In this document: positions 1 to 64,000 of the stretch, one piece after another
How the letters are laid out: each line of letters opens with the position of its first letter
Position numbering within the stretch: position 1 is the stretch's first letter
Origin: Roseinatronobacter sp. S2
Lineage (GTDB): Bacteria > Pseudomonadota > Alphaproteobacteria > Rhodobacterales > Rhodobacteraceae
Reading direction: 5' to 3'
NCBI RefSeq assembly: GCF_029581395.1
Contig: NZ_CP121113.1
Span: forward strand, 800,501-864,500
DNA length: 64,000 bases
The notes under the pieces: generated by a model
The model's database searches: none
Told to the model about the DNA's origin: nothing
Seen by the model: only the letters and a program-made list of their open reading frames with translations
Translations under genes and position numbers: made by a program

Positions 1-59
1 CATACCCAACCGTCCCTTCAGATCAGCGCAATCCAACCGGATATTTCAACCTGATCCGT
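1..59. repeat. Possible truncated tail of the dispersed repeat family
   Basis: The first bases of the window, downstream of the sua5 stop codon, contain a stretch around positions 9-40 that resembles the tail of the repeat copies at 9.6 and 35.1 kb (the part reading roughly GTCCCTTCAG followed by an AACC-rich segment). Only about 30 bases can be compared and several differ, so this may be chance. The upstream part would lie outside the window. Confidence 0.25.
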
Positions 60-1025
60 TTATGCCTCTCGCGGTGCTGCCGCGCGGCGCAGCCTGTCAT
101 TGATGGCCAGCCCCAGCCCGCGTTCCGGCACAGGGGCCACGGCAATGGGGCGGCCTGTGGCATCGGCCATGTGCAGAATCGCGAACAGTTGCGCTGCGGC
201 TTCGGCCAGATCACCCTTGGCGGACAGGTTGAAATCGGCGCCTGCGCAGTCCGGCCCGAAGCCTATCCAAACTTCAGTCCCCGCGGGGACAGCCGCGTTC
301 AGGCGCACTGTTGCGCGCGGCGCATAATGCGATGCAAGCTGGCCGGGGGCCGTGATGGTGGCAGATTGTGTGGATGCAGGCGTATAGCCCAGCACATCGG
401 CCATCATCTCGGGGCTGATACCACCTGCGCGCAGCACAACCGCGCGGCCCGTGTCATCTGTGCCGATGATGGTGGATTCCACACCAACCGGACAGGCCCC
501 GCCATCCAGCACGGCGGCAATGCGCCCCGACAGGCCCGCCATAACATGGGCAGGCGTGGTCGGGCTGATCTGGCCGGACGGGTTGGCAGATGGTGCGGCA
601 AGCGGCCCGCCGAATTCGGCCAGCAGCGCCTGTGCCGCGGGGTGTGCGGGCATACGCAGCGCGACTGTGCCCAAGCCTGCGGTCACCGCAGGGGCCAGCC
701 CGTGTGCGGCGTGCAAGGGGGCCACCAGCGTCAGTGCACCGGGCCAGAAATGGCACGCGAGCGCGCGCGCGGTCGGGTCCAGTTGCGCCAGTTCCAGCGC
801 CGCGTCCAGTCCTGCAACATGCACAATCAACGGGTTATGCGCGGGCCGCCCCTTGGCTGCGAAAATGGCGGCAATCGCTGCGGGGTTGCGCGCATCGCCC
901 GCCAGCCCGTAGACTGTTTCCGTGGGCATCGCGACCAGTCCGCCACTGTGCAAAATGGTGCTGGCGCGGGAAATGCCCTTGGGCGTCGTATCCAGCTGTT
1001 CGGTCTGATCATGTTCGGGCAGCAT
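60..1025 (-). CDS. sua5: L-threonylcarbamoyladenylate synthase (Sua5/YrdC/YwlC family)
   Basis: This enzyme makes threonylcarbamoyl-AMP from threonine, bicarbonate and ATP, the first step of the t6A37 modification of ANN-decoding tRNAs in the cytoplasm. The 321-residue protein has an N-terminal YrdC-like domain (about residues 20-200) with PTETVYGLAGDA and the KGRP...NPLIVHV element that binds nucleotide and substrate. It is followed by a C-terminal Sua5 domain (about 215-320), so it is the long Sua5 form rather than the short TsaC form. The ATG at 1025 opens directly into the domain. It is divergent from the acyl-CoA dehydrogenase gene, with about 130 bp between them. Confidence 0.93.
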   Translation of the reverse strand: MLPEHDQTEQLDTTPKGISRASTILHSGGLVAMPTETVYGLAGDARNPAAIAAIFAAKGRPAHNPLIVHVAGLDAALELAQLDPTARALACHFWPGALTLVAPLHAAHGLAPAVTAGLGTVALRMPAHPAAQALLAEFGGPLAAPSANPSGQISPTTPAHVMAGLSGRIAAVLDGGACPVGVESTIIGTDDTGRAVVLRAGGISPEMMADVLGYTPASTQSATITAPGQLASHYAPRATVRLNAAVPAGTEVWIGFGPDCAGADFNLSAKGDLAEAAAQLFAILHMADATGRPIAVAPVPERGLGLAINDRLRRAAAPREA

Positions 1026-1155
1026 GTTGTGACGTGGCGTCCTTGTTTGGGAATCTGCGCCTGCGGGCTAGAACAACGTTCATAGGGTGGGCGATGCATA
1101 TTGCCAAGTGTCGCGGCACCCGCAAAACAGTATCTGCACCTTGTCAGGAGGCCCC

Positions 1156-2862
1156 ATGCCCTACCGCGCCCCGCTTCAGGATTTCGGCTTTTTGCTGGAT
1201 CATATCGTTGCCTTTGATCAGGTGCGCCAGACCGAACGGTTCGCCGAAGCCACACCAGACACGACCAACGCGATTCTGACCGAAGCGGCGCGCCTGTGCG
1301 AAGCGGTGCTGCAACCTTTGCAGCGCAATGGCGATCTGCACCCGGCACGGCTGGAAAACGGGGTTGTGCGCACAGCGCCCGGCTATGCAGACGGGTTCCG
1401 CGCCATCGCAGAAGGCGGTTGGCTGGGTATTGCCGCAGATCCCGAATACGGGGGCATGGGCCTGCCGCAGACATTGGCGGTGGTGCTGAATGACATGATG
1501 TCGTCGGCCTGTTTGTCGCTGGAATTGTGCCCGCTGATGTCGCAAGGCCAGATCGAGGCGCTGGAGCATCATGCCGATGACTGGATGAAGGCGCTGTATC
1601 TGCCGAAACTGATTTCCGGTGAATGGACCGGCACCATGAACCTGACCGAACCGCAGGCGGGCAGTGATGTGGGTGCGTTGCGCAGCAAGGCAGACCCGCA
1701 ACCTGATGGCAGTTTCCGTATTTCAGGGCAGAAAATCTATATCAGCTGGGGTGATCATGACATGGCAGAAAATGTCTGCCATCTGGTTCTTGCCCGCCTG
1801 CCGGACGCGCCGCAGGGCACCAAGGGGATAAGTCTGTTCATGGTGCCGAAATTCATACCGGATGCAGACGGCAATCCTGGCGCGCAAAACAGCCTGCGTG
1901 TGGTGTCGCTGGAACACAAGATGGGCCTGCACGGATCGCCCACGGCGGTGATGGACTATGACAACGCCACCGGCTGGATGGTGGGCGCCCCGAACAAGGG
2001 GATGGCCGCAATGTTCACAATGATGAACAATGCGCGCGTTGGCGTTGGCGTTCAGGGGATCGGGGCCGCCGAAGGTGCATTCCAGCACGCGCTGGCTTAT
2101 GCGCGCGACCGCAAACAGGGCCGAACGCCTACCAATGACACCGGCACCATCATCGAGCATGCCGATGTGCGCCGCATGCTGTCCATGATGAAGGCCGAGA
2201 TTTTCGCCATCCGCGCCATTGCGCTGGCCAACAGCGTGGCCATCGATATGGCCCGCGCCACCGGGTCTGATGAATGGGCGGCGCGTGCGGCACTTCTGAC
2301 CCCCATTACCAAGGCGCAGGGCACCGATACCGGCATCGAGGTTGCAAGCACCGGCATACAGGTTCATGGTGGCATGGGTTTCATTGAAGAAACCGGCGCG
2401 GCACAGTTTCTGCGCGATGTGCGGGTGACCGCGATCTATGAAGGAACGAACGGGATTCAGGCCATGGACCTTGTCGGTCGCAAGATGATGGATGGCGGCG
2501 AGGCGGCATTCCGGCTGTTGCAGGAAGTCGAGGATTTTGCCGAATCCGCGCGCGGCCCCTTTCCCGACATGGCGGAAGATGTCTGGCAAGCCGCCGAAAC
2601 GCTGCGCGAAACCACCGAATGGCTGGTCGCGCAGAATATGACAGACCGTGCCGCAGGGGCGGTGCCCTATCTGCGTGCCTTCGCCCGTGTTCTGGGGGCG
2701 CATTACCACCTGAAGGCGGCCATTGAAGGCGACCGCGCGCGTCAGGCACTTGCGCGGGTGTTCATCACGCGCCTTCTGCCCGAACATGCGGGTTTGCTGG
2801 TGCAGGTGCGTGCGGGTGCGGACGCGCTTTATGCATTGTCCGATGATGAACTGGCGGCTTGA
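1156..2862 (+). CDS. Acyl-CoA dehydrogenase, long DmdC-like form
   Basis: A flavoprotein expected to oxidise an acyl-CoA to its 2,3-enoyl form. The ATG at 1156 is preceded by AGGAGG at a good distance, so it is preferred over the upstream in-frame start at 1087; the product is 568 residues. It has the N-terminal helical domain, the TEPQAGSD flavin-binding motif, the central beta domain, and the IYEGTNGIQ motif with the likely catalytic base Glu at about residue 429. An extra C-terminal domain of roughly 120 residues places it in the long ACAD group that includes 3-methylmercaptopropionyl-CoA dehydrogenase (DmdC). Motifs alone do not fix the substrate. The next gene starts on its stop codon. 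A paralogue lies at 33456. Confidence 0.88.
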   Translation: MPYRAPLQDFGFLLDHIVAFDQVRQTERFAEATPDTTNAILTEAARLCEAVLQPLQRNGDLHPARLENGVVRTAPGYADGFRAIAEGGWLGIAADPEYGGMGLPQTLAVVLNDMMSSACLSLELCPLMSQGQIEALEHHADDWMKALYLPKLISGEWTGTMNLTEPQAGSDVGALRSKADPQPDGSFRISGQKIYISWGDHDMAENVCHLVLARLPDAPQGTKGISLFMVPKFIPDADGNPGAQNSLRVVSLEHKMGLHGSPTAVMDYDNATGWMVGAPNKGMAAMFTMMNNARVGVGVQGIGAAEGAFQHALAYARDRKQGRTPTNDTGTIIEHADVRRMLSMMKAEIFAIRAIALANSVAIDMARATGSDEWAARAALLTPITKAQGTDTGIEVASTGIQVHGGMGFIEETGAAQFLRDVRVTAIYEGTNGIQAMDLVGRKMMDGGEAAFRLLQEVEDFAESARGPFPDMAEDVWQAAETLRETTEWLVAQNMTDRAAGAVPYLRAFARVLGAHYHLKAAIEGDRARQALARVFITRLLPEHAGLLVQVRAGADALYALSDDELAA

Positions 2863-3902
2863 TGGGCAATATCAGCAGATCAGGCTTGCGCTATCCGTTT
2901 CCCACACCACCCGCCGCGGGGCAGGTTGCCTGCACTGCTGATGGTGTCTTCTGGGTGCGGTTTGCGCTTCCGATGGCGCTGGACCATGTGAATACCTTTG
3001 TGCTGGATGACGGCGATGGCTGGACCGTGTTCGACACCGGCTTTGATGATGCGGCCACGCGCGCCGCTTGGGCAGAATTGCTGGCGGGGCCGTTGAAGGG
3101 CAAGCGGGTCCAGCGCGTGATTGCCAGCCATCATCACCCTGACCATATTGGCCTTGCAGGCTGGTTTCAGGCGCAGGGCGCAGAGTTGTGGACCACGCGC
3201 ACCGCATGGCTTATGGCGCGGATGATGGTGCTGGATGAACAGGACCGCCCAAATCGCGAAACGCTGGAGTTCTGGCGACGTGTTGGCATGCACCCTGACA
3301 TTCTGGCGCAGCGCGCGACAGAACGCCCGTTCAATTTCTGCGACCGCGTTGCGCCCTTGCCCCTGGGGTATCATCGGGTCGCCGACGGGGATGTTGTGCA
3401 TGCGGGGTCGCGCGATTGGGTGGTGCGACTGGGGCAGGGCCATGCCCCTGACCAGATTACCCTGTGGTCAACAAGCTGCAATCTGGTGTTGGGGGCTGAC
3501 CAGTTGCTGCCGTCAATTTCGGCCAATCTGGGGGTTTATGCGACCGAACCCGATGCCGATCCTGTTGCGGAATGGCTGGCCGCCTGCGATGCGCTGAAGG
3601 AATTTGCGCGCGATGATCATCTGGTTTTGCCCGGTCACAAGCTTCCCTTCACCGGCCTGCCACTGCGGTTGCGCCAGATGATTGAAAACCATCAGGGTGC
3701 ATTGAAGCGCCTGCACGGGCATCTGGCCACGCCGCACACGGCGGGGGCGTGTTTTGCCCCCCTGTTTAAGCGCGAGATTACACAGGCGGTCTATGGGCTG
3801 GCACTGGTCGAAGCGGTGGCCCATCTGAACCATTTGACGGCCACAGGCCGCGCGCGGCGATGGGCCGATGCGGATGGCGTATATTTGTGGCAGGCCATTT
3901 AG
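2862..3902 (+). CDS. MBL-fold metallo-hydrolase (glyoxalase II / beta-lactamase-like)
   Basis: A metallo-beta-lactamase-fold hydrolase of about 346 residues. The metal-binding motif SHHHPDHIG (HxHxDH type) lies near residue 90, with further ligands expected at the GQGHAPD segment and the LPGHK segment later on. The start ATG shares its A with the TGA of the preceding acyl-CoA dehydrogenase gene (TGATG), which implies translational coupling. The pairing suggests an acyl-CoA or thioester pathway, possibly a thioester hydrolase, but this is inferred from context only. There is no signal peptide, so it should be cytoplasmic. Confidence 0.83.
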
Positions 3903-3993
3903 AAAACTTCGCGGCGAAGGTGGTGCAAGCAGGGGTGACAGATGCCGCGCGATATTATATCCGGTTTGGGAAACGAACGAACAGGAGCGCCTG

Positions 3994-4128
3994 ATGGCCG
4001 AACATGAGCATGGTAAAATGGATATCCGGGAACAGGAAAAGACCTTCGCAGGTTTCATCCGTTATTCGGTCTGGGTTACTGCGATTTCGATTGGTGTGCT
4101 GATCTTTCTTGCCCTGGCAAATTCCTGA
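3994..4128 (+). CDS. aa3-type cytochrome c oxidase subunit IV (small)
   Basis: A 44-residue single-span membrane protein. The N-terminal half is charged ([18 protein letters not shown]) and is followed by one hydrophobic helix (about residues 23-42). This is the typical layout of the bacterial aa3-oxidase subunit IV family, which packs against subunits I-III. The ATG at 3994 has an AGGAG site 7 bases upstream; the longer frame from 3868 overlaps the preceding gene and is not favoured. The main oxidase genes are not in the window, as is usual for this small subunit. Confidence 0.82.
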
Positions 4129-4183
4129 CGCCTGCGCGCCCGGTTTTATGCGTGGGTGATTGGTTCCAAAAAGAGGTTGATCA

Positions 4184-4822
4184 ATGCCAGTAATCCTTAT
4201 GCCCTTGGGCTTTGTTCGGGGCATAATGCCGGTTGGCCTGTTGCTGGCGGCATTTTTGTTGCTGACCGCCTGCGCGGGGCAGCAAACATGGGCCAGTGAT
4301 GAAGCCGTATCCGCAGCGCGTCATGTTCATGGCGGCGCCCCGGAGCTGACGCTTGTGACGATCATGCACCACAGATCCGGCAACGGGCATCATACGGCAC
4401 TGTTCATAAATGGTGCGGAGCGTGTGCTGTTCGATCCCGCCGGCAGCTGGCATCTGGACGCAGCACCCGAACGCAATGACCTGCATTACGGCATGACATC
4501 TGCGATTGGTGCGTCCTTTTATCTTAGCCATGTGCGGGAAACGCATTATGCGGTGGTGCAGCGCCTGCGGGTAACCCCCGATGTTGCGGCACAGGCGATG
4601 GCGCTTGCGCAGCAGGCCGGACCTGTCGGACCCGCGCGATGCGCCATCTCCACATCAGCCCTGTTGCGGGCGCTTCCGGGATTTGATGCGATAGGCAGCA
4701 ACTGGCATCCGCACCGCCTGATGCAGGATTTTGCCCAGCTTCCCGGTGTCATAACGGTGGAATTGCACCATGACGACCCCGATGTGCTGCAAAAGGCGTA
4801 TCAGGCCCAGGCACCGCTTTAA
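4184..4822 (+). CDS. Predicted lipoprotein with a possible papain-like (permuted NlpC/P60) fold
   Basis: The 212-residue product has a hydrophobic N-terminus ending in the lipobox LTAC (Cys30), so it is a predicted lipoprotein exported by Sec. The mature part has the pattern GHHTALFING (His69/His70), then VLFDPAGSW, then ARCAISTSALL (Cys153). The His-before-Cys order recalls the permuted papain-like peptidase/amidase group (YaeF/YiiX type), but this assignment is inference from pattern only. AAAAGAGG lies just upstream of the start. Its TAA stop overlaps, on the opposite strand, the stop of the L,D-transpeptidase gene, so the two genes are convergent with no spacer. Confidence 0.7.
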   Translation: MPVILMPLGFVRGIMPVGLLLAAFLLLTACAGQQTWASDEAVSAARHVHGGAPELTLVTIMHHRSGNGHHTALFINGAERVLFDPAGSWHLDAAPERNDLHYGMTSAIGASFYLSHVRETHYAVVQRLRVTPDVAAQAMALAQQAGPVGPARCAISTSALLRALPGFDAIGSNWHPHRLMQDFAQLPGVITVELHHDDPDVLQKAYQAQAPL

Positions 4823-5328
4823 CCTGATAACCCCTCGGGGACGATCAGGCGGGTTTGATACCGTATCAGCGGGGCAATGCGGTGCAGGCTGGTGCGTGAC
4901 AGGCCAATGCATCCGGCCGTCGGAAAGCCCGGCCTGCGCCATTGATGGATGAAAATGGCCGATCCCTTGCCGCGTTCCGCGCGGGGCCAGTTCCAGCCCG
5001 TCAGAATGACCAGATCATATAAGGGGTCCGCGCGGCGCAAGCTTTCATGGCTGAACGGATAGGGCGTGCGCACCATCAGGTTATAGTCTTCATGCGCGGG
5101 GTCGTCGGACCACAGGTCGCGCGGGCCAATCGGCACTGCCCAATCGGCAGGCTTCGTAATGCGGTCGGGCCTGTATAGCATGCCGACCAGCCGGTGCACA
5201 CCAGCAGGCGTTGCGCCATCACCTTCGCGCTTGTCGCCGCGCACGCCGCCGCGCCCGATGGTGCAGGGCCATGTCCGCCCCATGAAGCGCAGCCCCTGCC
5301 GCGTCAGAACCATATCGAAGCGTGTCAT
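4819..5328 (-). CDS. L,D-transpeptidase family protein (YkuD catalytic domain)
   Basis: A short 169-residue YkuD-type protein. The catalytic segment has His128 (FIHQW) and Cys140 in TAGCIGLS, matching the H-x(11-17)-[ST]-x-G-C-x-x-x-[ST] pattern of L,D-transpeptidases, which cross-link or trim peptidoglycan peptides or attach proteins to them. No signal peptide is visible, so either the start is incomplete or export is non-standard. Its ATG overlaps the stop of the upstream ribA gene (ATGA), and its own stop overlaps that of the convergent lipoprotein gene. Confidence 0.85.
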
Positions 5329-6413
5329 AGAAAATGCCCTGATTTTGCCGCCTTGGTCGCCAGATAGGCGCGGTTTTCAGCGGTTTCGCCCACACGCAGC
5401 GGCACACGTTCCACGACGTTCAGGCCATTTTCGTTCAGCATGTCGACCTTGCGCGGGTTGTTGGTCAGCAGCCGCACCTGATGAAAGCCCATTTTGCGCA
5501 GCAATGCAGCACCGATGCGGAAATCACGTTCATCATCTTCAAATCCAAGCCGGTGGTTTGCCTCGACCGTGTCGAACCCCTGATCTTGTAGCGAATAGGC
5601 GCGCATTTTATTGGCCAGCCCGATCCCGCGCCCTTCCTGGTTCAGATACAGCAAAACACCCGCCCCTTCATGGCCCATCTGCGCCAGTGCGGCCTGAAGT
5701 TGCGGGCCGCAATCGCATTTCAGGCTGCCCAGAACGTCGCCCGTGAAACAGGCGGAATGCAGCCGCGCCAGCACAGGGGCCGCGCGGTCCGGCTTGCCGA
5801 TTTCAATGGCGTAATGTTCCACCCCGCCATCGCGCGGGCGGAAAATATGCACGCGCCCCGCCTGTGCGGCGGCCATGGGCAGGCGTGCGCTGATGACTGC
5901 GGAAAGGTCACTTTCGCGGGCCAGTTCGGTGTTCAGGTCCGCGATGGGCAGTTCTGTCAGGCCTGCATTTTCCACCGCCATGACATTGTCGAGGGGCAGC
6001 ACCAGTGCAGCGGGCAAAAGCTGGGCCGATTTTGTCAGGGCAAGCGCTGCGCGGTGCAAATCTGCCGAACCGTCGCGTTCAGTGTGCAACGGTCCCTTCA
6101 TCGGGTGGCGCAGGTCGTCGGCGGGGTCCGCCAGCGCGCGCACCCACGCCACCTGTGCGCCTGCGGGCACAAGGACGCGCGCCAGATCACCATCATAGCA
6201 GCGTGCCTTCAGGGTGTCGGCGCGGTGCCGCGTCAATGCAAGAACCAGTGACGGCCCCAGAACCTGCAATTCTGCCAGCCGTTCGGGCGTGGCCATTTCG
6301 GCGGCCAGAATAACCGCCGCCGCCGCACCGTCACGCAAGATAACGGGAACGCCCAGCCGCAAATCCGCGCGGGCGCGGTTAATCAATTCCACTGGTGTCA
6401 GGCCAAGTATCAT
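5325..6413 (-). CDS. ribA: GTP cyclohydrolase II (riboflavin biosynthesis)
   Basis: This enzyme opens GTP to 2,5-diamino-6-ribosylamino-4-pyrimidinone 5'-phosphate, the first riboflavin step. The C-terminal 190 residues carry the zinc signature [17 protein letters not shown] (Cys-x10-Cys-x-Cys), the NQEGRGIGL motif and the final LTNNPRK motif. The N-terminal 160 residues ([15 protein letters not shown]...) look like a degenerate relative of the DHBP synthase (RibB) domain, but the acidic DRExE-type metal motif is not present, so it is probably monofunctional. The start at 6413 gives about 362 residues, the length I expect in this group; in-frame ATGs at 6446 and 6491 are alternatives. It is translationally coupled to the L,D-transpeptidase gene. 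Confidence 0.9.
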
Positions 6414-6575
6414 GTGCCAATCCCGCTTCGCTATAGCCTTTGACATAGACCGAAGGCAGGGAAATTGAAACATATTGCCCACATCCGACACGACCGCGTG
6501 AGTCTATTGTAGCAAATCTTGTCCTGCGGGCCTGCCCCTCACATTTATGAGAGAGAAAGAACAGGAGTATTTTCA

Positions 6576-7262
6576 ATGCCCAAACTGAACAAGGTGCTAT
6601 TGGTCGATGATGACGATGACCTGCGCGAAGCGCTGTCTGAGCAACTGGTCATGACCGATGAATTCGACGTGTTCGAGGCAGCGAACGGTGCCGAGGCCAT
6701 GGAGAAGGTTCGCGCAGGCCAGTTTGATCTGGCGATCCTGGATGTGGGCTTGCCCGACACGGATGGACGCGAATTGTGCAAGCGTATGCGCAAGGCGGGC
6801 TTCAAATCGCCGGTCATCATGCTGACAGGGCATGATTCGGATGCCGACACCATTCTGGGACTGGATTCGGGGGCGAATGATTACATCACCAAACCGTTCA
6901 AGCTGCCGGTTCTGCTAGCGCGTCTGCGCGCCCAGCTGCGCCAGCACGAGCAATCGGAAAACGCGGTGTTCCAGCTCGGTCCCTATCTGTTCAAACCGGC
7001 GCAGAAAATGCTGATTGACGAAAATGACCGCAAGATCAGGCTGACCGAGAAGGAAACCAATATTCTGAAATTCCTGTATCGCGCGCCCGAAGGTGTGGTG
7101 CCGCGCGATGTGCTGCTGCATGAGGTGTGGGGCTATAACGCAGGCGTGACAACGCATACGCTGGAAACCCATATTTACCGCCTGCGCCAGAAGATTGAAC
7201 CGGACCCGTCCAATGCAAGCCTGCTGGTGACGGAATCAGGGGGCTATCGTCTGGCCGCGTGA
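6576..7262 (+). CDS. OmpR/PhoB-family response regulator, CenR-like
   Basis: A two-domain transcription factor of 228 residues. The receiver domain (residues 5-120) has the acidic pocket LLVDDDDD, phospho-acceptor Asp56 (ILDVGLP), the LTGHDSD switch segment and TKPF lysine. The winged-helix DNA-binding domain (about 130-228) ends in the typical YRLRQKIEPDP...VTESGGYRL. The start has a clear AGGAG upstream. No histidine kinase is adjacent, so it is an orphan here. The N-terminal sequence (DDDDDLREALSEQL) recalls CenR, the essential envelope regulator of Caulobacter and Rhodobacter; this identity is likely but not proven. A strong terminator follows. Confidence 0.88.
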   Translation: MPKLNKVLLVDDDDDLREALSEQLVMTDEFDVFEAANGAEAMEKVRAGQFDLAILDVGLPDTDGRELCKRMRKAGFKSPVIMLTGHDSDADTILGLDSGANDYITKPFKLPVLLARLRAQLRQHEQSENAVFQLGPYLFKPAQKMLIDENDRKIRLTEKETNILKFLYRAPEGVVPRDVLLHEVWGYNAGVTTHTLETHIYRLRQKIEPDPSNASLLVTESGGYRLAA

Positions 7263-7352
7263 ATACCCTGAACTGGCCCTATTGTTGCCAAATTCCAGCG
7301 CAATAACGGGATCAAGAAGCGATTGTTCTTCTTTTCCTCCTCCCCTCCCTCT

Positions 7353-7380
7353 GGTCCAGACATTGTGTCTGGACCTTTTT
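7353..7380 (+). terminator. Intrinsic terminator after the response regulator gene
   Basis: A perfect 10-bp stem (GGTCCAGACA paired with TGTCTGGACC) closes a 3-base loop and is followed by TTTTT. It lies 91 bp past the response-regulator stop and 70 bp before xthA, so it separates the two transcription units. Confidence 0.93.
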
Positions 7381-7449
7381 CTTTGCGGATCAGGGTTGTC
7401 GTGCGCGCCTGCACTGTGCATGAAGGGGGCAGTCAGCCGGAGATTTCTT

Positions 7450-8238
7450 ATGCCGTTTACCCTTGCCACCTGGAACATCAATTCCGTTCGGTTGCGCGCC
7501 GAACTGGTGCTGAAACTGCTGCGCGAAGAAGGCCCTGATGTTTTGTGTTTGCAGGAATGCAAAAGCCCTGTGGACAAAATACCCTTCGATCTGTTCGCGC
7601 AGGCGGGCTACGGGTATTGGGCGGCGCGCGGCCAGAAGGGTTATAACGGCGTTGCCATCCTGTCGCGCCTGCCGCTGGAAGATGCGGGGCATATCGACTG
7701 GTGCGGGCGTGGCGATGCGCGGCATGTGGCGGCGCGGCTGGAAAACGGGGTTGTCATTCACAACTGCTATATTCCGGCGGGTGGCGATGTGCCGGACCGT
7801 AGCGTGAACGAAAAATTCGGCCATAAGCTGGATACGCTGACAGAATTGCGCGACCATTTCGGGGCAAACCGGCCCGAAAAATCGATTCTGGTGGGGGATC
7901 TGAACATTGCCCCGCGCGAAGATGATGTGTGGTCGCACAAGCAGCTTCTGAAGGTGGTAAGTCACACCCCGATCGAGGTGGAGCATCTGGCCGATGCGCA
8001 GGATGCGGGCACATGGGTGGATATTACCCGCGCCGATATTCCCGAAGGGCAGTTATATTCGTGGTGGTCCTACCGCGCGCGTGACTGGGATGCCGCCGAC
8101 AAGGGGCGCAGGCTGGACCATATCTGGGCCAGCCGCGATATTGCGGGCGCGGGTCACGGGTCACGCATTCTGCGCGATGCACGCGGCTGGACACAACCAT
8201 CCGATCATGCGCCGGTTTTCGCGACATTTGATCTGTAG
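7450..8238 (+). CDS. xthA: Exodeoxyribonuclease III
   Basis: AP endonuclease and 3'-5' exonuclease of base-excision repair. The 262-residue protein has the exonuclease-endonuclease-phosphatase motifs in order: TWNINSVR near the N-terminus, LQECK with the metal-binding Glu, VGDLNIAP, and the C-terminal LDHIW and SDHAPV with the catalytic Asp-His pair. The ATG at 7450 begins MPFTLATWNINS, as in the family. The longer in-frame start at 7282 would read through the terminator and is rejected. It is convergent with the YbjN gene. Confidence 0.94.
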   Translation: MPFTLATWNINSVRLRAELVLKLLREEGPDVLCLQECKSPVDKIPFDLFAQAGYGYWAARGQKGYNGVAILSRLPLEDAGHIDWCGRGDARHVAARLENGVVIHNCYIPAGGDVPDRSVNEKFGHKLDTLTELRDHFGANRPEKSILVGDLNIAPREDDVWSHKQLLKVVSHTPIEVEHLADAQDAGTWVDITRADIPEGQLYSWWSYRARDWDAADKGRRLDHIWASRDIAGAGHGSRILRDARGWTQPSDHAPVFATFDL

Positions 8239-8257
8239 GGGCCGCGCGCGGTGGTTG

Positions 8258-8728
8258 TCAGAAATAATCTGCCGCGAAATTTTCAAGCACGATGCGCCAC
8301 CAGTCGAATGTGTCGTCCAGATTTTGCGCGCTGACGCCGCCAAACAGGTTCACGTCCCATTCAATGACAGGGTCGTTTTCCAGATCCAGATATGCCTTGC
8401 CAAAACGCTTGTCCTGATTCCACAGGTTCATGTCATCCAGTGTAAGTTCGCCGGGGTTTTTCCAGCCCGCCTGAAACTGAACTGTGGTGCAATCTGCCCC
8501 GTCGGTGCAGCCATAAAAATTGACCGTATATAAAACCCCGTTGATCCGGCCCAGAATTTGCGGATCGCCGACACCGTCGGTCTGGATGGTGGCTGACCCA
8601 TAGCCGCTTGCGATATTGGCAATAGCATCCACATCGCCTGCATCGATCAGGGATTGGGCGAAGGTTGCAGGGGCAAGGGCAAAACTGCCCATCAATGCCA
8701 TTACTGGCGAAATTGCAGCGAAGCGCAT
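8258..8728 (-). CDS. YbjN domain-containing protein with signal peptide
   Basis: A 156-residue exported protein. The start at 8728 has AAGGAA upstream and opens a classical signal peptide (MRFAAISPVMALMGSF...TFAQ), with cleavage expected after about residue 24. The mature part (IGRINGVLYTVNFYGCTDGADCTTVQFQAGW) matches the YbjN fold seen in many short periplasmic alphaproteobacterial proteins. The two cysteines (GC...DC) probably form a disulfide. Function is unknown; in Escherichia coli YbjN has been linked to motility and stress regulation, but that need not apply here. It is divergent from rluA. Confidence 0.78.
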   Translation of the reverse strand: MRFAAISPVMALMGSFALAPATFAQSLIDAGDVDAIANIASGYGSATIQTDGVGDPQILGRINGVLYTVNFYGCTDGADCTTVQFQAGWKNPGELTLDDMNLWNQDKRFGKAYLDLENDPVIEWDVNLFGGVSAQNLDDTFDWWRIVLENFAADYF

Positions 8729-8861
8729 GGGGAAAATTCCTTTGTTCGTCGACAAGACCCCAGCTTTGCGCTGTTCCCGTGCGTCGCGCAAGTCGTATTT
8801 GATGGCCGCGAAGTGGGAATGCGCTTGTGCTGGGGGGCCTTGCTGCGCCATGGTCTGGCGC

Positions 8862-9512
8862 ATGTCTGACATGGTTTATGCCCCACCCCCCGATACGCCT
8901 GTAATCCTGCATCAAGATGAGGATGTGGTTTTTGTAGACAAACCTGCGGGCCTGTTGTCGGTGCCGGGTCGCGGCCCGGACAAGAGTGATTGCATGATTG
9001 CCCGTCTGGCGCGGATTTATCCTGAGATCCTGCTGGTGCACAGGCTGGATCAGGACACGTCTGGTGTGATGGTTTTCGCGCGCACCGCAGCCGCACAGCG
9101 CCATCTGGGGCAGCAGTTCGAAACCCGAAAGACACGCAAGTATTATATCGCGCGGGTCGCAGGCCACGTTGGCGAAACCGAAGGGCATGTGGACCTGCCG
9201 TTGATCGTGGACTGGCCCAACCGTCCGCTGCAAAAAGTCTGCCATGAAACCGGACGCCCCGCCCAGACGGACTGGAAACTTATCCGCCATGAACAGGGGG
9301 CGTCCCGTTTGCGCCTGATGCCGGTGACCGGTCGCAGCCATCAGTTGCGCGTTCATATGCTGGCCATAGGGCATGTTATTCTGGGCGATACGCTTTATGC
9401 GACGGGGGATGCGCTGGACCATCCGCGACTGATGCTGCATGCGCAATCCCTGCGGCTGAAGCACCCTGCGACGGGACATAGCATGACGATTACGGCCCCG
9501 GTTCCGTTTTGA
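8862..9512 (+). CDS. rluA: RluA-family pseudouridine synthase
   Basis: Isomerises uridine to pseudouridine in RNA. The 216-residue protein lacks an S4 domain, has the catalytic motif HRLDQDTSGVMVFA with Asp63, and ends with the family's GRSHQLRVH and HPRLMLHA elements. Length and Asp position are close to E. coli RluA, which modifies 23S rRNA U746 and tRNA U32, so that dual specificity is plausible. The ATG at 8862 is used; a second in-frame ATG lies 9 bases on. The longer frame from 8616 runs over the divergent YbjN gene and is rejected. Confidence 0.88.
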   Translation: MSDMVYAPPPDTPVILHQDEDVVFVDKPAGLLSVPGRGPDKSDCMIARLARIYPEILLVHRLDQDTSGVMVFARTAAAQRHLGQQFETRKTRKYYIARVAGHVGETEGHVDLPLIVDWPNRPLQKVCHETGRPAQTDWKLIRHEQGASRLRLMPVTGRSHQLRVHMLAIGHVILGDTLYATGDALDHPRLMLHAQSLRLKHPATGHSMTITAPVPF

Positions 9513-9597
9513 ATGATTGGGGCGCATCTGGAACCTGGTCCGATCTGGTTGAATCATCCGGTTCATGGGTGGCTTTGGTATTTTGCGGTCAGTGGGA

Positions 9598-9829
9598 ATG
9601 CCCAAGGCGCGGAGCAAAGGCCGAAGGCCGCCGCGCCATCGGCGGGCCGTCCCGCGGCCTGCCGATTTGGCTGATGGCAATCCAAGCCTTTGAAGTAAGG
9701 ATATGCAGCCTGCATAAACTGCATTCTTATAATGTCGGATCGGCAGTCCCCGGCCCACCGCTGGCGCGGGCTTAGTCCAAGCACGAACGTCCCCTTCAGG
9801 CCAGAATCAACCAGCCTTGCGATTCCATC
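9598..9829 (+). repeat. Dispersed repeat, copy A (about 230 bp)
   Basis: Begins near CCCAAGGCGCGGAGCAAAGG and ends near CAGCCTTGCGATTCCAT. It lies in the 482-bp gap between the convergent genes rluA and rhlE. It matches the copies at 22766-23003 (inverted) and 35126-35357 over almost the whole length. Internal structure: an arm at about 9634-9664, a perfect palindrome TATGCAG-C-CTGCATA at 9702-9716, and a second arm at about 9738-9767 that is an imperfect reverse complement of the first. Open frames on the opposite strand run through it but keep no single frame in all copies. The rest of the gap (9830-9955) shows nothing recognisable. Confidence 0.85.
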
Positions 9830-9955
9830 TTACATGACACTGCTATAGTGCGCGTCGCGGTTATTTGCATTTATCTGACCCACTCTGACCTTTTGACAAC
9901 GCGTGTCCGCGAAGCGCAAATCCGGTTCGCAGTTTTGCGCGACATGCTCTGGCAT

Positions 9956-9981
9956 AAAAAAAGGGGCGCAAATTGCGCCCC
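9956..9981 (-). terminator. Intrinsic terminator of the rhlE gene
   Basis: Read on the minus strand: GGGGCGC, a short AATTT loop, GCGCCCC, then TTTTTTT. It sits 13 bp after the rhlE stop codon. Confidence 0.93.
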
Positions 9982-9994
9982 TGTTCGTGCCAGA

Positions 9995-11335
9995 TCAGGC
10001 AGACCGGCGGTGGCGGTCCTTGCCGCCGGATTGTCCGGCGGGTTTGCCCGACCCCGTCCGTTTGCCAAAGGCTTTTTGGCGTGGCTTGCGGTTTTGACCT
10101 TCGCCGCCATCATGTGACGGACCCGAGCGCTGCTGCGGGCGGCCACCACCGCCACGCTGCGGGCCGCGCTTGCGCGCAGCGGCGCGGGCGGGGCCTGCCA
10201 GATCGTCGGCCCATGGGGTGCCACCGGCCACAGCCAGTTCAATGCGCATCAGCTTTTCGATGGCGCGCAGGTCCCCCATTTCGGCGGGCGCGCAAAATGC
10301 AAGCGCGCGGCCAGTCGCACCTGCACGGGCTGTGCGGCCAATGCGGTGGACGTAGTTTTCCGGCACTTCCGGCAGATCATAGTTATAGACATGGCGCATG
10401 TCGGGAATGTCGATGCCGCGTGCGGCCACATCCGTGGCGACCAGCACCTTGACCTTGCCTTCGCGGAACCCCTGCAAGGTGCGTTCGCGTTGCCCTTGGC
10501 TTTTGTTGCCGTGAATGGACCCGGCCGGAATGCCCCAGCCGTTCAGCAGTTTCATCAGTTTTTCGGCACCGTGTTTGGTGCGTGAAAAGACCAGCGCCAG
10601 TTCTTCGGGATGGGCTTTCAGATACCCTTCCAGCACGCGCGCTTTCTCGCCTTGCGCCACAAAATGCACGGATTGGTCAATCTTGTCGGCAGGGCGGCCC
10701 GGTGCGGACACCTGAATACGCTCTGGCCGGTCCAGATAGGCATCGGCAATTTCGTTCATCTGCTTGTTCATCGTCGCCGAGAACATCAGCGTCTGGCGTT
10801 CTTTCGGCAGCAGGGATGCAATTTTACGCAGCGCATGGATGAAGCCCAGGTCAAGCATCTGGTCGGCTTCGTCCAGAACCAGCATCTGCGTTGCATGCAG
10901 TGTCAGTGCGCGCCGTTCCAGCAGGTCCAGCAAACGGCCCGGTGTTGCCACCAGAATATCGCAGCCTTTGGCCAGTTTCTGGATTTGCGGGTTCAGCCCC
11001 GCACCGCCGACAACGCGCTGAACTTTCAGCGGGGTCTTGCGGGCAAAGTTGTCGAGTGTTGTCGCGATCTGGGTCACCAGTTCGCGTGTGGGCGCAAGGA
11101 TCAGCGCGCTTGTGGTTTTCGGCGCGGGCCGCTCGCCACTCAGCAGGGCATGCATGACGGGCAGGCCAAAGGCCAGCGTTTTGCCGGTGCCGGTCTGGGC
11201 CAGCCCCAGTATGTCGCGGCCTTGCATGATCATCGGGATCGCGCGGGCCTGAATCGGGGTGGGGGTGCCAAAGCCTTGGGCTTCAAGGCTTGTCATCAGC
11301 ACCGGGCGCAGCCCGAACATGGTAAAATCAGTCAA
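9995..11335 (-). CDS. rhlE: DEAD-box ATP-dependent RNA helicase, RhlE-like
   Basis: A 446-residue RNA helicase for ribosome assembly or RNA turnover. In order it shows the Q motif (GFGTPTPIQ), Walker A AQTGTGKT, DEAD in VLDEADQML, SAT in FSATMN, and HRIGRTARAG, then a basic, Gly/Arg-rich C-terminal tail from about residue 385 for RNA binding. The start is taken as TTG at 11335, which has AGAGGA six bases upstream and yields LTDFTMFG, matching the MTDFTMFG-type start expected for the family. A GTG at 11350 and an ATG at 11320 are alternatives. The leader contains a 7-bp hairpin. Confidence 0.9.
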   Translation of the reverse strand: MTDFTMFGLRPVLMTSLEAQGFGTPTPIQARAIPMIMQGRDILGLAQTGTGKTLAFGLPVMHALLSGERPAPKTTSALILAPTRELVTQIATTLDNFARKTPLKVQRVVGGAGLNPQIQKLAKGCDILVATPGRLLDLLERRALTLHATQMLVLDEADQMLDLGFIHALRKIASLLPKERQTLMFSATMNKQMNEIADAYLDRPERIQVSAPGRPADKIDQSVHFVAQGEKARVLEGYLKAHPEELALVFSRTKHGAEKLMKLLNGWGIPAGSIHGNKSQGQRERTLQGFREGKVKVLVATDVAARGIDIPDMRHVYNYDLPEVPENYVHRIGRTARAGATGRALAFCAPAEMGDLRAIEKLMRIELAVAGGTPWADDLAGPARAAARKRGPQRGGGGRPQQRSGPSHDGGEGQNRKPRQKAFGKRTGSGKPAGQSGGKDRHRRSA

Positions 11336-11401
11336 AATAAGTCCTCTCACGGCCTGTCCGCACAGGCGTAGTGCCCCTGGCAGGGCAGGGGCGGGTTTGG
11401 G

Positions 11402-11420
11402 GGCGCATGTCGGATGCGCC
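11402..11420 (-). other. Hairpin in the rhlE leader
   Basis: GGCGCAT and ATGCGCC pair around a 5-base loop about 70 bp upstream of the rhlE start. There is no T-run, so it is not a standard terminator. It could be a leader structure. The rest of 11336-11564 shows no gene. Confidence 0.35.
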
Positions 11421-11564
11421 GCCCCCCACGCGTGATGTCGGGAAGCAATGGTCGGGCCTTATGCCCTGCCCACAACGGATCAAGTGCTCACGCGGCACGT
11501 TGTGGATGTGTGCCAAATGGGCGTGATGCACCCAAAAGTCAAGACATTATGCCGCAAAGGCCGG

Positions 11565-11921
11565 TTAATGCGGGTCGGGTTTGCGCGCGGCAAGGGCCAG
11601 AACACCGGCCAGCGCGCACATGGAAATGGGGAACATGGTGAAAACACCAAAGCCGAATGTGACATACATGCCGACGCTGGACACCAACAGCAACACCCCG
11701 CCCACAACATTGGATGACCGCGCCATTGCACCGCCCGCGATGGCCAGAACCGGCGCAACAAGGCTCATGACGCGGATCAGGCCCATATTGGCGACCCCGC
11801 CCGTCACATCGGCAAGTTCGGGATAGCGAATCAGCAAATCCGTATATCCGAAGCTGAAAAAACCAATCAGCATGCCCCAAAGCCCGCCGATAAGCCCCAG
11901 CACCAAAGCTGCATTGCGCAT
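11565..11921 (-). CDS. Small integral membrane protein, unknown function
   Basis: A 118-residue protein with about four hydrophobic segments: MRNAALVLGLIGGLWGMLIGFF at the N-terminus, then segments around residues 45-65, 68-90 and 92-112, and a short charged tail. The start at 11921 has GGAAGGA upstream; the frame extended to 11981 is less likely. The opening (VLGLIGGLWG) resembles DUF4064-type membrane proteins, but I cannot confirm family membership. It stands alone between rhlE (same strand, downstream) and the divergent cold-shock gene. Confidence 0.6.
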   Translation of the reverse strand: MRNAALVLGLIGGLWGMLIGFFSFGYTDLLIRYPELADVTGGVANMGLIRVMSLVAPVLAIAGGAMARSSNVVGGVLLLVSSVGMYVTFGFGVFTMFPISMCALAGVLALAARKPDPH

Positions 11922-12133
11922 GATCAGGCATCCTTCCGAAAAATTGGTCATTTGATCGTCATGCTTGTCACATATACGCAAAACTCTTGCGTTTTAACCC
12001 GCATATGGCAGGATCAGGCTGGGATGACAGACTTTCTACGACCGCCTCTGTTTTCGCAGCCGGCACTAGAAGACCTGGCTGAACGGCCCGAAGGCAATTC
12101 CGCCTTGGGGGACAGAACATGCGGAGTGAACAG

Positions 12134-12340
12134 ATGCCCACAGGCACAGTCAAATGGTTCAATACTACCAAAGGTTTCGGTTTCATCGCGCCTGACGGGG
12201 GCGGCAAGGACGTATTCGTGCATATTTCCGCCGTGGAGCGTGCAGGACTTACCGGTCTGGCCGATAACCAGAAGATTGAATATGAGTTGAGCGCCGGACG
12301 CGACGGGCGTGAATCGGCAAGCGATCTGAAGCTTCTATAG
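12134..12340 (+). CDS. Cold-shock domain protein (CspA family)
   Basis: A 68-residue single OB-fold RNA-binding protein. RNP1 is KGFGFIAPD and RNP2 is VFVHISAV; the N-terminus GTVKWFNTTKGFGF is canonical. The ATG at 12134 has GGAG nine bases upstream. It acts as an RNA chaperone or transcript anti-terminator in the cytoplasm. The long spacer before it (about 210 bp from the divergent membrane-protein gene) leaves room for the structured leader common to csp genes, though no specific cold-box could be read. Confidence 0.93.
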   Translation: MPTGTVKWFNTTKGFGFIAPDGGGKDVFVHISAVERAGLTGLADNQKIEYELSAGRDGRESASDLKLL

Positions 12341-12389
12341 GCGGGCGCCGCTTGCCCCGGCGTTCTTATGTGCCGGGGCGCGGGTGTGA

Positions 12390-12710
12390 TCAGACGCCAA
12401 GGGCTGCCTGAACATCCGGTTTCCAGCCCAGCAAAAGGGTGTCGCCCGTGTCGATAACGGGGCGTTTCATCAAGGTCGGGTGATCGGCCAGAAGGTCCGC
12501 GGCGGGCCGTTGTCTGTCGTGCTCGGACAGCCCACGCCATGTGGTTGATGACTTGTTGACCAATGCATCCCCGAAGGCATGCAGAAAACGTGCGATTGTC
12601 GCGCTGTCCAGTGGCGTTTCGCGCAGGTCGTGAAACTGCGCATCCGGCAGGGCCTTGCGGGCCTTGCGGCAGCTATCACAGGTTTTGATGCCATAGAGTG
12701 TCAGTGCCAT
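12390..12710 (-). CDS. ArsC/Spx-family protein (YffB-like reductase)
   Basis: A 106-residue thioredoxin-fold protein of the ArsC/Spx superfamily. It opens MALTLYGIKTCDSCRKA with a CxxC-type pair, and later has TLMKRPVI, the segment with the conserved Arg that follows the catalytic loop. This pattern fits the YffB branch (glutathione-dependent thiol reductase-like) rather than true arsenate reductase. No ars genes are nearby. The ATG at 12710 is preferred over the long frame from 12770 because the family starts at this point. Confidence 0.82.
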   Translation of the reverse strand: MALTLYGIKTCDSCRKARKALPDAQFHDLRETPLDSATIARFLHAFGDALVNKSSTTWRGLSEHDRQRPAADLLADHPTLMKRPVIDTGDTLLLGWKPDVQAALGV

Positions 12711-12771
12711 GTCGTTCCCTTTCGCAGGTGGTGTGCGGGTATAGGCGCAGCGCCCCGTCGGGGGCAACATG

Positions 12772-13707
12772 TCAGCGCGGGGCTGTGTCGAACAGGGCGC
12801 ATGTTTGGTTCAGAAAATCCGTGCGCGTTTTCGGCTGTTCCATCAGCAATTCATGCAAGGCCCCGTCAAACATGTCCAACCGGCCCTGTGGCCATGCGGA
12901 CATGCGCGCCTGAATGGCATCGCCCGATACAATGCGTTCGCGCGTGCCCAACCCGCAATAGGCCGCCAATGCGGGTGCGGGCAGTTTGCCAAGGGCCGTC
13001 GTTTCGGCCAGCGCGGCCATCAGCCAGCGCAGCGATGGTGCCCCCAGCCGCAATTCGGGGCAGGTCTGAACCTGTTTCTGCATCCATTCATATGTAGTGC
13101 GATCACTGGTCAGATCATTGTTATCGAACGGGTTTTCCCACAGCCGGAATTCTATTCCCGCGCCGGGAATTTCGCGTATGTCCAGCCGTGTCATGCCCAA
13201 TGCAGCCCGCATGGCAGCGAAGGCCCTGCGCAACGCGCCGGTCAGCGGCAGGCCCCACATTGGCGCGCTGAACGCGACTGCGCGCGCGGGAAACCCGTTG
13301 ATCAGCGCGCGCAATGCAATGCACCCGCCCATCGAATGGGCCAATGCAAAGCGCGGGGCACCTGCGGCATGCGTATCCAGCATCTGGCGAAAGGTGGCCA
13401 CATCGCGCTGAAAATCGGCGAAATCGGGGACATCGCCCAATAGCGGCTTGTCCGGCAGCCTGTCGGACAGCCCTTGGCCGCGCCAGTCAATCACGGCCGC
13501 GCCATATCCGCGCTGCGCAAGGTCGGTGACAACGCGGCCATATTTCTCGATCATTTCTGTGCGGCCGGGAAATATGGCAACCATGCCGCGTGGACCGGCC
13601 GGCCACAGGGCCAGCCGCAACCGCGTTCCGTCATCGGCATGCGCCCAGACCACCCGTTCAGGAGGCGGCGCATCTGCTATTTCGGTCTGGAATGGCGCGG
13701 GGTCCAT
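12772..13707 (-). CDS. Alpha/beta hydrolase, lysophospholipase-like
   Basis: A 311-residue serine hydrolase of the Hydrolase_4 (monoacylglycerol lipase/lysophospholipase L2) type. The nucleophile elbow is AHSMGG (Ser near residue 125). The oxyanion-region motif is IFPGRTEMIEKYGR, a family hallmark, and VIDWRGQGLSDR follows. The catalytic Asp and His are expected near the C-terminus (FDGALHELLME). It begins 5 bp after the SCP2-domain gene stop, so the two form an operon, consistent with lipid metabolism. No signal peptide. Confidence 0.85.
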   Translation of the reverse strand: MDPAPFQTEIADAPPPERVVWAHADDGTRLRLALWPAGPRGMVAIFPGRTEMIEKYGRVVTDLAQRGYGAAVIDWRGQGLSDRLPDKPLLGDVPDFADFQRDVATFRQMLDTHAAGAPRFALAHSMGGCIALRALINGFPARAVAFSAPMWGLPLTGALRRAFAAMRAALGMTRLDIREIPGAGIEFRLWENPFDNNDLTSDRTTYEWMQKQVQTCPELRLGAPSLRWLMAALAETTALGKLPAPALAAYCGLGTRERIVSGDAIQARMSAWPQGRLDMFDGALHELLMEQPKTRTDFLNQTCALFDTAPR

Positions 13708-13712
13708 TGGCC

Positions 13713-14000
13713 TTAGCTAAGGGCCGCGCCCAGTTTCATCGCCATGCCCATATTTCCTTCGATCTTCAGTTTGCCGGACATGAAGGCCATGGTGGGGTTT
13801 ACGTCCCCTTCGATAATGCCCTGAAATGTCTCCGCGCTGGCAATCATGGTCACATCGGTGTCGTCATCGCCTTCACGCACGCCTGATTCGTCGACCACGA
13901 TGGAGCCTTCGCCCTCGATCTGGAATTTTGCGCTGCCTTCAAACCCCTCCCCAAGTTTTTCTGTGAGTGCTGCAATTGCGTGGGTCAGGATATCGCTCAT
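13713..14000 (-). CDS. SCP2 sterol-binding domain protein
   Basis: A 95-residue stand-alone SCP-2 (sterol carrier) domain. The characteristic C-terminal half reads TMIASAETFQGIIEGDVNPTMAF...MSGKLKIEGNMGMAMKL. Such small bacterial proteins bind lipid or acyl chains in the cytoplasm; the ligand here is unknown. It is the first gene of a two-gene unit with the lysophospholipase-like hydrolase, which supports a lipid role. It is divergent from the TPR gene. Confidence 0.9.
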   Translation of the reverse strand: MSDILTHAIAALTEKLGEGFEGSAKFQIEGEGSIVVDESGVREGDDDTDVTMIASAETFQGIIEGDVNPTMAFMSGKLKIEGNMGMAMKLGAALS

Positions 14001-14065
14001 GTTGTGCTCCGTTTTGTGATCTTTGGGCAGTGGAAATACTGCGGCAATGCGTTACATTCGTCACT

Positions 14066-14623
14066 ATGACCATTCGGCGCATCATTCTCAATCCTGTCGT
14101 TGCGGCATTTGTTTTGCTGGCGCATCCCGCTTTGGCGGACACACAGGGCAATGACACGTCAGAATTGCTGGAAAAGCTGCGCGAACCGGATCTGGAAAAC
14201 TGGCAACGTGTGGAGCGGCAGTTGTTTCGCGAATGGTCGCGGTCGGGGTCGGCAAGTGCCGATTTGCTGCTGCAACGCGGGCGTGCAGCGCTGCAACGTG
14301 GTGATGCGTCAGCGGCGATCGAGCATCTTTCAGCGCTAATTGATCACGCGCCGGATTTTGCCGAAGGGTGGAACACGCGCGCCACGGCTTGGTTTATGGC
14401 GCGAAATTACGGGCTTGCGCTGAACGACATCCGCGAAACGCTGGCCCGCAATCCCAACCATTTTGCCGCGCTGATCGGCCTTGGCCGGATTATGGAAGAC
14501 CTTGAGCGCTATGATGACGCACGCCGCGCATGGGATGCGGCGGCGGCTATACATCCCCACCGTCGTGACGTAAAAGCAGCGCTGGAACGACTTGACAGAA
14601 AGTTGCAGGGCACCTCCCTCTAA
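14066..14623 (+). CDS. Exported tetratricopeptide-repeat protein
   Basis: A 185-residue protein with an N-terminal signal peptide (MTIRRIILNPVVAAFVLLAHPALA) followed by helical TPR repeats from about residue 65 to 180, for example AALQRGDASAAIEHLSALIDHAPDF and ALNDIRETLARNPNHFAALIGLGR. It is likely periplasmic and a protein-protein interaction scaffold; partners are unknown. The start at 14066 is chosen for the signal peptide. It lies 45 bp upstream of the helicase gene on the same strand and may be co-transcribed with it. Confidence 0.8.
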   Translation: MTIRRIILNPVVAAFVLLAHPALADTQGNDTSELLEKLREPDLENWQRVERQLFREWSRSGSASADLLLQRGRAALQRGDASAAIEHLSALIDHAPDFAEGWNTRATAWFMARNYGLALNDIRETLARNPNHFAALIGLGRIMEDLERYDDARRAWDAAAAIHPHRRDVKAALERLDRKLQGTSL

Positions 14624-14668
14624 TCGGGCCTCTGACAGGGGGGCGGACTGCAAGCAAGGGGTTTGCGG

Positions 14669-17497
14669 ATGAATATTCGCGCAAATGCGCGCACGGTTGC
14701 CGTGCTTGGCCCCACCAACACCGGCAAGACCCATTACGCCATCGAACGTATGCTTGCGCACAGAACGGGGGTCATCGGCCTGCCGCTGCGCCTGCTGGCG
14801 AGAGAGGTGTATGATCGCATTCTGGCCCTGCGCGGCCCCGATTGCGTGGCGCTGGTGACGGGAGAGGAGCGTATCGTTCCCGACCGCACCCAGTACTGGG
14901 TCTGCACTGTCGAGGCGATGCCAATCGAGATTGGCGCCGATTTTGTTGCCGTGGATGAAATCCAGTTATGTGCGGACCCTGATCGCGGGCATGTGTTTAC
15001 CGACCGTTTGCTGCATGCGCGGGGCTTGCATGAAACATTGTTCATGGGGTCGGACACAATGCGTTCGGCGATTGCAGCACTGGTGCCGGGCGTGCAGTTC
15101 CAACGGCGTGAACGGCTGTCGCAACTGACCTATTCGGGGTCCAGAAAAATCAGCCGGATGCCGCCGCGCAGTGCTATCGTGGGCTTCAGTGTCGAGAATG
15201 TCTATGCCATTGCCGAGCTGATTCGCCGCCAGAAGGGCGGTTGTGCGGTTGTCATGGGGGCATTGTCGCCGCGCACCCGCAACGCACAGGTTGCGCTGTA
15301 TCAAAATGGCGATGTCGATTTTCTGGTGGCAACCGATGCGATTGGCATGGGGCTGAATCTGGACATCAAGCATGTGGCGTTTTCGGCCACGCATAAATTC
15401 GACGGCCACCGCATGCGCCCCCTGAACCCTGATGAGCTGGCGCAGATTGCCGGTCGCGCGGGGCGCTACCAGACAAGCGGCAGTTTTGGCGTGACCGGCG
15501 AGGCACGGCCTTTGGCCGACGAGGTGATTTCCGCAATCGAGAATCATGAATTCCTGCCCGTGCGCAAATTACAATGGCGCAACGGGCGGCTGGAATTCGG
15601 CACGATTGCACGGCTTATCGCGTCGCTGGAGCACCAGACGCAGAATGAATGGCTGACCCGTGCGCGCGATGCGGACGATCTGACCGCGTTGAAAACCCTT
15701 GTTGCGCAACCCGAAACGCTGGACCGGCTGACCAGCCCGCGCGATGTGCGTTTGCTGTGGGATGTGTGCCGCATACCGGACTTTCGCGGCATTTCAGCGG
15801 CGGAACATGCAGGGCTTCTGGCGCGCGTGTTCGAGTTTTTGCAAGGCAGCGGGCGGATCGCCCCGGACTGGCTGGCGCGCAACATCCAGCGCATTGACCG
15901 CACCGATGGTGACATTGATGCATTGTCGCGCCGATTGGCGTATATCCGCACATGGACATATATTACACAGCGCAAGGGTTGGGTTGATGACGAAAAGCAT
16001 TGGCGCGCCGCCTCGCGCGCTGTAGAAGACCGCTTGTCGGATGCATTGCATGACCGGCTGACGCAGCGATTTGTTGACCGGCGCACCTCGGTGTTGATGC
16101 GGCGGTTGAAGCAGAAGGAGAGCCTTGTGGCTGACGTGAACGACAAGGGCGAAGTGACTGTTGAAGGTGAACTGATCGGACGGCTGGAAGGCTTCCGTTT
16201 CCGGCAGGACAAGACCGACAGCCCGGATGAAGCAAAGACATTGCGTCAGGCGTCGATTTCCGCGCTGGTGCCGTTATTCCATCTGCGGGCCGACAAATTC
16301 TACAACGCCCCCGATACCGAATTCGACTTCACCGAACAGGGTGGGTTGATGTGGGGCGACACGGCGGTCGGCAAGCTGGTCAAGGGCGATGACCCCATGC
16401 GCCCGCAGATCACGGCCTTTGTCGATGATGAGGCGGGCCATGACGTGGCCGAAAAAGTGCGCCGCCGTTTGCAGCATTTCATGGATCGCAAGATTGCCGC
16501 GTTGTTTGAACCGCTTTTGAACATGTCACGCGATGAAACCCTGTCGGGGCTGGCGCGCGGTGTGGCGTTCCAACTGGTCGAGGCGATGGGTGTGATCCCG
16601 CGTGAACAGATCGCGCAGGACATCAAGGCGCTGGATCAGGATGCGCGCGGCATGTTGCGCAAGCATGGTGTGCGTTTCGGGCAATACACGGTTTTCCTGC
16701 CGCTGCTGCTGAAACCCGCGCCCACGCGGCTGCGTCTGGTGCTGAAATCCCTTGCCGAAGGGCTGGATGAATTCCCCGAAAGCCCGCCAGCGGGTCTGGT
16801 GACAATCCCGCATCTGTCGGAAATACCATCGGCACATTACAGTATGTCAGGCTACCGCCCTGCCGGTGCGCGCGCGATTCGCATTGATATGCTGGAACGG
16901 CTGGCCGATTTGTTGCGCGGCTGTGACAGCCGCGCAGGGTTCGAGGCAACGCCGGACATGCTGTCGATTACCGGCACCACGCTGGAACAGTTCGCCGACA
17001 TGATGCAGGGGTTGGGCTATGCCGCTGAAAAGGGTGAACGCCCCAAGGTGAAGGCCGAACCTGTGCCGTCGCCGGTTGACAGCGCCGCAGATACTGCGGG
17101 CGTGCCCGCCGAAGAAGATACCACCGCCAGCGCGCCCGCGGATTCTGCTGCTGCGGATGCCGACAGCAGTGATGCGCCCGCCGCCGCAGATGCAGATACC
17201 CCTGCGCCCGAGCCGAAAGGCGCTGAGAAGCCCGAAGACCAGATCGAGCTGTTCTATACCTTCACCTGGGCACCCCGCCCCCGCCGCGACGCGCGCCCTG
17301 CACGCAAACCACAGCAGGCGGACGCGCGCGGTGATCAGCGCAAAGGGCAGGGGCAAAAGCCGAAAACCGGCAAGCCCAAGGGCAAGAAGCCCGAAAACAA
17401 ACCCCGCGACTACAGTGCAGGCCCGCGCAAATCCGACCGTATTGACCCCGACAACCCCTTTGCAGCCGCACTTATGGGGCTGAAAACCAAGTCTTAA
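14669..17497 (+). CDS. SUV3-like ATP-dependent RNA helicase
   Basis: A 942-residue superfamily 2 helicase of the type related to the mitochondrial degradosome helicase SUV3. Walker A is GPTNTGKTHYA, motif II is DEIQLC rather than DEAD, and motif VI is QIAGRAGRYQ. The helicase core occupies about residues 1-320, followed by the SUV3-type helical C-terminal region. The last 160 residues are unusual: an Ala/Pro/Asp/Glu-rich acidic linker (about 795-860), then a strongly basic Lys/Arg-rich tail (about 870-942). It likely works in RNA decay or surveillance. The ATG at 14669 follows AAGGGG; a TTG two codons earlier is an alternative. Confidence 0.87.
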   Translation: MNIRANARTVAVLGPTNTGKTHYAIERMLAHRTGVIGLPLRLLAREVYDRILALRGPDCVALVTGEERIVPDRTQYWVCTVEAMPIEIGADFVAVDEIQLCADPDRGHVFTDRLLHARGLHETLFMGSDTMRSAIAALVPGVQFQRRERLSQLTYSGSRKISRMPPRSAIVGFSVENVYAIAELIRRQKGGCAVVMGALSPRTRNAQVALYQNGDVDFLVATDAIGMGLNLDIKHVAFSATHKFDGHRMRPLNPDELAQIAGRAGRYQTSGSFGVTGEARPLADEVISAIENHEFLPVRKLQWRNGRLEFGTIARLIASLEHQTQNEWLTRARDADDLTALKTLVAQPETLDRLTSPRDVRLLWDVCRIPDFRGISAAEHAGLLARVFEFLQGSGRIAPDWLARNIQRIDRTDGDIDALSRRLAYIRTWTYITQRKGWVDDEKHWRAASRAVEDRLSDALHDRLTQRFVDRRTSVLMRRLKQKESLVADVNDKGEVTVEGELIGRLEGFRFRQDKTDSPDEAKTLRQASISALVPLFHLRADKFYNAPDTEFDFTEQGGLMWGDTAVGKLVKGDDPMRPQITAFVDDEAGHDVAEKVRRRLQHFMDRKIAALFEPLLNMSRDETLSGLARGVAFQLVEAMGVIPREQIAQDIKALDQDARGMLRKHGVRFGQYTVFLPLLLKPAPTRLRLVLKSLAEGLDEFPESPPAGLVTIPHLSEIPSAHYSMSGYRPAGARAIRIDMLERLADLLRGCDSRAGFEATPDMLSITGTTLEQFADMMQGLGYAAEKGERPKVKAEPVPSPVDSAADTAGVPAEEDTTASAPADSAAADADSSDAPAAADADTPAPEPKGAEKPEDQIELFYTFTWAPRPRRDARPARKPQQADARGDQRKGQGQKPKTGKPKGKKPENKPRDYSAGPRKSDRIDPDNPFAAALMGLKTKS

Positions 17498-17516
17498 ATA
17501 TTATGAGGGCATAAAG

Positions 17517-17801
17517 ATGTCTGTAACATCCGCAAGCATGACGGCAAAAGAAGCGATTAAAGCTGCATTCCGTCATTTTGACGAATTGTTTGCTGACTCA
17601 AATATTGATCATATTTTGCTGGAGGGGGTCGACTTTCTTGACGATGAGGGCGTTTGGAAGGTGACCATAGGTTTTGATGCAGGGCGGAGAAGAAGTGTGT
17701 CCACGCCTACGCCGCTTTTTGGTGCTCAGACTGAGCCATTGCGCGAAACTCGCGATCTGTATCTATATGACAATACGGGTGACTTGAAGCGCATGGATTA
17801 A
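17517..17801 (+). CDS. Small hypothetical protein paired with a PIN-domain gene
   Basis: A 94-residue protein I do not recognise as a named family. It is predicted to be a helix (about residues 8-24) followed by beta strands (HILLEGVDFLDDEGVWKVTIGFD) and a last strand ending LYDNTGDLKRMD, which loosely recalls PepSY-like or other small alpha+beta domains. GAGGG lies upstream of the ATG. It ends 2 bp before the PIN gene, so the two are one unit. Base composition is visibly lower in G+C than the flanks (28 of 64 bases G or C from its start codon), suggesting transfer. It could be the antitoxin or partner of the PIN nuclease; that is inference. Confidence 0.6.
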   Translation: MSVTSASMTAKEAIKAAFRHFDELFADSNIDHILLEGVDFLDDEGVWKVTIGFDAGRRRSVSTPTPLFGAQTEPLRETRDLYLYDNTGDLKRMD

Positions 17802-17803
17802 AC

Positions 17804-18259
17804 ATGCGTTCGATATTGATCGACACCAACTTGTTGGTTTTGCTTCTGTTGGGAACCTTGGACCGTAGCCAAGTCGGCAAGAATAGGCGTATAAAACGAT
17901 ACACAGAAGATCAATTAGATCGTCTTCTGGTATATGCAAAGCAATTCCCACGACATGTCTCGACCCCGCATGTCCTCACAGAGACATCCAACCTAGTCGG
18001 TGCGGGCGCACGCGAGGAAGTTCGGGGTGTTACATCACATTTCGCACAGTATTGTATGCAAGTCGATGAGCAATTCTGTGAAGCGCGTGTAGTTTCTCAG
18101 GGTCAGTGGCTTGAAAAACTTGGATTGACTGACGCTGCGATAATCGAAAAGCTGGTTCCAGAGGGCGTACTCGTTTTAACAGATGATCACCAGTTAGCGG
18201 GTCAAATTAACTTTCTGGGCGGTCAGGCCGTCAATATCTGGCACGCTTACAGACCATGA
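17804..18259 (+). CDS. PIN-domain protein (putative ribonuclease/toxin-like)
   Basis: A 151-residue protein with the acidic pattern of PIN nucleases: Asp7 in ILIDTNLL, Glu60 in HVLTETSNL, Asp110 in GLTDAAII and Asp127/128 in VLTDDHQLA. All expected metal ligands are present, so it is probably an active Mg-dependent RNase. It uses codons rare in its neighbours (ATA, TTA, AGG, CGA, AGA). The TGA overlaps the ATG of the S4-domain gene (ATGA). With the preceding 94-residue gene it forms a two-gene module sitting inside an otherwise conserved helicase-S4-fdxA-carD order. Whether it is a true toxin-antitoxin pair is not shown. Confidence 0.75.
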   Translation: MRSILIDTNLLVLLLLGTLDRSQVGKNRRIKRYTEDQLDRLLVYAKQFPRHVSTPHVLTETSNLVGAGAREEVRGVTSHFAQYCMQVDEQFCEARVVSQGQWLEKLGLTDAAIIEKLVPEGVLVLTDDHQLAGQINFLGGQAVNIWHAYRP

Positions 18260-18642
18260 GTGCTATTGTAATGCAGGATAACACAATCCGTCTGGACAAA
18301 TGGCTTTGGCACGCGCGGTTTGTCAAAACGCGGTCGCTTGCCGCCAAACTGGTGTCGGGGCCGGGGGTGCGGGTGAATGCCCTGCCGGTGTCGAAACCAG
18401 CGGCGCAGGTGGGCGCCGGTGATGTGCTGACATTTGCCTTGGGGACGCGTGTTGTCGTGGTGCGGGTGTTGGCCTGCGGTGTGCGTCGCGGCCCCGCACC
18501 TGAAGCGCAGGCGCTTTATGAAGATATGTCGCCCCCACCCCCGCCCAGGGATTTGTCGCGCCCCGTGCCCGTGGCTGGCGGGCGGCCTGACAAGCGCGAC
18601 CGTCGCCGATTTGCCGCATCTGCACCAGATCGGCTTGATTGA
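18256..18642 (+). CDS. S4-domain RNA-binding protein (HslR-like)
   Basis: A 128-residue protein with an S4 RNA-binding domain at residues 11-75 (RLDKWLWHARFVKTRSLAAKLV...VRVN) and a basic C-terminal tail. It is similar to Hsp15/HslR, which binds stalled 50S subunits carrying nascent chains. The ATG at 18256 overlaps the PIN stop; a second in-frame ATG at 18271 (MQDNTIRLDKW) may be the ancestral start if the PIN module was inserted. In related genomes I expect it directly after the SUV3-like helicase gene. Confidence 0.87.
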   Translation: MSAIVMQDNTIRLDKWLWHARFVKTRSLAAKLVSGPGVRVNALPVSKPAAQVGAGDVLTFALGTRVVVVRVLACGVRRGPAPEAQALYEDMSPPPPPRDLSRPVPVAGGRPDKRDRRRFAASAPDRLD

Positions 18643-18726
18643 TCGCATGTGCTGGATTATGTCCCCTTCGACAGCTTGCAGGCCCGACCTGACAAGTATG
18701 GAATTCAGACAGAAGGACCGGATCTG

Positions 18727-19065
18727 ATGACATATGTGGTGATCGACAACTGCATTGCGTGCAAATACACCGATTGCGTGGAAGTTTGCCCTGTCGATTG
18801 CTTCTATGAGGGCGAGAATATGCTCGTTATTCATCCGGATGAATGTATCGATTGCGGTGTTTGTGAACCGGAATGCCCCGCAGATGCCATTCGGCCCGAC
18901 ACCGAACCCGACATGGAAGACTGGGTCGAGTTCAACCGCAAGTATTCGGAAATGTGGCCGGTGATCATCACGAAGAAAGACCCGCTGCCTGATGCGGCGG
19001 ATCGGGATGGTGAACCCGACAAGCGCGACAAATATTTCTCCGAGAAGCCCGGCGAGGGTGGCTGA
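18727..19065 (+). CDS. fdxA: Ferredoxin FdxA (7Fe, [3Fe-4S][4Fe-4S])
   Basis: A 112-residue electron carrier. The cluster-binding segments are [17 protein letters not shown] near the N-terminus (residues 9-25) and [12 protein letters not shown] around residues 40-51. The spacing, with an extra gap in the first motif, is that of the 7Fe FdxA family. The C-terminal extension ([16 protein letters not shown]) is also typical. The ATG at 18727 follows AAGGA. It lies between the S4 gene and carD. Confidence 0.94.
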
Positions 19066-19125
19066 TACAGCCCTTCTTGGCACCGCGTGTTTACCGGCCA
19101 TTTACGGGTTCGCGATCATGTCACT

Positions 19126-19153
19126 TTGATTCGTGGCATTTTTGTGATATAGA
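19126..19153 (+). promoter_or_regulatory. Candidate sigma-70 promoter upstream of a short terminated transcript
   Basis: TTGATT, a 16-base spacer, then TATAGA. Transcription would start near 19160 and meet the terminator hairpin at 19182-19209 after about 50 nt. The arrangement suggests a small RNA or an attenuated leader of carD. It was identified by eye only. Confidence 0.4.
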
Positions 19154-19181
19154 ATCAGAAGAATATGAAACTGTCCCGAAC

Positions 19182-19209
19182 CGGCAGGGCCGTTACCTGC
19201 CGTTTTTTT
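19182..19209 (+). terminator. Intrinsic terminator in the fdxA-carD gap
   Basis: CGGCAGG pairs with CCTGCCG around a 7-base loop and is followed by seven T. It may end the fdxA transcript, or act as attenuator or end of a short RNA started at the promoter just upstream. The carD start lies 84 bp further on. Confidence 0.85.
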
Positions 19210-19293
19210 GTCCGCAAGTTCCAGATGCTTCAGGTGAATTTTCCTGACGTGTTCTTTTTTTGCGCGATTCCGGGGCCTGTAGGGGAAAACTGA

Positions 19294-19803
19294 ATGTCCA
19301 AAGCCAAAAAGTCCGAGTTTCGCCCGAATGAATATGTGGTCTATCCCGCCCATGGGGTTGGCCAGATCGTTTCGATTGAGGAACAGGAAATTGCCGGTCT
19401 GAAACTGGAACTTTTCGTCATTTCCTTCGAGAAGGAAAAAATGACGTTGCGCGTGCCAACCAACAAGGCCGCGACTGTGGGCATGCGCTCGCTTTCGTCG
19501 CCGGAAATTGTGGACAAGGCACTTGCAACGCTGAAGGGCAAGGCCCGCGTGAAACGTGCCATGTGGTCACGCCGCGCGCAGGAATATGAACAGAAGATCA
19601 ATTCCGGCGATCTGCTGGCCATTGCAGAAGTGGTGCGCGACCTGCACCGCAATGACGACCAGCGCGAACAATCCTATTCCGAGCGGCAGTTGTATGAAGC
19701 CGCGCTGGAACGTCTGACCCGCGAAGTCGCTGCCGTGGCCGGTGGGGATGAAGCGATTGCGCAAAAGCAGGTCAGCGATGTTCTGGTGTCGCGCGCTGCG
19801 TGA
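19294..19803 (+). CDS. carD: CarD-family transcriptional regulator
   Basis: A 169-residue protein that binds the RNA polymerase beta subunit and stabilises the open complex at promoters. The N-terminal Tudor-like RNAP-interaction domain (residues 8-65) reads EYVVYPAHGVGQI and is followed by the helical C-terminal DNA-binding part (LKGKARVKRAMWSRRAQEYE...ERQLYEAALERL). The alphaproteobacterial CarD group is typical in length. The start ATG follows AGGGG at moderate distance. A terminator follows the gene. Confidence 0.93.
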   Translation: MSKAKKSEFRPNEYVVYPAHGVGQIVSIEEQEIAGLKLELFVISFEKEKMTLRVPTNKAATVGMRSLSSPEIVDKALATLKGKARVKRAMWSRRAQEYEQKINSGDLLAIAEVVRDLHRNDDQREQSYSERQLYEAALERLTREVAAVAGGDEAIAQKQVSDVLVSRAA

Positions 19804-19825
19804 TCTGACGCCAATCTTGTGAAAG

Positions 19826-19848
19826 CGCCCGCATCTGCGGGCGTTTTT
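19826..19848 (+). terminator. Intrinsic terminator of carD
   Basis: CGCCCGC and GCGGGCG pair around ATCT and are followed by TTTTT, 22 bp after the carD stop codon. Confidence 0.95.
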
Positions 19849-19949
19849 ATTGCGTAGGCCGGTTCTGCATTGCCCAGTGCAGGGCTTGCCTAGCCCCCGC
19901 GCCCTGGACTATGAAACCCCGACAACCAGCATAATACCGGAGTTCACAG

Positions 19950-20690
19950 ATGGCAGGCCATTCCAAATGGGCCAATATCCAGCATCGCAAGGGCCGTCAG
20001 GATGCGGTGCGTGCGAAGCTTTTTTCCAAACTGTCCAAGGAAATTACCGTGGCCGCCAAAATGGGCGACCCGGACCCTGACAAGAACCCGCGCCTGCGTC
20101 TGGCCGTGAAAGAGGCCAAGGCCGTTTCCATGCCCAAAGACAATATCGAGCGCGCGATCAAGAAATCGCAAGGCGGCGATGCGGAAAACTACGATGAAAT
20201 CCGCTATGAGGGTTATGGCCCGAACGGCGTTGCAATCCTTGTCGAGGCGATGACCGACAACCGCAATCGCACCGCGTCGAATGTGCGGTCCACATTTTCC
20301 AAGAATGGCGGCAATCTGGGTGAAACCGGATCGGTGGCCTTCATGTTCGACCGCAAGGGCCAGATTTTCTATCCGGTCAGTGTGGGCGATGCCGATACCG
20401 TATTGCTGGCCGCAATCGATGCCGGTGCCGAAGACGTGGAAAGCAACGAGGACGGGCATGTCATCTGGTGTGCCGATACTGACCTTGCGGCCGTGTCATC
20501 CGCGCTGGAAGATGCCTTGGGCGAGTCTGAAAGCACCAAACTGGTCTGGAAGCCGCAAACCACCACAGAACTGGATCTGGATGGGGCGCGGACGCTGATG
20601 AAGCTGATTGATGCGCTGGAAGATGATGACGATGTCCAGAACGTCACGGCGAATTTTGAAATCTCGGACGAGGTGATGGCCGAATTGTAA
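19950..20690 (+). CDS. yebC: YebC/PmpR-family protein
   Basis: A 246-residue protein with the invariant N-terminus [23 protein letters not shown] and the three-domain YebC layout, including [13 protein letters not shown] and [14 protein letters not shown]. Family members have been described as DNA-binding regulators (PmpR), and more recently YebC-type proteins have been linked to translation through proline-rich stretches. Length is normal. It stands alone between the carD terminator and a palindromic repeat. Confidence 0.95.
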
Positions 20691-20711
20691 GCCTTTGGGG
20701 CTGATTGATTG

Positions 20712-20763
20712 TTCCGCAGCCACAGGTTGCGGAAAACCGGTTTCCACTTTTACGAGATATGCG
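20712..20763. repeat. Alphaproteobacterial palindromic intergenic repeat, short form
   Basis: TTCCGCA and TGCGGAA (20712-20718, 20728-20734) form a hairpin, followed by GGAAAACCGGTTTCC and CACTTTTACG. The AACCGGTTTCCACTTTT core is the same as in the repeat at 54991-55017, read on the other strand. Similar elements are scattered in many alphaproteobacterial genomes. It lies between the convergent genes yebC and the EamA transporter and may serve as a terminator for yebC. Confidence 0.65.
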
Positions 20764-21681
20764 CTATTCCGCGCCCGGTTGGGCGGGCGCGGCAGCCGCG
20801 CGCCGGGCTTGCTGGCGCAGGCGTGCTTCGCGCACGGTGATGAACAGCACCGACCCCATGATCACCCCGCCGCCAAGAATGACAAACAGGTCAACGGCTT
20901 CGCCAAAGGCGATTGCGCCCAGCAATACCGCCCAGACAAGTTGCAGGAACGTGACGGGCTGTGTCACGGTAATGGGCGCGGCAGCAAAGGCCAGCGTCAT
21001 GGCAAAATGCCCCCCCGTTGCAAAGGCCGCGACCCAGAACAGCCAGAATATTTGTGTCCATGTGGGCGGCACCCATACGACCCACGCGAATGGTGCCAGA
21101 AAAACAGTGACTGTTATGGACAACATTCCCACCACCACTGCGGCATTCACCTGACCTGACATGCGCTTTGCCATAAGGTAGGACGCCGCAAATAATATGG
21201 CTGTTGCGATCATGGCAATATGCCCGCTGGACACTTCGCGCAGGCCGGGGCGCAGGATGATCAGCGCGCCAATAAAGGCCACCAGCACGGCCAGAATACG
21301 GCGCATGGCCAGCTTTTCGCCCAGAAACAGCGCAGCCCCCAATGTGACATAGATGGGCGACAGGTAGTTCATTGCCGTGACCTCGGCCAAGGGAATGCGG
21401 GTCATGGCATAGAACCACAAGATAACCCCCAACGCATGCAGGAACCCGCGCAGGGTGAACATGGTCATGTTCTGGCGCGTCATGGTCAGTGCGCGCAGCG
21501 ATGGCAGCATGGGCAGCAAAAACACCAGCCCCAGCGCATAGCGCAAAAACGCTGATTGTGCCGCAGGCATGTCATCGCCCAGATACTTGACCAGCGCAGT
21601 GACCGCGACAAAGCAAACGCCAGTCACCAGCATCCAGAACACGCCAAGCATGGGGCGGGATGTTGCAGGGGTATTTATCAT
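20764..21681 (-). CDS. DMT-superfamily (EamA) transporter
   Basis: A 305-residue inner-membrane protein with about ten transmembrane helices in two EamA halves, first half from GVFWMLVTGVCFVAVTALVKY, second half from about residue 155. Members export metabolites or amino acids, or import small solutes; the substrate here is unknown. The ATG at 21681 was chosen because the upstream extension to 21813 is hydrophilic and unlike the family. It is convergent with yebC and divergent from the alpha/beta hydrolase. Confidence 0.85.
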   Translation of the reverse strand: MINTPATSRPMLGVFWMLVTGVCFVAVTALVKYLGDDMPAAQSAFLRYALGLVFLLPMLPSLRALTMTRQNMTMFTLRGFLHALGVILWFYAMTRIPLAEVTAMNYLSPIYVTLGAALFLGEKLAMRRILAVLVAFIGALIILRPGLREVSSGHIAMIATAILFAASYLMAKRMSGQVNAAVVVGMLSITVTVFLAPFAWVVWVPPTWTQIFWLFWVAAFATGGHFAMTLAFAAAPITVTQPVTFLQLVWAVLLGAIAFGEAVDLFVILGGGVIMGSVLFITVREARLRQQARRAAAAPAQPGAE

Positions 21682-21922
21682 GTGCAATATCTTGCACGAC
21701 CCGCAGGTGCAGACAAGGAAAATGGCAGCGCCGCGCCCCGGTTGGTCGTCCGGCTGAGTGGCCTTGTGTGCCGTTGGCTGGGCCGCATGCGTATGTTCTG
21801 CGATCTTACACATTATTGGTGCAGATGCTTTTGCAAAGCTTGCGCCGCTTGCGTCGATGCCTATAGCCTGCGGCCCATGCGCGGCGCATCATGGATGCGG
21901 CCACACGAAACAAGGGGAAGAC

Positions 21923-22756
21923 ATGCAAGACCGCACCGGTATTGACTGGACTGATGCATTTGCCAACCGGCCTTACATTTATCAGGCGGACAGCTATCCC
22001 GCAGCATGGGCGACTTGCGCGCAGCTGTTTCGCGATACCGTGCAGGGTGCCCGTCTGGATATGCCCTATGGTGCGTCCCCGCGAGAGGTGTTTGACCTGT
22101 TTGTGCCCGCCAGCGCCCCGCCCAAGGGGGTGATGGTTTTTGTGCATGGCGGCTACTGGATGGCGTTTGACAAATCCCATTGGTCGCATCTGGCCCAAGG
22201 GGCACTGGCGCAGGGGTGGGCCGTTGCGATGCCGCAATACAGTCTGGCCCCCGATGCCGGAATTGACCAGATGACAGTCCAGATTGGCCGCGCCATCACC
22301 GAAGTGGCGCAGCATGTGGCCGGCCCCATTGTTCTGGCCGGCCATTCGGCGGGCGGGCATCTGGTGACGCGTATGGTTTGCGAAGATGCGCCCGTGTCGC
22401 CCGATGTGCAGGCCCGCATTTGTCATGTGCTGTCGATTTCCGGCCTGCATGACCTGCGCCCGCTGCAAATGACGGCGATGAATGCAACATTGGGCCTGAC
22501 AGAGCAGATTGCGCAACGCGAAAGCCCCGCGCTTCTGCGTCCGGTGGGCGGGATTGCGGTGACGGCATGGGTTGGGGGGCATGAACGGCCGGAATTCCTG
22601 CGCCAGTCCGCCTTGCTGCGCGAGGCATGGTCGCGTTGTGGCGTGCCGGTGCGGCTGGTGGTGGATGAAGGATTACATCATTTCAATGTCATTGACGGGT
22701 TAGCCGACGCGGGCAGTATGTTGACCCGCGCCCTGCTGCAACTGCCCGAGGGGTAG
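21923..22756 (+). CDS. Alpha/beta hydrolase, kynurenine-formamidase-like
   Basis: A 277-residue serine hydrolase. The HGGYWMAFDKSHWSH segment (oxyanion hole) and the GHSAGGHLV nucleophile elbow are those of the esterase/arylformamidase-like alpha/beta hydrolases, and the catalytic His is in EGLHHFNVID. This group includes KynB-like formamidases, but no tryptophan-catabolism genes are adjacent, so the substrate is open. The ATG at 21923 has AAGGGGAAG upstream; the frame extended to 21758 is not supported. No signal peptide. Confidence 0.82.
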   Translation: MQDRTGIDWTDAFANRPYIYQADSYPAAWATCAQLFRDTVQGARLDMPYGASPREVFDLFVPASAPPKGVMVFVHGGYWMAFDKSHWSHLAQGALAQGWAVAMPQYSLAPDAGIDQMTVQIGRAITEVAQHVAGPIVLAGHSAGGHLVTRMVCEDAPVSPDVQARICHVLSISGLHDLRPLQMTAMNATLGLTEQIAQRESPALLRPVGGIAVTAWVGGHERPEFLRQSALLREAWSRCGVPVRLVVDEGLHHFNVIDGLADAGSMLTRALLQLPEG

Positions 22757-22765
22757 CTGAACCTG

Positions 22766-23003
22766 TGCTGGTTGAAATGGCCCGTTTTTGGGGGGGCGGT
22801 CTTTTGCTGAAGTTTAGCCCATGGACAAAGCCCGCGCCATCGGTGGGTCGGGGTCTGCCGATCCGGCGTTTGAGGGATGCAGTTTATGCAGGCTGCATAC
22901 TCCTTACTTGAACAGCTTGGCGTGCCACCAGAGTAATCGGCAGGCCGCGGGACGGCCCGCCGATGGCGCGGCGGGCTTCGCCCTTGATTCCGCGCCTTGG
23001 GGT
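22766..23003 (-). repeat. Dispersed repeat, copy B (inverted relative to A and C)
   Basis: Read on the minus strand this matches copies A and C from the CCAAGGCGCGG end (near 23003) to the AACCAGC tail (near 22768). The palindrome TATGCAG-G-CTGCATA lies at 22885-22899, flanked by the two inverted arms. It is the most diverged copy, especially between the palindrome and the tail. It lies between the alpha/beta hydrolase and the branched-chain-type substrate-binding protein gene, both on the plus strand, in a 380-bp gap. A 93-codon frame (22821-23102) running through it is probably not a gene. Confidence 0.82.
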
Positions 23004-23136
23004 GTCAGCCGTCGCGATCACCGATTCAACACCGCGTGGGCGAAATTCTACCAAAGGGGCGGCGGAACTTTACTTTTCCCCCAGCCTTGCGCAAGACTGT
23101 GACCAAAGATCAGATAATCAGGGAGACGGGGACAAA

Positions 23137-24279
23137 ATGAAGGCATTTAAACATGCGGCCTTTGCCGCAACGCTGGCAGTGGGCGCTGTATCCATGGCAA
23201 AGGCAGACACTGTCAGCGTAGGCATGATCACAACTTTGTCCGGCGGCGGCGCGGGTTTGGGCGTCGATGTGCGCGACGGGTTCCAGCTGGCGCTGGACAT
23301 GGCCGGTGAACACAATATCCGGCTGGTTGTCGAAGATGATGCGCAGCGGCCTGAACTGGCGGTGCAGATTGCCGAGCGTATGATCCAGGCGGAACGCGTG
23401 GACATCCTGACCGGCATCATCTGGTCGAACCTTGCCATGGCCGTTGTGCCCTCGGCGGTGGCGCAGGACATATTGTATCTTTCGCCCAATGCTGGCCCAT
23501 CCGCGCTGGCGGGGGCGAATTGTCACCCGAATTATTTCAATGTCGCATGGCAAAATGACATGCTGCATGAAGGGGCCGGGGCATATGCCAATGAACTGGG
23601 CTATGAAAACACATTCATCATGGCGCCCAATTACCCCGCTGGCACAGATGCGCTGAGCGGGTTCAAACGCTATTATGAGGGCGAATTGGCGGGCGAGTTG
23701 TTCACCCAAGTTGGCCAGACCGATTATGCCGCCGAACTGGCGCAGATCCGTGCATCTGGCGCGGATTCGATTTTCATTTTCCTGCCCGGTGGCATGGGGA
23801 TCAGTTTCATGCGCCAGTATGAACAATCCGGCCTTGATCTGCCGATTGTTTCGGCGGCGTTTACATTCAGTCAGGACATGCTGCCTGCCGTGGGCGCTGC
23901 CGCGCTGGGCGTGTTCAATGCAAGCCAATGGTCGCCCGATCTGGACAATGACGCCAATCAGGAATTTGTCGCGGCGTTCCGCGCGGAATTCGGGCGCATC
24001 CCGTCGCTGTATGCCAGTCAGGGGTTTGACACGGCCAATCTGATCCTGTCTGCCGCCGCGAAGGCAGATGTCAGTGACCGCGATGCATTCCGGCAGGCAC
24101 TGCTGGAGGCCGATTTCGCATCCGTGCGCGGTGAATTCGCTTGGGGGCCGAACCAGCACCCGATCCAGCGTGTCTATATCCGCGAAGTTGTCGAGGTGGA
24201 TGGCGAAATCACCAACCGCATCATCGGGACCGCATTTGAAGCGCATGCCGATGTGCATGGCGAGAACTGCAATATGTAA
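23137..24279 (+). CDS. Branched-chain-amino-acid-type ABC transporter substrate-binding protein
   Basis: A 380-residue periplasmic binding protein of the LivJ/LivK (type I) fold with the signal peptide MKAFKHAAFAATLAVGAVSMAKA. The start of the mature domain, VSVGMITTLSGGGAGLGVDVRDGFQLAL, and RPELAVQIAERMI are typical. The gene heads a complete transporter cluster (SBP, two permeases, two ATPases). The ATG at 23137 follows GGGAGACGGGG. The ligand cannot be read from sequence; this family includes amino acid, amide, urea and aromatic-compound binders. Confidence 0.9.
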   Translation: MKAFKHAAFAATLAVGAVSMAKADTVSVGMITTLSGGGAGLGVDVRDGFQLALDMAGEHNIRLVVEDDAQRPELAVQIAERMIQAERVDILTGIIWSNLAMAVVPSAVAQDILYLSPNAGPSALAGANCHPNYFNVAWQNDMLHEGAGAYANELGYENTFIMAPNYPAGTDALSGFKRYYEGELAGELFTQVGQTDYAAELAQIRASGADSIFIFLPGGMGISFMRQYEQSGLDLPIVSAAFTFSQDMLPAVGAAALGVFNASQWSPDLDNDANQEFVAAFRAEFGRIPSLYASQGFDTANLILSAAAKADVSDRDAFRQALLEADFASVRGEFAWGPNQHPIQRVYIREVVEVDGEITNRIIGTAFEAHADVHGENCNM

Positions 24280-24290
24280 CATGCGCAACC

Positions 24291-24318
24291 AGACCCCGGC
24301 GCAGGCACGGGGTCTTTT
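24291..24318 (+). terminator. Attenuator-like terminator between binding protein and permease genes
   Basis: AGACCCCG and CGGGGTCT pair around a 9-base loop and are followed by a short T-run. Such leaky terminators lower expression of the membrane and ATPase genes relative to the binding protein. Confidence 0.75.
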
Positions 24319-24340
24319 GCCAATTTTCCAAAGGTTTTAA

Positions 24341-25258
24341 ATGACACTCGCGCTGATGCTCGAGCAACTGCTCAACGGTGTGCAATTCGGGCTGATGCTG
24401 TTTCTGATGTCAGCGGGCCTGACGCTGGTGTTCGGGGTCATGGGGCTTATCAATCTGGCGCATGGGTCGCTGTATATGATTGGGGCGTTTCTATGTGCCG
24501 CCGTGGCGGGGGCTACGGGCAATTTCTGGCTTGGGCTTATGGCGGGAATTGCTGCCGCCGCTGCGGCGGGGGCGTTGATCGAAGTGGTGGTTATCCGCAG
24601 GCTTTATGACCGTGACCATCTGGATCAGGTTCTGGCAACATTCGCGCTTATCCTGATTCTGTCGGAAGGGGTGCGCATGGTTTTCGGGCCGTTCCCGCTA
24701 TACCTGAACGTGCCTGATGCCCTGCGCGGCACGGTAAGTTTGGGCGTTGTCGATTACTCGCTATACCGTCTGGCGCTGATTGGCTTCGGGTTGGCGGTGG
24801 CCGTGGGCCTGTGGGCGCTGATTGCGAAAACCCGTCTGGGGATTCGTATTCGCGCAGGTGAATCCGACCGCGAGATGATCGCAGCGCTTGGGGTGAATAT
24901 CCGTGCGCTTTATACGGTGGTGTTTGCCCTTGGGGCGGCGCTGGCGGGGCTTGCGGGCGCATTGGTCGGCGCGATCCAGTCGGTGCAGGTGGGCATGGGG
25001 GAACCCGTGCTGATTCTGGCCTTCGTCGTCATTGTCATTGGGGGCATAGGGTCCATCAAGGGGGCCATGGTGGGCGCGTTGCTGGTGGGGGTCATCGACA
25101 CGATGGGGCGGTTCCTGTTGCCGCGCCTATTCGCGCTGTTTCTGGATACATCGCAGGCCATGGGGGTGGGTGCGGCGCTGGCGTCGATGCTGATTTACCT
25201 GCTGATGGCGCTGATCCTGATTTTCCGGCCCAAAGGACTGTTTCCCGCCAATGGATAA
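24341..25258 (+). CDS. Branched-chain-type ABC transporter permease (LivH-like)
   Basis: A 305-residue inner-membrane permease with about eight transmembrane segments. The typical LivH opening GVQFGLMLFLMSAGLTLVFGVMGLINLAHGSLYMIGAF and the EAA-like cytoplasmic loop ESDREMIAALGVN are present. It overlaps the next permease gene by 8 bp, so the cluster is translated as one operon. Confidence 0.93.
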   Translation: MTLALMLEQLLNGVQFGLMLFLMSAGLTLVFGVMGLINLAHGSLYMIGAFLCAAVAGATGNFWLGLMAGIAAAAAAGALIEVVVIRRLYDRDHLDQVLATFALILILSEGVRMVFGPFPLYLNVPDALRGTVSLGVVDYSLYRLALIGFGLAVAVGLWALIAKTRLGIRIRAGESDREMIAALGVNIRALYTVVFALGAALAGLAGALVGAIQSVQVGMGEPVLILAFVVIVIGGIGSIKGAMVGALLVGVIDTMGRFLLPRLFALFLDTSQAMGVGAALASMLIYLLMALILIFRPKGLFPANG

Positions 25259-26228
25259 CGCACGCAAGGAATGGGGGCTGAATGCCATATTGGCGCTGGC
25301 GCTGTTTGCCGTGCCCCTTTGGGCATGGATGGCGAATGAGCCGTTTATCATTACCCTTGCCACGCGGGTGGCCATTCTGGCGATTGCGGCAGTGGGGCTG
25401 AATATCGCGCTGGGGCTGGGGGGCATGGTGTCATTCGGGCATGCGCTTTATCTGGGGATTGGCGGCTATGTGGCGGGGATTGCCGCGCATCATGCGTTCA
25501 ACGGCACGCCCGTTCTGGGGCTGGCTGGCACGAACCAGATGCTGCCGATCTGGGCGATTGCCATGCTGGTATCGGGGGCGGTGGCGGGCGTGGTGGGCGC
25601 GCTGTCGCTGCGCACATCGGGCATTTTCTTCATCATGATCACGCTGGCTTTCGCGCAGATGGGGTTCTTTTTTGCGCTGTCATGGCCCGCTTATGGCGGC
25701 GAGGATGGCTTGCCCATTTTTATGCGCAACCAGTTTCCCGGCATGAACACCAACCGCCCTTGGGATTTATTCCTGATCGCATATGGTGTGCTGATGGTGG
25801 CATTGCTGCTTTTTGCACTGCTGCGCGGCGCGCGGTTCGGGGCCGCCCTTATGGCCATCCGGCAAAACCCCGACCGCGCGGCTGCGGTCGGCATTTCCCC
25901 GTTCGGCATTAAGCTGACGGCTTTTGTGCTGTCGGGCATGCTGACGGGGCTTGCGGGTGCGATGATGGCGGACCTGACGCGTTTTGTCAGTCCGGCGATG
26001 ATGGCATGGACGATGTCAGGTGAATTGATTGTCATCATCATATTGGGCGGGGTGGGCCGGTTGTTCGGCCCTGTTGCCGGTGCTGCAATTCTGGTGGGCT
26101 TCGAGGTGTTTTTCGGCGGCCTTACCGAACACTGGAAGCTGTGGCTGGGCCTTGTGCTGCTGGCGGTGGTGCTGTTCGCGCGCGGCGGGCTGATCGGGCT
26201 GATTGCGGGACGGGCGCGGCATGGATGA
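25251..26228 (+). CDS. Branched-chain-type ABC transporter permease (LivM-like)
   Basis: A 325-residue partner permease. The segment GLNIALGLGGMVSFGHALYLGIGGYVAGI and the loop IRQNPDRAAAVGISPFGIKLTAFVLSG are LivM hallmarks. It has about eight to ten membrane spans. It overlaps both neighbours by 8 bp. Confidence 0.93.
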   Translation: MDNARKEWGLNAILALALFAVPLWAWMANEPFIITLATRVAILAIAAVGLNIALGLGGMVSFGHALYLGIGGYVAGIAAHHAFNGTPVLGLAGTNQMLPIWAIAMLVSGAVAGVVGALSLRTSGIFFIMITLAFAQMGFFFALSWPAYGGEDGLPIFMRNQFPGMNTNRPWDLFLIAYGVLMVALLLFALLRGARFGAALMAIRQNPDRAAAVGISPFGIKLTAFVLSGMLTGLAGAMMADLTRFVSPAMMAWTMSGELIVIIILGGVGRLFGPVAGAAILVGFEVFFGGLTEHWKLWLGLVLLAVVLFARGGLIGLIAGRARHG

Positions 26229-26976
26229 TGTGGTGCTGGAATTGCGTGGCATGTGCCGGAGTTTCGGCGCGCTGAAAGCCACAGATGATGTGTCCCTGAC
26301 ATTGCGGCACGGCGAGGTTCATGCGCTGATCGGTCCCAATGGTGCGGGAAAATCCACCTTGATGGGGTTGATCTCGGGCAGGACCACGCCGGATGCAGGC
26401 AGTGTCTGGCTGGCCGGGCAGGACATTACCGGCATGTCGGTGGCCCAGCGTGCACGGCTGGGGCTGGCGCGCAGTTTTCAGGTGTCGTCGCTGATCCCCG
26501 AATATTCGGCGCTGCGCAATGTGATGCTGGCGTTGCAGGCAGGCGAAGGGCACAGTTACCGTTTTCTGCGCCCTGTGGTGTTTGACCGCACCTTGCAGCG
26601 CGTCGGGCGGGACATACTGGCCCGCGTGGGGCTGGCCGCGCGCGCGTCGGTCGACGCCGCATTCCTTAGCCATGGCGAGCGGCGCCTGCTGGAAATAGCG
26701 GTTGCACTGGCAATGAACCCGAAATGTTTCTTGCTGGATGAACCTATGGCGGGGCTTGGGGTCGAAGGCACGGCGCGGCTGATCACATTCCTGCAAGGGT
26801 TGAAACAGCAAGCGCCCATCCTGCTGGTCGAACATGACATGGATGCCGTGTTCCGGCTGGCAGACCGCATTTCGGTGCTGGTCTATGGTCGTGTCATCGC
26901 AAGCGGAACGGTTGCCGAAATTCGCGCCAACCCGCTTGTGCGTGCCGCCTATCTGGGCGAGGAGAGCACGCAATGA
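26221..26976 (+). CDS. Branched-chain-type ABC transporter ATP-binding protein (LivG-like)
   Basis: A 251-residue ATPase with Walker A GPNGAGKST and Walker B CFLLDEPMAGL. The signature motif is LSHGERRLLEIA, in which a His replaces the usual Gly. It carries the LivG-type insertion after Walker A (RTTPDAGSVWLAGQDITGM). The ATG at 26221 is chosen; the in-frame codon at 26203 is inside livM and has no benefit. Confidence 0.92.
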   Translation: MDDVVLELRGMCRSFGALKATDDVSLTLRHGEVHALIGPNGAGKSTLMGLISGRTTPDAGSVWLAGQDITGMSVAQRARLGLARSFQVSSLIPEYSALRNVMLALQAGEGHSYRFLRPVVFDRTLQRVGRDILARVGLAARASVDAAFLSHGERRLLEIAVALAMNPKCFLLDEPMAGLGVEGTARLITFLQGLKQQAPILLVEHDMDAVFRLADRISVLVYGRVIASGTVAEIRANPLVRAAYLGEESTQ

Positions 26977-27662
26977 CCGCCCTTTTGCAACTGGATGATC
27001 TGCATGTCTTTTACGGCGCATCACAGGCGCTGGACGGGGTGTCGTTGCAGGTGAATGAAGGGCAGGCCGTGGCGCTGATGGGGCGCAATGGCATGGGCAA
27101 GACGACCACGATTTCCACCGCCCTGCGTATGTTGCCCTTGCGCAAGGGGCGTGTGGTATTCGCGGGGCAGGACATCAGCACCTGGCCGTCATTTCGCGCG
27201 GCGCGTCTTGGCATGGGGTTGGTGCCCGAAGGGCGGCGGTGCTTTCCCAACCTGACGGTGCATGAAAACCTGATTGCGGCGGCGCGCAGCGGCTACTGGG
27301 ATCTGGACCGCGTGCAGCAGTTATTTCCCCGCCTTCAGGAACGCGCGGATCAATACGCCGTCAGCCTGTCGGGGGGCGAGCAGCAGATGCTGGCCATCGG
27401 ACGCGCCTTGATGACCAACCCGCGATTGTTGATTCTGGACGAAGCGACCGAAGGGCTGGCCCCTGTCATACGCCGCGAAATCTGGTCCGCCATCACGCGG
27501 CTGCGCACCGAGGGGTTGTCCATCCTTTTGGCTGACAAGACATTGTCCGAGATACTGCCTTTTGCCGATGCCTGCGTTATTCTTGACCGTGGGCGCGTGG
27601 TCTGGCACGGGGCACCGGACGGGTTAACTGCGGATTTGCAACATACCTATCTTGGGGTGTGA
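26973..27662 (+). CDS. Branched-chain-type ABC transporter ATP-binding protein (LivF-like)
   Basis: A 229-residue ATPase with Walker A MGRNGMGKTT, signature LSGGEQQMLAIGRAL and Walker B LILDEATEGLAP, the last being the LivF-specific form. It overlaps livG by ATGA and ends the operon. The 152-bp gap that follows separates it from the BMP-type transporter and holds a possible promoter. Confidence 0.93.
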   Translation: MTALLQLDDLHVFYGASQALDGVSLQVNEGQAVALMGRNGMGKTTTISTALRMLPLRKGRVVFAGQDISTWPSFRAARLGMGLVPEGRRCFPNLTVHENLIAAARSGYWDLDRVQQLFPRLQERADQYAVSLSGGEQQMLAIGRALMTNPRLLILDEATEGLAPVIRREIWSAITRLRTEGLSILLADKTLSEILPFADACVILDRGRVVWHGAPDGLTADLQHTYLGV

Positions 27663-27697
27663 TCCGGCGCATTGTTGCGTTGATTATATATGTAGCA

Positions 27698-27727
27698 TTG
27701 AAGCAGTTTCGACAGCTGGGGCATAAT
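27698..27727 (+). promoter_or_regulatory. Candidate promoter of the BMP-type transporter operon
   Basis: TTGAAG, an 18-base spacer, then CATAAT, in a locally AT-rich gap 88 bp before the ATPase gene. This is a by-eye match to the sigma-70 consensus (TTGA and ATAAT). Confidence 0.35.
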
Positions 27728-27814
27728 TTCTGCTTGCCACGACACGTGCTTGCAGCTTTGCTTTGAACACGGGAAAACGCTGGAACAAGCGCACCGACAA
27801 CACGGGAAGGAGAC

Positions 27815-29347
27815 ATGCCGATGCGCGCGCCTTTGCTGCGGCTTGACGGGCTAACCAAGGCTTATCCGGGCGTTATAGCCAATGACGATGTGTCGTTCGA
27901 AATTGGCCAAGGGCAGATGCACGCGCTTCTGGGCGAAAACGGGGCGGGAAAATCCACACTGGTCAAGATGATCTATGGCCTTGTCAAACCCGACAAGGGC
28001 CAGATGACGTTGCGCGGGAAACCCTTTGCGCCCACACAACCATCAGACGCGCGCCGCAATGGTGTGGCAATGGTGTTCCAGCATTTCAGCCTGTTCGATG
28101 CGCTGGACGTGGCCGAAAATGTTGCGCTGGGCATGGAAAATCCGCCCCCCCTGCGCGATCTGGCGCGGCGTATCCGCGATGTGTCCGAAGAATATGGCCT
28201 GCCGCTGGACCCCGCGCGATGGGTGGGCGAGCTGTCGGCAGGCGAACGCCAGCGTGTGGAAATTGTGCGCTGCCTGCTGCAAGATCCCAAGCTGCTTATC
28301 ATGGATGAACCGACATCGGTTCTGACCCCGCAGGAAGTGGATATTCTGTTTTTGACGCTGCGCAAACTCTCGGCAGAAGGGACGGCCATTCTGTATATCT
28401 CGCATAAACTGGAAGAAATCCGTGCGTTGTGTGATGAAGCCACCATTTTGCGTGGCGGGCGCAAGGTTGCCACTTGCGACCCGCGTGAAAATTCTGCCCG
28501 CGATCTGGCGGAATTGATGGTCGGCCAGATACTGACACCGCCCGAACGCCCCGCCAAGCCCAAGGGCGATATCGTGCTTGAAGTGGATAACCTGTCGCTG
28601 GCATCCAACAACCCGTTTGGCACCTCGTTAAAGGATGTCAGCCTGACCCTGCGCAAGGGCGAGGTTCTGGGCATTGCGGGTGTGGCGGGCAACGGTCAGG
28701 ATGAATTGCTGGTCATGTTGTCGGGTGAATTGCTGGCCCCGTCGGCGCAGGTCAAGCTGAAGGGCAAGCCTGTGGGGCATCTGGGGCCAAACGGGCGACG
28801 CGCGCAAGGTCTTGTGGCCGCGCCTGAAGAACGCCTTGGCCATGCCGCAGCCCCTGACATGAGCCTGACAGAAAACGCGCTTCTGTCGGCATCCGGCCGC
28901 AGGGGGCTTGCAACGCAAGGCTTCATCAACTGGCCCAAAACCGAAAACTTCGCGCGCGATATTATTGCGCGGTTTGATGTGCGCACGCCGGGGCCGCATG
29001 TTCTGGCCCGTGCACTGTCTGGCGGGAATTTGCAGAAATTCGTTATCGGCCGCGAGATTGAACTGGACCCAGATGTGATCATCGTGAACCAACCAACCTG
29101 GGGCGTGGATGCGGCGGCCGCCGCGACCATCCGGCAGGCGCTTCTGGATCTGGCAGGCAAGGGGGCGGGCGTGCTGGTCATCAGTCAGGATCTGGATGAA
29201 TTGCTGGAAATTTCCGACAGCTTTGCCGCGCTGAACGAAGGGCGGCTGACAGATATCCGGCCTGCCAAAGGGCTGAGTGTGGAAGATATCGGTCTGATGA
29301 TGGGGGGCGCGGGCGATATGCATGTCGCACATGAGGCAAGCGCATGA
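27815..29347 (+). CDS. BMP-type (nucleoside/sugar) ABC transporter, double ATP-binding protein
   Basis: A 510-residue protein with two fused ATPase domains, as in RbsA/NupA-type importers. The first half has Walker A GENGAGKST, signature LSAGERQRVEI and Walker B LLIMDEPTSVLTP. The second half is degenerate (GVAGNGQDEL Walker A-like, ALSGGNLQKFVIGRE signature), a normal asymmetry for this family. AAGGAG sits directly upstream of the ATG. It is followed without gap by two permeases and the lipoprotein-like binding protein, giving a full purine-nucleoside-type importer. Confidence 0.92.
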   Translation: MPMRAPLLRLDGLTKAYPGVIANDDVSFEIGQGQMHALLGENGAGKSTLVKMIYGLVKPDKGQMTLRGKPFAPTQPSDARRNGVAMVFQHFSLFDALDVAENVALGMENPPPLRDLARRIRDVSEEYGLPLDPARWVGELSAGERQRVEIVRCLLQDPKLLIMDEPTSVLTPQEVDILFLTLRKLSAEGTAILYISHKLEEIRALCDEATILRGGRKVATCDPRENSARDLAELMVGQILTPPERPAKPKGDIVLEVDNLSLASNNPFGTSLKDVSLTLRKGEVLGIAGVAGNGQDELLVMLSGELLAPSAQVKLKGKPVGHLGPNGRRAQGLVAAPEERLGHAAAPDMSLTENALLSASGRRGLATQGFINWPKTENFARDIIARFDVRTPGPHVLARALSGGNLQKFVIGREIELDPDVIIVNQPTWGVDAAAAATIRQALLDLAGKGAGVLVISQDLDELLEISDSFAALNEGRLTDIRPAKGLSVEDIGLMMGGAGDMHVAHEASA

Positions 29348-30429
29348 TCCGGCTGGAAAAACGCAAGGAGCCGTCGAAGGTCTGGCGCATCGCCAACCCG
29401 TTTCTGGCGGTTGCGCTGACAATGCTTGCTGGCGCGGTCATGTTCGCCATGCTGGGCAAAGACCCTGTGGTTGCCATCCGGTTGATTTTCTTTGATCCCA
29501 TCTTTTCGGAAACCTTCGGCAGTTATTCCCGCCCGCAACTGCTGATCAAATCGGCACCCCTGATCTTGATTGCTGTGGGCCTTGCCATCGGGTTCAAGGC
29601 CAATATCTGGAATATCGGCGCTGAAGGGCAGTATATCATGGGGGCGCTGTTCGGGGCCGGTGTTGCGCTGGCCTTCTTTCCGGCGCCGGGGTGGTATGTC
29701 TTTCCGCTGATGGTGATGGCCGGCGCTTTTGGCGGGTTTTTGTGGGCGATGATTCCGGCCATTTTGAAAACCCGATTCAATACGAATGAAATCCTTGTAT
29801 CCCTGCTGCTGGTCTATGTGGCCGAGCGGATTCTGGCGGCGATGGCGCTGGGGCTTATGCGCAACCCCGACATTGCGGGCTTTCCCGGCTCGCGCGATCT
29901 GCGCCGGTATGAGGCCGCACATAACGCCGAATTGTTTGCCAATACCGGCATTCATTGGGGCGTTGTTGCCGCCTTGATTGCTGTCATTTTTGCCTATGTC
30001 ATGATGACGCGGCATATGTTGGGCTTTCATGTCAAGCTTGCCGGTCAGGCCCCAAGGGCGGCACGGTTCGCCGGTGTGGCGCCTGCGCGTCTGGTGATTG
30101 TCTGTCTGGGCATTTCGGGGGCGCTGGCGGGGCTTGCCGGAATGTTCGAAGTGTCCGGTCCCGGTGGTCAGGTGCGCATCGAATTTGCCGCAGGCTACGG
30201 GTTCACGGCGATTATCGTGGCCTTTCTGGGGCGGTTGAACCCGATTGGTATTGTGCTGGCGGGGCTGTTGCTGGGGCTGACCTATATCGGTGGGGAACTG
30301 GGGCAGATGATGCTGCAATTGCCCGGCGCGGCGATTCAGGTCTTTCAGGGGATGCTTTTGTTCTTCCTGCTGGCGCTTGATTTCCAGACAAACTATCGGC
30401 TGCGGCTGACACGGGGGGTGCGGACATGA
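29344..30429 (+). CDS. BMP-type ABC transporter permease 1
   Basis: A 361-residue inner-membrane permease of the BPD_transp_2 family. The segment LIAVGLAIGFKANIWNIGAEGQYIMGALFGAG and the EAA-like loop LAGQAPRAARFAGVAPARLV are characteristic of NupP/YufP-type permeases. Its start overlaps the ATPase stop (ATGA) and its end overlaps the next permease start. Confidence 0.92.
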   Translation: MIRLEKRKEPSKVWRIANPFLAVALTMLAGAVMFAMLGKDPVVAIRLIFFDPIFSETFGSYSRPQLLIKSAPLILIAVGLAIGFKANIWNIGAEGQYIMGALFGAGVALAFFPAPGWYVFPLMVMAGAFGGFLWAMIPAILKTRFNTNEILVSLLLVYVAERILAAMALGLMRNPDIAGFPGSRDLRRYEAAHNAELFANTGIHWGVVAALIAVIFAYVMMTRHMLGFHVKLAGQAPRAARFAGVAPARLVIVCLGISGALAGLAGMFEVSGPGGQVRIEFAAGYGFTAIIVAFLGRLNPIGIVLAGLLLGLTYIGGELGQMMLQLPGAAIQVFQGMLLFFLLALDFQTNYRLRLTRGVRT

Positions 30430-31358
30430 TTTTGGGGTCAATCAATCCGGCGGTGCTGTTGGCGGCCCTTATGGTGGCGGCAACGCCCATTCTGCTGGCC
30501 GCGATCGGCGAGTTGGTGGTGGAAAAGTCGGGCGTGCTGAACCTTGGGGTCGAGGGGATGATGATCATGGGCGCTTGTGTCGGCTTCATCATCGCGGTGA
30601 ATTCGGGCAGCCCGTTGTTGGGTTTTATCGGCGCTGCGCTGGGCGGGATGGCGTTGTCCTTGCTGTTTGCGCTGCTGACACAGGCATTGATGACCAATCA
30701 GGTGGCCTCCGGCCTTGCGCTGACATTGTTCGGGCTGGGCTTGTCGGCACTGCTTGGTCAGAAATATGTGGGCATCACCCCGCCACGCACCCCGAAGCTG
30801 GATCTTGGCGTGTTGTCGGATATTCCGTTTCTGGGGCGCGCGGTCTTTTCGCATGACATTGTGGTTTATCTGACGATTGCACTGGTTGCCGCGGTCTGGT
30901 GGTTCCTGAAATACAGCCGCGCAGGCATGATCTTGCGCGCCGTGGGCGAAAACCATGATGCGGCGCATGGGCTGGGCTATCATGTCAAACGCGTGCGGGT
31001 GCTGGCCATTATGTTCGGCGGGGCCTGTGCGGGGCTGGGGGGCGCATATCTGTCGCTGATCCGCGTGCCGCAATGGACCGAAGGCATGACCGTGGGCGCG
31101 GGCTGGATTGCGCTGGCGCTGGTTGTGTTTGCAAGCTGGCGTCCGTGGCGGGCGATGGCGGGTGCATATCTGTTTGGCGGTGTGGTCGTGTTGCAGTTGA
31201 ATTTGCAGGCTGCCGGCGTGCGAATCCCTGTGGAGTACTTGTCAATGTCGCCCTACCTGATAACCATCTTTGTGCTGGTTCTTATTTCCTCCGGCAAGGC
31301 GCGCGGGTCGCTTAATGCACCCGGATCGCTGAACCGTCCTTTCCATGCCTCTAGCTGA
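30426..31358 (+). CDS. BMP-type ABC transporter permease 2
   Basis: A 310-residue permease of the same family as its neighbour (NupQ/YufQ type). The segment ATPILLAAIGELVVEKSGVLNLGVEGMMIMGA is diagnostic. About eight to ten membrane spans. It forms the heterodimeric channel with permease 1. A 35-bp gap with GGGAG leads to the binding-protein gene. Confidence 0.92.
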   Translation: MILGSINPAVLLAALMVAATPILLAAIGELVVEKSGVLNLGVEGMMIMGACVGFIIAVNSGSPLLGFIGAALGGMALSLLFALLTQALMTNQVASGLALTLFGLGLSALLGQKYVGITPPRTPKLDLGVLSDIPFLGRAVFSHDIVVYLTIALVAAVWWFLKYSRAGMILRAVGENHDAAHGLGYHVKRVRVLAIMFGGACAGLGGAYLSLIRVPQWTEGMTVGAGWIALALVVFASWRPWRAMAGAYLFGGVVVLQLNLQAAGVRIPVEYLSMSPYLITIFVLVLISSGKARGSLNAPGSLNRPFHASS

Positions 31359-31393
31359 GGTAATAACTTCGCTGCCAACAGGGAGATCCCAAA

Positions 31394-32458
31394 ATGAAAA
31401 AACTGATATCTGCGGCTGTGCTGGGTGCGGCACTTGCGTCACCATCGCTGGCCGACACAACAAAGGTGGGCTTCGTTTATATTGGCCCCGTGGGTGACCA
31501 CGGATGGACCTACACCCATGATGTTGCGCGCCTTGCCCTTGAAGAAGAATTCGGCGACGCGATTGAAACAACCTATGTCGAGAATGTTGAATATGGTGCC
31601 GATGCCGAACGTGTCATGACACAGATGGCGCTGTCGGGCACAGACCTGATTTTCGCAACGTCATTTGGCTACGGCCCGGACATGAACACTGTTGCTGCGC
31701 GGTTCCCGGATGTCGCATTTGAACATGCCACCGGCTACATACAGGAAACCGACAATGTCAGCCTGTATAATGCGCGTTTCTATGAAGGGCGCGCCGTGAT
31801 TGGCCACATCGCGGGCAAGATGACCGAAACCAACAAGATTGGCTACATCGCATCTTTCCCGATCCCTGAAGTCATCATGGGTATCAATTCCGCCTATCTG
31901 CACGCCAAGGCAGTGAACCCCGATGTCGAATTCAATGTCGTATGGGCCTATAGCTGGTATGATCCCGCACAAGAAGCAGCGGCCGCCGAAGCGCTTATCG
32001 AACAGGGTGCAGACATCATCATGCAGCACACTGATTCCACCGCACCGCTGACTGTTGCGCAAGATGCTGGCATCTATGCGTTTGGTCAGGCGTCGGATAT
32101 GTCGGCATTCGCCCCGGAAGCACACCTGACCGGCATTCTGGATGTCTGGGCACCTTATTACGCCGAACGGGTTCAGGCCGTCATTGATGGCACATGGGAA
32201 GCTGGCGATGTGTGGCATGGTATCGTTGATGGCATGGTCGGCTTTGCCCCGATGAGTGATCTGATCCCCGAAGATGTTCGCGCCGAAGCTGAAGGCATGA
32301 TCGAAGCCATTGCCGCAGGCGAATACCACCCCTTTACTGGCCCCATCAACAAACAGGACGGCACGCCCTGGCTGGCTGATGGCGAGATTGCATCTGATGG
32401 CGATTTGCTGACGATGGATTTCTATGTCGAAGGGATCACTTCGGAAATTCCGAACTGA
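31394..32458 (+). CDS. BMP-family ABC transporter substrate-binding protein
   Basis: A 354-residue periplasmic basic-membrane-protein (Med/BmpA) family receptor. The signal peptide MKKLISAAVLGAALASPSLA is followed by the typical start TTKVGFVYIGPVGDHGWTYTHDVAR. Characterised homologues bind purine or other nucleosides. It is the last gene of the operon, unlike the livK-type cluster, where the binding protein is first. A strong terminator follows. Confidence 0.92.
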   Translation: MKKLISAAVLGAALASPSLADTTKVGFVYIGPVGDHGWTYTHDVARLALEEEFGDAIETTYVENVEYGADAERVMTQMALSGTDLIFATSFGYGPDMNTVAARFPDVAFEHATGYIQETDNVSLYNARFYEGRAVIGHIAGKMTETNKIGYIASFPIPEVIMGINSAYLHAKAVNPDVEFNVVWAYSWYDPAQEAAAAEALIEQGADIIMQHTDSTAPLTVAQDAGIYAFGQASDMSAFAPEAHLTGILDVWAPYYAERVQAVIDGTWEAGDVWHGIVDGMVGFAPMSDLIPEDVRAEAEGMIEAIAAGEYHPFTGPINKQDGTPWLADGEIASDGDLLTMDFYVEGITSEIPN

Positions 32459-32481
32459 TCTGACGACTGTTTCGCGCATTC

Positions 32482-32514
32482 AGGCCCCCCGGCAAGATGT
32501 CGGGGGGCCTTTTT
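32482..32514 (+). terminator. Intrinsic terminator of the BMP-type transporter operon
   Basis: AGGCCCCCCG pairs with CGGGGGGCCT around a 9-base loop, followed by TTTT. It lies 24 bp after the last stop codon of the operon. Confidence 0.95.
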
Positions 32515-32676
32515 CATTTGCAACATATCCCGAAGGGTTGATTGCTATTGCAAGCAGCAGATCGCACTGATAGTTACACTTGATAACAGTTAACCAGGTT
32601 TCGTGCTTTGCCTTGGCGTAGGCACCATGTGCAAACCCCGCATGTTCTGGCATGCCTGACTTGATGAGGTTGCGAT

Positions 32677-33444
32677 TTGGAAATCTTGAACACTATTGCA
32701 TTGGTCACGGGTGGCGGCAGCGGTTTGGGGGCGGCAACGGCGCGCAGGCTGGCCGCTGCGGGCGCGAAGGTTGCCGTTCTGGATCGCAGCATGGATGCGG
32801 CCCAAACTGTGGCCACAGAAATTGACGGTCTGGCGGTTGCGGCGGATGTATCCGACACTGCCAGTGTTGCCGCAGCGTTTGCTGCAACGGGTGCCGCGTT
32901 CGGCGCGGCCCCGCGAATTGTGGTGAATTGCGCAGGCATTGGCACCGCATCGCGCATACTGCCGCGCGACGGTGACCTGCCGATTGAGCTGTTTGAACGC
33001 ACGCTGCGTGTCAATCTGCTGGGCACCTATATCGTGTTGTCGCACGCGGCCAAGGGTATGGCAGACATGGACCCAGTGGACAGCGACGGGGCGCGCGGCG
33101 TGATCGTCAACACCACATCGGTGGCGTGGCAGGACGGGCAGATCGGGCAGGCGGCCTATGCCGCGTCCAAGGGCGGCGTGGCGTCCCTGACATTGCCTGC
33201 CGCACGCGAACTGGCGCGGGTGGGCATTCGGGTTATGGCTGTTGCGCCGGGTTTGTTTGAAACCGGGATGAGTGCGGGGCTGACCCCGGAAATCCGCGCA
33301 TCACTGGAATCAAGCCTGCCGTTCCCGTCGCGCCTTGGGCAGCCTGACGAATTTGCGATGCTGGTGCAGCAGATCGTCGAAAACCCGATCCTGAACGGCG
33401 AGGTGATCCGTCTGGACAGCGCCGTTCGTCTGGCCCCCAAGTAA
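32677..33444 (+). CDS. Short-chain dehydrogenase, 3-hydroxyacyl-CoA dehydrogenase type II-like
   Basis: A 255-residue NAD(P)-dependent SDR. The cofactor motif is TGGGSGLG (residues 11-18), the NCAG motif is present, and the catalytic YAASK follows a Ser/Thr-rich strand. The layout resembles HSD17B10/HADH2 enzymes, which oxidise 3-hydroxyacyl-CoA. This fits the acyl-CoA dehydrogenase gene 12 bp downstream, with which it probably forms a beta-oxidation or branched-chain-acid catabolic operon. Translation starts at a TTG at 32677, eight bases after GAGG; no ATG is available before the cofactor motif. Confidence 0.86.
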   Translation: MEILNTIALVTGGGSGLGAATARRLAAAGAKVAVLDRSMDAAQTVATEIDGLAVAADVSDTASVAAAFAATGAAFGAAPRIVVNCAGIGTASRILPRDGDLPIELFERTLRVNLLGTYIVLSHAAKGMADMDPVDSDGARGVIVNTTSVAWQDGQIGQAAYAASKGGVASLTLPAARELARVGIRVMAVAPGLFETGMSAGLTPEIRASLESSLPFPSRLGQPDEFAMLVQQIVENPILNGEVIRLDSAVRLAPK

Positions 33445-33455
33445 GGACACAGGCA

Positions 33456-35060
33456 ATGACGCCGTTTGCAGCCCCCGTCGATGACATTTTGTGGTCGCTG
33501 GATTTTGCCGGTGCCGCCAGCATTCCACATTGGGACCGTGACCTGACCGCCGAGATTGTCCAGCATTTCGCCGCATTCGCCCAAGGACGCATTGCGCCCC
33601 TGGATGAACAGGGTGACCGGCAAGGATGCAGGTTGCAAAACGGGCGCGTGTTCATGCCCGACGGGTTTGATGCGGTGTTCCGGGAACTGGCGGGCGATGG
33701 TTGGCAGGGGCTGACCGCGCCCGAAGCCTTTGGCGGGCAGGGGATGGGGGGCGCGGTTCACGCCGCGATATCGGAAATCTTTTCAGGGGCGTGCCATTCC
33801 TTGCAGATGGTGACAGGGCTTGTGCCCGGTGCCATCCGCCTGCTTATGGATTTTGGCAGTGCCGATCAGCAGGCGCGGTTCATTCCGCCATTGGTGTCGG
33901 GTGACTGGCTGGCAACCATGTGCCTGACGGAACCGGGCGCAGGGTCGGATTTGTCGGCCATCCGCACCAAGGCCGAAGATACCCCGCAGGGGTGGCAGAT
34001 CAGTGGCGAGAAGATCTTCATCTCTGGCGGGGACCAGAACCTGAGTGACAATATCCTGCATCTGGTGCTGGCGCGCACCGGACCTGACGGAACGAAGGGC
34101 CTTAGCCTGTTTGGCTGTCCCGCCGTGCTGGACGGTGGCGCGCGCAATGCAGTCACAGTCACGCGGATTGAAGATAAGATGGGTCTGCATGCCTCGCCCA
34201 CATGCCAGATGGCGTTTGACGGCGCGCAGGGCGAATTGATTGGTGCCGCTGGGCAGGGGCTGGCGGCAATGTTCACACTGATGAACCATGCGCGCCTTGA
34301 CGTGGCCTTGCAGGGTGTGGCCCATGCCGCGCGGGCGCATGCCGTTGCATCCGCCTATGCGTCGCAGCGCGTGCAGGGGCGCCAGCCCGACGGGCTGCCC
34401 GCCACATTGGACCAGCACGCCGATGTGCGCCGCATGATCGACCGCGCCGATGCGCACGCCGTGTCAGCGCGCGCCCTGACGCATTCCGCACTTGTCGCGC
34501 TGGAAACCGGCAATCAGGCACTGGCGGATTTTCTGACACCTGTTGCCAAGGTCTGCGGGTCGGATGCGGGAACGCAGGCCGCCGAACTGGCAGTGCAGGT
34601 TCTGGGCGGGTATGGCTATCTGCATGAATACCGCGTTGAACAGACTTACCGCGATGCGCGCATCTGCGCCATCTATGAAGGAACGAACGGTATTCACGCA
34701 GCGACCATTGCCACGCGCGGGCTGTCCTATAATGGTGGTGTGCAGGCAGATGCGTTTGCGGCATGGATTGGCGGAATCGCAGATGATACGCATTCGGGCA
34801 GTTTGGCGGCCGCCTTGCAAGACTGGACTGCGTTGCGTGAAACGACCAGTGCCGCCCCGCGTGATATGGCGCCTGCCTTCATGCAAGTGACCATCGCACT
34901 GGCCGAACTGGGCTTTTGGGTGCGGGTTGGGGCCGATGATGCTGCCCCGTCACGGATTCGCGCCTTGTCCCTGGAACGCAGCGCTTTGCTGCCGGGGCAG
35001 GTTTCGCATCTGGTGGCGCAAGCGCGGATCATGGCGGAACTGTCAGGCGGCCCGCGCTAG
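33456..35060 (+). CDS. Acyl-CoA dehydrogenase, long DmdC-like form (paralogue)
   Basis: A 534-residue flavoprotein of the same long ACAD group as the gene at 1156. TEPGAGSD (flavin binding) and IYEGTNGIHA with the likely catalytic Glu at about residue 408 are present, along with a shortened C-terminal domain. It has an AGG near the ATG and follows the SDR gene by 12 bp. It probably works on a short or branched acyl-CoA handled jointly with the SDR. It is convergent with the LysR gene across repeat copy C. Confidence 0.87.
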   Translation: MTPFAAPVDDILWSLDFAGAASIPHWDRDLTAEIVQHFAAFAQGRIAPLDEQGDRQGCRLQNGRVFMPDGFDAVFRELAGDGWQGLTAPEAFGGQGMGGAVHAAISEIFSGACHSLQMVTGLVPGAIRLLMDFGSADQQARFIPPLVSGDWLATMCLTEPGAGSDLSAIRTKAEDTPQGWQISGEKIFISGGDQNLSDNILHLVLARTGPDGTKGLSLFGCPAVLDGGARNAVTVTRIEDKMGLHASPTCQMAFDGAQGELIGAAGQGLAAMFTLMNHARLDVALQGVAHAARAHAVASAYASQRVQGRQPDGLPATLDQHADVRRMIDRADAHAVSARALTHSALVALETGNQALADFLTPVAKVCGSDAGTQAAELAVQVLGGYGYLHEYRVEQTYRDARICAIYEGTNGIHAATIATRGLSYNGGVQADAFAAWIGGIADDTHSGSLAAALQDWTALRETTSAAPRDMAPAFMQVTIALAELGFWVRVGADDAAPSRIRALSLERSALLPGQVSHLVAQARIMAELSGGPR

Positions 35061-35125
35061 AGTCTGGTCGGGTCAGGTTGAAACATGCGCTGGCGTGGTG
35101 CTGCCCTGTTGCAGACCTTGCGAAT

Positions 35126-35357
35126 GTCCCAAGGCGCGGAGCAAAGGCCGCAGGCCGCCGCGCCATCGGTGGGCCGTCCCGCGGCCTGCCGATTTGGCTG
35201 ATGTCATGCCAAGCCTATGATCTTGGGAATATGCAGCCTGCATAAAGTGAACTTCACTCATGTCGGATCGGCAGACCCCGGCCCACCGATAGCGCGGGCT
35301 TAGTCCCCGCGCGAATGTCCCCTTCAGGCCAAAATGAACCAGCCTTGCGGTTCCATT
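35126..35357 (+). repeat. Dispersed repeat, copy C (about 230 bp)
   Basis: It runs from CCCAAGGCGCGGAGCAAAGG to CAGCCTTGCGGTTCCAT and is very similar to copy A in the same orientation. The first arm (about 35159-35194) and second arm (about 35269-35300) are imperfect reverse complements, around the palindrome TATGCAG-C-CTGCATA at 35230-35244. It fills most of the 319-bp gap between the convergent acyl-CoA dehydrogenase and LysR genes. A 111-codon frame on the minus strand crosses it but is probably not a gene. Confidence 0.85.
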
Positions 35358-35379
35358 TCCCACCCTTGCGCGATACGCG

Positions 35380-36300
35380 CTAACCGGACCCTGTGTCCTG
35401 CACATCAAACATATCGTGCAAGGCGCGGATCATGGCGCTGCTTTCCGGGGTGGGGGGCGTGTCGGCGCGGGTGCATATACCCACTGGCCCGGCCATCAGG
35501 CTGGTGCCCAGTTCCAGCGCGCACAAGCTGCCCTGTTTGATTTCATCATCCACAACACCGGCCGAGATGAACCAGACCGCATCGGACAGCTGCACCACCT
35601 TGCGCCCGAAGGCAAGCGAGACACTTTCAAAAGCGGCGGGTTGGTGCTGCAAGCCGATGCTAAGCAGATAGGACTGCACCGCAGGCGCGATGACAGCACC
35701 GCTTGGCGGCAACAAAAGCGGGAATTTCCCCAGATATTCGGCCACGGCCCCTGTTCGGGTCAGCGGATGGTCAGGGCGCACCACCATCACCACCTGTTCC
35801 GAATACAGTTGCTGAAACGCCAGACCTGTCATTTGTTCGGGGTTGGGCATACGGCCGACGGTCAGGTCCAGCGACCCTTCGCGCAGTTGTGACAGCAGCA
35901 ACCAGTTCGGCCCCGTGGATACGCGCAAGGTGCAGTTGGGCATGTCATTATAAAAGGCCAGTGCCGCGCGTGGAAATACATCAGTTGCCACAGTGGGCAG
36001 AATGCCGACGACCAGCTTTGTGATACGTTCGGGCGCGCCCCGTGCAAGGCTTTGGGCACGTTCCAGCGCCAGCATGGCCCCGCCTGCATGTTGCTGGAAC
36101 AGTTTGCCGGACGGTGTCAGCGCCAGTCTGCGGCCCGTGCGGTCAAACAGCGCCACGCCAAGAATGTCTTCCAGTTCACGGATGGTTTTTGAGGCTGCGG
36201 GTTGCGATACGCGCAACGCGCTGGCTGCCGCACTCAGGCTTTCCAGCCGCGCGGTTTCCAGAAAGCACCGCAAATGGCGCAGGCGCAGGCGTGGGTCCAT
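35380..36300 (-). CDS. LysR-family transcriptional regulator, PcaQ-like
   Basis: A 306-residue regulator. The N-terminal winged helix (residues 6-65) is followed by the effector-binding domain. The stretch LRHLRCFLETARLESLSAAASALRVSQPAASKTIRELE is a standard LysR opening, and GRMPNPEQMTGLAFQQLYSEQVVMVVR is the segment I associate with the PcaQ/GbpR branch. No protocatechuate or sugar genes are adjacent, so its target is unknown; it may act elsewhere. Confidence 0.86.
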   Translation of the reverse strand: MDPRLRLRHLRCFLETARLESLSAAASALRVSQPAASKTIRELEDILGVALFDRTGRRLALTPSGKLFQQHAGGAMLALERAQSLARGAPERITKLVVGILPTVATDVFPRAALAFYNDMPNCTLRVSTGPNWLLLSQLREGSLDLTVGRMPNPEQMTGLAFQQLYSEQVVMVVRPDHPLTRTGAVAEYLGKFPLLLPPSGAVIAPAVQSYLLSIGLQHQPAAFESVSLAFGRKVVQLSDAVWFISAGVVDDEIKQGSLCALELGTSLMAGPVGICTRADTPPTPESSAMIRALHDMFDVQDTGSG

Positions 36301-36377
36301 GGGGTGGCCTTGGGGTTGGGGCGTCCGGTGCCTATGTCCATAGCGCGGTTTGCCCGGCGTTGCAAAACAAGCGCGCT

Positions 36378-36977
36378 TTAGCGTCCGTGCCGGATGCGCG
36401 CGTATATGCGACTGGCCATGAAGAACAGGGCAAGTGCCGTCAATGCAATCACAAGCGGGTTTTCAAAGCGTGACACCACCCATGCATGCATGATGGCGAT
36501 GAAGGCCGCAGGCCAGACCAGCAGATGAAGTTTCTTCCACACTGGAAAACCAAGCAAGCGCGGTGCGGCATCCACCGACGTCAGCGCCAGCGGCAGCATA
36601 AGGATCAGGGCCGCCAGCCCAAGTTGCAAATGCACCATCTTGCGCAATTCATCTGCGGCAAATTCGATAAATCCGCCCTGATCCAGAAACAGCCATATGC
36701 TGGCATGCGCCAGTGCATATAGAAATGTCCACACGCCCAGCGGACGGCGCGCGGCGAACAGCGCGCGCCAGTTCGTCAGGAAATGCGCGAACCCCAGTGC
36801 AAGGGTCGCCATCAACATCAACAGTGCAAAGCGGCCTGTCTGGTGCAAAAGCACCTCGGCGGGCACAACGCCCAGATTTCCGCCCCGCCATTGCCAATAC
36901 AGCCACGCGCCCGGTGCCGCGCAGCCCAGCCATGCTGACCAGCCTATCAGTGCTGTCATTGGGGCGGCGGGTTTCAA
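36378..36977 (-). CDS. msrQ: MsrQ, heme-binding membrane subunit of the MsrPQ system
   Basis: A 199-residue inner-membrane protein with about six helices of the ferric-reductase-like (YedZ) family. Conserved His residues expected to bind heme are visible in LLHQTGRFAL, LAHASIW and KLHLLVW. It passes electrons from the quinone pool to the periplasmic MsrP. It overlaps msrP by ATGA, and the two form an operon. Confidence 0.92.
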   Translation of the reverse strand: MKPAAPMTALIGWSAWLGCAAPGAWLYWQWRGGNLGVVPAEVLLHQTGRFALLMLMATLALGFAHFLTNWRALFAARRPLGVWTFLYALAHASIWLFLDQGGFIEFAADELRKMVHLQLGLAALILMLPLALTSVDAAPRLLGFPVWKKLHLLVWPAAFIAIMHAWVVSRFENPLVIALTALALFFMASRIYARIRHGR

Positions 36978-37909
36978 TAGTGCTGTTCCAGATCCATGCC
37001 TGCATACATATCAGCGACCAGATCGCCATATCCGTTGAACATTTCGGTTCTGATGCGGGTGCCGTCATGCAGCCGCCGTTCCGTGGCCTGATGCCAGCGG
37101 GGGTGGCGCACGCCTGGATTCACATTGGCATAGAACCCGTATTCGCGCGGGGATTTCACATGCCATGTAGGTGCTGGCTGACTGGCTGTCAGTGAAATGC
37201 GTTTGATCGACTTGATGGATTTGAACCCGTATTTCCACGGCACCACCAGCCGGATTGGTGCACCATTCTGGTTCGGCATCACATCACCATACATGCCGAC
37301 GGCCAGCAATGTCAGCGGGTGGGTTGCCTCGTCCAGCCGCAGCGCTTCGGTATAGGGCCAGTCCAGCAGGGACCGCGCGCGCTGTGGCATGACGGAAACG
37401 TCATCAAACGATTCGAACTGCACATATCTTGCGCCGGACCCGACCCCGGCATAGGCCAATAATTCCGCCAGCGGAAAGCCGATCCACGGGATGACCATCG
37501 ACCACGCTTCGACGCAGCGTAGCCGGTAGATGCGTTCCTCCAGTGCGAAGCGGCGCAAGATGTCGTCCATGTCGATGGGGCCGGGGCGGTCGACCAGCCC
37601 GTCAATCATGATGGACCAAGGGTCTGTCTGCAACATATGGGCGTTCTGCGCGGGGTCGTCCTTGGCGGGGCCAAACTCGAAGAAATTGCAATACCCTGTC
37701 GCGACTTCCTTGGTGGTCAGGTCTTCATCGGTGGAATAGGGGCCGGATGTGAACCCTGGCAAGGGCTGCGCGCGCCCGATTGTTGGCCAACCGGCCAGCC
37801 CGGTTGCCAGCCCTGCCGTTAAGCCAGCTACGACTGCACGCCTGTTCAGAAAGGCGGCTTTCGGCGTTATCTCGGCTGTGCGGGGTATCGGGTAGCTGAA
37901 TTTGGGCAT
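36974..37909 (-). CDS. msrP: MsrP, periplasmic methionine sulfoxide reductase catalytic subunit
   Basis: A 311-residue molybdenum-cofactor enzyme (formerly YedY) that repairs oxidised methionine in periplasmic proteins. A twin-arginine signal (NRRAVVAGLTAG) lies at about residues 22-35, consistent with Tat export of a folded cofactor enzyme. The Mo-ligand Cys is in YRLRCVEAWSM. The ATG at 37909 is chosen because the family starts here (MPKFSYPIP); the upstream frame to 38215 covers the regulatory region. It is divergent from the GlnH operon, with an FNR-type box between them. Confidence 0.93.
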   Translation of the reverse strand: MPKFSYPIPRTAEITPKAAFLNRRAVVAGLTAGLATGLAGWPTIGRAQPLPGFTSGPYSTDEDLTTKEVATGYCNFFEFGPAKDDPAQNAHMLQTDPWSIMIDGLVDRPGPIDMDDILRRFALEERIYRLRCVEAWSMVIPWIGFPLAELLAYAGVGSGARYVQFESFDDVSVMPQRARSLLDWPYTEALRLDEATHPLTLLAVGMYGDVMPNQNGAPIRLVVPWKYGFKSIKSIKRISLTASQPAPTWHVKSPREYGFYANVNPGVRHPRWHQATERRLHDGTRIRTEMFNGYGDLVADMYAGMDLEQHY

Positions 37910-38050
37910 TGTCACAGTTCTTGTTTTCAGGGTGGGTGGGTTGTGTGAGCTTGGCTGTGCGGTCGCGCAGATCGGGACACGACGACAGCCCATAGGGTCG
38001 GGTATCAAAACCCCGTCATGCCACCTTTCCACATATTTGCCCGAACCTGT

Positions 38051-38064
38051 TTGATCTGGGTCAA
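38051..38064. promoter_or_regulatory. FNR/FnrL-type binding box
   Basis: TTGATCTGGGTCAA matches the FNR-family consensus TTGAY-N4-RTCAA in both half sites. It lies 141 bp upstream of the msrP start and 252 bp upstream of glnH. It may link msrPQ (a molybdoenzyme) to oxygen or redox control through FnrL or a related Crp/FNR regulator. Not tested. Confidence 0.6.
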
Positions 38065-38240
38065 GCTGGTTGATTCTGCGTGGGTGTGTTCGGCCACGCA
38101 ATGGGGGTTTTGCTGTTTTGCTTATGAAATGGGCGCCAGAGTTAATAATTTCAAAACATAGGGTTGGGGCTGTTCTGGCGCAGTGCGCAGGGCGCCATGC
38201 CAATCTGCGTTGCAAAAAAGCTTGATGGAAAAGAGAGTCT

Positions 38241-38258
38241 ATGCAAATATATTTGCAT
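38241..38258. promoter_or_regulatory. 18-bp perfect palindrome upstream of glnH, candidate operator
   Basis: ATGCAAATATATTTGCAT is a perfect 18-bp inverted repeat, 58 bp before the glnH start, in a locally AT-rich stretch. It is a good candidate operator, possibly for the RpiR-family regulator encoded at the end of the same gene cluster. The whole 37910-38316 gap contains this element, the FNR-type box and no credible gene. Confidence 0.6.
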
Positions 38259-38316
38259 CATGAAAGTTAAAAGCATGATAAAGTTGCAGAATCAGATAAA
38301 CCTCCAGGGAAATGAC

Positions 38317-39057
38317 ATGAACAACATCTTTAAAATGGCCGCTGCTGCGGTTTTCGCCTTCGGTGCCAGCGCGGCATCGGCTGATAAGCTTGTCGTTGCC
38401 ACCGACACTGCCTTTGTTCCGTTCGAGTTTATGCAAGACGGCGAGTATGTCGGTTTTGACATCGACATGTGGACCATGATCGCGCAAGAGCTGGAACTGG
38501 AATTCGACCTGCGCCCGATGGATTTCAATGGCATTATCCCCGGCCTTCAGACCGGACAGGTTGATGTCGCGCTGGCTGGTATCACCATTCGGGATGACCG
38601 CGCAGAAGTTATCGACTTCTCGGACGGGTATTATGACAGCGGTTTCCTGATCATGGTGCCAGCAGATAGTGACATCGAAAGCTCGGCTGATCTGGCAGGC
38701 AAAACGCTGGCCGTGCGCACAGGCACATCTGCGGCTGACTACGCACGCGAAAATTTCACCGACACGGAATTGCGCCTGTTCCCCAATATTGACAATGCCT
38801 ATCTGGAGTTGCGCACCGGCCGCGTGGACGCTGCCATGCATGACACCCCCAATGTGCTGTATTACATCGCAACTGCCGGTGATGGGCAGGTCAAGGCCGT
38901 GGGCGAACAGATGATGGCCCATCAATATGGAATCGGCTTTCCCAAAGGGTCCGATCTGGTGGAGCCGGTCAATCAGGCGCTGGCCAATATGCGCGAAGAT
39001 GGCCGCTATGATGAGATCTACATGAAATGGTTTGGCACCACGCCACCGGCCAACTGA
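38317..39057 (+). CDS. glnH: Polar amino acid (glutamine-type) ABC transporter substrate-binding protein
   Basis: A 246-residue periplasmic type II binding protein with signal peptide [42 protein letters not shown] and [27 protein letters not shown] are the GlnH/SBP_bac_3 hallmarks. The ATG at 38317 follows CCAGGGA. It is the first gene of a GlnH-P-Q cluster followed by a C45-type hydrolase and an RpiR regulator. The true ligand may be another polar amino acid or derivative. Confidence 0.9.
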
Positions 39058-39140
39058 TTTCACACGCATCATGATGTTGGCGGGGCGTGATTTGCGCAGG
39101 CCCCGCCACACCTGACGGGCCAACCAATTGGGGGCGGATT

Positions 39141-39797
39141 ATGGAAGTCAACTGGCTGATTATATGGGATTTTATCCCGCAACTTATGAAGGGCGCGCAG
39201 GTCACGGTGCATATTACCGTTGTCGGCCTGCTGGGCGGTGTCGTCCTTGGTGCCATTGCGGGGCTGATGCGCGCCTATGGCAATGCCGTGATCAATGCAA
39301 TTGCATTTGTCTATATCGAAGTCATCCGTGGGACGCCCATTGTTGTGCAGGTGATGTTTTTGTATTTCGCGCTGCCGGTTCTGGCCTCGATCCGGATTGA
39401 CCCGATGACCACTGCGGTTCTGGCGATTGTCATCAATGCGGGGGCTTATATCGCTGAAATCGTGCGCGGGGCGGTGCTGTCCATTTCCAAAGGGTTGACC
39501 GAAGCAGGGCTGGCCATTGGCCTGCCGCGCTGGAAGGTTATTCGCTATATCGTCGGGCCGCTGGCATTCCGCCGCCTGATCCCGCCTTTGGGCAACCAGT
39601 TCATCGTAAGCCTTAAGGATACATCATTATTCATCGTCATCGGCGTGGGCGAGTTGACACGCACAGGTCAGGAAATCATGGCCGCGAATTTCCGTGCTGT
39701 TGAAATCTGGACCGCTGTTGCCGTGATGTATCTGATCATGACCGGCGTGCTGTCGCTGATGCTGCGGATGATCGAAAAGCGCATGAGGATCCTATGA
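39141..39797 (+). CDS. glnP: Polar amino acid ABC transporter permease
   Basis: A 218-residue inner-membrane permease of the His/Glu/Gln/Arg family. The EAA-loop reads [36 protein letters not shown] single permease serves as a homodimer. The ATG at 39141 directly follows GGGGCGG; the longer frame from 39087 lacks support. Confidence 0.9.
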
Positions 39798-40525
39798 CCG
39801 ACGCAATCATTCAATTTCGCAATGTATCCAAGCATTTCGGCCCGCTGAAGGTTCTGGATGAGGTTGATCTGGACATCCACAAGGGCGAAGTGGTTGTGCT
39901 GATCGGCCCGTCGGGTTCTGGCAAATCTACGCTGCTGCGCTGCATCAACGGGTTGGAACAGATCACCGGCGGTGATCTGATTATCAACGGTATGAGTGTT
40001 CTGGGTGGCAACAAGGTCTTGCGTGAAATCCGGCAAGAAGCCGGCATGGTCTTTCAGCAGTTCAACCTGTTCCCGCAAATGACCGCCTTGCAGAACGTGG
40101 CTTTCGGCCCGCAGGAAGTGCGTGGCCTTAGCCGCAATGCAGCCCGCGAACTGGCCCGCGAATTGCTGGCCAAGGTGGGACTGGCCGAGAAGGCAGATCA
40201 CGAACCATCAGAACTGTCCGGTGGGCAACAACAGCGCGTGGCCATTGCGCGCGCCTTGGCGATCAAGCCAAAGGTCATGTTGTTTGATGAACCGACATCG
40301 GCACTGGACCCTGAACTGAAGCAAGAGGTGCTGAATGTCATGCGCACCCTTGCTGCCGAAGGCATGACCATGGTGGTTGTCACGCATGAAATGGGCTTTG
40401 CCAAACAGGTCGGCACGCGCCTGATTTTCATGGAGCACGGCAAGATCGCCGTGGATGGCCACCCGAAAGAGGTGATCGACACGCCCCCCAATGACCGGAT
40501 GAAGGATTTCCTACAGCATGTCTGA
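39794..40525 (+). CDS. glnQ: Polar amino acid ABC transporter ATP-binding protein
   Basis: A 243-residue ATPase with Walker [10 protein letters not shown], signature [15 protein letters not shown], Walker [15 protein letters not shown] and the switch His in VVVTHEM. All motifs are intact. It overlaps glnP by ATGA and the next gene by 8 bp, so the hydrolase that follows is part of the operon. Confidence 0.93.
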
Positions 40526-41546
40526 CGATGCATCGTCCGAATTGCGCGCGGTGCGTATTGCGGGTTCCCCGCATGACATGGGCCTTGCGCTGGGGCGTGC
40601 CGGCCGCGCGGCCGTGCATGATGTGCTGTGCCCGCTGGATTACTGGGCGGCGGTCACCGACCCTGCCCATGATGCCGCGGTCGCGCGCATGGCGACACGC
40701 ACCAAAGCCGTTTTTCCATGGATATATCAGGAATTACAGGGGCTTGCCGACGGGTTGGGCCTGCCGTTCAGGCAGGTGATGGCGTGGAATTGTCGCGGCG
40801 ATCTGATGTCCAATGTGCCCGATGGCTGCACCACGGTTCAGTTTCCCTGTGACGTGCCAGTGATTGCCCATAATGAAGATGGCCTGCCGGAATTTCGCGG
40901 GCATGCGTTCATGATTGATGCCGCACCGCTGGATGCGCCGGAATTTACCGCCCTATGCTATCCGGGGTCCATTCCCGGCCATACGTTCGCGATGACGGGC
41001 GCAGGGCTGGTGCAGGCGGTCAATAATCTGCGCTTGCGCGATGTATCCCCGCAAATTCCGCGTATGGTTGTGGGGCGTGCGGTGCTGGCCTGCGGCAACG
41101 TTGGGGATGCACTTGATGTGCTGTCGCGCGAAAACCAGTGCGGCGGGTTTCACTTTACCTTGGCGCAGGTTGGTGACGGGGTGATCCATAGCATAGAATT
41201 TGGTGGCGGCGCTGCGGTGCACCGCCAGATCGACACCCCGTCTGCACATGCCAATCACGCGCTTCATCTGGACCTGCCGCACGGCCAGAGTGTTACGCAA
41301 TCATCTGCGGACAGACAGAAGCGCGCCACGGATCTGATTGAGGGCGGCATCCGCGATGCATTGGCCATATTGCGCGACAAGGGCGGGCAGGGGCTGCCGA
41401 TTCACCGCTGTCACCCTGATGACCCTGATCACGAAAACACCCTTGCCACAGCCATCATTCGGGTCGAAAAGGGGGGGCTACGATGGGAAGTCTATGACCA
41501 ACGATCTACACAGCCAGTCCATGCCAGACCAGAGCGTGACAGATAA
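40518..41546 (+). CDS. C45-family Ntn hydrolase (acyltransferase/amidase-like)
   Basis: A 342-residue protein related to isopenicillin-N acyltransferase (AAT) and other C45 hydrolases. The predicted catalytic Cys is in PDGCTTV (about residue 104), and the AHNEDGLPE and SHAxH-like segments fit the family. These enzymes autocleave before the Cys and hydrolyse amide bonds. Being in the GlnHPQ operon, it may process an imported N-acylated or amidated amino acid. No signal peptide, so a cytoplasmic location fits that idea. Confidence 0.78.
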
Positions 41547-42432
41547 GGCCCCGCAAACGGTTACCGGATTGCGTGAACTGATGCTGCGTATCGCCAAGGG
41601 CGAAGGCAACATAACGCTTGGCCCCAAGGCGCGCGAAGCGCTGGCGCGTATTCTGGATTTGCAAGGTGATCCGGCGCTGTTGTCGATCACGTCACTGGCC
41701 GACAGGCTGGGTGTAAATCCGTCCACGCTGACGCGGCTTGCGCGCAATCTGGGGTATTCGGGTTTCGGGGCGTTTCAGCAGGTGTTGCTGAATGCATCAA
41801 TGTCGGCGCCGGGGTCGTTTTACAGCCGACAGGCGGAAACAGCGTTGCGTGGCGGGGATGGGTCCGGCCCGAACGGAGTGGCCGCGCTGTGCCGTGAAAG
41901 TCAGGCCAATATCGACCGGTTTCTGGATATGTGCGATCAAAGCCAGTTTCGCCATGCCACCGAACTGATCGCGGGCGCACCGCGTGTCATGGTGTATGGA
42001 ATCCGGCAGTTTCATGCCTTTGCCAGTTTTCTGGTCTACGGGCTGCGGATGATCCGGTCGGATGTGCATTTGCTGGATTCAAACGCGTTGGGCGTGGCCG
42101 AAGGCATTGCATCCATGGGCCCGCAGGACGTGCTGGTCATTTCCAGTTGCGCCCCCTATTCGCGGCAGGTCGTGGAAGTGGCGCGCGCGGCAGTCGACAA
42201 GCCCGTTTCGGTTGTCGCCATCACCGACCGCGCGGATTCGCCCTTGATCATGGCGTCCAAGGCGGCGTTGCTGGTCCCGCATGAAACCAGCTTTTTGTCG
42301 AATTCGCTGTCAACTTTCGTGTTGGCCGCAGAATGCCTGATCAACAGTTGCGCCGCCATCGACCCCAAAGCGGCCAAGGCCGCTTTGGCGGAACGCGACC
42401 GTATGATCAGCCGGTTGGGTATTGAACTGTGA
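41494..42432 (+). CDS. MurR/RpiR-family transcriptional regulator
   Basis: A 312-residue regulator. The N-terminal helix-turn-helix (SLADRLGVNPSTLTRLARNLGYSGFGAFQQVL, about residues 65-105) is followed by a SIS domain (about 150-290: RVMVYGIRQFHAF, DVLVISSCAPYSRQVVEVARAA) that usually senses a phosphosugar or other small ligand. The start at 41494 lies inside the C45 gene in another frame (53-bp overlap); ATG 41521 is an alternative. It is the last gene of the GlnHPQ cluster and is the natural candidate to bind the palindrome upstream of glnH. Confidence 0.85.
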   Translation: MTNDLHSQSMPDQSVTDKAPQTVTGLRELMLRIAKGEGNITLGPKAREALARILDLQGDPALLSITSLADRLGVNPSTLTRLARNLGYSGFGAFQQVLLNASMSAPGSFYSRQAETALRGGDGSGPNGVAALCRESQANIDRFLDMCDQSQFRHATELIAGAPRVMVYGIRQFHAFASFLVYGLRMIRSDVHLLDSNALGVAEGIASMGPQDVLVISSCAPYSRQVVEVARAAVDKPVSVVAITDRADSPLIMASKAALLVPHETSFLSNSLSTFVLAAECLINSCAAIDPKAAKAALAERDRMISRLGIEL

Positions 42433-43614
42433 TCACGCTGTGATCTGCGCGATAGCTTGTGCCAGAACCGGCACTGTCTGGCTGTTCAGCCCTGCCATAT
42501 TGGTGCGCCCGTCCCACAGCATATAGATGCCATGATCCGCGCGCAGACACTCCACCTGTTCGGGTGTCACGGGCAGCAGTGAAAACATGCCCTGTTGCTG
42601 TTCAATAACGTCAAAGCGGTCAGACCCGGTTTCATCGCGCAGCGCTGCGGCAAGGGCGTGGCGGTTGCCGGATACGCGCGTGCGCATCTCTTCCAACTCG
42701 GTCTGCCAGACATGTTTCAGTGTTACGTCGTTCAGAATGGTGCTGACAACGCGCCCGCCATGGTCGGGCGGAAAGGCGAAATTCTGACGGTTCAGACCAG
42801 CCAGCGCGCCTGCCAGCTTTGCCTTGTCCGGTTCCGGCACGATCGCCATCGCCAGCCCCACGCGTTCACGATACAGGCCGAAATTCTTGGAACAACTGGC
42901 GGCAACCAGCACTTCAGGCAAGCGCGCTGCCAGATGCCGCAACCCGCCCGCATCTGCGTTCAGCCCTTCGCCAAAACCCTGATAGGCCATATCGACAAAC
43001 GGCACAGCACCTGTGCGCTCCAGCGCTGCGCCCATGTCTGCCCAGTCCTGCACGCTTAGGTCTATGCCGGTCGGATTGTGACAGCAGCCGTGCAGCAGAA
43101 CCACATCACCCGCCGCCGCCTGCGCAATATCCGCGAACATGCCATCACGGTCCAGCATGCCGGTGGTGGCGTCCTGATACCGGTACGGGCGTGATTTCAT
43201 GCCCGCTGCGGCAATCAGGGGGGCATGGTTCGGCCATGTCTGCGCGCTTATCCAGATGGTGGCATCGGCATGTGCGCGGCGTATCAGTTCTGCAATCTGG
43301 CGCACCGCCGTGGTGCCGCCCGGTGTGCCGACGGCGGCCACGCGTGCGTTCGGCACGGCCCCGCCCAACAGCAGCCCTTCCATGGCATCAAGAAAGGCCA
43401 CGTCACCGGCCAGTGACAGATATGTCTTGCTTTCCTGCGTTGCGACGATGTGCGATTCGGCCTTTTTCACGGCCTGCATGACAGGGGTGCGGCCCGCTTC
43501 ATCACGGTAAACGCCGACGCCCAGATCAATCTTGCCCATGCGGGGATCATCCGCGAAAGCCTGCATCAGGGCTATGATGCCGTCAAGTTTGGGCTGGGGC
43601 AGGGTTTCGAACAT
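42433..43614 (-). CDS. Aromatic/aspartate amino acid aminotransferase
   Basis: A 393-residue PLP enzyme of the AspC/TyrB class I family. It has the full N-terminal part MFETLPQPKLDGIIALM, the CCHNPTGIDLS motif, the PLP-Lys segment SCSKNFGLYRERVG, and the C-terminal MFSLLPVTPEQVECLRADHGIYM. It converts aspartate, phenylalanine or tyrosine with 2-oxoglutarate. It abuts the RpiR gene tail to tail with no spacer and is followed by GNAT and SseA genes upstream on the same strand. Confidence 0.91.
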   Translation of the reverse strand: MFETLPQPKLDGIIALMQAFADDPRMGKIDLGVGVYRDEAGRTPVMQAVKKAESHIVATQESKTYLSLAGDVAFLDAMEGLLLGGAVPNARVAAVGTPGGTTAVRQIAELIRRAHADATIWISAQTWPNHAPLIAAAGMKSRPYRYQDATTGMLDRDGMFADIAQAAAGDVVLLHGCCHNPTGIDLSVQDWADMGAALERTGAVPFVDMAYQGFGEGLNADAGGLRHLAARLPEVLVAASCSKNFGLYRERVGLAMAIVPEPDKAKLAGALAGLNRQNFAFPPDHGGRVVSTILNDVTLKHVWQTELEEMRTRVSGNRHALAAALRDETGSDRFDVIEQQQGMFSLLPVTPEQVECLRADHGIYMLWDGRTNMAGLNSQTVPVLAQAIAQITA

Positions 43615-43624
43615 CAATTGCACC

Positions 43625-44191
43625 TTAGCTGGTGACAGGGGACCAGTCGCGCACCAGAACACGGCTGCGGTCTTCTTGTCGGATTGGGGTAAAGCCGTAT
43701 TTCTGATACTGGATCAACGCGCGGGGATGGTCCAGCGTGCAGGTGTTGATGGTAAGTTTTTCAACGCCCTCGCGGTCCCATGCGGTCAGAATGGCGGTGC
43801 GCAGCATCCACGCCCCCAGACCGCGACCCACACTTTCGGGAACAAGTCCGAAATAGCATAGCTCGCAGGTATTCCCCTCGCGCCAGTCCAGCAGAAAAAA
43901 GCCCTGCGGCCAGCCCTTGTCGATCAGCGAATACAGCGCGACATCGGGGGAATTCAGCCAATCCGCAATCTCGGCATCTTCGCTGGTGTGAATGTCAGTC
44001 CAAGCATAGTCGCGTCCGACTGCGTCATAAAGCGCACGAAAATACCACACGGGTGGCTGTTCAGCCTTCAGCAATGCGCCGGACATACCGTTCGGGGTAT
44101 GCGGCCAGCTATAGCCGGGGTGTTCGGTCATTTCCAGAAAGGTGACAGTGTAGGGGATGGTCTCGCCCGCGCGGTAGGTTCTTGTGCTCAT
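43625..44191 (-). CDS. GNAT-family N-acetyltransferase
   Basis: A 188-residue acetyltransferase. The acetyl-CoA loop is ESVGRGLGAWMLRTAI (Q/RxxGxG/A type), followed by LTINTCTLDHPRALIQYQKYGFTPIRQE. The substrate is unknown. The start overlaps the sseA stop (ATGA), and 10 bp separate its stop from the aminotransferase start, so the three are probably co-transcribed in the order sseA, GNAT, aminotransferase. Confidence 0.88.
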   Translation of the reverse strand: MSTRTYRAGETIPYTVTFLEMTEHPGYSWPHTPNGMSGALLKAEQPPVWYFRALYDAVGRDYAWTDIHTSEDAEIADWLNSPDVALYSLIDKGWPQGFFLLDWREGNTCELCYFGLVPESVGRGLGAWMLRTAILTAWDREGVEKLTINTCTLDHPRALIQYQKYGFTPIRQEDRSRVLVRDWSPVTS

Positions 44192-45036
44192 CCTGTTTCG
44201 ACCTTCAGGTCGGGGAACATGCCCCATTCGGTCCATGACCCGTCATAAAGCGCATGATTGCGGTGGCCCAGTATTTCCAGCCCCAGACTAAGCACAGCCG
44301 CTGTTATACCCGACCCGCAGGTGGTGATGACAGGGCGGTCCAGATCAATGCCCGCATCCGTGAAGGCCGCGCGCAGCGCATCGCCACTTTTCAGGGTGCC
44401 ATCGGGTTTCAGAAGCGTGGAAAACGGCAGGTTCAGCGCGCCGGGCATATGGCCCGCGCGCAGCCCTTCGCGCGGTTCGGGCGCATCGCCCCTGAAGCGT
44501 TCGGGCGAACGTGCATCGACGATCTGCCAGTCGCCCAGTTTCACGGCCGCCGCCACCTGCGACACATCCTTGACCAGATGGGCCTGCCGCTGGACGGTCA
44601 TGTGGCGTTCACGCAGCAGCGGGGGCAGGTCCTCGACCTCGCGGCCCTCGGCCTGCCATTTCGGAAACCCGCCATCCAGAATGGCCACGTCCGTCTTGCC
44701 CATAAGGCGAAACAGCCACCAGACCCGCGCGGCCGAAAACAGCCCTGCGCCGTCATAGATCACCACCTGATGACCATCACCAACGCCCATGGCCCGCAGA
44801 CGCGACATGAATTTTTCGACCGGCGGCGCCATATGCGGCAGCGCGGACCGGTGGTCGCTGATGTCGTCGATGTCAAAAAAGCGCGCACCTGGGATATGGC
44901 CTGCATCATATTCGGCGCGGGCATCGCGGTTTTGCGCGGGCATATACCAGCTTGCATCCAGAATGCGCAGATCAGGGTCATTCAGATGCGCGGCAAGCCA
45001 GTCGGTTGAAACACGCGTCTTCGGATCGTCGGTCAT
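44188..45036 (-). CDS. sseA: 3-mercaptopyruvate sulfurtransferase
   Basis: A 282-residue protein with two rhodanese domains (about 10-130 and 155-275). The active site loop CGSGITA (Cys near residue 239) is the mercaptopyruvate sulfurtransferase type rather than the CRKG/T thiosulfate form. It moves sulfur from 3-mercaptopyruvate, linked to cysteine catabolism. The aminotransferase in the same gene run could supply the 3-mercaptopyruvate from cysteine, which is a reasonable but untested link. Confidence 0.93.
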   Translation of the reverse strand: MTDDPKTRVSTDWLAAHLNDPDLRILDASWYMPAQNRDARAEYDAGHIPGARFFDIDDISDHRSALPHMAPPVEKFMSRLRAMGVGDGHQVVIYDGAGLFSAARVWWLFRLMGKTDVAILDGGFPKWQAEGREVEDLPPLLRERHMTVQRQAHLVKDVSQVAAAVKLGDWQIVDARSPERFRGDAPEPREGLRAGHMPGALNLPFSTLLKPDGTLKSGDALRAAFTDAGIDLDRPVITTCGSGITAAVLSLGLEILGHRNHALYDGSWTEWGMFPDLKVETG

Positions 45037-45100
45037 GAAATCCCCCAGGCAAAAATCACATACCTAACACCTACCGAGGGCGCGGGCGCGTTGCAAGCAT

Positions 45101-45125
45101 GCAGGCGGGGCTTTTCCCCGCCTGC
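45101..45125 (+). other. Strong hairpin in the zapE leader
   Basis: GCAGGCGGGG and CCCCGCCTGC pair perfectly (10 bp) around CTTTT, ending 22 bp before the zapE start and lying between two divergent genes, so it is not a downstream terminator of either. It could be a regulatory leader structure, or a binding element. Confidence 0.5.
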
Positions 45126-45147
45126 GGCATTCGCTATGCAGCTTTGC

Positions 45148-46227
45148 ATGAGTGATAGTCTGATCGCAGTATATGACCGTATGGTAGAGCGGGGTGCCTT
45201 GCGCCCTGACGCGGCACAGCGCGGCGCAATGCGCTGTTTTGGCCCTGTGCAGGAATACCTTTCCAAACCCGCACCGAAGCCCGGCTTGCTGGGACTGCTG
45301 GGCCGGCGCAAGCGAGAGCAGCCCCCGGGCCTGTATCTGTGGGGCGGGGTGGGGCGTGGCAAATCCATGCTGATGGATTTGTTTGTCGAGCATGCAGGCG
45401 ATGTGCCGAAACGACGGGTACATTTTCACGCCTTCATGCAGGAAATCCACGAAGGGATGCACGCTGCGCGAAAAACAGGCGCGAGCGATGCCCTGGCCCC
45501 CGTGGCTGACAAGGTCGCCAGTGATGTGCGTTTGCTGGCATTTGACGAAATGCAGATCACCGATATTACCGATGCGATGATTGTCGGGCGCTTGTTTGAA
45601 CGGCTGATGGCGGCGGGCGTCGTGATTATCACGACATCAAACAGGGTGCCGGACGATCTGTATAAGAACGGATTGAACCGCGCGCTGTTTGTGCCCTTTA
45701 TCGAGATGATCAAGACGCGCATGACCGTGTATGAACTGGAATCGGAAACCGATTACCGCCAGCACCGGCTGGCAGGCGCGCAGGTCTATTTCAGCCCCGT
45801 CGATGCGCAGGCGCGCGCACAGATGGCGCAGATCTGGGACGAGTTGACGGGGCATGATGCGGGCCAGCCGATGACGCTGGTGGTCAAGGGGCGCGAAGTG
45901 GTGATCCCGCATGCGCATAATGGCGTGGGCCGCGCGAGTTTTTGGGAGTTATGCGGCCAGCCCTTGGGGGCGGCGGATTATCTGGCTATCGCGGGTGCAT
46001 TGCGGGTGCTGATGCTGGATGACATCCCGTATCTGTCGGCGGCGAATTACAATGAAGCCAAGCGTTTTGTTACCCTGATCGATACGCTTTATGAGGCGGA
46101 TGTGCGGCTGATTGCATCTGCCGCAGCCACGCCTGAGCAGCTATACCGCGAAGGGACAGGGTCATTCGAATTTGAACGCACCGCCAGCCGCCTGCGTGAA
46201 ATGCAAGGCGCGGATTGGGGAACCTGA
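45148..46227 (+). CDS. zapE: Cell division protein ZapE (AFG1-like ATPase)
   Basis: A 359-residue P-loop ATPase. Walker A is GGVGRGKSMLMD, Walker B is LLAFDEMQITD, and the HFHAFMQEIHEGMH segment is typical for the AFG1/ZapE family. In E. coli it acts on the FtsZ ring; mitochondrial AFG1 has roles in membrane protein quality control. The ATG at 45148 is chosen; an ATG at 45136 is possible. It is convergent with queG. Confidence 0.92.
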   Translation: MSDSLIAVYDRMVERGALRPDAAQRGAMRCFGPVQEYLSKPAPKPGLLGLLGRRKREQPPGLYLWGGVGRGKSMLMDLFVEHAGDVPKRRVHFHAFMQEIHEGMHAARKTGASDALAPVADKVASDVRLLAFDEMQITDITDAMIVGRLFERLMAAGVVIITTSNRVPDDLYKNGLNRALFVPFIEMIKTRMTVYELESETDYRQHRLAGAQVYFSPVDAQARAQMAQIWDELTGHDAGQPMTLVVKGREVVIPHAHNGVGRASFWELCGQPLGAADYLAIAGALRVLMLDDIPYLSAANYNEAKRFVTLIDTLYEADVRLIASAAATPEQLYREGTGSFEFERTASRLREMQGADWGT

Positions 46228-46285
46228 CTGTTCGGGGGGCACGATCCTGCCCCCCATCGAGGGGGGACAGAATCGTGGGCGCGTA

Positions 46286-47344
46286 TCACGCGCCCGTCCC
46301 CGCCGCAGATGGCTCGCGCAATTGCGCCACTGCCCAGCGTGCGGCCTCTGCAACTGTGGTGTCAGGGTCATCACACAGCGCCTGAGCGGTGGGCAGAAAA
46401 TGCGGCATGTCCGAATTCCCGATGGCATAAAGCACATTGCGCACGAACCGGTTGCGCCCGATCCGTTTGACGGGCGAGCCTGAAAACATGGCCCGAAATG
46501 CCGCATCATCCAAGCCTGCCAGCGTGGCCAGATCCGGCGCGACCAGACCATCGCGCGCGGCGTATTTCACCTCTGATGCGGATTGCGCGAATTTGTTCCA
46601 CGGGCACACCGCAAGGCAATCATCACAGCCATAGATACGGTTGCCCAGTTTCGCGCGCAGTTCCAGCGGGACAGGGCCGTGGTGTTCAATCGTCAGGTAG
46701 GAAATGCAGCGCCGCGCATCCAGTTGAAAGGGCGCGGGAAAGGCATCGGTAGGACAAATATCCAGACAGGCGCGGCATGATCCGCAATTTTCCTGCGCGG
46801 GTGTATCAGGGGGTAAATCCAGTGTGGTGAATATGGACCCAAGGAAAAACCAGTTGCCCAACTCGCGCGACAGAAGGTTCGTATGCTTGCCCTGCCAGCC
46901 CAGCCCGGCGGCGGCGGCCAGCGGCTTTTCCATCACAGGGGCCGTGTCCACAAAGACCTTGATTTCACCGCCCGCATGGTCAATCAGCCAGCGGCCCAGC
47001 CGTTTCAGGCGTTTCTTGACGACATCATGATAGTCGCGCCCCAGCGCATAGGCAGAAATCACGCCGCGATCGCGCAATTCCAGCAAATCAAGCGGATTGT
47101 AATCGGGTGTATAGGTTTCTGCCAGCATGATGACAGACCGTGCCGCAGGCCATAATGCCGACGGGTTGCCGCGCCATTCCATCCGCTCGGCCATCCAGCC
47201 CATCTGGCCATGACGCCCCTGATCCACGAAATCTGCCAGCCGTGCGGGGGCTGTGGGGATGGCGGCGGGCGTTGTGATGGCACAGGCGGAAAAGCCTGTG
47301 TCCTGTGCCATTTGCTGGATTTCGGATTTCAGGTTATCGGACAT
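46286..47344 (-). CDS. queG: Epoxyqueuosine reductase
   Basis: A 352-residue cobalamin-dependent iron-sulfur enzyme for the last step of queuosine tRNA modification. Two [4Fe-4S] motifs are visible: [16 protein letters not shown] and [13 protein letters not shown]. The N-terminal part carries [24 protein letters not shown], also diagnostic. Length is typical. It sits 24 bp from the fzlA-like gene on the same strand, so they are likely co-transcribed. Confidence 0.95.
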
Positions 47345-47368
47345 ATGCCCCACATGGGCCAAACTGCC

Positions 47369-48034
47369 CTAGAAATCCAGATCTGCGTAATGCGCAGGCG
47401 GCGGAAAGCCGGGCAACTGGTCGGCCAGCAGCGTGCGGAAGGCGGGGCGCGATTTCAGTTTCGCATACCATTCATGCACCAGCGCCGAACGCTGCCAGTC
47501 CACATCACTGATGTAATCCAGACAGGACAAATGCGCCGCAGCCGTGAAATCGGCCAGCGACATGTCGTTTCCGGCCAGCCAGCGGCGCTGACCAAGCAGC
47601 CAGTCCATGTAATCCAGATGAAACTTGATCTTGGCCGATCCGGTCTTGATGGCCTGCGAATCGGGATAGCCGCGTTTCATGATCTTCTTGTTCACGCGTT
47701 CATAAAGCAGGTTCGCCGTCACCTCGGCGTGAAATTTGTCGTCGAACCATGTGCACAGGCGGCGCACTTCATAGCGCGCTTCGGGGGATTTGGGCATCAG
47801 GGGGGGCTGTGGCACCAGATCTTCGATATACTCGCAAATGGCCTGGCTTTCTGTCAGCAGCTTGCCCTCATAGCGCAGGACCGGCACCTTGCCTGCGGGA
47901 TTGCGGCGCATGAATTCGGCGCTGGGTTCCCAGTAGCGTTCTTCTATCAGTTCCACCTCTATGCGTTTTTCGGCAAGCGTCAGGCGCAATTTGCGACAAA
48001 ATGGGGAAAGCGGGACGTGATACAGGCGTGCCAT
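47369..48034 (-). CDS. fzlA: GST-fold protein, probable FtsZ-binding FzlA
   Basis: A 221-residue glutathione-S-transferase-fold protein. The opening MARLYHVPLSPFCRKLRLTLAEK and EERYWEPSAEF, and the conserved tail PPPAHYADLDF, match the FzlA branch of alphaproteobacteria, which binds FtsZ filaments and controls constriction. The tail is the part known to matter for division. Nearby zapE and mtgA genes fit an envelope or division role. A plain GST is the alternative reading. Confidence 0.78.
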   Translation of the reverse strand: MARLYHVPLSPFCRKLRLTLAEKRIEVELIEERYWEPSAEFMRRNPAGKVPVLRYEGKLLTESQAICEYIEDLVPQPPLMPKSPEARYEVRRLCTWFDDKFHAEVTANLLYERVNKKIMKRGYPDSQAIKTGSAKIKFHLDYMDWLLGQRRWLAGNDMSLADFTAAAHLSCLDYISDVDWQRSALVHEWYAKLKSRPAFRTLLADQLPGFPPPAHYADLDF

Positions 48035-48094
48035 TGATGTAAATATGCCTTCTGTCGGGGTTTGCCCTTCTGTAGCCGCGAGGGCGGCAGAAGT

Positions 48095-48844
48095 TCAACC
48101 GCTTATACAATCTGCACGGCCATCCTGCGCAATGGTTGCCGCCCCGTCCATGATGGACGCGGTGCGCCTGCGCAAGAAATCGCTGGGATTGGCGGCATTG
48201 CGGCTTTTGGGCGCAGGCAGCACGGCGGCAAGGCGGGCGGCCTGTGTCGGGGTCAGATTGGTGGCAGAGACACGGAAATAGTGCTGCGCTGCGGCTTCTA
48301 CGCCGAAAACCCCCTCGTCGAATTCGGCGACGTTCAGGTAGATTTCAAGAATGCGTGATTTCGGCCAAAGCACCTCTATCAACAGGGTAAAGCCCGATTC
48401 CAGCGCTTTGCGCGACCAGTCGCGGCCATGCCATAAAAACACATTCTTGGCGGTTTGTTGCGACAGGGTCGATGCGCCGCGCGTGCTGCCTGCTGCAATG
48501 ACCTTGCGGATTTCGGCCATGTCGAAGCCCCAATGCAGGCAGAAATTCGCATCCTCGGCGGCGATGACCGACCGTGCCATGACCGGCGCGATACGGTCCA
48601 TCGGCACCCATTGGCGCTGGATTTCGCCAATGCGGCGGTGTTCTTGAGCAATGTAGATGCCACCGGGCGGGGGGATGACACGATAGAGCAGCACCCACAC
48701 CACCGACAGAACAAACACAATCGCCAGCCCGCGCAGCAGCCACCAGCGCACACGGCGCAGCATATGGGCCATGCCCATAAGCGCACCATTCGCGGCATTG
48801 CGCGGGCGTGCTTTGGATTTCTTTTTTGCGGATCGTCGGGCCAT
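48095..48844 (-). CDS. mtgA: Monofunctional biosynthetic peptidoglycan transglycosylase
   Basis: A 249-residue membrane-anchored glycosyltransferase (GT51) that polymerises lipid II. A basic N-terminus precedes one membrane helix (WWLLRGLAIVFVLSVVWVLLY). The catalytic Glu is in AAEDANFCLHWGFD, and GASTLSQQTAKNVFLW and LEIYLNVAEFDEGVFGVEAAAQHYF are family motifs. Length is that of MtgA. Confidence 0.94.
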   Translation of the reverse strand: MARRSAKKKSKARPRNAANGALMGMAHMLRRVRWWLLRGLAIVFVLSVVWVLLYRVIPPPGGIYIAQEHRRIGEIQRQWVPMDRIAPVMARSVIAAEDANFCLHWGFDMAEIRKVIAAGSTRGASTLSQQTAKNVFLWHGRDWSRKALESGFTLLIEVLWPKSRILEIYLNVAEFDEGVFGVEAAAQHYFRVSATNLTPTQAARLAAVLPAPKSRNAANPSDFLRRRTASIMDGAATIAQDGRADCISG

Positions 48845-48891
48845 GATGTCAGATACTCATGACTTGCATGGCCGGTCAATCATCACAACGC

Positions 48892-49974
48892 TTAGCGCGA
48901 CAGACCCGCCGCAAGCGACGGTTGGTCAAGGGATGCAAATCCATAGTGGCGCAGCCAGCGCAGGTCGGATTCAAAAAACGCGCGCAGATCGGGGATGCCG
49001 TATTTCAGCATGGCGATCCGGTCGATCCCCATACCGAAGGCAAAGCCCTGCCATTCATTCGGGTCAATCCCGCCCGCGCGCAGAACATGCGGATGCACCA
49101 TGCCGGACCCCAGAATTTCCAGCCAGTCCTTGCCCTCGCCAATCTTCAGCTGCCCCCCTTCCCATGAACAGCGAATGTCCACTTCCGCCGACGGCTCGGT
49201 GAACGGGAAGTGACTGGCGCGGAAACGCAGTTCCACTTCATCCACCTCGAAAAACGCGCGGCAGAATTCTTCCAGTGTCCATTTCAGTTGCGCCATGGAA
49301 ATGTCGCGGTCAATGGCCAGCCCTTCGACCTGATGGAACATTGGCGTATGGGTCTGGTCCATATCCATGCGGTACACACGGCCCGGCGCAATCACGCGGA
49401 TGGGCGCGCCCTGATTTTGCATCGCGCGGATCTGAACAGGGCTGGTATGGGTGCGCAACACATGGGGCGGGCGGTCGTCACCGGCTGCGCGGTGCATATA
49501 GAAGGTGTCCATTTCCTGACGGGACGGATGTTCGGGCGCAATGTTCAGCGCGTCGAAATTATACCAGTCGGATTCGATTTGCGGCCCTTCGGCCACGGCA
49601 AAGCCCATATCGGCGAAAATTGCCGTCAGTTCATCCATGACCTGACTGATGGGATGGATGGTGCCCATCGGGCGCGGGCGACCGGGCAGCGTGACATCCA
49701 GCCATTCCGATTTCAGGCGCGCATCAAGGGCAGCATCTTCCAGCGCGGATTTGCGCGCTTTCAGCGCCGCGTCCACTTCGGTTTTCAGCGCGTTCAGCGC
49801 GGGGCCTGCGGTTTGGCGTTCCTCGGCGCTCATCTGGCCCAGTTCGCGCATTTTCAGGCTGATCTCGCCCTTTTTGCCCAAGGCGGCCAGACGCACATTT
49901 TCCAGCGCGTCCGCATCAGGGGCTGCGCCGATCTGTTCCAGATATTTGCCGCGAAGCGTTGCGATTGCGTCCAT
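48892..49974 (-). CDS. pheS: Phenylalanyl-tRNA synthetase alpha subunit
   Basis: A 360-residue class II synthetase subunit. The N-terminal coiled coil (residues 1-90, tRNA binding) is followed by the catalytic domain with motif 1 around [19 protein letters not shown], motif 2 around [13 protein letters not shown] and [22 protein letters not shown], and motif 3 [18 protein letters not shown]. It works with PheT, whose gene is not adjacent within the window on the minus strand. Confidence 0.96.
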
Positions 49975-50064
49975 GACATGCCCTTTTGCGCCGTTATGCG
50001 TTGCGTGTGGGGATAGTGTGCCACGCGCGCGAATGCAAGGCAGGCCCGCGCGCGTGATCTGGCA

Positions 50065-51468
50065 TTATAGTTCCAGCAACTGGGCCGCGATGGTGAAATA
50101 GATCAAGACCCCCAGAACATCGGCAATTGATGTCACCAGCGGGCCGGATGCTGCGGCAGGGTCGCGGTTGATCTTGGCAAAGATGAAGGGCAGGCACATC
50201 CCGATCAAGGCCCCCATCAGCACGATCGTAACCATCGCCGACGCCACAACCATAGCAATTTCGGGGCCACCCCGCCAAACACCAATTACCGATACCGCAA
50301 CGGCCATTGTCAGCCCCAGCCCCAGCGCGATCAGCGTTTCGCGCGCCAGCAAGCGCCCGAAATCTGACGGGCGCACGTCCCCTGTGGCCAGCGCGCGCAC
50401 CATCAGCGTGGCCGATTGCGTGCCCGCATTGCCCCCGGATGCAATCAGCAGCGGCAGGAAGAACAGCAGCGACAGATGCGCGGCGATCGTATCCTCGAAA
50501 TACGCAATGCCCGCACCGGAAAAGATATTGCCGAAGACCAGCAGCACCAGCCAGAAAATACGCGCGCGGTATAGCGTGGCAATCGTGGCGTCTGCGACCG
50601 ATATATCCAGCGGCTGCACGATGGAGCCTTTGTAGAAGTCTTCGGTGACTTCTTCTTCGGACACGTCCATCGCGTCATCGGCGGTCACAATGCCCACCAG
50701 CCGGTCGTTTTCATCCAGAACCGGCAGTGCCAGCAGGTCATAGCGCGCAATCAGGCGGGCGGCTTCTTCCTGTTCTTCATTGGCGCGTATGAAAACAGGT
50801 TCGGTGTCCATTATTTCGGATACACGTTGACGGGGGCGCGCGGTCAGGATGTCGCGCAGGCTGACCACCCCCAGCAATTCGCGCGCAGCACCGATGATAT
50901 AGGCGTAGTAGATCGTTTCGGCGTCAATGGCTTGTGTGCGCAGGGCCTCGATGGCCTGACTGGATGTCATCTCGGGGGTCACGACCGCGTAATCGGATGT
51001 CATGACCGACCCCACAGTCCATTCCTCGTAGGATGCCAGGCGGCGCAAATCCTCGCGTTCGGCCTTGGACAGGGCAGGCAGGATGGCTTCTTGCGCTTCC
51101 TCGTCCAGTTGCTTGAACAAATCCGCGCGTTCGTCATGGCTCATGGCGGTCATAAGCGCCACAAAGTCGCTTTTGCGAATGCGCGTTGCAACGCTGACTT
51201 GTGACGACGGGCGCAGATATCCGATAAGTTCGGCCTGATCATGCAGGGGCAACAGGTGCAGGACTGCCAGATCGCTGGCTTCGTCCAGTTCCTCGATCAG
51301 GGCCGCGGTATCGGCCAGTTCCAGCGTTTCAAGGAATTGGCGGATTTCATCGGTCCTGTCTTCTTGCAACAGGCGGGTAACTTCAATCGCGATCAGTGCG
51401 GCATCAATACCCGCGTTTTCGGCATCCGGATCAAAGCGATATTCTGAAAGTGGTGTCTGAAGTGTCAT
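50065..51468 (-). CDS. mgtE: Magnesium transporter MgtE
   Basis: A 467-residue Mg2+ channel. The N-terminal MgtE_N domain (about 35-135), two CBS domains (about 140-265) and the C-terminal five-helix pore domain (about 285-467) are in the usual order. ASGGNAGTQSATLMVRALA is the pore signature. The CBS part gates the channel by intracellular Mg2+. Its 5' region (51469-51600) is GC-rich with several hairpins, including CGGGCGCA/TGCGCCCG at 51578-51598. No M-box consensus could be recognised there. Confidence 0.95.
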   Translation of the reverse strand: MTLQTPLSEYRFDPDAENAGIDAALIAIEVTRLLQEDRTDEIRQFLETLELADTAALIEELDEASDLAVLHLLPLHDQAELIGYLRPSSQVSVATRIRKSDFVALMTAMSHDERADLFKQLDEEAQEAILPALSKAEREDLRRLASYEEWTVGSVMTSDYAVVTPEMTSSQAIEALRTQAIDAETIYYAYIIGAARELLGVVSLRDILTARPRQRVSEIMDTEPVFIRANEEQEEAARLIARYDLLALPVLDENDRLVGIVTADDAMDVSEEEVTEDFYKGSIVQPLDISVADATIATLYRARIFWLVLLVFGNIFSGAGIAYFEDTIAAHLSLLFFLPLLIASGGNAGTQSATLMVRALATGDVRPSDFGRLLARETLIALGLGLTMAVAVSVIGVWRGGPEIAMVVASAMVTIVLMGALIGMCLPFIFAKINRDPAAASGPLVTSIADVLGVLIYFTIAAQLLEL

Positions 51469-51688
51469 TTTGACCCCCTTGCGTGCCTTGCACGACAGGG
51501 GCCGCAGGCCGGGTCAGCCCCGGATGGCAGCCCGCGCCATGCGCGGAAATACATCAGCCCGAAGGCTTGTTTTCTGTTTCGGGCGCATGATCTGCGCCCG
51601 CCTAGAACTGCCGTCCATTTTGGTCCCGATTGGTTGCGTCAGCGAAGCCGCTGACTTGGTTGATTTACGGCCAAGCCGCCTGCTTGTC

Positions 51689-51718
51689 AAACCCGGACAG
51701 CGTGTTTCGCTGCCCGGG
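51689..51718 (-). terminator. Weak terminator hairpin downstream of gabD
   Basis: Read on the minus strand: CCCGGGCAGCG, an AAACA loop, CGCTGTCCGGG, then TTT. The 11-bp stem has one mismatch. It begins 16 bp after the gabD stop codon. Confidence 0.65.
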
Positions 51719-51734
51719 GAAAATGACTTTTCTA

Positions 51735-53213
51735 TCAGATGCTCAGGCAGATATACTTCATTTCAAGGAAGTCATCGGTCCCGTGACGCGACCCTTCACG
51801 CCCCAGACCGGATTGCTTGACCCCGCCAAACGGCGCAAGCTCGGTCGAGATGATGCCGGTATTGACGCCCACAATCCCGTATTCCAGCGATTCCTGCACC
51901 CGCGTGATGCGCCCGATGTCACGGGCATAGAAGTAGCAGGCCAGCCCGAATATCGTATCATTGGCAAGGGTAATGGCCTCTTCCTCGGTGTCGAACTTGA
52001 ACAAGGGCGCAAGTGGGCCAAAGGTTTCTTCCTGCGCCACCTTCATGGACTGGGTCACGCCGGTTACAACAGTCGGCTGGAAAAAGGTGCCACCCAATTC
52101 GTGGCGCTGCCCGCCGGTTACGATGGTGCCGCCATTGTCCGTGACATCGCGGATATGGTCTTCTACCTTCTCGACCGCGGCGGCGTTGATCAACGGACCG
52201 GCGGTCACGCCGTCGTCCATACCATCGCCGACTTTCAGTTGTGACACGGCGTCCGCCAGCTTTTTGGCGAAGGCATCATAAACGCCTGCTTGCACATAGA
52301 TACGGTTTGCGCACACACAGGTCTGGCCGTTATTGCGGAACTTGGATGTCATCGCCCCTTCAACCGCCTTGTCCAGATCGGCATCATCAAACACAATGAA
52401 GGGTGCATTGCCGCCCAGTTCCATCGAACATTTCATGACCTGATCGGCGGCCTGCCGCAGCAGGATGCGCCCGACTTCGGTGGAGCCTGTGAAGGTCAGT
52501 TTGCGCACGATCGGATTTTCGCAAAATTCCTTGCCAATATCAGATGCGCGGCTGGACGGGACGACCGACAACAACCCCTTGGGCACGCCCGCGCGTTCGG
52601 CCAGCACTGCCATGGCCAGCGCTGAAAGCGGTGTTTCCGTGGCCGGGCGTGCAACGAACCCGCAGCCCACCGCCAATGCGGGTGCCACCTTGCGCGCAAT
52701 CATCGCGTTGGGAAAATTCCATGGCGTGATGGATGCTGCAACGCCGATGGGCTGGCGCAGCACCGTGATGCGTTTGTCGGGCTGGTGGCCGGGAATCGTT
52801 TCGCCATAGACGCGCTTGGCCTCCTCGCCGAACCATTCGATGAAACTGGCACCATAGGCGATTTCGCCGCGTGCCTCGGCCAGCGGTTTGCCCATTTCCG
52901 CAGTCAGAATTACCGCCAGATCCTCTTGATTTTCCATCATCAGGTCGAACCATTTGCGCAGCACGCCTGCGCGGTCCTTGCCGGTGCGCGCGGCCCATGC
53001 ATGGCGTGCCTTTTCAGCGGCGGCAATGGCGCGCGCGGCCTCTGCGCGGCCCAGATCGGCGACTTTGGCAATGACAGTGCCGCGCGCAGGGTTGCGCACA
53101 TCAAAACGCGCGCCATCATCTGCATTTATCCATTCGCCGCCCACAAAGGCGCGCGTTTCCAGCAGCGACGGGTCGCGCAGCATGTGTTCAAGTTCTGTGG
53201 TTGTGTCAGTCAT
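51735..53213 (-). CDS. gabD: NAD(P)-dependent succinate-semialdehyde dehydrogenase-like enzyme
   Basis: A 492-residue aldehyde dehydrogenase. Motifs in order are [32 protein letters not shown] with the catalytic Glu, and [11 protein letters not shown] with the catalytic Cys (about residue 295). The whole layout fits GabD, which oxidises succinate semialdehyde to succinate. The cofactor-site segment reads [10 protein letters not shown] where KPA is common. The start at 53213 ([12 protein letters not shown]) is preferred; the frame extended to 53363 overlaps the divergent cyclase gene. No gabT is adjacent. Confidence 0.88.
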
Positions 53214-53361
53214 TTTCTTAACCTTTCTGGTGTCGCGTCTTGTCGCCGGATGCCGGACCAGCCCGCATTGTTGCAGTATGGATATATGTGCCAGCTTCTG
53301 TCGCGATGGTAATGATCTTTTAAACAGATTGCGACACTCTGCGATGTGATTGTGGTGCGCC

Positions 53362-54858
53362 ATGGATATTCGGGTGCGCCGGCGTGGGGATTTGTGCGGA
53401 TGTGGGTCAATGTGTGCGAAAGATTATTCCGACAAGGCAAGCGGCGCCGCATCTGAACGCGCCTATGCGGAAATGGTTGCCCAGCATGCCCCCGACGGGG
53501 TGATAATCAGTGGCCCGGATCGTTTGGCGCTATGGGTTAATCCGGCCTTCACGGCGCAGACCGGATACGGAATTGATGCGCTGCGCGACAAAATGGTGGT
53601 CGATGTGTTGCGCGGTGCGCAAACCGACCGCCACTGCCTGCAAAAGATAAATGACGCCTGCACGCAGCGGCGCGAAATTCAGACAGAATTGCAGCTATAT
53701 GCCCGCGATGGCCGCCTTTTCTGGGTGGTGTTGAAGATTACGCCGGTTTTTGATGCCGCAGGTGTGCATACGCATTTCATCTCTCATATGCGCGACATCA
53801 CGGAACGCAAGAAACTTGAACACCAGAATGACGAAATGCGTCAGGCCGAAGAATTACGCCAGTCCGAACGCCAGCTTCTGGCCCTCACGAGTGAGTGGCT
53901 TTACTCGGCAAAATCCTTTGATGAATTGCTGATGGTGGTGCAGCGCGCGATGCACACCCTGATCCCCGAAGCGGACGGGGCGCTATATATCTATGGTGCG
54001 TCGCGCAGCACGCTGGATCTGGCGACAAGCTGGGGCACCATCCCCGATTTTCCGCCCCATATCCTGCCGGATGATTGCTGGGCCTTGCGGCGGGGGCGGG
54101 CCTATGCCTACGGGCTGAAACCCATCCAGTTCACATGCGATCATGTGGCCAAACCGGACACACCCTATTTCTGCCTGCCGATTATTGCGCATGGCGAAAC
54201 CATCGGCCTGCTGCACATCATCTTTGACGGGTTTGAAGAACACGGGCTAATGCGCCACATGCGCGATGATGTTCTGCGCAACCGCTGGGATGTGTCGCTG
54301 ATCTGCGCCGAGCAGATCAGTCTTGCGATTGCCAATGTCCGGCTGCGGCAGGAACTGCACGACAAATCCATGCGCGATGCGCTGACGGGGCTGTGGAACC
54401 GGCGGTGGTTCATGGATCGCGCCCTGCGTGATTTCGCCATGGCCGAGCGCGAAGGGCGCGAAATCGCCCTGATCATGCTGGATGTCGACCACTTCAAGGC
54501 CTTCAACGACAGGTTCGGCCATGATGCGGGTGATCTGGTGCTGCGCGAAGTGGGGGGCATATTGACGCGGGCGGCCAGCGACAAGATACACCCCTGCCGC
54601 CTTGGGGGGGAGGAGTTTGTGATCCTGTGCCCAGATATGCAGGCCGCGGATGCCGCCGCGCTGGCCGACGGGATTCGCGCAGCCCTTCAGGCGTTGCGGC
54701 TGGCGAATGCGGGGGTGGAATTGCCGGAAGTTACTGTTTCGGCGGGGGTGGCGGTGTTCCCCACCCATGGCCGCAGCATCGAGGATGTTTTGAAAGCGGC
54801 CGATCAGGCGCTGTATCTGGCCAAGGATCAGGGGCGCAACTGCACGGTTATTGCATGA
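53362..54858 (+). CDS. PAS-GAF-GGDEF diguanylate cyclase
   Basis: A signalling enzyme of about 498 residues that should make cyclic di-GMP. A PAS domain (about 35-150) ends with HMRDITERKKLE, a GAF-like domain follows (about 185-325: LMVVQRAMHTLIPEADGALYIY...YFCLPIIAHGETIGLLHI), and a GGDEF domain is C-terminal (about 335-498) with an intact active site LGGEEF. The RxxD product-inhibition site is absent: the four residues at the usual place are SDKI. No membrane helix is seen, so it should be cytoplasmic. The start is uncertain (53362 or 53410). Confidence 0.88.
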   Translation: MDIRVRRRGDLCGCGSMCAKDYSDKASGAASERAYAEMVAQHAPDGVIISGPDRLALWVNPAFTAQTGYGIDALRDKMVVDVLRGAQTDRHCLQKINDACTQRREIQTELQLYARDGRLFWVVLKITPVFDAAGVHTHFISHMRDITERKKLEHQNDEMRQAEELRQSERQLLALTSEWLYSAKSFDELLMVVQRAMHTLIPEADGALYIYGASRSTLDLATSWGTIPDFPPHILPDDCWALRRGRAYAYGLKPIQFTCDHVAKPDTPYFCLPIIAHGETIGLLHIIFDGFEEHGLMRHMRDDVLRNRWDVSLICAEQISLAIANVRLRQELHDKSMRDALTGLWNRRWFMDRALRDFAMAEREGREIALIMLDVDHFKAFNDRFGHDAGDLVLREVGGILTRAASDKIHPCRLGGEEFVILCPDMQAADAAALADGIRAALQALRLANAGVELPEVTVSAGVAVFPTHGRSIEDVLKAADQALYLAKDQGRNCTVIA

Positions 54859-54990
54859 CACCGGCGACACTGGCACACAAGTGCCACCTTGGGCCGAGTG
54901 CGCTGCAAAAGCGTGGAAGGATACGCATTATCAAAGGCTAGGTTGGCGTGCGAGAAGGGAAATAAACGCAGGCACACCATAGAGAATGTT

Positions 54991-55084
54991 GCTCAAAAGT
55001 GGGAACCGGTTTTGAGCTTCTCGAACATGCGCAATCAATAACTTAGAGCATGTCTCGTGAATGCGAATGAACGTGATATGCTCT
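54991..55084. repeat. Alphaproteobacterial palindromic intergenic repeat, long form
   Basis: The first part has inverted arms GCTCAAAA and TTTTGAGC (54991-54998, 55010-55017) around GTGGGAACCGG. The second part has AGAGCAT and ATGCTCT (55045-55051, 55078-55084) around a spacer with CGT/ACG pairs. Elements built from these blocks are scattered in many alphaproteobacterial genomes. The end overlaps the yggS stop codon, so the repeat appears to supply it. The rest of 54859-54990 shows nothing recognisable. Confidence 0.7.
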
Positions 55085-55730
55085 AGCGGCGTGCGCCGAA
55101 TATGGCAGAGCCGACGCGCACATGGGTTGCGCCATGCGCAATTGCAACTTCGAAATCGTCGCTCATGCCCATGGACAGCGCATCCAGCCCGTTGCGCGCG
55201 GCCATCTGTGCCAGCGCGTCAAAATGGGGGGCGGGGTCGTCATTCACGGGGGGGATGCACATCAGCCCCAGCACGGGCAGGTCCAGCGCGCGGCAATCCG
55301 CGATGAAGCTGTCGGCATCATCTGGCAGGATACCGGCCTTTTGCGGTTCCGCGCCGGTGTTGACCTGCACGAACAGGTCGGGGCAGTGGCCCAGTTCCTG
55401 CGCCAGCCGCGCAAGGCTGCGGGCCAGTTTGGGGCGGTCCAGTGAATGGATGGCCTGAAACAATTCCATGGCCGCGCGGGCCTTGTTGCTTTGCAGCGGT
55501 CCAAGCAGGTGCACATCCAGCGGGCCGAATTCCGCGCGCCAGTCGGGCCATTTGTCCGCCGCTTCCTGCACACGGTTTTCACCGAACAATCGGTGACCGG
55601 CGTGCAGCACGGGTAAAACGCGGTCATGGGGTTGTTCTTTGGACACGGCAATCAGCCGCACGGAGGCGTTGGCCCGCCCATGGGCTTTGGTGGCGCGGGC
55701 AATGCGGGTGGTGATGTCAGTCAGGGACAT
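55083..55730 (-). CDS. yggS: YggS-family pyridoxal-phosphate homeostasis protein
   Basis: A 215-residue PLP-binding protein with an alanine-racemase-like barrel. The PLP-lysine is in VRLIAVSKEQP, and GENRVQEA, HLLGPLQSNKA (His-x-x-Gly-x-x-Gln-x-Asn-Lys) and SMGMSDDFEVAIAHGATHVRVGSAIFG are diagnostic. It helps keep free PLP balanced. The ATG at 55730 is 13 bp downstream of the short porin-like gene, so they may be one transcript. Confidence 0.94.
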   Translation of the reverse strand: MSLTDITTRIARATKAHGRANASVRLIAVSKEQPHDRVLPVLHAGHRLFGENRVQEAADKWPDWRAEFGPLDVHLLGPLQSNKARAAMELFQAIHSLDRPKLARSLARLAQELGHCPDLFVQVNTGAEPQKAGILPDDADSFIADCRALDLPVLGLMCIPPVNDDPAPHFDALAQMAARNGLDALSMGMSDDFEVAIAHGATHVRVGSAIFGARR

Positions 55731-55743
55731 GGGTGCGCCTTGG

Positions 55744-56067
55744 TTAATTGCCAATGAAAACATGCTGCCCGCGCGGGCGGTTCATGGGCTTTTCCGCGTC
55801 AAAGCCGAAACCGAACCGCGTGCCGCCATCGGTTTCGGCGGAAAACTGGAACCTGACCCTTGCGCGGCTGACAAATCGCGCGCGGCTGATGTTTTCATCG
55901 CTGCGCGCGGGGCGGTCGGTCCAGACAATGCCCATGCGCGCATCACCGGAAATTTGCAGGCCGGGGTTTTCGCGCCAGTCGCGGGCCCCGTCGCGGTGTT
56001 GGGCGGGGGCGGACGTGGCCAGTGCGGTGATGGCCAGCGCCAGTGTTATGAGGGGGGCGGCCCGCAT
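55744..56067 (-). CDS. Short porin-like protein (shortened relative of the neighbouring porin)
   Basis: A 107-residue exported protein with signal peptide MRAAPLITLALAITALATSAPA. The mature part LQISGDARMGIVWTDRPA...RARFVSRARVRFQFSAETDGGTRFGFGFDAEKP lines up with the first strands of the full porin at 56382-57506 (SARMGIAYDNR...LQFTSRIRVNFTMSGETDSGLAFG). It stops after about three or four beta strands, far too short for a barrel. It is either a decayed porin copy that kept its first part or a small protein with its own role. Its ATG overlaps the stop region of the small lipoprotein gene (TGA then ATG). Confidence 0.6.
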   Translation of the reverse strand: MRAAPLITLALAITALATSAPAQHRDGARDWRENPGLQISGDARMGIVWTDRPARSDENISRARFVSRARVRFQFSAETDGGTRFGFGFDAEKPMNRPRGQHVFIGN

Positions 56068-56247
56068 TCAGCGGTTGCCAAGGCGGCGCACATCATGGCC
56101 TGCGCCCATGAAAACCCCGCCGACCCCGTCAAACACGGCGGATGTGGTTTCGCACCCTGTCAACAGGACTGCGCCCAGCACTACGGCCATCAGCGCGGGG
56201 TGTTTGCTGCGTTTTGCGGGGGAAACTGCCTGTTCTTGCCCTATCAT
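56068..56247 (-). CDS. Tiny lipoprotein (59 residues)
   Basis: A short gene, translated by hand from the minus strand starting at the ATG at 56247. A hydrophobic stretch (ALMAVVLGAVLLTGC) ends in the lipobox LTGC (Cys32), so it should be lipid-anchored. The remaining 27 residues include ETTSAVFDGVGGVFMGAG, similar in style to small envelope lipoproteins, but no family is recognised. AGGTAGGG lies upstream. It is directly followed by the short porin-like gene without a spacer, suggesting co-expression. It is below the usual length cut-off and easily missed. Confidence 0.65.
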   Translation of the reverse strand: MIGQEQAVSPAKRSKHPALMAVVLGAVLLTGCETTSAVFDGVGGVFMGAGHDVRRLGNR

Positions 56248-56330
56248 GCTGCCCTACCTTTTGCGGTTATGATTGCGCACAGTATAGCAGAGGGGGCGGG
56301 GGAATTTGAACAGAAAAGCGTGAGAAAAGA

Positions 56331-56356
56331 AAAGAGCGGGCAAATGCCCGCTCTTT
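56331..56356 (-). terminator. Intrinsic terminator of the porin gene
   Basis: AAAGAGCGGGC and GCCCGCTCTTT form an 11-bp perfect stem around a 4-base loop. On the minus strand a T-rich tail follows (TTCTTTTCTC). It lies 26 bp after the porin stop codon. Confidence 0.92.
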
Positions 56357-56381
56357 CCGTATAACCAATGATCGGTAAGGA

Positions 56382-57506
56382 TCAGAAGCTGAAGTTCAGA
56401 CCGAAGTCAGCGCGTGTGCGCGAAGGTGCAGCGCCGAGGGACGGACCAAAAGCAGCGTTCACGTTAGCTGGCGCGTTGTAGCTGGAAGGTGTAACAGGTG
56501 CTTTGGTTGCGCCAATACGGGCAATACCGCCCACCAAGGTTGCGCCGCCGCCCAAGTCGTAGCTTGCGCCAATACCGTAGTTGGTGGAGGACTGGATGGT
56601 GCGACGAGCATAAGCTGTAACCGTGGTTGCGTCGAATTCACCCGTAACCGACAGGCCGTAATGGCTGCGCGACAGGTTGGTCCGACCACCAAGCATTGTT
56701 CCCAGATCGCCACCAACACGGCCGGCAACTGCCTTGATCGTGAAGCCTTCCATCTCGTATTCAGCACCGATGATGATATGGCTTGCGCTAAATTTGGTGT
56801 TGTTGGACGGATCTGCAATATCGTTGTAGCTTGCTTTGCCTGCTTCATAACCAGCCGACAGTTTCAGGCCATCCATGGAGTAGCTGACACCCAATGCGTA
56901 GAGCGTGTCTTTGTAGTTTTCTGTTGCAGGGCGGCTAACTGCAACATTGTTCACAACGTCAAAACCACCATTGTCAGTGCGGCGCTGCTGGCCGACCGAT
57001 GCGCGGAAGGTGAAGGAGTCGATGCTGTAAGCATACAGCACAGCTGTACGACGGCCAAAGTTGGTTGCCCGACCTGTTGCGAACGTGCGGTCCAGATATG
57101 TTGCCTCTTGCGGGTCACCAAGATCGGTCAGGCTAATCGCATCAATGTCACCGACGGTTGCGCGTGCAGCACCTGCAACGTCACCGAATGTCAGGCGACC
57201 GAATTCGCCATCGATATACACGCTACCGTTAGCCATTGCTGTGCCGCCGGAGTTTGCGTTGCCGAACTGGTCGCCGCGTACGCTTGCGCCGAACGCCAGA
57301 CCGGAATCTGTTTCACCGGACATGGTGAAGTTGACGCGGATACGGCTTGTGAACTGCAGTTTTGCGCTGTTGGCACCAGCGGAGTTGTCACCAGCGCGGT
57401 TGTCGTATGCGATACCCATGCGAGCCGAACCCGACATGTTGACCTGTGCAGCGGCTGCGCCTGCTGTCATGACCAGTGCGGTCGAAGCAAGAAGAAGCTT
57501 TTTCAT
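56382..57506 (-). CDS. Outer-membrane porin
   Basis: A 374-residue general-diffusion porin of the alphaproteobacterial Porin_4 type. Signal peptide MKKLLLASTALVMTAGAAAA, then a 16-strand-type barrel with alternating residues, ending in the outer-membrane signal LNFSF with terminal Phe. The codon choice looks like a highly expressed gene (many CGC, GGT, ACC). Its own promoter should lie in the long upstream gap. The shortened relative at 55744 shares its first strands. Confidence 0.92.
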   Translation of the reverse strand: MKKLLLASTALVMTAGAAAAQVNMSGSARMGIAYDNRAGDNSAGANSAKLQFTSRIRVNFTMSGETDSGLAFGASVRGDQFGNANSGGTAMANGSVYIDGEFGRLTFGDVAGAARATVGDIDAISLTDLGDPQEATYLDRTFATGRATNFGRRTAVLYAYSIDSFTFRASVGQQRRTDNGGFDVVNNVAVSRPATENYKDTLYALGVSYSMDGLKLSAGYEAGKASYNDIADPSNNTKFSASHIIIGAEYEMEGFTIKAVAGRVGGDLGTMLGGRTNLSRSHYGLSVTGEFDATTVTAYARRTIQSSTNYGIGASYDLGGGATLVGGIARIGATKAPVTPSSYNAPANVNAAFGPSLGAAPSRTRADFGLNFSF

Positions 57507-57971
57507 TTGTTTTTCCCTCGTTATCTAAGGTGTTCCTCGCCTTACCACTCAGGCAAGGTCTGAGCCTGTTTCTGACTTTTGCCCCTGTAATTCAAGCCAA
57601 AGCGAATGCCGCCCTGATCAGCCCGCAAAAATGGTGCAGTTTTGCCACGCCTTGGGAGTGTGGCGAAACGCTGGCCTGCTGGTGCGGGCGCTGTGGGCAG
57701 GGAGTAAGCGTTTGTAAAATTGTTATAAAATGTAGCATTTCGGGTGGGCCAGTGCGCGGCCTTGCGGCGGGCGGGTTTTTTGGGCGGCACGGCGGGGCCG
57801 TGCGGGCGAATCGCGCGGGGGGCTTGCGGTCCTGTGCCGTGATTGCCGTGACAGGCTGGAATTGAGGGGGGGCGCGGCCCTGTGGCGCAGGTTTAGCCCT
57901 TTTTCCGGTGGCAGGTAGTCGTTATGTCAGGGGGGCGCGCGGATACGCAGGTATATAGTATAGGGGGCCTT
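57507..57971. other. Long divergent intergenic region between porin and ccmI
   Basis: A 465-bp gap with no credible gene; two short frames in it (57542-57790 and 57476-57865) have no family features. It includes an AT-rich block around 57706-57745 (TAAAATTGTTATAAAATG), an imperfect inverted repeat CAGGC/GCCTG near 57550-57570, and a GC-rich block CACGG/CCGTG near 57786-57800. The AT-rich block is the best candidate for the porin promoter region. No consensus boxes could be assigned with confidence. Confidence 0.5.
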
Positions 57972-59252
57972 ATGGCAGTCGTCGGCCAGATAGCAGGATT
58001 TGTCGTCATCGCGGTCATGGTGGTCGTTGTGTTGTTGCGCGCGGTGTCGCGGGCGCGCACCGGTGGCGCGGCGGACGGGGTGGAACGCGCGATGCGGGTT
58101 TACCGCGACCAGTTGCGCGAAGTGGACCGCGACCTGTCGCGCGGCACATTGGAGCAGGCAGAGGCGGACCGCCTGCGTCTGGAAATCCAGCGCCGCATTC
58201 TTGATCTGGATAAGGGGGGGCGCGGGGCGGGCGTGCCGTCATCGCCGCGTATGCGCGCTGTTATGGTGGGCGTGATCGGTGTGCTGCTGGCGGGGGCAGG
58301 GTGGCTGTATCTGACCTATGGCGCGGTGAATTACCCCGACCAGCCGCTGGCCGCGCGCCATGCCGATGCGGACGCCGCGCGCGCAGACCGCCCCAGTCAG
58401 GCGCAGCTAGAGGCCGATTTTGCCGAGATGCGCCCTGATGCGCCGGATTTTGAGGACCGCGCCGATCTGGAACCGATGGTGGCGCAACTGCGCGAGGCAC
58501 TGGCAAACCGCCCCGATGATGTGCGCGGGCATATCCTGCTGGCGCAAAACGAATCGCGGCTGGGGAATTTTCCGGCGGCGGCGGTGGCGCAGGCGCGGGT
58601 GGTAGAATTGCGCGGCGATGATGCGGATGCGCAGGAATATGCGTTCTGGCTGGATTTGCTGGTGCTGGCGGCAGGCGGCATGGTGTCGCCCGAGGCCGAG
58701 GAGGTGATCGAGCAGATATTGCGGCGCGATCCCGCCAACGGGGTGGCCCTGTATTATACGGGGCGGATGTATGCGCAGACAGGGCGGCCCGACCTGACAT
58801 TCCGCGTGTGGCGCAGGCTGCATGACCAAAGCGCGGGCGATGCGCCCTGGATGCCGGAGATTCGCGCATCCCTGCCGGAACTGGCGCAGATTTCGGGCGA
58901 GCCGCGCTATCAGTTGCCGCCGCGCCCTGCGCCTGCATCGGCGGGCGGGCGCGCGCCAAGTGCGGCCGATATTGATGCCGCCATGGAAATGAGCGGCGAG
59001 GACCGCGCCGCGATGATCGAAGATATGGTGGCGTCGCTGTCGGCGCGGCTGGCCAATGACGGCGGCACGGCAGATGACTGGGCGCAACTGGTGCGGGCGC
59101 TGACAGTGCTGGACCAGCGCGAACAGGCAACCGCGATTTTGCAGGAAGCGCGCACCGTGTTCGCCGCGCGCGCCGAAGATCTGGCACTGATCAACGCTGT
59201 GGCCGAAGACGTGGGCCTGTCTGCGGGCAGTTCTTTGGATGGGGCGCCCTGA
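57972..59252 (+). CDS. ccmI: Cytochrome c maturation protein CcmI
   Basis: A 426-residue apocytochrome c chaperone of the Ccm system. Two membrane spans (about 3-27 and 95-115) surround a cytoplasmic coiled-coil loop with [34 protein letters not shown], which is diagnostic. A periplasmic TPR region follows (about 150-300). The ATG at 57972 has AGGGGG upstream; the earlier ATG at 57924 is possible. Its stop overlaps the start of ruvX (TGATG). Confidence 0.9.
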
Positions 59253-59731
59253 TGGCCGTGTTTTCGAAATTTGATGCGTTTGTGGCCGCGTTGCCGGTGC
59301 GGCAGGCGCTGGCGGGGCTGGACCTTGGTGAAAAGACCATCGGGGTTGCCGTGTCGGACCGCATGTTGTCGGTGGCCAGCCCGTTGCAGACTATAAGGCG
59401 GCGCAAGTTCGGGCTGGATGCGCAGGCATTGCTGGATATTGTGGCGGGGCGCGATCTGGGCGGGCTGGTGCTGGGCCTGCCGCGCAACATGGACGGGTCC
59501 GAGGGGCCGCGCTGCCAGTCCACCCGTGCGTTTGCGCGCAACCTGTCGGCGCTGACGGACCTTCCGATCGGGTTCTGGGATGAACGGTTGTCCACGGTTG
59601 CTGCCGAACGCGCGTTGCTGGAAGCCGACACATCGCGGCGCAGGCGCGCAGAGGTGATTGACCATGTGGCGGCCGGTGTCATCTTGCAAGGCGCGCTGGA
59701 CAGGCTGGCGGTGTTGCGGCGGGCTGTATAG
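59252..59731 (+). CDS. ruvX: Putative pre-16S rRNA nuclease / Holliday junction resolvase RuvX (YqgF)
   Basis: A 159-residue RNase H-fold nuclease. [15 protein letters not shown] with the first catalytic Asp, [13 protein letters not shown], and [24 protein letters not shown] with the later acids match YqgF. Family members trim the 5' end of pre-16S rRNA. It is translationally coupled to ccmI. Confidence 0.94.
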
Positions 59732-59812
59732 GGGTGCGTGTTTTGGCACTGGTCCGCCCCTGCCACCGGATTATCTTGCGCAGAACGCTGATTTCGCCAA
59801 GGGCATATTCAC

Positions 59813-60046
59813 ATGAGTGACGCAGTATGGAAACGAGATGAAATTGAAAGCCCGTGCATCAATGTCTGCGTCATCCACCCTGAATCGCGGCTGTGCACGG
59901 GGTGCTTGCGGTCAATAGACGAAATTTCGCAATGGTCGCGGATGACGCCGCAGGCGCGTCAGTCTGTCATCGCAGACCTGCCGGGGCGTCAGGCGCTGAT
60001 CGGCAAACGGCGCGGCGGGCGCAAGGGCCGTTTAAGCCGGTCGTAA
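59813..60046 (+). CDS. DUF1289 family protein
   Basis: A 77-residue protein with four cysteines in the order SPCINVC...CTGCLRSIDEISQW, a probable metal or cluster site of the Fe-S/Zn type, and a basic tail. DUF1289 proteins are widespread and uncharacterised. It follows ruvX by 81 bp. In this group the ccmI-ruvX-DUF1289 order appears to be conserved, from general knowledge. Confidence 0.87.
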   Translation: MSDAVWKRDEIESPCINVCVIHPESRLCTGCLRSIDEISQWSRMTPQARQSVIADLPGRQALIGKRRGGRKGRLSRS

Positions 60047-60125
60047 GCGTGAAGCGATTTAACTGATTGGTCTGGGGGGCGTCGCAGCGTGGCAGTGTTT
60101 GTGCGGCTGTGTCGGCATCTTGGCA

Positions 60126-60162
60126 TATCCGGGCGCGACACTGCACAGCGCCTGCCCGGATA
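60126..60162. other. Inverted repeat downstream of the HU gene
   Basis: TATCCGGGC and GCCCGGATA (9 bp, perfect) around a 19-base loop, between the convergent DUF1289 and HU genes. No T-run follows on either side, so it is a possible factor-dependent transcript end or a REP-like hairpin. Confidence 0.4.
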
Positions 60163-60183
60163 CGCGATAGTCTGCGCTGGTCC

Positions 60184-60474
60184 TTAGTCGTTGACCGCGT
60201 CCTTCAGGGCTTTTGCCACAGTGACCTTCACGGCCTTGTCGGCAGGCTTGGTCATGGTTTCGCCGGTGGCGGGGTTGCGCACCTGACGTTCGGGGCGTGC
60301 GCGGCACATGATCTTGCCGATTCCGGGCAGGGTAACTGCACCGCCCGCTGCGACCTCACGCAGGACAACTGCCGATACAGCATCGATTGCTGCGGATGCA
60401 GTTTTCTTGTCGGCACCCATTTCTTCTGCAAGTGCTGCGACAAGCTGGGTCTTGGTCATCGGTTTGGTCGTCAT
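60184..60474 (-). CDS. HU-family DNA-binding protein
   Basis: A 96-residue histone-like nucleoid protein. MTKTQLVAALAEEMGADKKTASAAIDAVSAVVLREVAAGG is the helical dimer part; the DNA-binding arm lies in RARPERQVRNPATGETMTKPADKAVKVTVAKALKDAV. The start at 60474 has GGAG about ten bases upstream; a second Met six codons later fits the common HU start and is an alternative. Expected to be abundant in the nucleoid. Confidence 0.92.
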   Translation of the reverse strand: MTTKPMTKTQLVAALAEEMGADKKTASAAIDAVSAVVLREVAAGGAVTLPGIGKIMCRARPERQVRNPATGETMTKPADKAVKVTVAKALKDAVND

Positions 60475-60621
60475 CTTACTCTCCTGATATTGAGTGCGTG
60501 GCGCGAATGGCCCTGACACTTGATATTTTCGCTGCGCATCTAGCCCTAGTTTATGTCCGCTGACAATCACCCCAAGGCAAGAAAAAACGGCCTTTTGCGC
60601 CGAAATTGCCGATTTCTTACA

Positions 60622-62097
60622 TTATAGAAAGGCAGTTTCGTTGAAACTGCGCAGTTTTCGGCTGTGAATCCGCTCCAGCGGCATGTCGCGCAGCGACTCC
60701 ATTGCGCGAATACCGATGCGCAAATGGCGGGCCACCTGGGTCTTGTAGAAGTCGGACGCCATGCCCGGCAGTTTCAGTTCCCCATGCAGTGGCTTGTCCG
60801 ATACACACAACAGGGTGCCATAGGGCACACGAAAGCGGAAGCCGTTGGCCGCGATTGTGGCACTTTCCATATCCAGCCCGATGGCGCGCGATTGCGACAG
60901 GCGTTGCACCGGGCCGGACTGGTCGCGCAATTCCCAGTTGCGGTTGTCGATTGTCGCGACTGTGCCCGTGCGCATGATCTGCTTCAGCGCGTAGCCCTCC
61001 AGTTGCGTAATCTCGGCCACGGCGTCTTGCAATGCGATCTGGATTTCGGCCAGCGCGGGGATGGGCACCCAGACGGGCAAATCCGCATCAAGCACATTGT
61101 CTTCGCGCAGATAGGCATGCGCCAGAACGAAATCCCCCAGCGCCTGACTGTTGCGCAAGCCCGCGCAATGGCCCACCATCAGCCACGCATGCGGGCGCAG
61201 CACGGCAATATGGTCGGTGGCGGTTTTGGCATTGGACGGGCCAACCCCGATATTGACCAGCGTGATCCCCGCGCCATGCTTGCGCTTCAGGTGGTATGTG
61301 GGCATTTGCGGCAGGCGTGCCAGTGTGGGGATGTCCACATCAGGGTCCGTCACTTCCACATTGCCGGGCGCGATGAAGGAGGTGTAGCCGCTGTCGGGGT
61401 CACGCAGTTGGGCGCGGGCAAAATCCTCGAATTCATCGACATAGAACTGGTAGTTGGTAAACAGGATGTGGTTCTGGAAGTGTTCGGGCGCTGTGGCCGT
61501 ATAATGCGCAAGGCGTGCCAGCGAATAATCTATTCTTTGGGCCGTGAATATCGCCAGCGGTCGTGACCCGTCGGCATTGGCCACGCGGTCGCCATTGACG
61601 ATATCATCATTGGTGGTCGACAGGTCCGGCACGTCAAATATATCGCGCAGCGAAAGTGTCATTTCGCCGTTTTCCGGCAGCACGATATCCCCGCGCCCCG
61701 CCATGGCAAAATGCAGCGGTATCGGTGTGTCCGACGGGCCAATGCTGACGGGCACATTGTGATTGCGCATCAACAAGCCGATTTGTTGTTTCAGGTAGTG
61801 ACGGAACAGGTCTGGGCGGGTCACCGTGGTGGCATATATGCCGGGTTCCGCGACATGGCCGAAACTTAGTCGGGAATCGATGCGGTCAAAGCGCGTGGTG
61901 ACAAGCCTGATTTCGGGATAGAAGGCACGGTATCTGTGCGCGGCCACATTGCCGCTGGCGGTATGGTTGAACCCTTGCACCAGAAAATCCAGTGCTTCGC
62001 AATACAGGGCTTCAAGGTGGGCGACCGCGTGTTCGGGATCGGTGAAAAAGCGGTGCTCGTGCTGCGGCGGTGTCAGAATTGCGGGCGATTGGGTCAT
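60622..62097 (-). CDS. amn: AMP nucleosidase
   Basis: A 491-residue enzyme that splits AMP to adenine and ribose 5-phosphate. It has the N-terminal AMP-nucleosidase domain (about 10-180) and the C-terminal phosphorylase-like domain with GVGPSNAKTATDHIAVLRPHAWLMVGHCAGLRNSQALGD and the catalytic DMESATIAANGFRF segment. The ATG at 62097 gives the usual length; ATG 62127 is an alternative. The longer frame to 62484 overlaps the divergent deacetylase gene and is rejected. Confidence 0.93.
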   Translation of the reverse strand: MTQSPAILTPPQHEHRFFTDPEHAVAHLEALYCEALDFLVQGFNHTASGNVAAHRYRAFYPEIRLVTTRFDRIDSRLSFGHVAEPGIYATTVTRPDLFRHYLKQQIGLLMRNHNVPVSIGPSDTPIPLHFAMAGRGDIVLPENGEMTLSLRDIFDVPDLSTTNDDIVNGDRVANADGSRPLAIFTAQRIDYSLARLAHYTATAPEHFQNHILFTNYQFYVDEFEDFARAQLRDPDSGYTSFIAPGNVEVTDPDVDIPTLARLPQMPTYHLKRKHGAGITLVNIGVGPSNAKTATDHIAVLRPHAWLMVGHCAGLRNSQALGDFVLAHAYLREDNVLDADLPVWVPIPALAEIQIALQDAVAEITQLEGYALKQIMRTGTVATIDNRNWELRDQSGPVQRLSQSRAIGLDMESATIAANGFRFRVPYGTLLCVSDKPLHGELKLPGMASDFYKTQVARHLRIGIRAMESLRDMPLERIHSRKLRSFNETAFL

Positions 62098-62232
62098 GCC
62101 TGTTGCGGGCCTTCTTGTATTCGACATATGGGCGTTAAACGCTACAGTGCCACTGACGCGGTCTGTGAACAAGCGCTGTGCGCGCGCAAAATCACTCTTT
62201 CCCCGTGGCAGGCAATCGTCTAGCGTTCGGCC

Positions 62233-63168
62233 ATGACGACAGCATATATCACCCATCCCGATGCGCAACTGCACCAGACACCCGCTGGTCACCCTGAACA
62301 GGCGGCAAGAATGGCCGCCATCGAGGCAGCGCTTGGCGGCGCTGAATTCGCGGCCCTGATGCGACATGATGCCCCTTTGGCCAGTGATGCGCAGTTGCTG
62401 CGCTGTCATCCAGAACCCTATCTGGACCGTATCCGCCGCGCGATTCCGGCCGCAGGCATATATCAGCTGGATGCAGATACGCATGTATCAAACGGGTCGC
62501 TGAATGCCGCGCTGCGTGCAGCTGGCGGGGCCTGTCTGGGCGTAGATATGGTTTTGCGCGGCGATGCGCGGAATGCCTTTGTCGGTATGCGCCCGCCGGG
62601 GCACCATGCTGAAACATCCACACCAATGGGGTTTTGCCTGTTCGGAACTGTTGCGATTGCGGCGCGTCACGCCATGGAACAGCACGGCCTGTCGCGCGTG
62701 GCGGTTGTGGATTTCGATGTGCATCACGGCAATGGCACGCAAGATCTGCTTTGGGACGAGTCCCGCGCGTTGTTCATTTCCAGCCACCAGATGCCGCTTT
62801 GGCCCGGCACGGGGGGCGCGGATGAACGCGGCGCGCATGGCAATGTCATGAATGTGCCGCTGGCACCGGGCACCGGTGGTGCATCATTCCGGCGTGTCTA
62901 TGAAGATATCGTGTTGCCGCAGCTTGACCGTTTCGCCCCCGAACTGGTGCTGATTTCGGCGGGGTTTGATGCCCATCGCGATGACCCCCTGGCGCAGCTT
63001 GAACTGTCGGAGCGCGATTTCGCCTGGGTGACGGGGGCGCTGTGCGATATTGCTGCGCGTCATTGTGATGGCCGGGTGGTGTCTGTGCTGGAAGGGGGCT
63101 ATGATCTGCCCGCGCTGTCCGCGTCGGTCGCGGCGCATGTAGCAGTCTTGATGGAGCAGCAGGAATGA
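62233..63168 (+). CDS. Histone deacetylase-family protein
   Basis: A 311-residue zinc-dependent deacetylase of the HDAC/acetoin utilisation/acetylpolyamine amidohydrolase superfamily. RPPGHHAETSTPMGFCLFG has the catalytic His pair, VVDFDVHHGNGTQDL has the Zn-binding Asp/His, and SAGFDAHRDDPLAQL the second Asp. The substrate is probably an acetylated small molecule or protein Lys. It overlaps xseB by ATGA, so deacetylase, xseB and ispA are coupled. Confidence 0.91.
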   Translation: MTTAYITHPDAQLHQTPAGHPEQAARMAAIEAALGGAEFAALMRHDAPLASDAQLLRCHPEPYLDRIRRAIPAAGIYQLDADTHVSNGSLNAALRAAGGACLGVDMVLRGDARNAFVGMRPPGHHAETSTPMGFCLFGTVAIAARHAMEQHGLSRVAVVDFDVHHGNGTQDLLWDESRALFISSHQMPLWPGTGGADERGAHGNVMNVPLAPGTGGASFRRVYEDIVLPQLDRFAPELVLISAGFDAHRDDPLAQLELSERDFAWVTGALCDIAARHCDGRVVSVLEGGYDLPALSASVAAHVAVLMEQQE

Positions 63169-63404
63169 CAGATAAACCCGTTTCCGAAATGAGCTTCGAA
63201 GAAGCCCTGCGCGCGCTTGAAGATATTGTCACGCGGCTGGAACGCGGCGATGTCCCGCTGGAGCAGTCGATCACGCTTTATGAAACCGGCGCTAAGCTGA
63301 AAAAGCAATGCGAAGAACGCCTGAACGCGGCGCAGATGCGGGTTGAAGCGATCCGCCTGTCCGAAAACGGCACCCCCGAAGGGACGGAGCCGTTTTCCGC
63401 ATGA
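63165..63404 (+). CDS. xseB: Exodeoxyribonuclease VII small subunit
   Basis: A 79-residue helical protein that partners XseA to degrade single-stranded DNA. The segment SFEEALRALEDIVTRLERGDVPLEQSITLYETGAKLKKQCEERLNAAQMRVE is the full XseB signature. It overlaps both neighbours by ATGA. Confidence 0.95.
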   Translation: MTDKPVSEMSFEEALRALEDIVTRLERGDVPLEQSITLYETGAKLKKQCEERLNAAQMRVEAIRLSENGTPEGTEPFSA

Positions 63405-64000
63405 CCGGCTTTGTCGTTCGGCTGGCCGATGCCGCCAGTGTGACCGAGGCACGATTGCAGGCCGAAATAGTTACCCAACCTGCAAGCACAGTGCGCGATG
63501 CCATGGCCTATACCGCGCGCGGTGGCAAGAAACTGCGCGGGTTTCTGGTGCTGGAGGGGGCGCGCCTGCACGGGGTGGGGCGGGAACTGGCTGTGCAGCC
63601 CGCCGCCGCAATAGAGGCGGTGCATGCCTATTCACTGGTGCATGATGATCTGCCCGCGATGGATGATGACAGCCTGCGCCGTGGTCAGCCCACAGTGCAT
63701 GTGAAATGGGACGAAGCGACCGCCATTCTGGTGGGCGATGCATTGCAGGCGCTGGCCTTTGGCCTGCTGGCCCGCGATGATGCGGCGCCAACCCCGCAAG
63801 CGCGGCTGGCCTTGCTGGCCACTCTCGCGCAGGCATCGGGGGCGGCGGGCATGGTGCTGGGGCAGGCGCTGGATATTGCGGCGGAAACGTCACCCGCCCC
63901 CCTGACGCTGGCGCAGATCACGCAATTGCAAGCGTGCAAGACCGGCGCGCTTATCGAATGGTCCGCATGTGCGGGGCCGCGCATGGCGGGGGCCGATACC
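63401..64000 (+). CDS. ispA: Farnesyl diphosphate synthase (polyprenyl synthetase), 3'-truncated by window end
   Basis: The first 200 codons of an IspA-type (E)-prenyl transferase, read by hand from the ATG overlapping xseB. GGKKLRGFLVLEGARL (the KxxR substrate site) and the first Asp-rich motif HDDLPAMDDD are visible, the latter with two extra residues as in short-chain farnesyl synthases. The second Asp-rich motif lies beyond 64000. The xseB-ispA order often leads on to dxs. The gene is intact as far as seen. Confidence 0.93.
   Translation, partial: MTGFVVRLADAASVTEARLQAEIVTQPASTVRDAMAYTARGGKKLRGFLVLEGARLHGVGRELAVQPAAAIEAVHAYSLVHDDLPAMDDDSLRRGQPTVHVKWDEATAILVGDALQALAFGLLARDDAAPTPQARLALLATLAQASGAAGMVLGQALDIAAETSPAPLTLAQITQLQACKTGALIEWSACAGPRMAGADT

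Follow-up and report, generated by a model that had tools for sequence, protein, structure and literature searches.

The palindromic repeat present three times in the window (the whole 64,000-nucleotide stretch analysed here) belongs to a family that we consider probably to be a non-autonomous, REP/MITE-like hairpin element of the Rhodobacteraceae, which sits at gene ends, is exchanged between lasting sites and, as we infer, has a two-way role at mRNA 3' ends. The element would spread and be exchanged as DNA, and its copies would persist mainly where two genes end face to face. Once a site is occupied, its core would often be overwritten by another copy in either orientation, with about half of the left breakpoints and fewer of the right ones falling just inside a TGGCCT-like motif of the terminal repeat. 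Gene-end repeats in bacteria are usually read as passive mobile DNA or as terminators. In this family a strong gene-end preference (79 of 104 copies between convergent genes) is joined with measurable turnover (at 24 sites with flanks about 96% identical, 17 cores replaced and 7 of these turned round). A free-living bacterium thus offers a test of two questions: what mobilises hairpin repeats where no intact RAYT is found, and whether such hairpins determine the 3' ends of the two converging mRNAs.

The host, Roseinatronobacter sp. S2, is an alkaline-spring bacterium, and we searched its genome of 4,445,845 bases in 6 contigs, one of which, C1, has 3,479,920 bases. The first-pass annotation had reported three copies within 26 kb, one of them inverted. 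All three were recovered where it had placed them, with cmsearch E values of 4.9e-28 to 1.1e-25 for the cores, but the whole genome contains over a hundred. BLAST with one repeat copy as query gave at least 40 strong places (40 of 151 candidates scored). The 23-nt inner motif GGGCCGTCCCGCGGCCTGCCGAT, allowing up to 3 mismatches, occurred at 115 places (58 + 57), and the reversed-pattern control gave 0; further copies, for which a whole-genome search had been proposed, are thus plentiful. Among the matches listed, three motif places were on the 613-kb contig C3 and the remainder on C1. We gathered 104 distinct copies with their flanks from this genome, and 93 distinct full-length core matches were left once window duplicates were removed. 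The pairwise identity of the cores averaged 77%, and the closest pair was 97.9% identical. For comparison with other species we used the best 76 of 137 matches, same-genus records included. The repeat is real, and its copies are above chance.

The repeat unit consists of a 165-nt core, in which a small hairpin is followed by a long bulged hairpin, within imperfect terminal inverted repeats of about 60 bp. The core contains, in order, the small hairpin (GCGCGGA..AAGGSCGNAGSCCGCCGCGC), arms a and b, some 75 nt of loop that include the motif ATAAA, arms c and d, and GCGCGGCTT; the long bulged hairpin is formed by pairing of a with d and of b with c. Among 61 foreign copies whose two ends were set by script, 50 had a core of 163-166 nt. 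In the S2 copies the outer arms are imperfect inverted repeats of about 60 bases on each side, often with TGGCCTGAAG or TGGCCTTTTGC; left and right arms match each other as the terminal inverted repeats of a MITE do, imperfectly and in mixed variants. The window copies are intergenic and their arms are imperfect reverse complements, as had been described. The left border had been drawn too short, because conservation runs about 60 bases further out, where the sequence is an inverted repeat of that at the right end. Six places in S2 (L054, L071, L076, L094, L106 and L116) and one in Sulfitobacter (L162) have short forms of about 67-70 nt. In these the sequence separating arms b and d, which resemble each other, is missing, a loss that slippage or recombination between b and d would be expected to give. 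Tandem or near-tandem pairs of elements, about 240-410 bp apart, were found in several genomes (L067 1505-1668 and 1756-1920; G057 C1:943265 and 943509; G111 C1:20549 and 20957).

Copy 1 lies on the plus strand. Its core (9607..9771; cmsearch R1, 141.1 bits, E 2.8e-26) is preceded by a degenerate terminal inverted repeat as left outer arm (9548..9606, outer limit approximate), which is conserved beyond the core in the 104-copy alignment and has TGGCTT at 9570 where many copies show TGGCCT. The right outer arm, the inverted repeat of the left, is conserved in the same alignment and extends over 9772..9835 (outer limit approximate), with AGGCCA at 9798. Copy 2 is inverted, with its core on the minus strand at 22830..22995 (cmsearch R1, 138.1 bits, E 1.1e-25). 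Alignments place its outer arm on the 3' side of the core at 22766..22829 (minus strand, TGGCCC at 22778) and the arm on the 5' side at 22996..23060 (minus strand, outer limit approximate). Copy 3, again on the plus strand, has its core at 35134..35299 (cmsearch R1, 149.8 bits, E 4.9e-28). Within it are the small 5' hairpin HP1 (35134..35163; GCGCGG...CCGCGC, inner GGCC-GNA-GGCC), arm a (35165..35176), arm b (35182..35193), the constant loop motif ATAAA (35242..35246), arm c pairing with b (35267..35278) and arm d pairing with a (35279..35290), all on the plus strand. Its left outer arm (35066..35133, plus strand, outer limit approximate) is conserved beyond the core and starts near the stop codon of the neighbouring gene, whose end is at 35060; the right outer arm, likewise conserved in the 104-copy alignment, occupies 35300..35365 (plus strand, outer limit approximate), with AGGCCA at 35326.

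We examined the fold in an alignment (A4) of 44 sequences from many genera, three of which are the window copies. The search pattern behind A4 fixed HP1, so the invariance of this small hairpin counts as no evidence. In the long fold 92.0% of pairs were standard, as compared to 82.5% in shuffled alignments (none of the 500 reached the observed value) and no more than 51.8% in slid versions. Cells changed on both sides numbered 117, versus 32.9 in the shuffled and at most 23 in the slid controls. An alternative fold with two hairpins (a-b and c-d) was weaker, with 85.7% paired and a covariation of 0.145 versus 0.218 for the long hairpin. The earlier suggestion of constraint on a folded shape, to be checked with a covariance model for compensating arm changes, is therefore supported by covariation far above both controls. 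The stems are also more uniform than the loops: in the 93 S2 copies the mean majority frequency was 0.95 in 66 stem columns and 0.82 in 100 loop columns. The loop motif ATAAA is constant in 92 of these 93 copies and in 72 of the 76 best of 137 other-species matches. The palindrome TATGCAG-N-CTGCATA, which had been taken as the unchanging centre, is indeed identical in the three window copies, but it is present in only 27 of 93 S2 copies and in 3 of the 76 best of 137 other-species matches. We rejected it as the conserved feature, and selection on it is not supported. Rfam gave no window match at the gathering score; four hits below gathering near copy 3 (E 1.1 to 3.7) look like chance, and a known RNA family was set aside.

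For genome surveys the exact 30-base small-hairpin pattern was used, so all survey counts are lower bounds. In one genome per species of GTDB 220, at least 119 stretches carried the pattern. Among the matches listed (80 records), the titles point to Rhodobacteraceae, except for one labelled only Alphaproteobacteria; some of the genera are ones that we take to belong to this family. The proposed search of related genomes was also positive, with matches in 26 of 198 Rhodobacteraceae genomes (nearly one per genus, S2 included). The number of exact matches per genome reached 87 in G165 and was 70 in S2, 50 in G111 and 20 in G057. Outside the family, none of 285 genomes had the exact pattern (289 genomes of the class were searched, 4 of them from the same family, and S2 alone matched). 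Within the genus, 15 of 24 genomes, S2 included, had a BLAST match to copy 3. Ninety-four plasmid records matched, 91 from Pseudosulfitobacter, many of them near-identical, and 3 from Salipiger. Phage records showed no match to the repeat, and a phage origin was rejected.

The location of the copies relative to genes, which the first-pass annotation had missed, is strongly biased. On our own codon-bias gene calls, a few of which overlap the core, 79 of 104 S2 copies lie between convergent genes, 24 between tandem genes and 1 between divergent genes, and 103 of 104 have at least one facing gene 3' end. The core lies at a median distance of about 74 bases from a facing stop codon on its left and about 72 bases from one on its right. 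As background, convergent spacers make up 50 of 351 spacers in 0.39 Mb of genome G018, 32 of 186 when only spacers of at least 50 bp are counted, and 8 of 61 in the window. Fisher p values for the S2 copies are 4e-32 against all G018 spacers and 3e-23 against the longer ones. Eight of 10 copies in G018 itself are convergent. Copies in other species, same genus included, were convergent in 40, tandem in 23 and divergent in 4 of 67 cases (Fisher p 3e-10 against the longer G018 spacers). At the tandem sites of S2 the direction of the element is mixed (15 and 9).

Copy 1 lies between genes for an RNA pseudouridylate synthase (8616..9512, plus strand; PF00849, E 2.1e-32) and a DEAD-box helicase (9995..11350, minus strand; PF00270, E 2.5e-49), and copy 3 between genes for an acyl-CoA dehydrogenase (33456..35060, plus strand; PF00441, E 7.4e-26) and a LysR-type regulator (35380..36300, minus strand; PF03466 and PF00126); all four genes have their 3' ends toward the element. 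Copy 2 follows the 3' end of an alpha/beta hydrolase gene (21758..22756, plus strand; PF07859, E 4.6e-10), and on its other side is a periplasmic binding protein gene (23137..24279, plus strand; PF13458, E 2.2e-74; start codon chosen by hand), so that this pair is tandem and not convergent.

A two-way role of the hairpin at mRNA 3' ends is plausible. Since most pairs are strict Watson-Crick, transcripts from either side could both fold the same 3'-terminal hairpin. This hairpin may end or protect both mRNAs, or may at least be harmless there. Strict Watson-Crick pairing would be the expectation for a hairpin needed on both strands, or for a DNA hairpin. Among the 104 copies, 98 plus ends and 100 minus ends were scored, and a run of at least four T within 12 nt was found at only 2 and 1 of them, respectively; lacking a U-tract, the core does not qualify as a standard intrinsic terminator. 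When copies 1 and 3 and their surroundings were scanned for terminators, no call fell on a core. The calls obtained were a weak one within the left outer arm of copy 1 and one for a terminator beside it, and a separate terminator stands next to the element at some sites. Even with no function, mobile elements would be expected to persist best between convergent genes, and the location may arise from selection alone, insertions there being the least harmful. A passage in PMC3049150 gives the same least-harm view of location for pneumococcal repeats.

The first-pass annotation also overlooked that cores at shared sites are exchanged and inverted. The sequences flanking the 104 copies were compared with G018 over about 0.79 Mb (flank identity 80-91%) and with G012 over about 1.19 Mb (93-98%), together with loci already collected from both genomes. 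Eighteen sites were readable in G018. Eleven were without the core, one of these with a small remnant, and the absence was clean, for example, at L028 and L073. The cores of copy 1 (L001) and copy 3 (L005) are absent there, and copy 2 (L051) is represented by a remnant only. At the core-less sites, where a target-site duplication was looked for, the flanks are 81-87% identical and the ends of the element could be placed only approximately. At the 7 occupied sites, 6 cores were inverted and none was the closest relative of the S2 core; independent insertion into the same spacer may account for the cores in G018.

In G012, the one relative on which the evidence for replacement rests and a metagenome assembly, 24 of 25 orthologous sites had a core, an occupancy slightly overstated because for three sites (L035, L051 and L093) the way in was a match to the element or to the window. 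Seventeen cores had the same direction as in S2 and 7 were inverted. Only 7 of the 24 best matched the S2 core at their own site (mean identity 0.949). The G012 core at the site of copy 2 has the same orientation, with an identity of 0.958. At the other 17 sites, which count as replaced, the S2 core of the site ranked 4-82 of 104 as a match (mean identity 0.811), and 7 of these 17 were inverted. L086, with a poorly aligned right flank, is the least certain inverted site; leaving it out gives 6 inverted among 16 replaced cores. The flanks were alike in the two classes, with a mean identity of 96.1% at sites with orthologous cores and 95.9% at replaced sites. If the G018 spacer density holds, about one fifth of convergent spacers are occupied in S2 (79 copies versus about 440 spacers), so independent insertion would hardly account for the high co-occupancy in G012, which makes the sites old and the cores young. 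By raw count, the left breakpoint lay 6-12 nt past the start of the TGGCCT-like motif at 8 of 17 replaced sites, and the right breakpoint 5-11 nt inside it at 4 of 17. These observations fit movement or exchange at the DNA level, often bounded by the terminal repeats and with no fixed direction.

Ordinary RecA-type gene conversion among long-established repeats could produce such exchange with no dedicated enzyme, one core overwriting another through the homology between copies and the quasi-palindromic arms permitting either orientation, and we regard it as a serious possibility, though not the one we favour. It easily explains same-direction replacement and internal breakpoints; at 4 of 17 replaced sites (L018, L020, L042 and L074) a breakpoint lies inside the core, which looks like plain gene conversion. 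The greater uniformity of stems than of loops would also agree with it, and the arms of copies in opposite orientation have stretches of about 18-20 bp in common. It accounts less easily for inverted replacement; an inverted whole-unit swap leaves only about 10-15 bp of end homology, at the TGGCCT repeat. Moreover, none of the 7 inverted cores was a flipped ortholog, whereas 7 of 17 same-direction cores were orthologous, a difference that is suggestive only (Fisher p 0.065). A more specific form of the exchange that we favour would make convergent gene ends docking sites, at which a putative recombinase recognising the hairpin or TGGCCT swaps and flips cassettes on a short evolutionary time scale, the two-way hairpin being kept while sequence and direction change. 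We offer this form tentatively and consider it rather doubtful.

Mobilisation as a REP/REPIN by a RAYT, a Y1 tyrosine transposase, is unlikely. The hairpins, copy number and 3'-end location are similar to those that passages in PMC3733652 and PMC2817692 give for REPs, and Y1 transposases scored above cut-off in 6 of 26 repeat-carrying as compared to 12 of 172 other family genomes. The mobilising factor elsewhere that the earlier note had envisaged was nevertheless not borne out as an intact RAYT in S2, G111 or G057, and no transposase or recombinase was linked to the repeat. A PF01797 search of S2 yielded a single 30-residue fragment below the Pfam cut-off (L120 1501-1590, equal to C1:1060394-1060483), and G111 and G057 had no PF01797 match despite their 50 and 20 exact repeat matches. 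The gene beside this fragment resembles what we take to be an IS21-type istB. By eye, no GTAG or CGTC tag was seen at the hairpin feet in the 104-copy and 44-sequence alignments; CGTC is present inside the a-b loop of the S2 subfamily, not at the hairpin foot.

It is similarly improbable that the repeat is a functional RNA module, a bidirectional 3'-end hairpin kept vertically and not mobile, whose absences are losses. Covariation and the extreme location bias would suit such a module, and so would an excess of A.C over G.T pairs in the long hairpin, which is what an RNA made from the complementary strand would give: 69 versus 5 in the 44 sequences of A4, 125 versus 6 in the 93 S2 copies, and 118 versus 12 in the best 76 of 137 other-species matches. 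This excess is not relied on here, because it is concentrated in few columns (columns 34-39 with 162-167 and 58-60 with 150-152 of A4; 80 of the 125 S2 cases in a single column) and because stem substitutions within S2 are symmetric (25 G>A and 28 C>T). We dropped the reading of one strand as RNA for the same reasons. Clean absence of the core at orthologous sites, as at L028 and L073, and paralogous replacement with inversion both argue against a module that does not move.

That the swaps and inversions are assembly errors at repeats is very improbable even with G012 being a metagenome assembly, because the S2 cores are so divergent that they are hard to confuse in assembly, the S2 genome was assembled from Nanopore and Illumina reads into circular contigs (PMC10508151), and inversions were seen against G018 as well.

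The mobile hairpin element that we favour is of a known kind as a dispersed intergenic palindromic repeat, and its unusual part is the orientation-free replacement of cores at shared sites. The first-pass proposal of a MITE- or REP-like element is supported by the more than 100 copies, the terminal inverted repeats and the presence or absence at orthologous sites. Similar to the family described here (115 motif places; 103 of 104 copies 3' of a gene), REP, BIME and REPIN sequences are intergenic palindromes of high copy number that are found chiefly 3' of genes and between ORFs in tandem or convergent arrangement, and complementary changes preserve their palindromy, according to passages in PMC3733652, PMC2817692 and PMC3116915. 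REP units are 20-40 bp long, in contrast to a 165-nt core with terminal repeats. Part of PMC3733652 points to the frequency of GT pairing in REP stems, whereas G.T pairs are few in the stems of this element. Core exchange and inversion at shared sites are a further difference from REPs. Like MITEs, the element is non-coding, has terminal inverted repeats and is present or absent at orthologous sites; it differs from them in its long covarying internal stems, with no target-site duplication defined and no parental transposon known. No autonomous or long gene-carrying form was noticed among the copies collected.

The RIME or mosaic elements of Rhizobium, reportedly described by Osteras et al. 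in 1995, are said to be palindromic and intergenic and likewise come from Alphaproteobacteria. Their host group differs from the Rhodobacteraceae, and the likeness is one of description. RUP, BOX and SPRITE of Streptococcus pneumoniae are likewise small repeats with a structure; according to part of PMC3049150 they are enriched between convergent genes and regarded as non-autonomous. The hosts are unrelated, the RUP enrichment given there is milder (23 convergent versus 65 upstream of a CDS, as compared to 79 of 104 here), and SPRITE has a uridine-rich tract that the Rhodobacteraceae element lacks. We recognised no published description of the repeat in the literature searched, most subscription papers being outside it. 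With no such description, Rfam match or REP tag found, the family appears to be new.

Other small elements were seen at the repeat. A second palindromic repeat of about 100 bp, with GAGCAT...ATGCTC ends, is inserted in the right outer arm at L285 of G012 and absent at L018 of S2. It has TA at both ends, versus a single TA at the empty site, a footprint by which it would be classed as a mariner-type MITE. Possible relics of it in the window, at 9917-9950 and about 55000-55085, consist of short exact words only. In other species, palindromic inserts of about 22-44 nt were found in arm a (L168, L174, L179, L192, L222 and L227, perhaps also L209). They lie at nearly one point, directly following ATCG or AGCG, which would suit targeting of the hairpin by other small elements.
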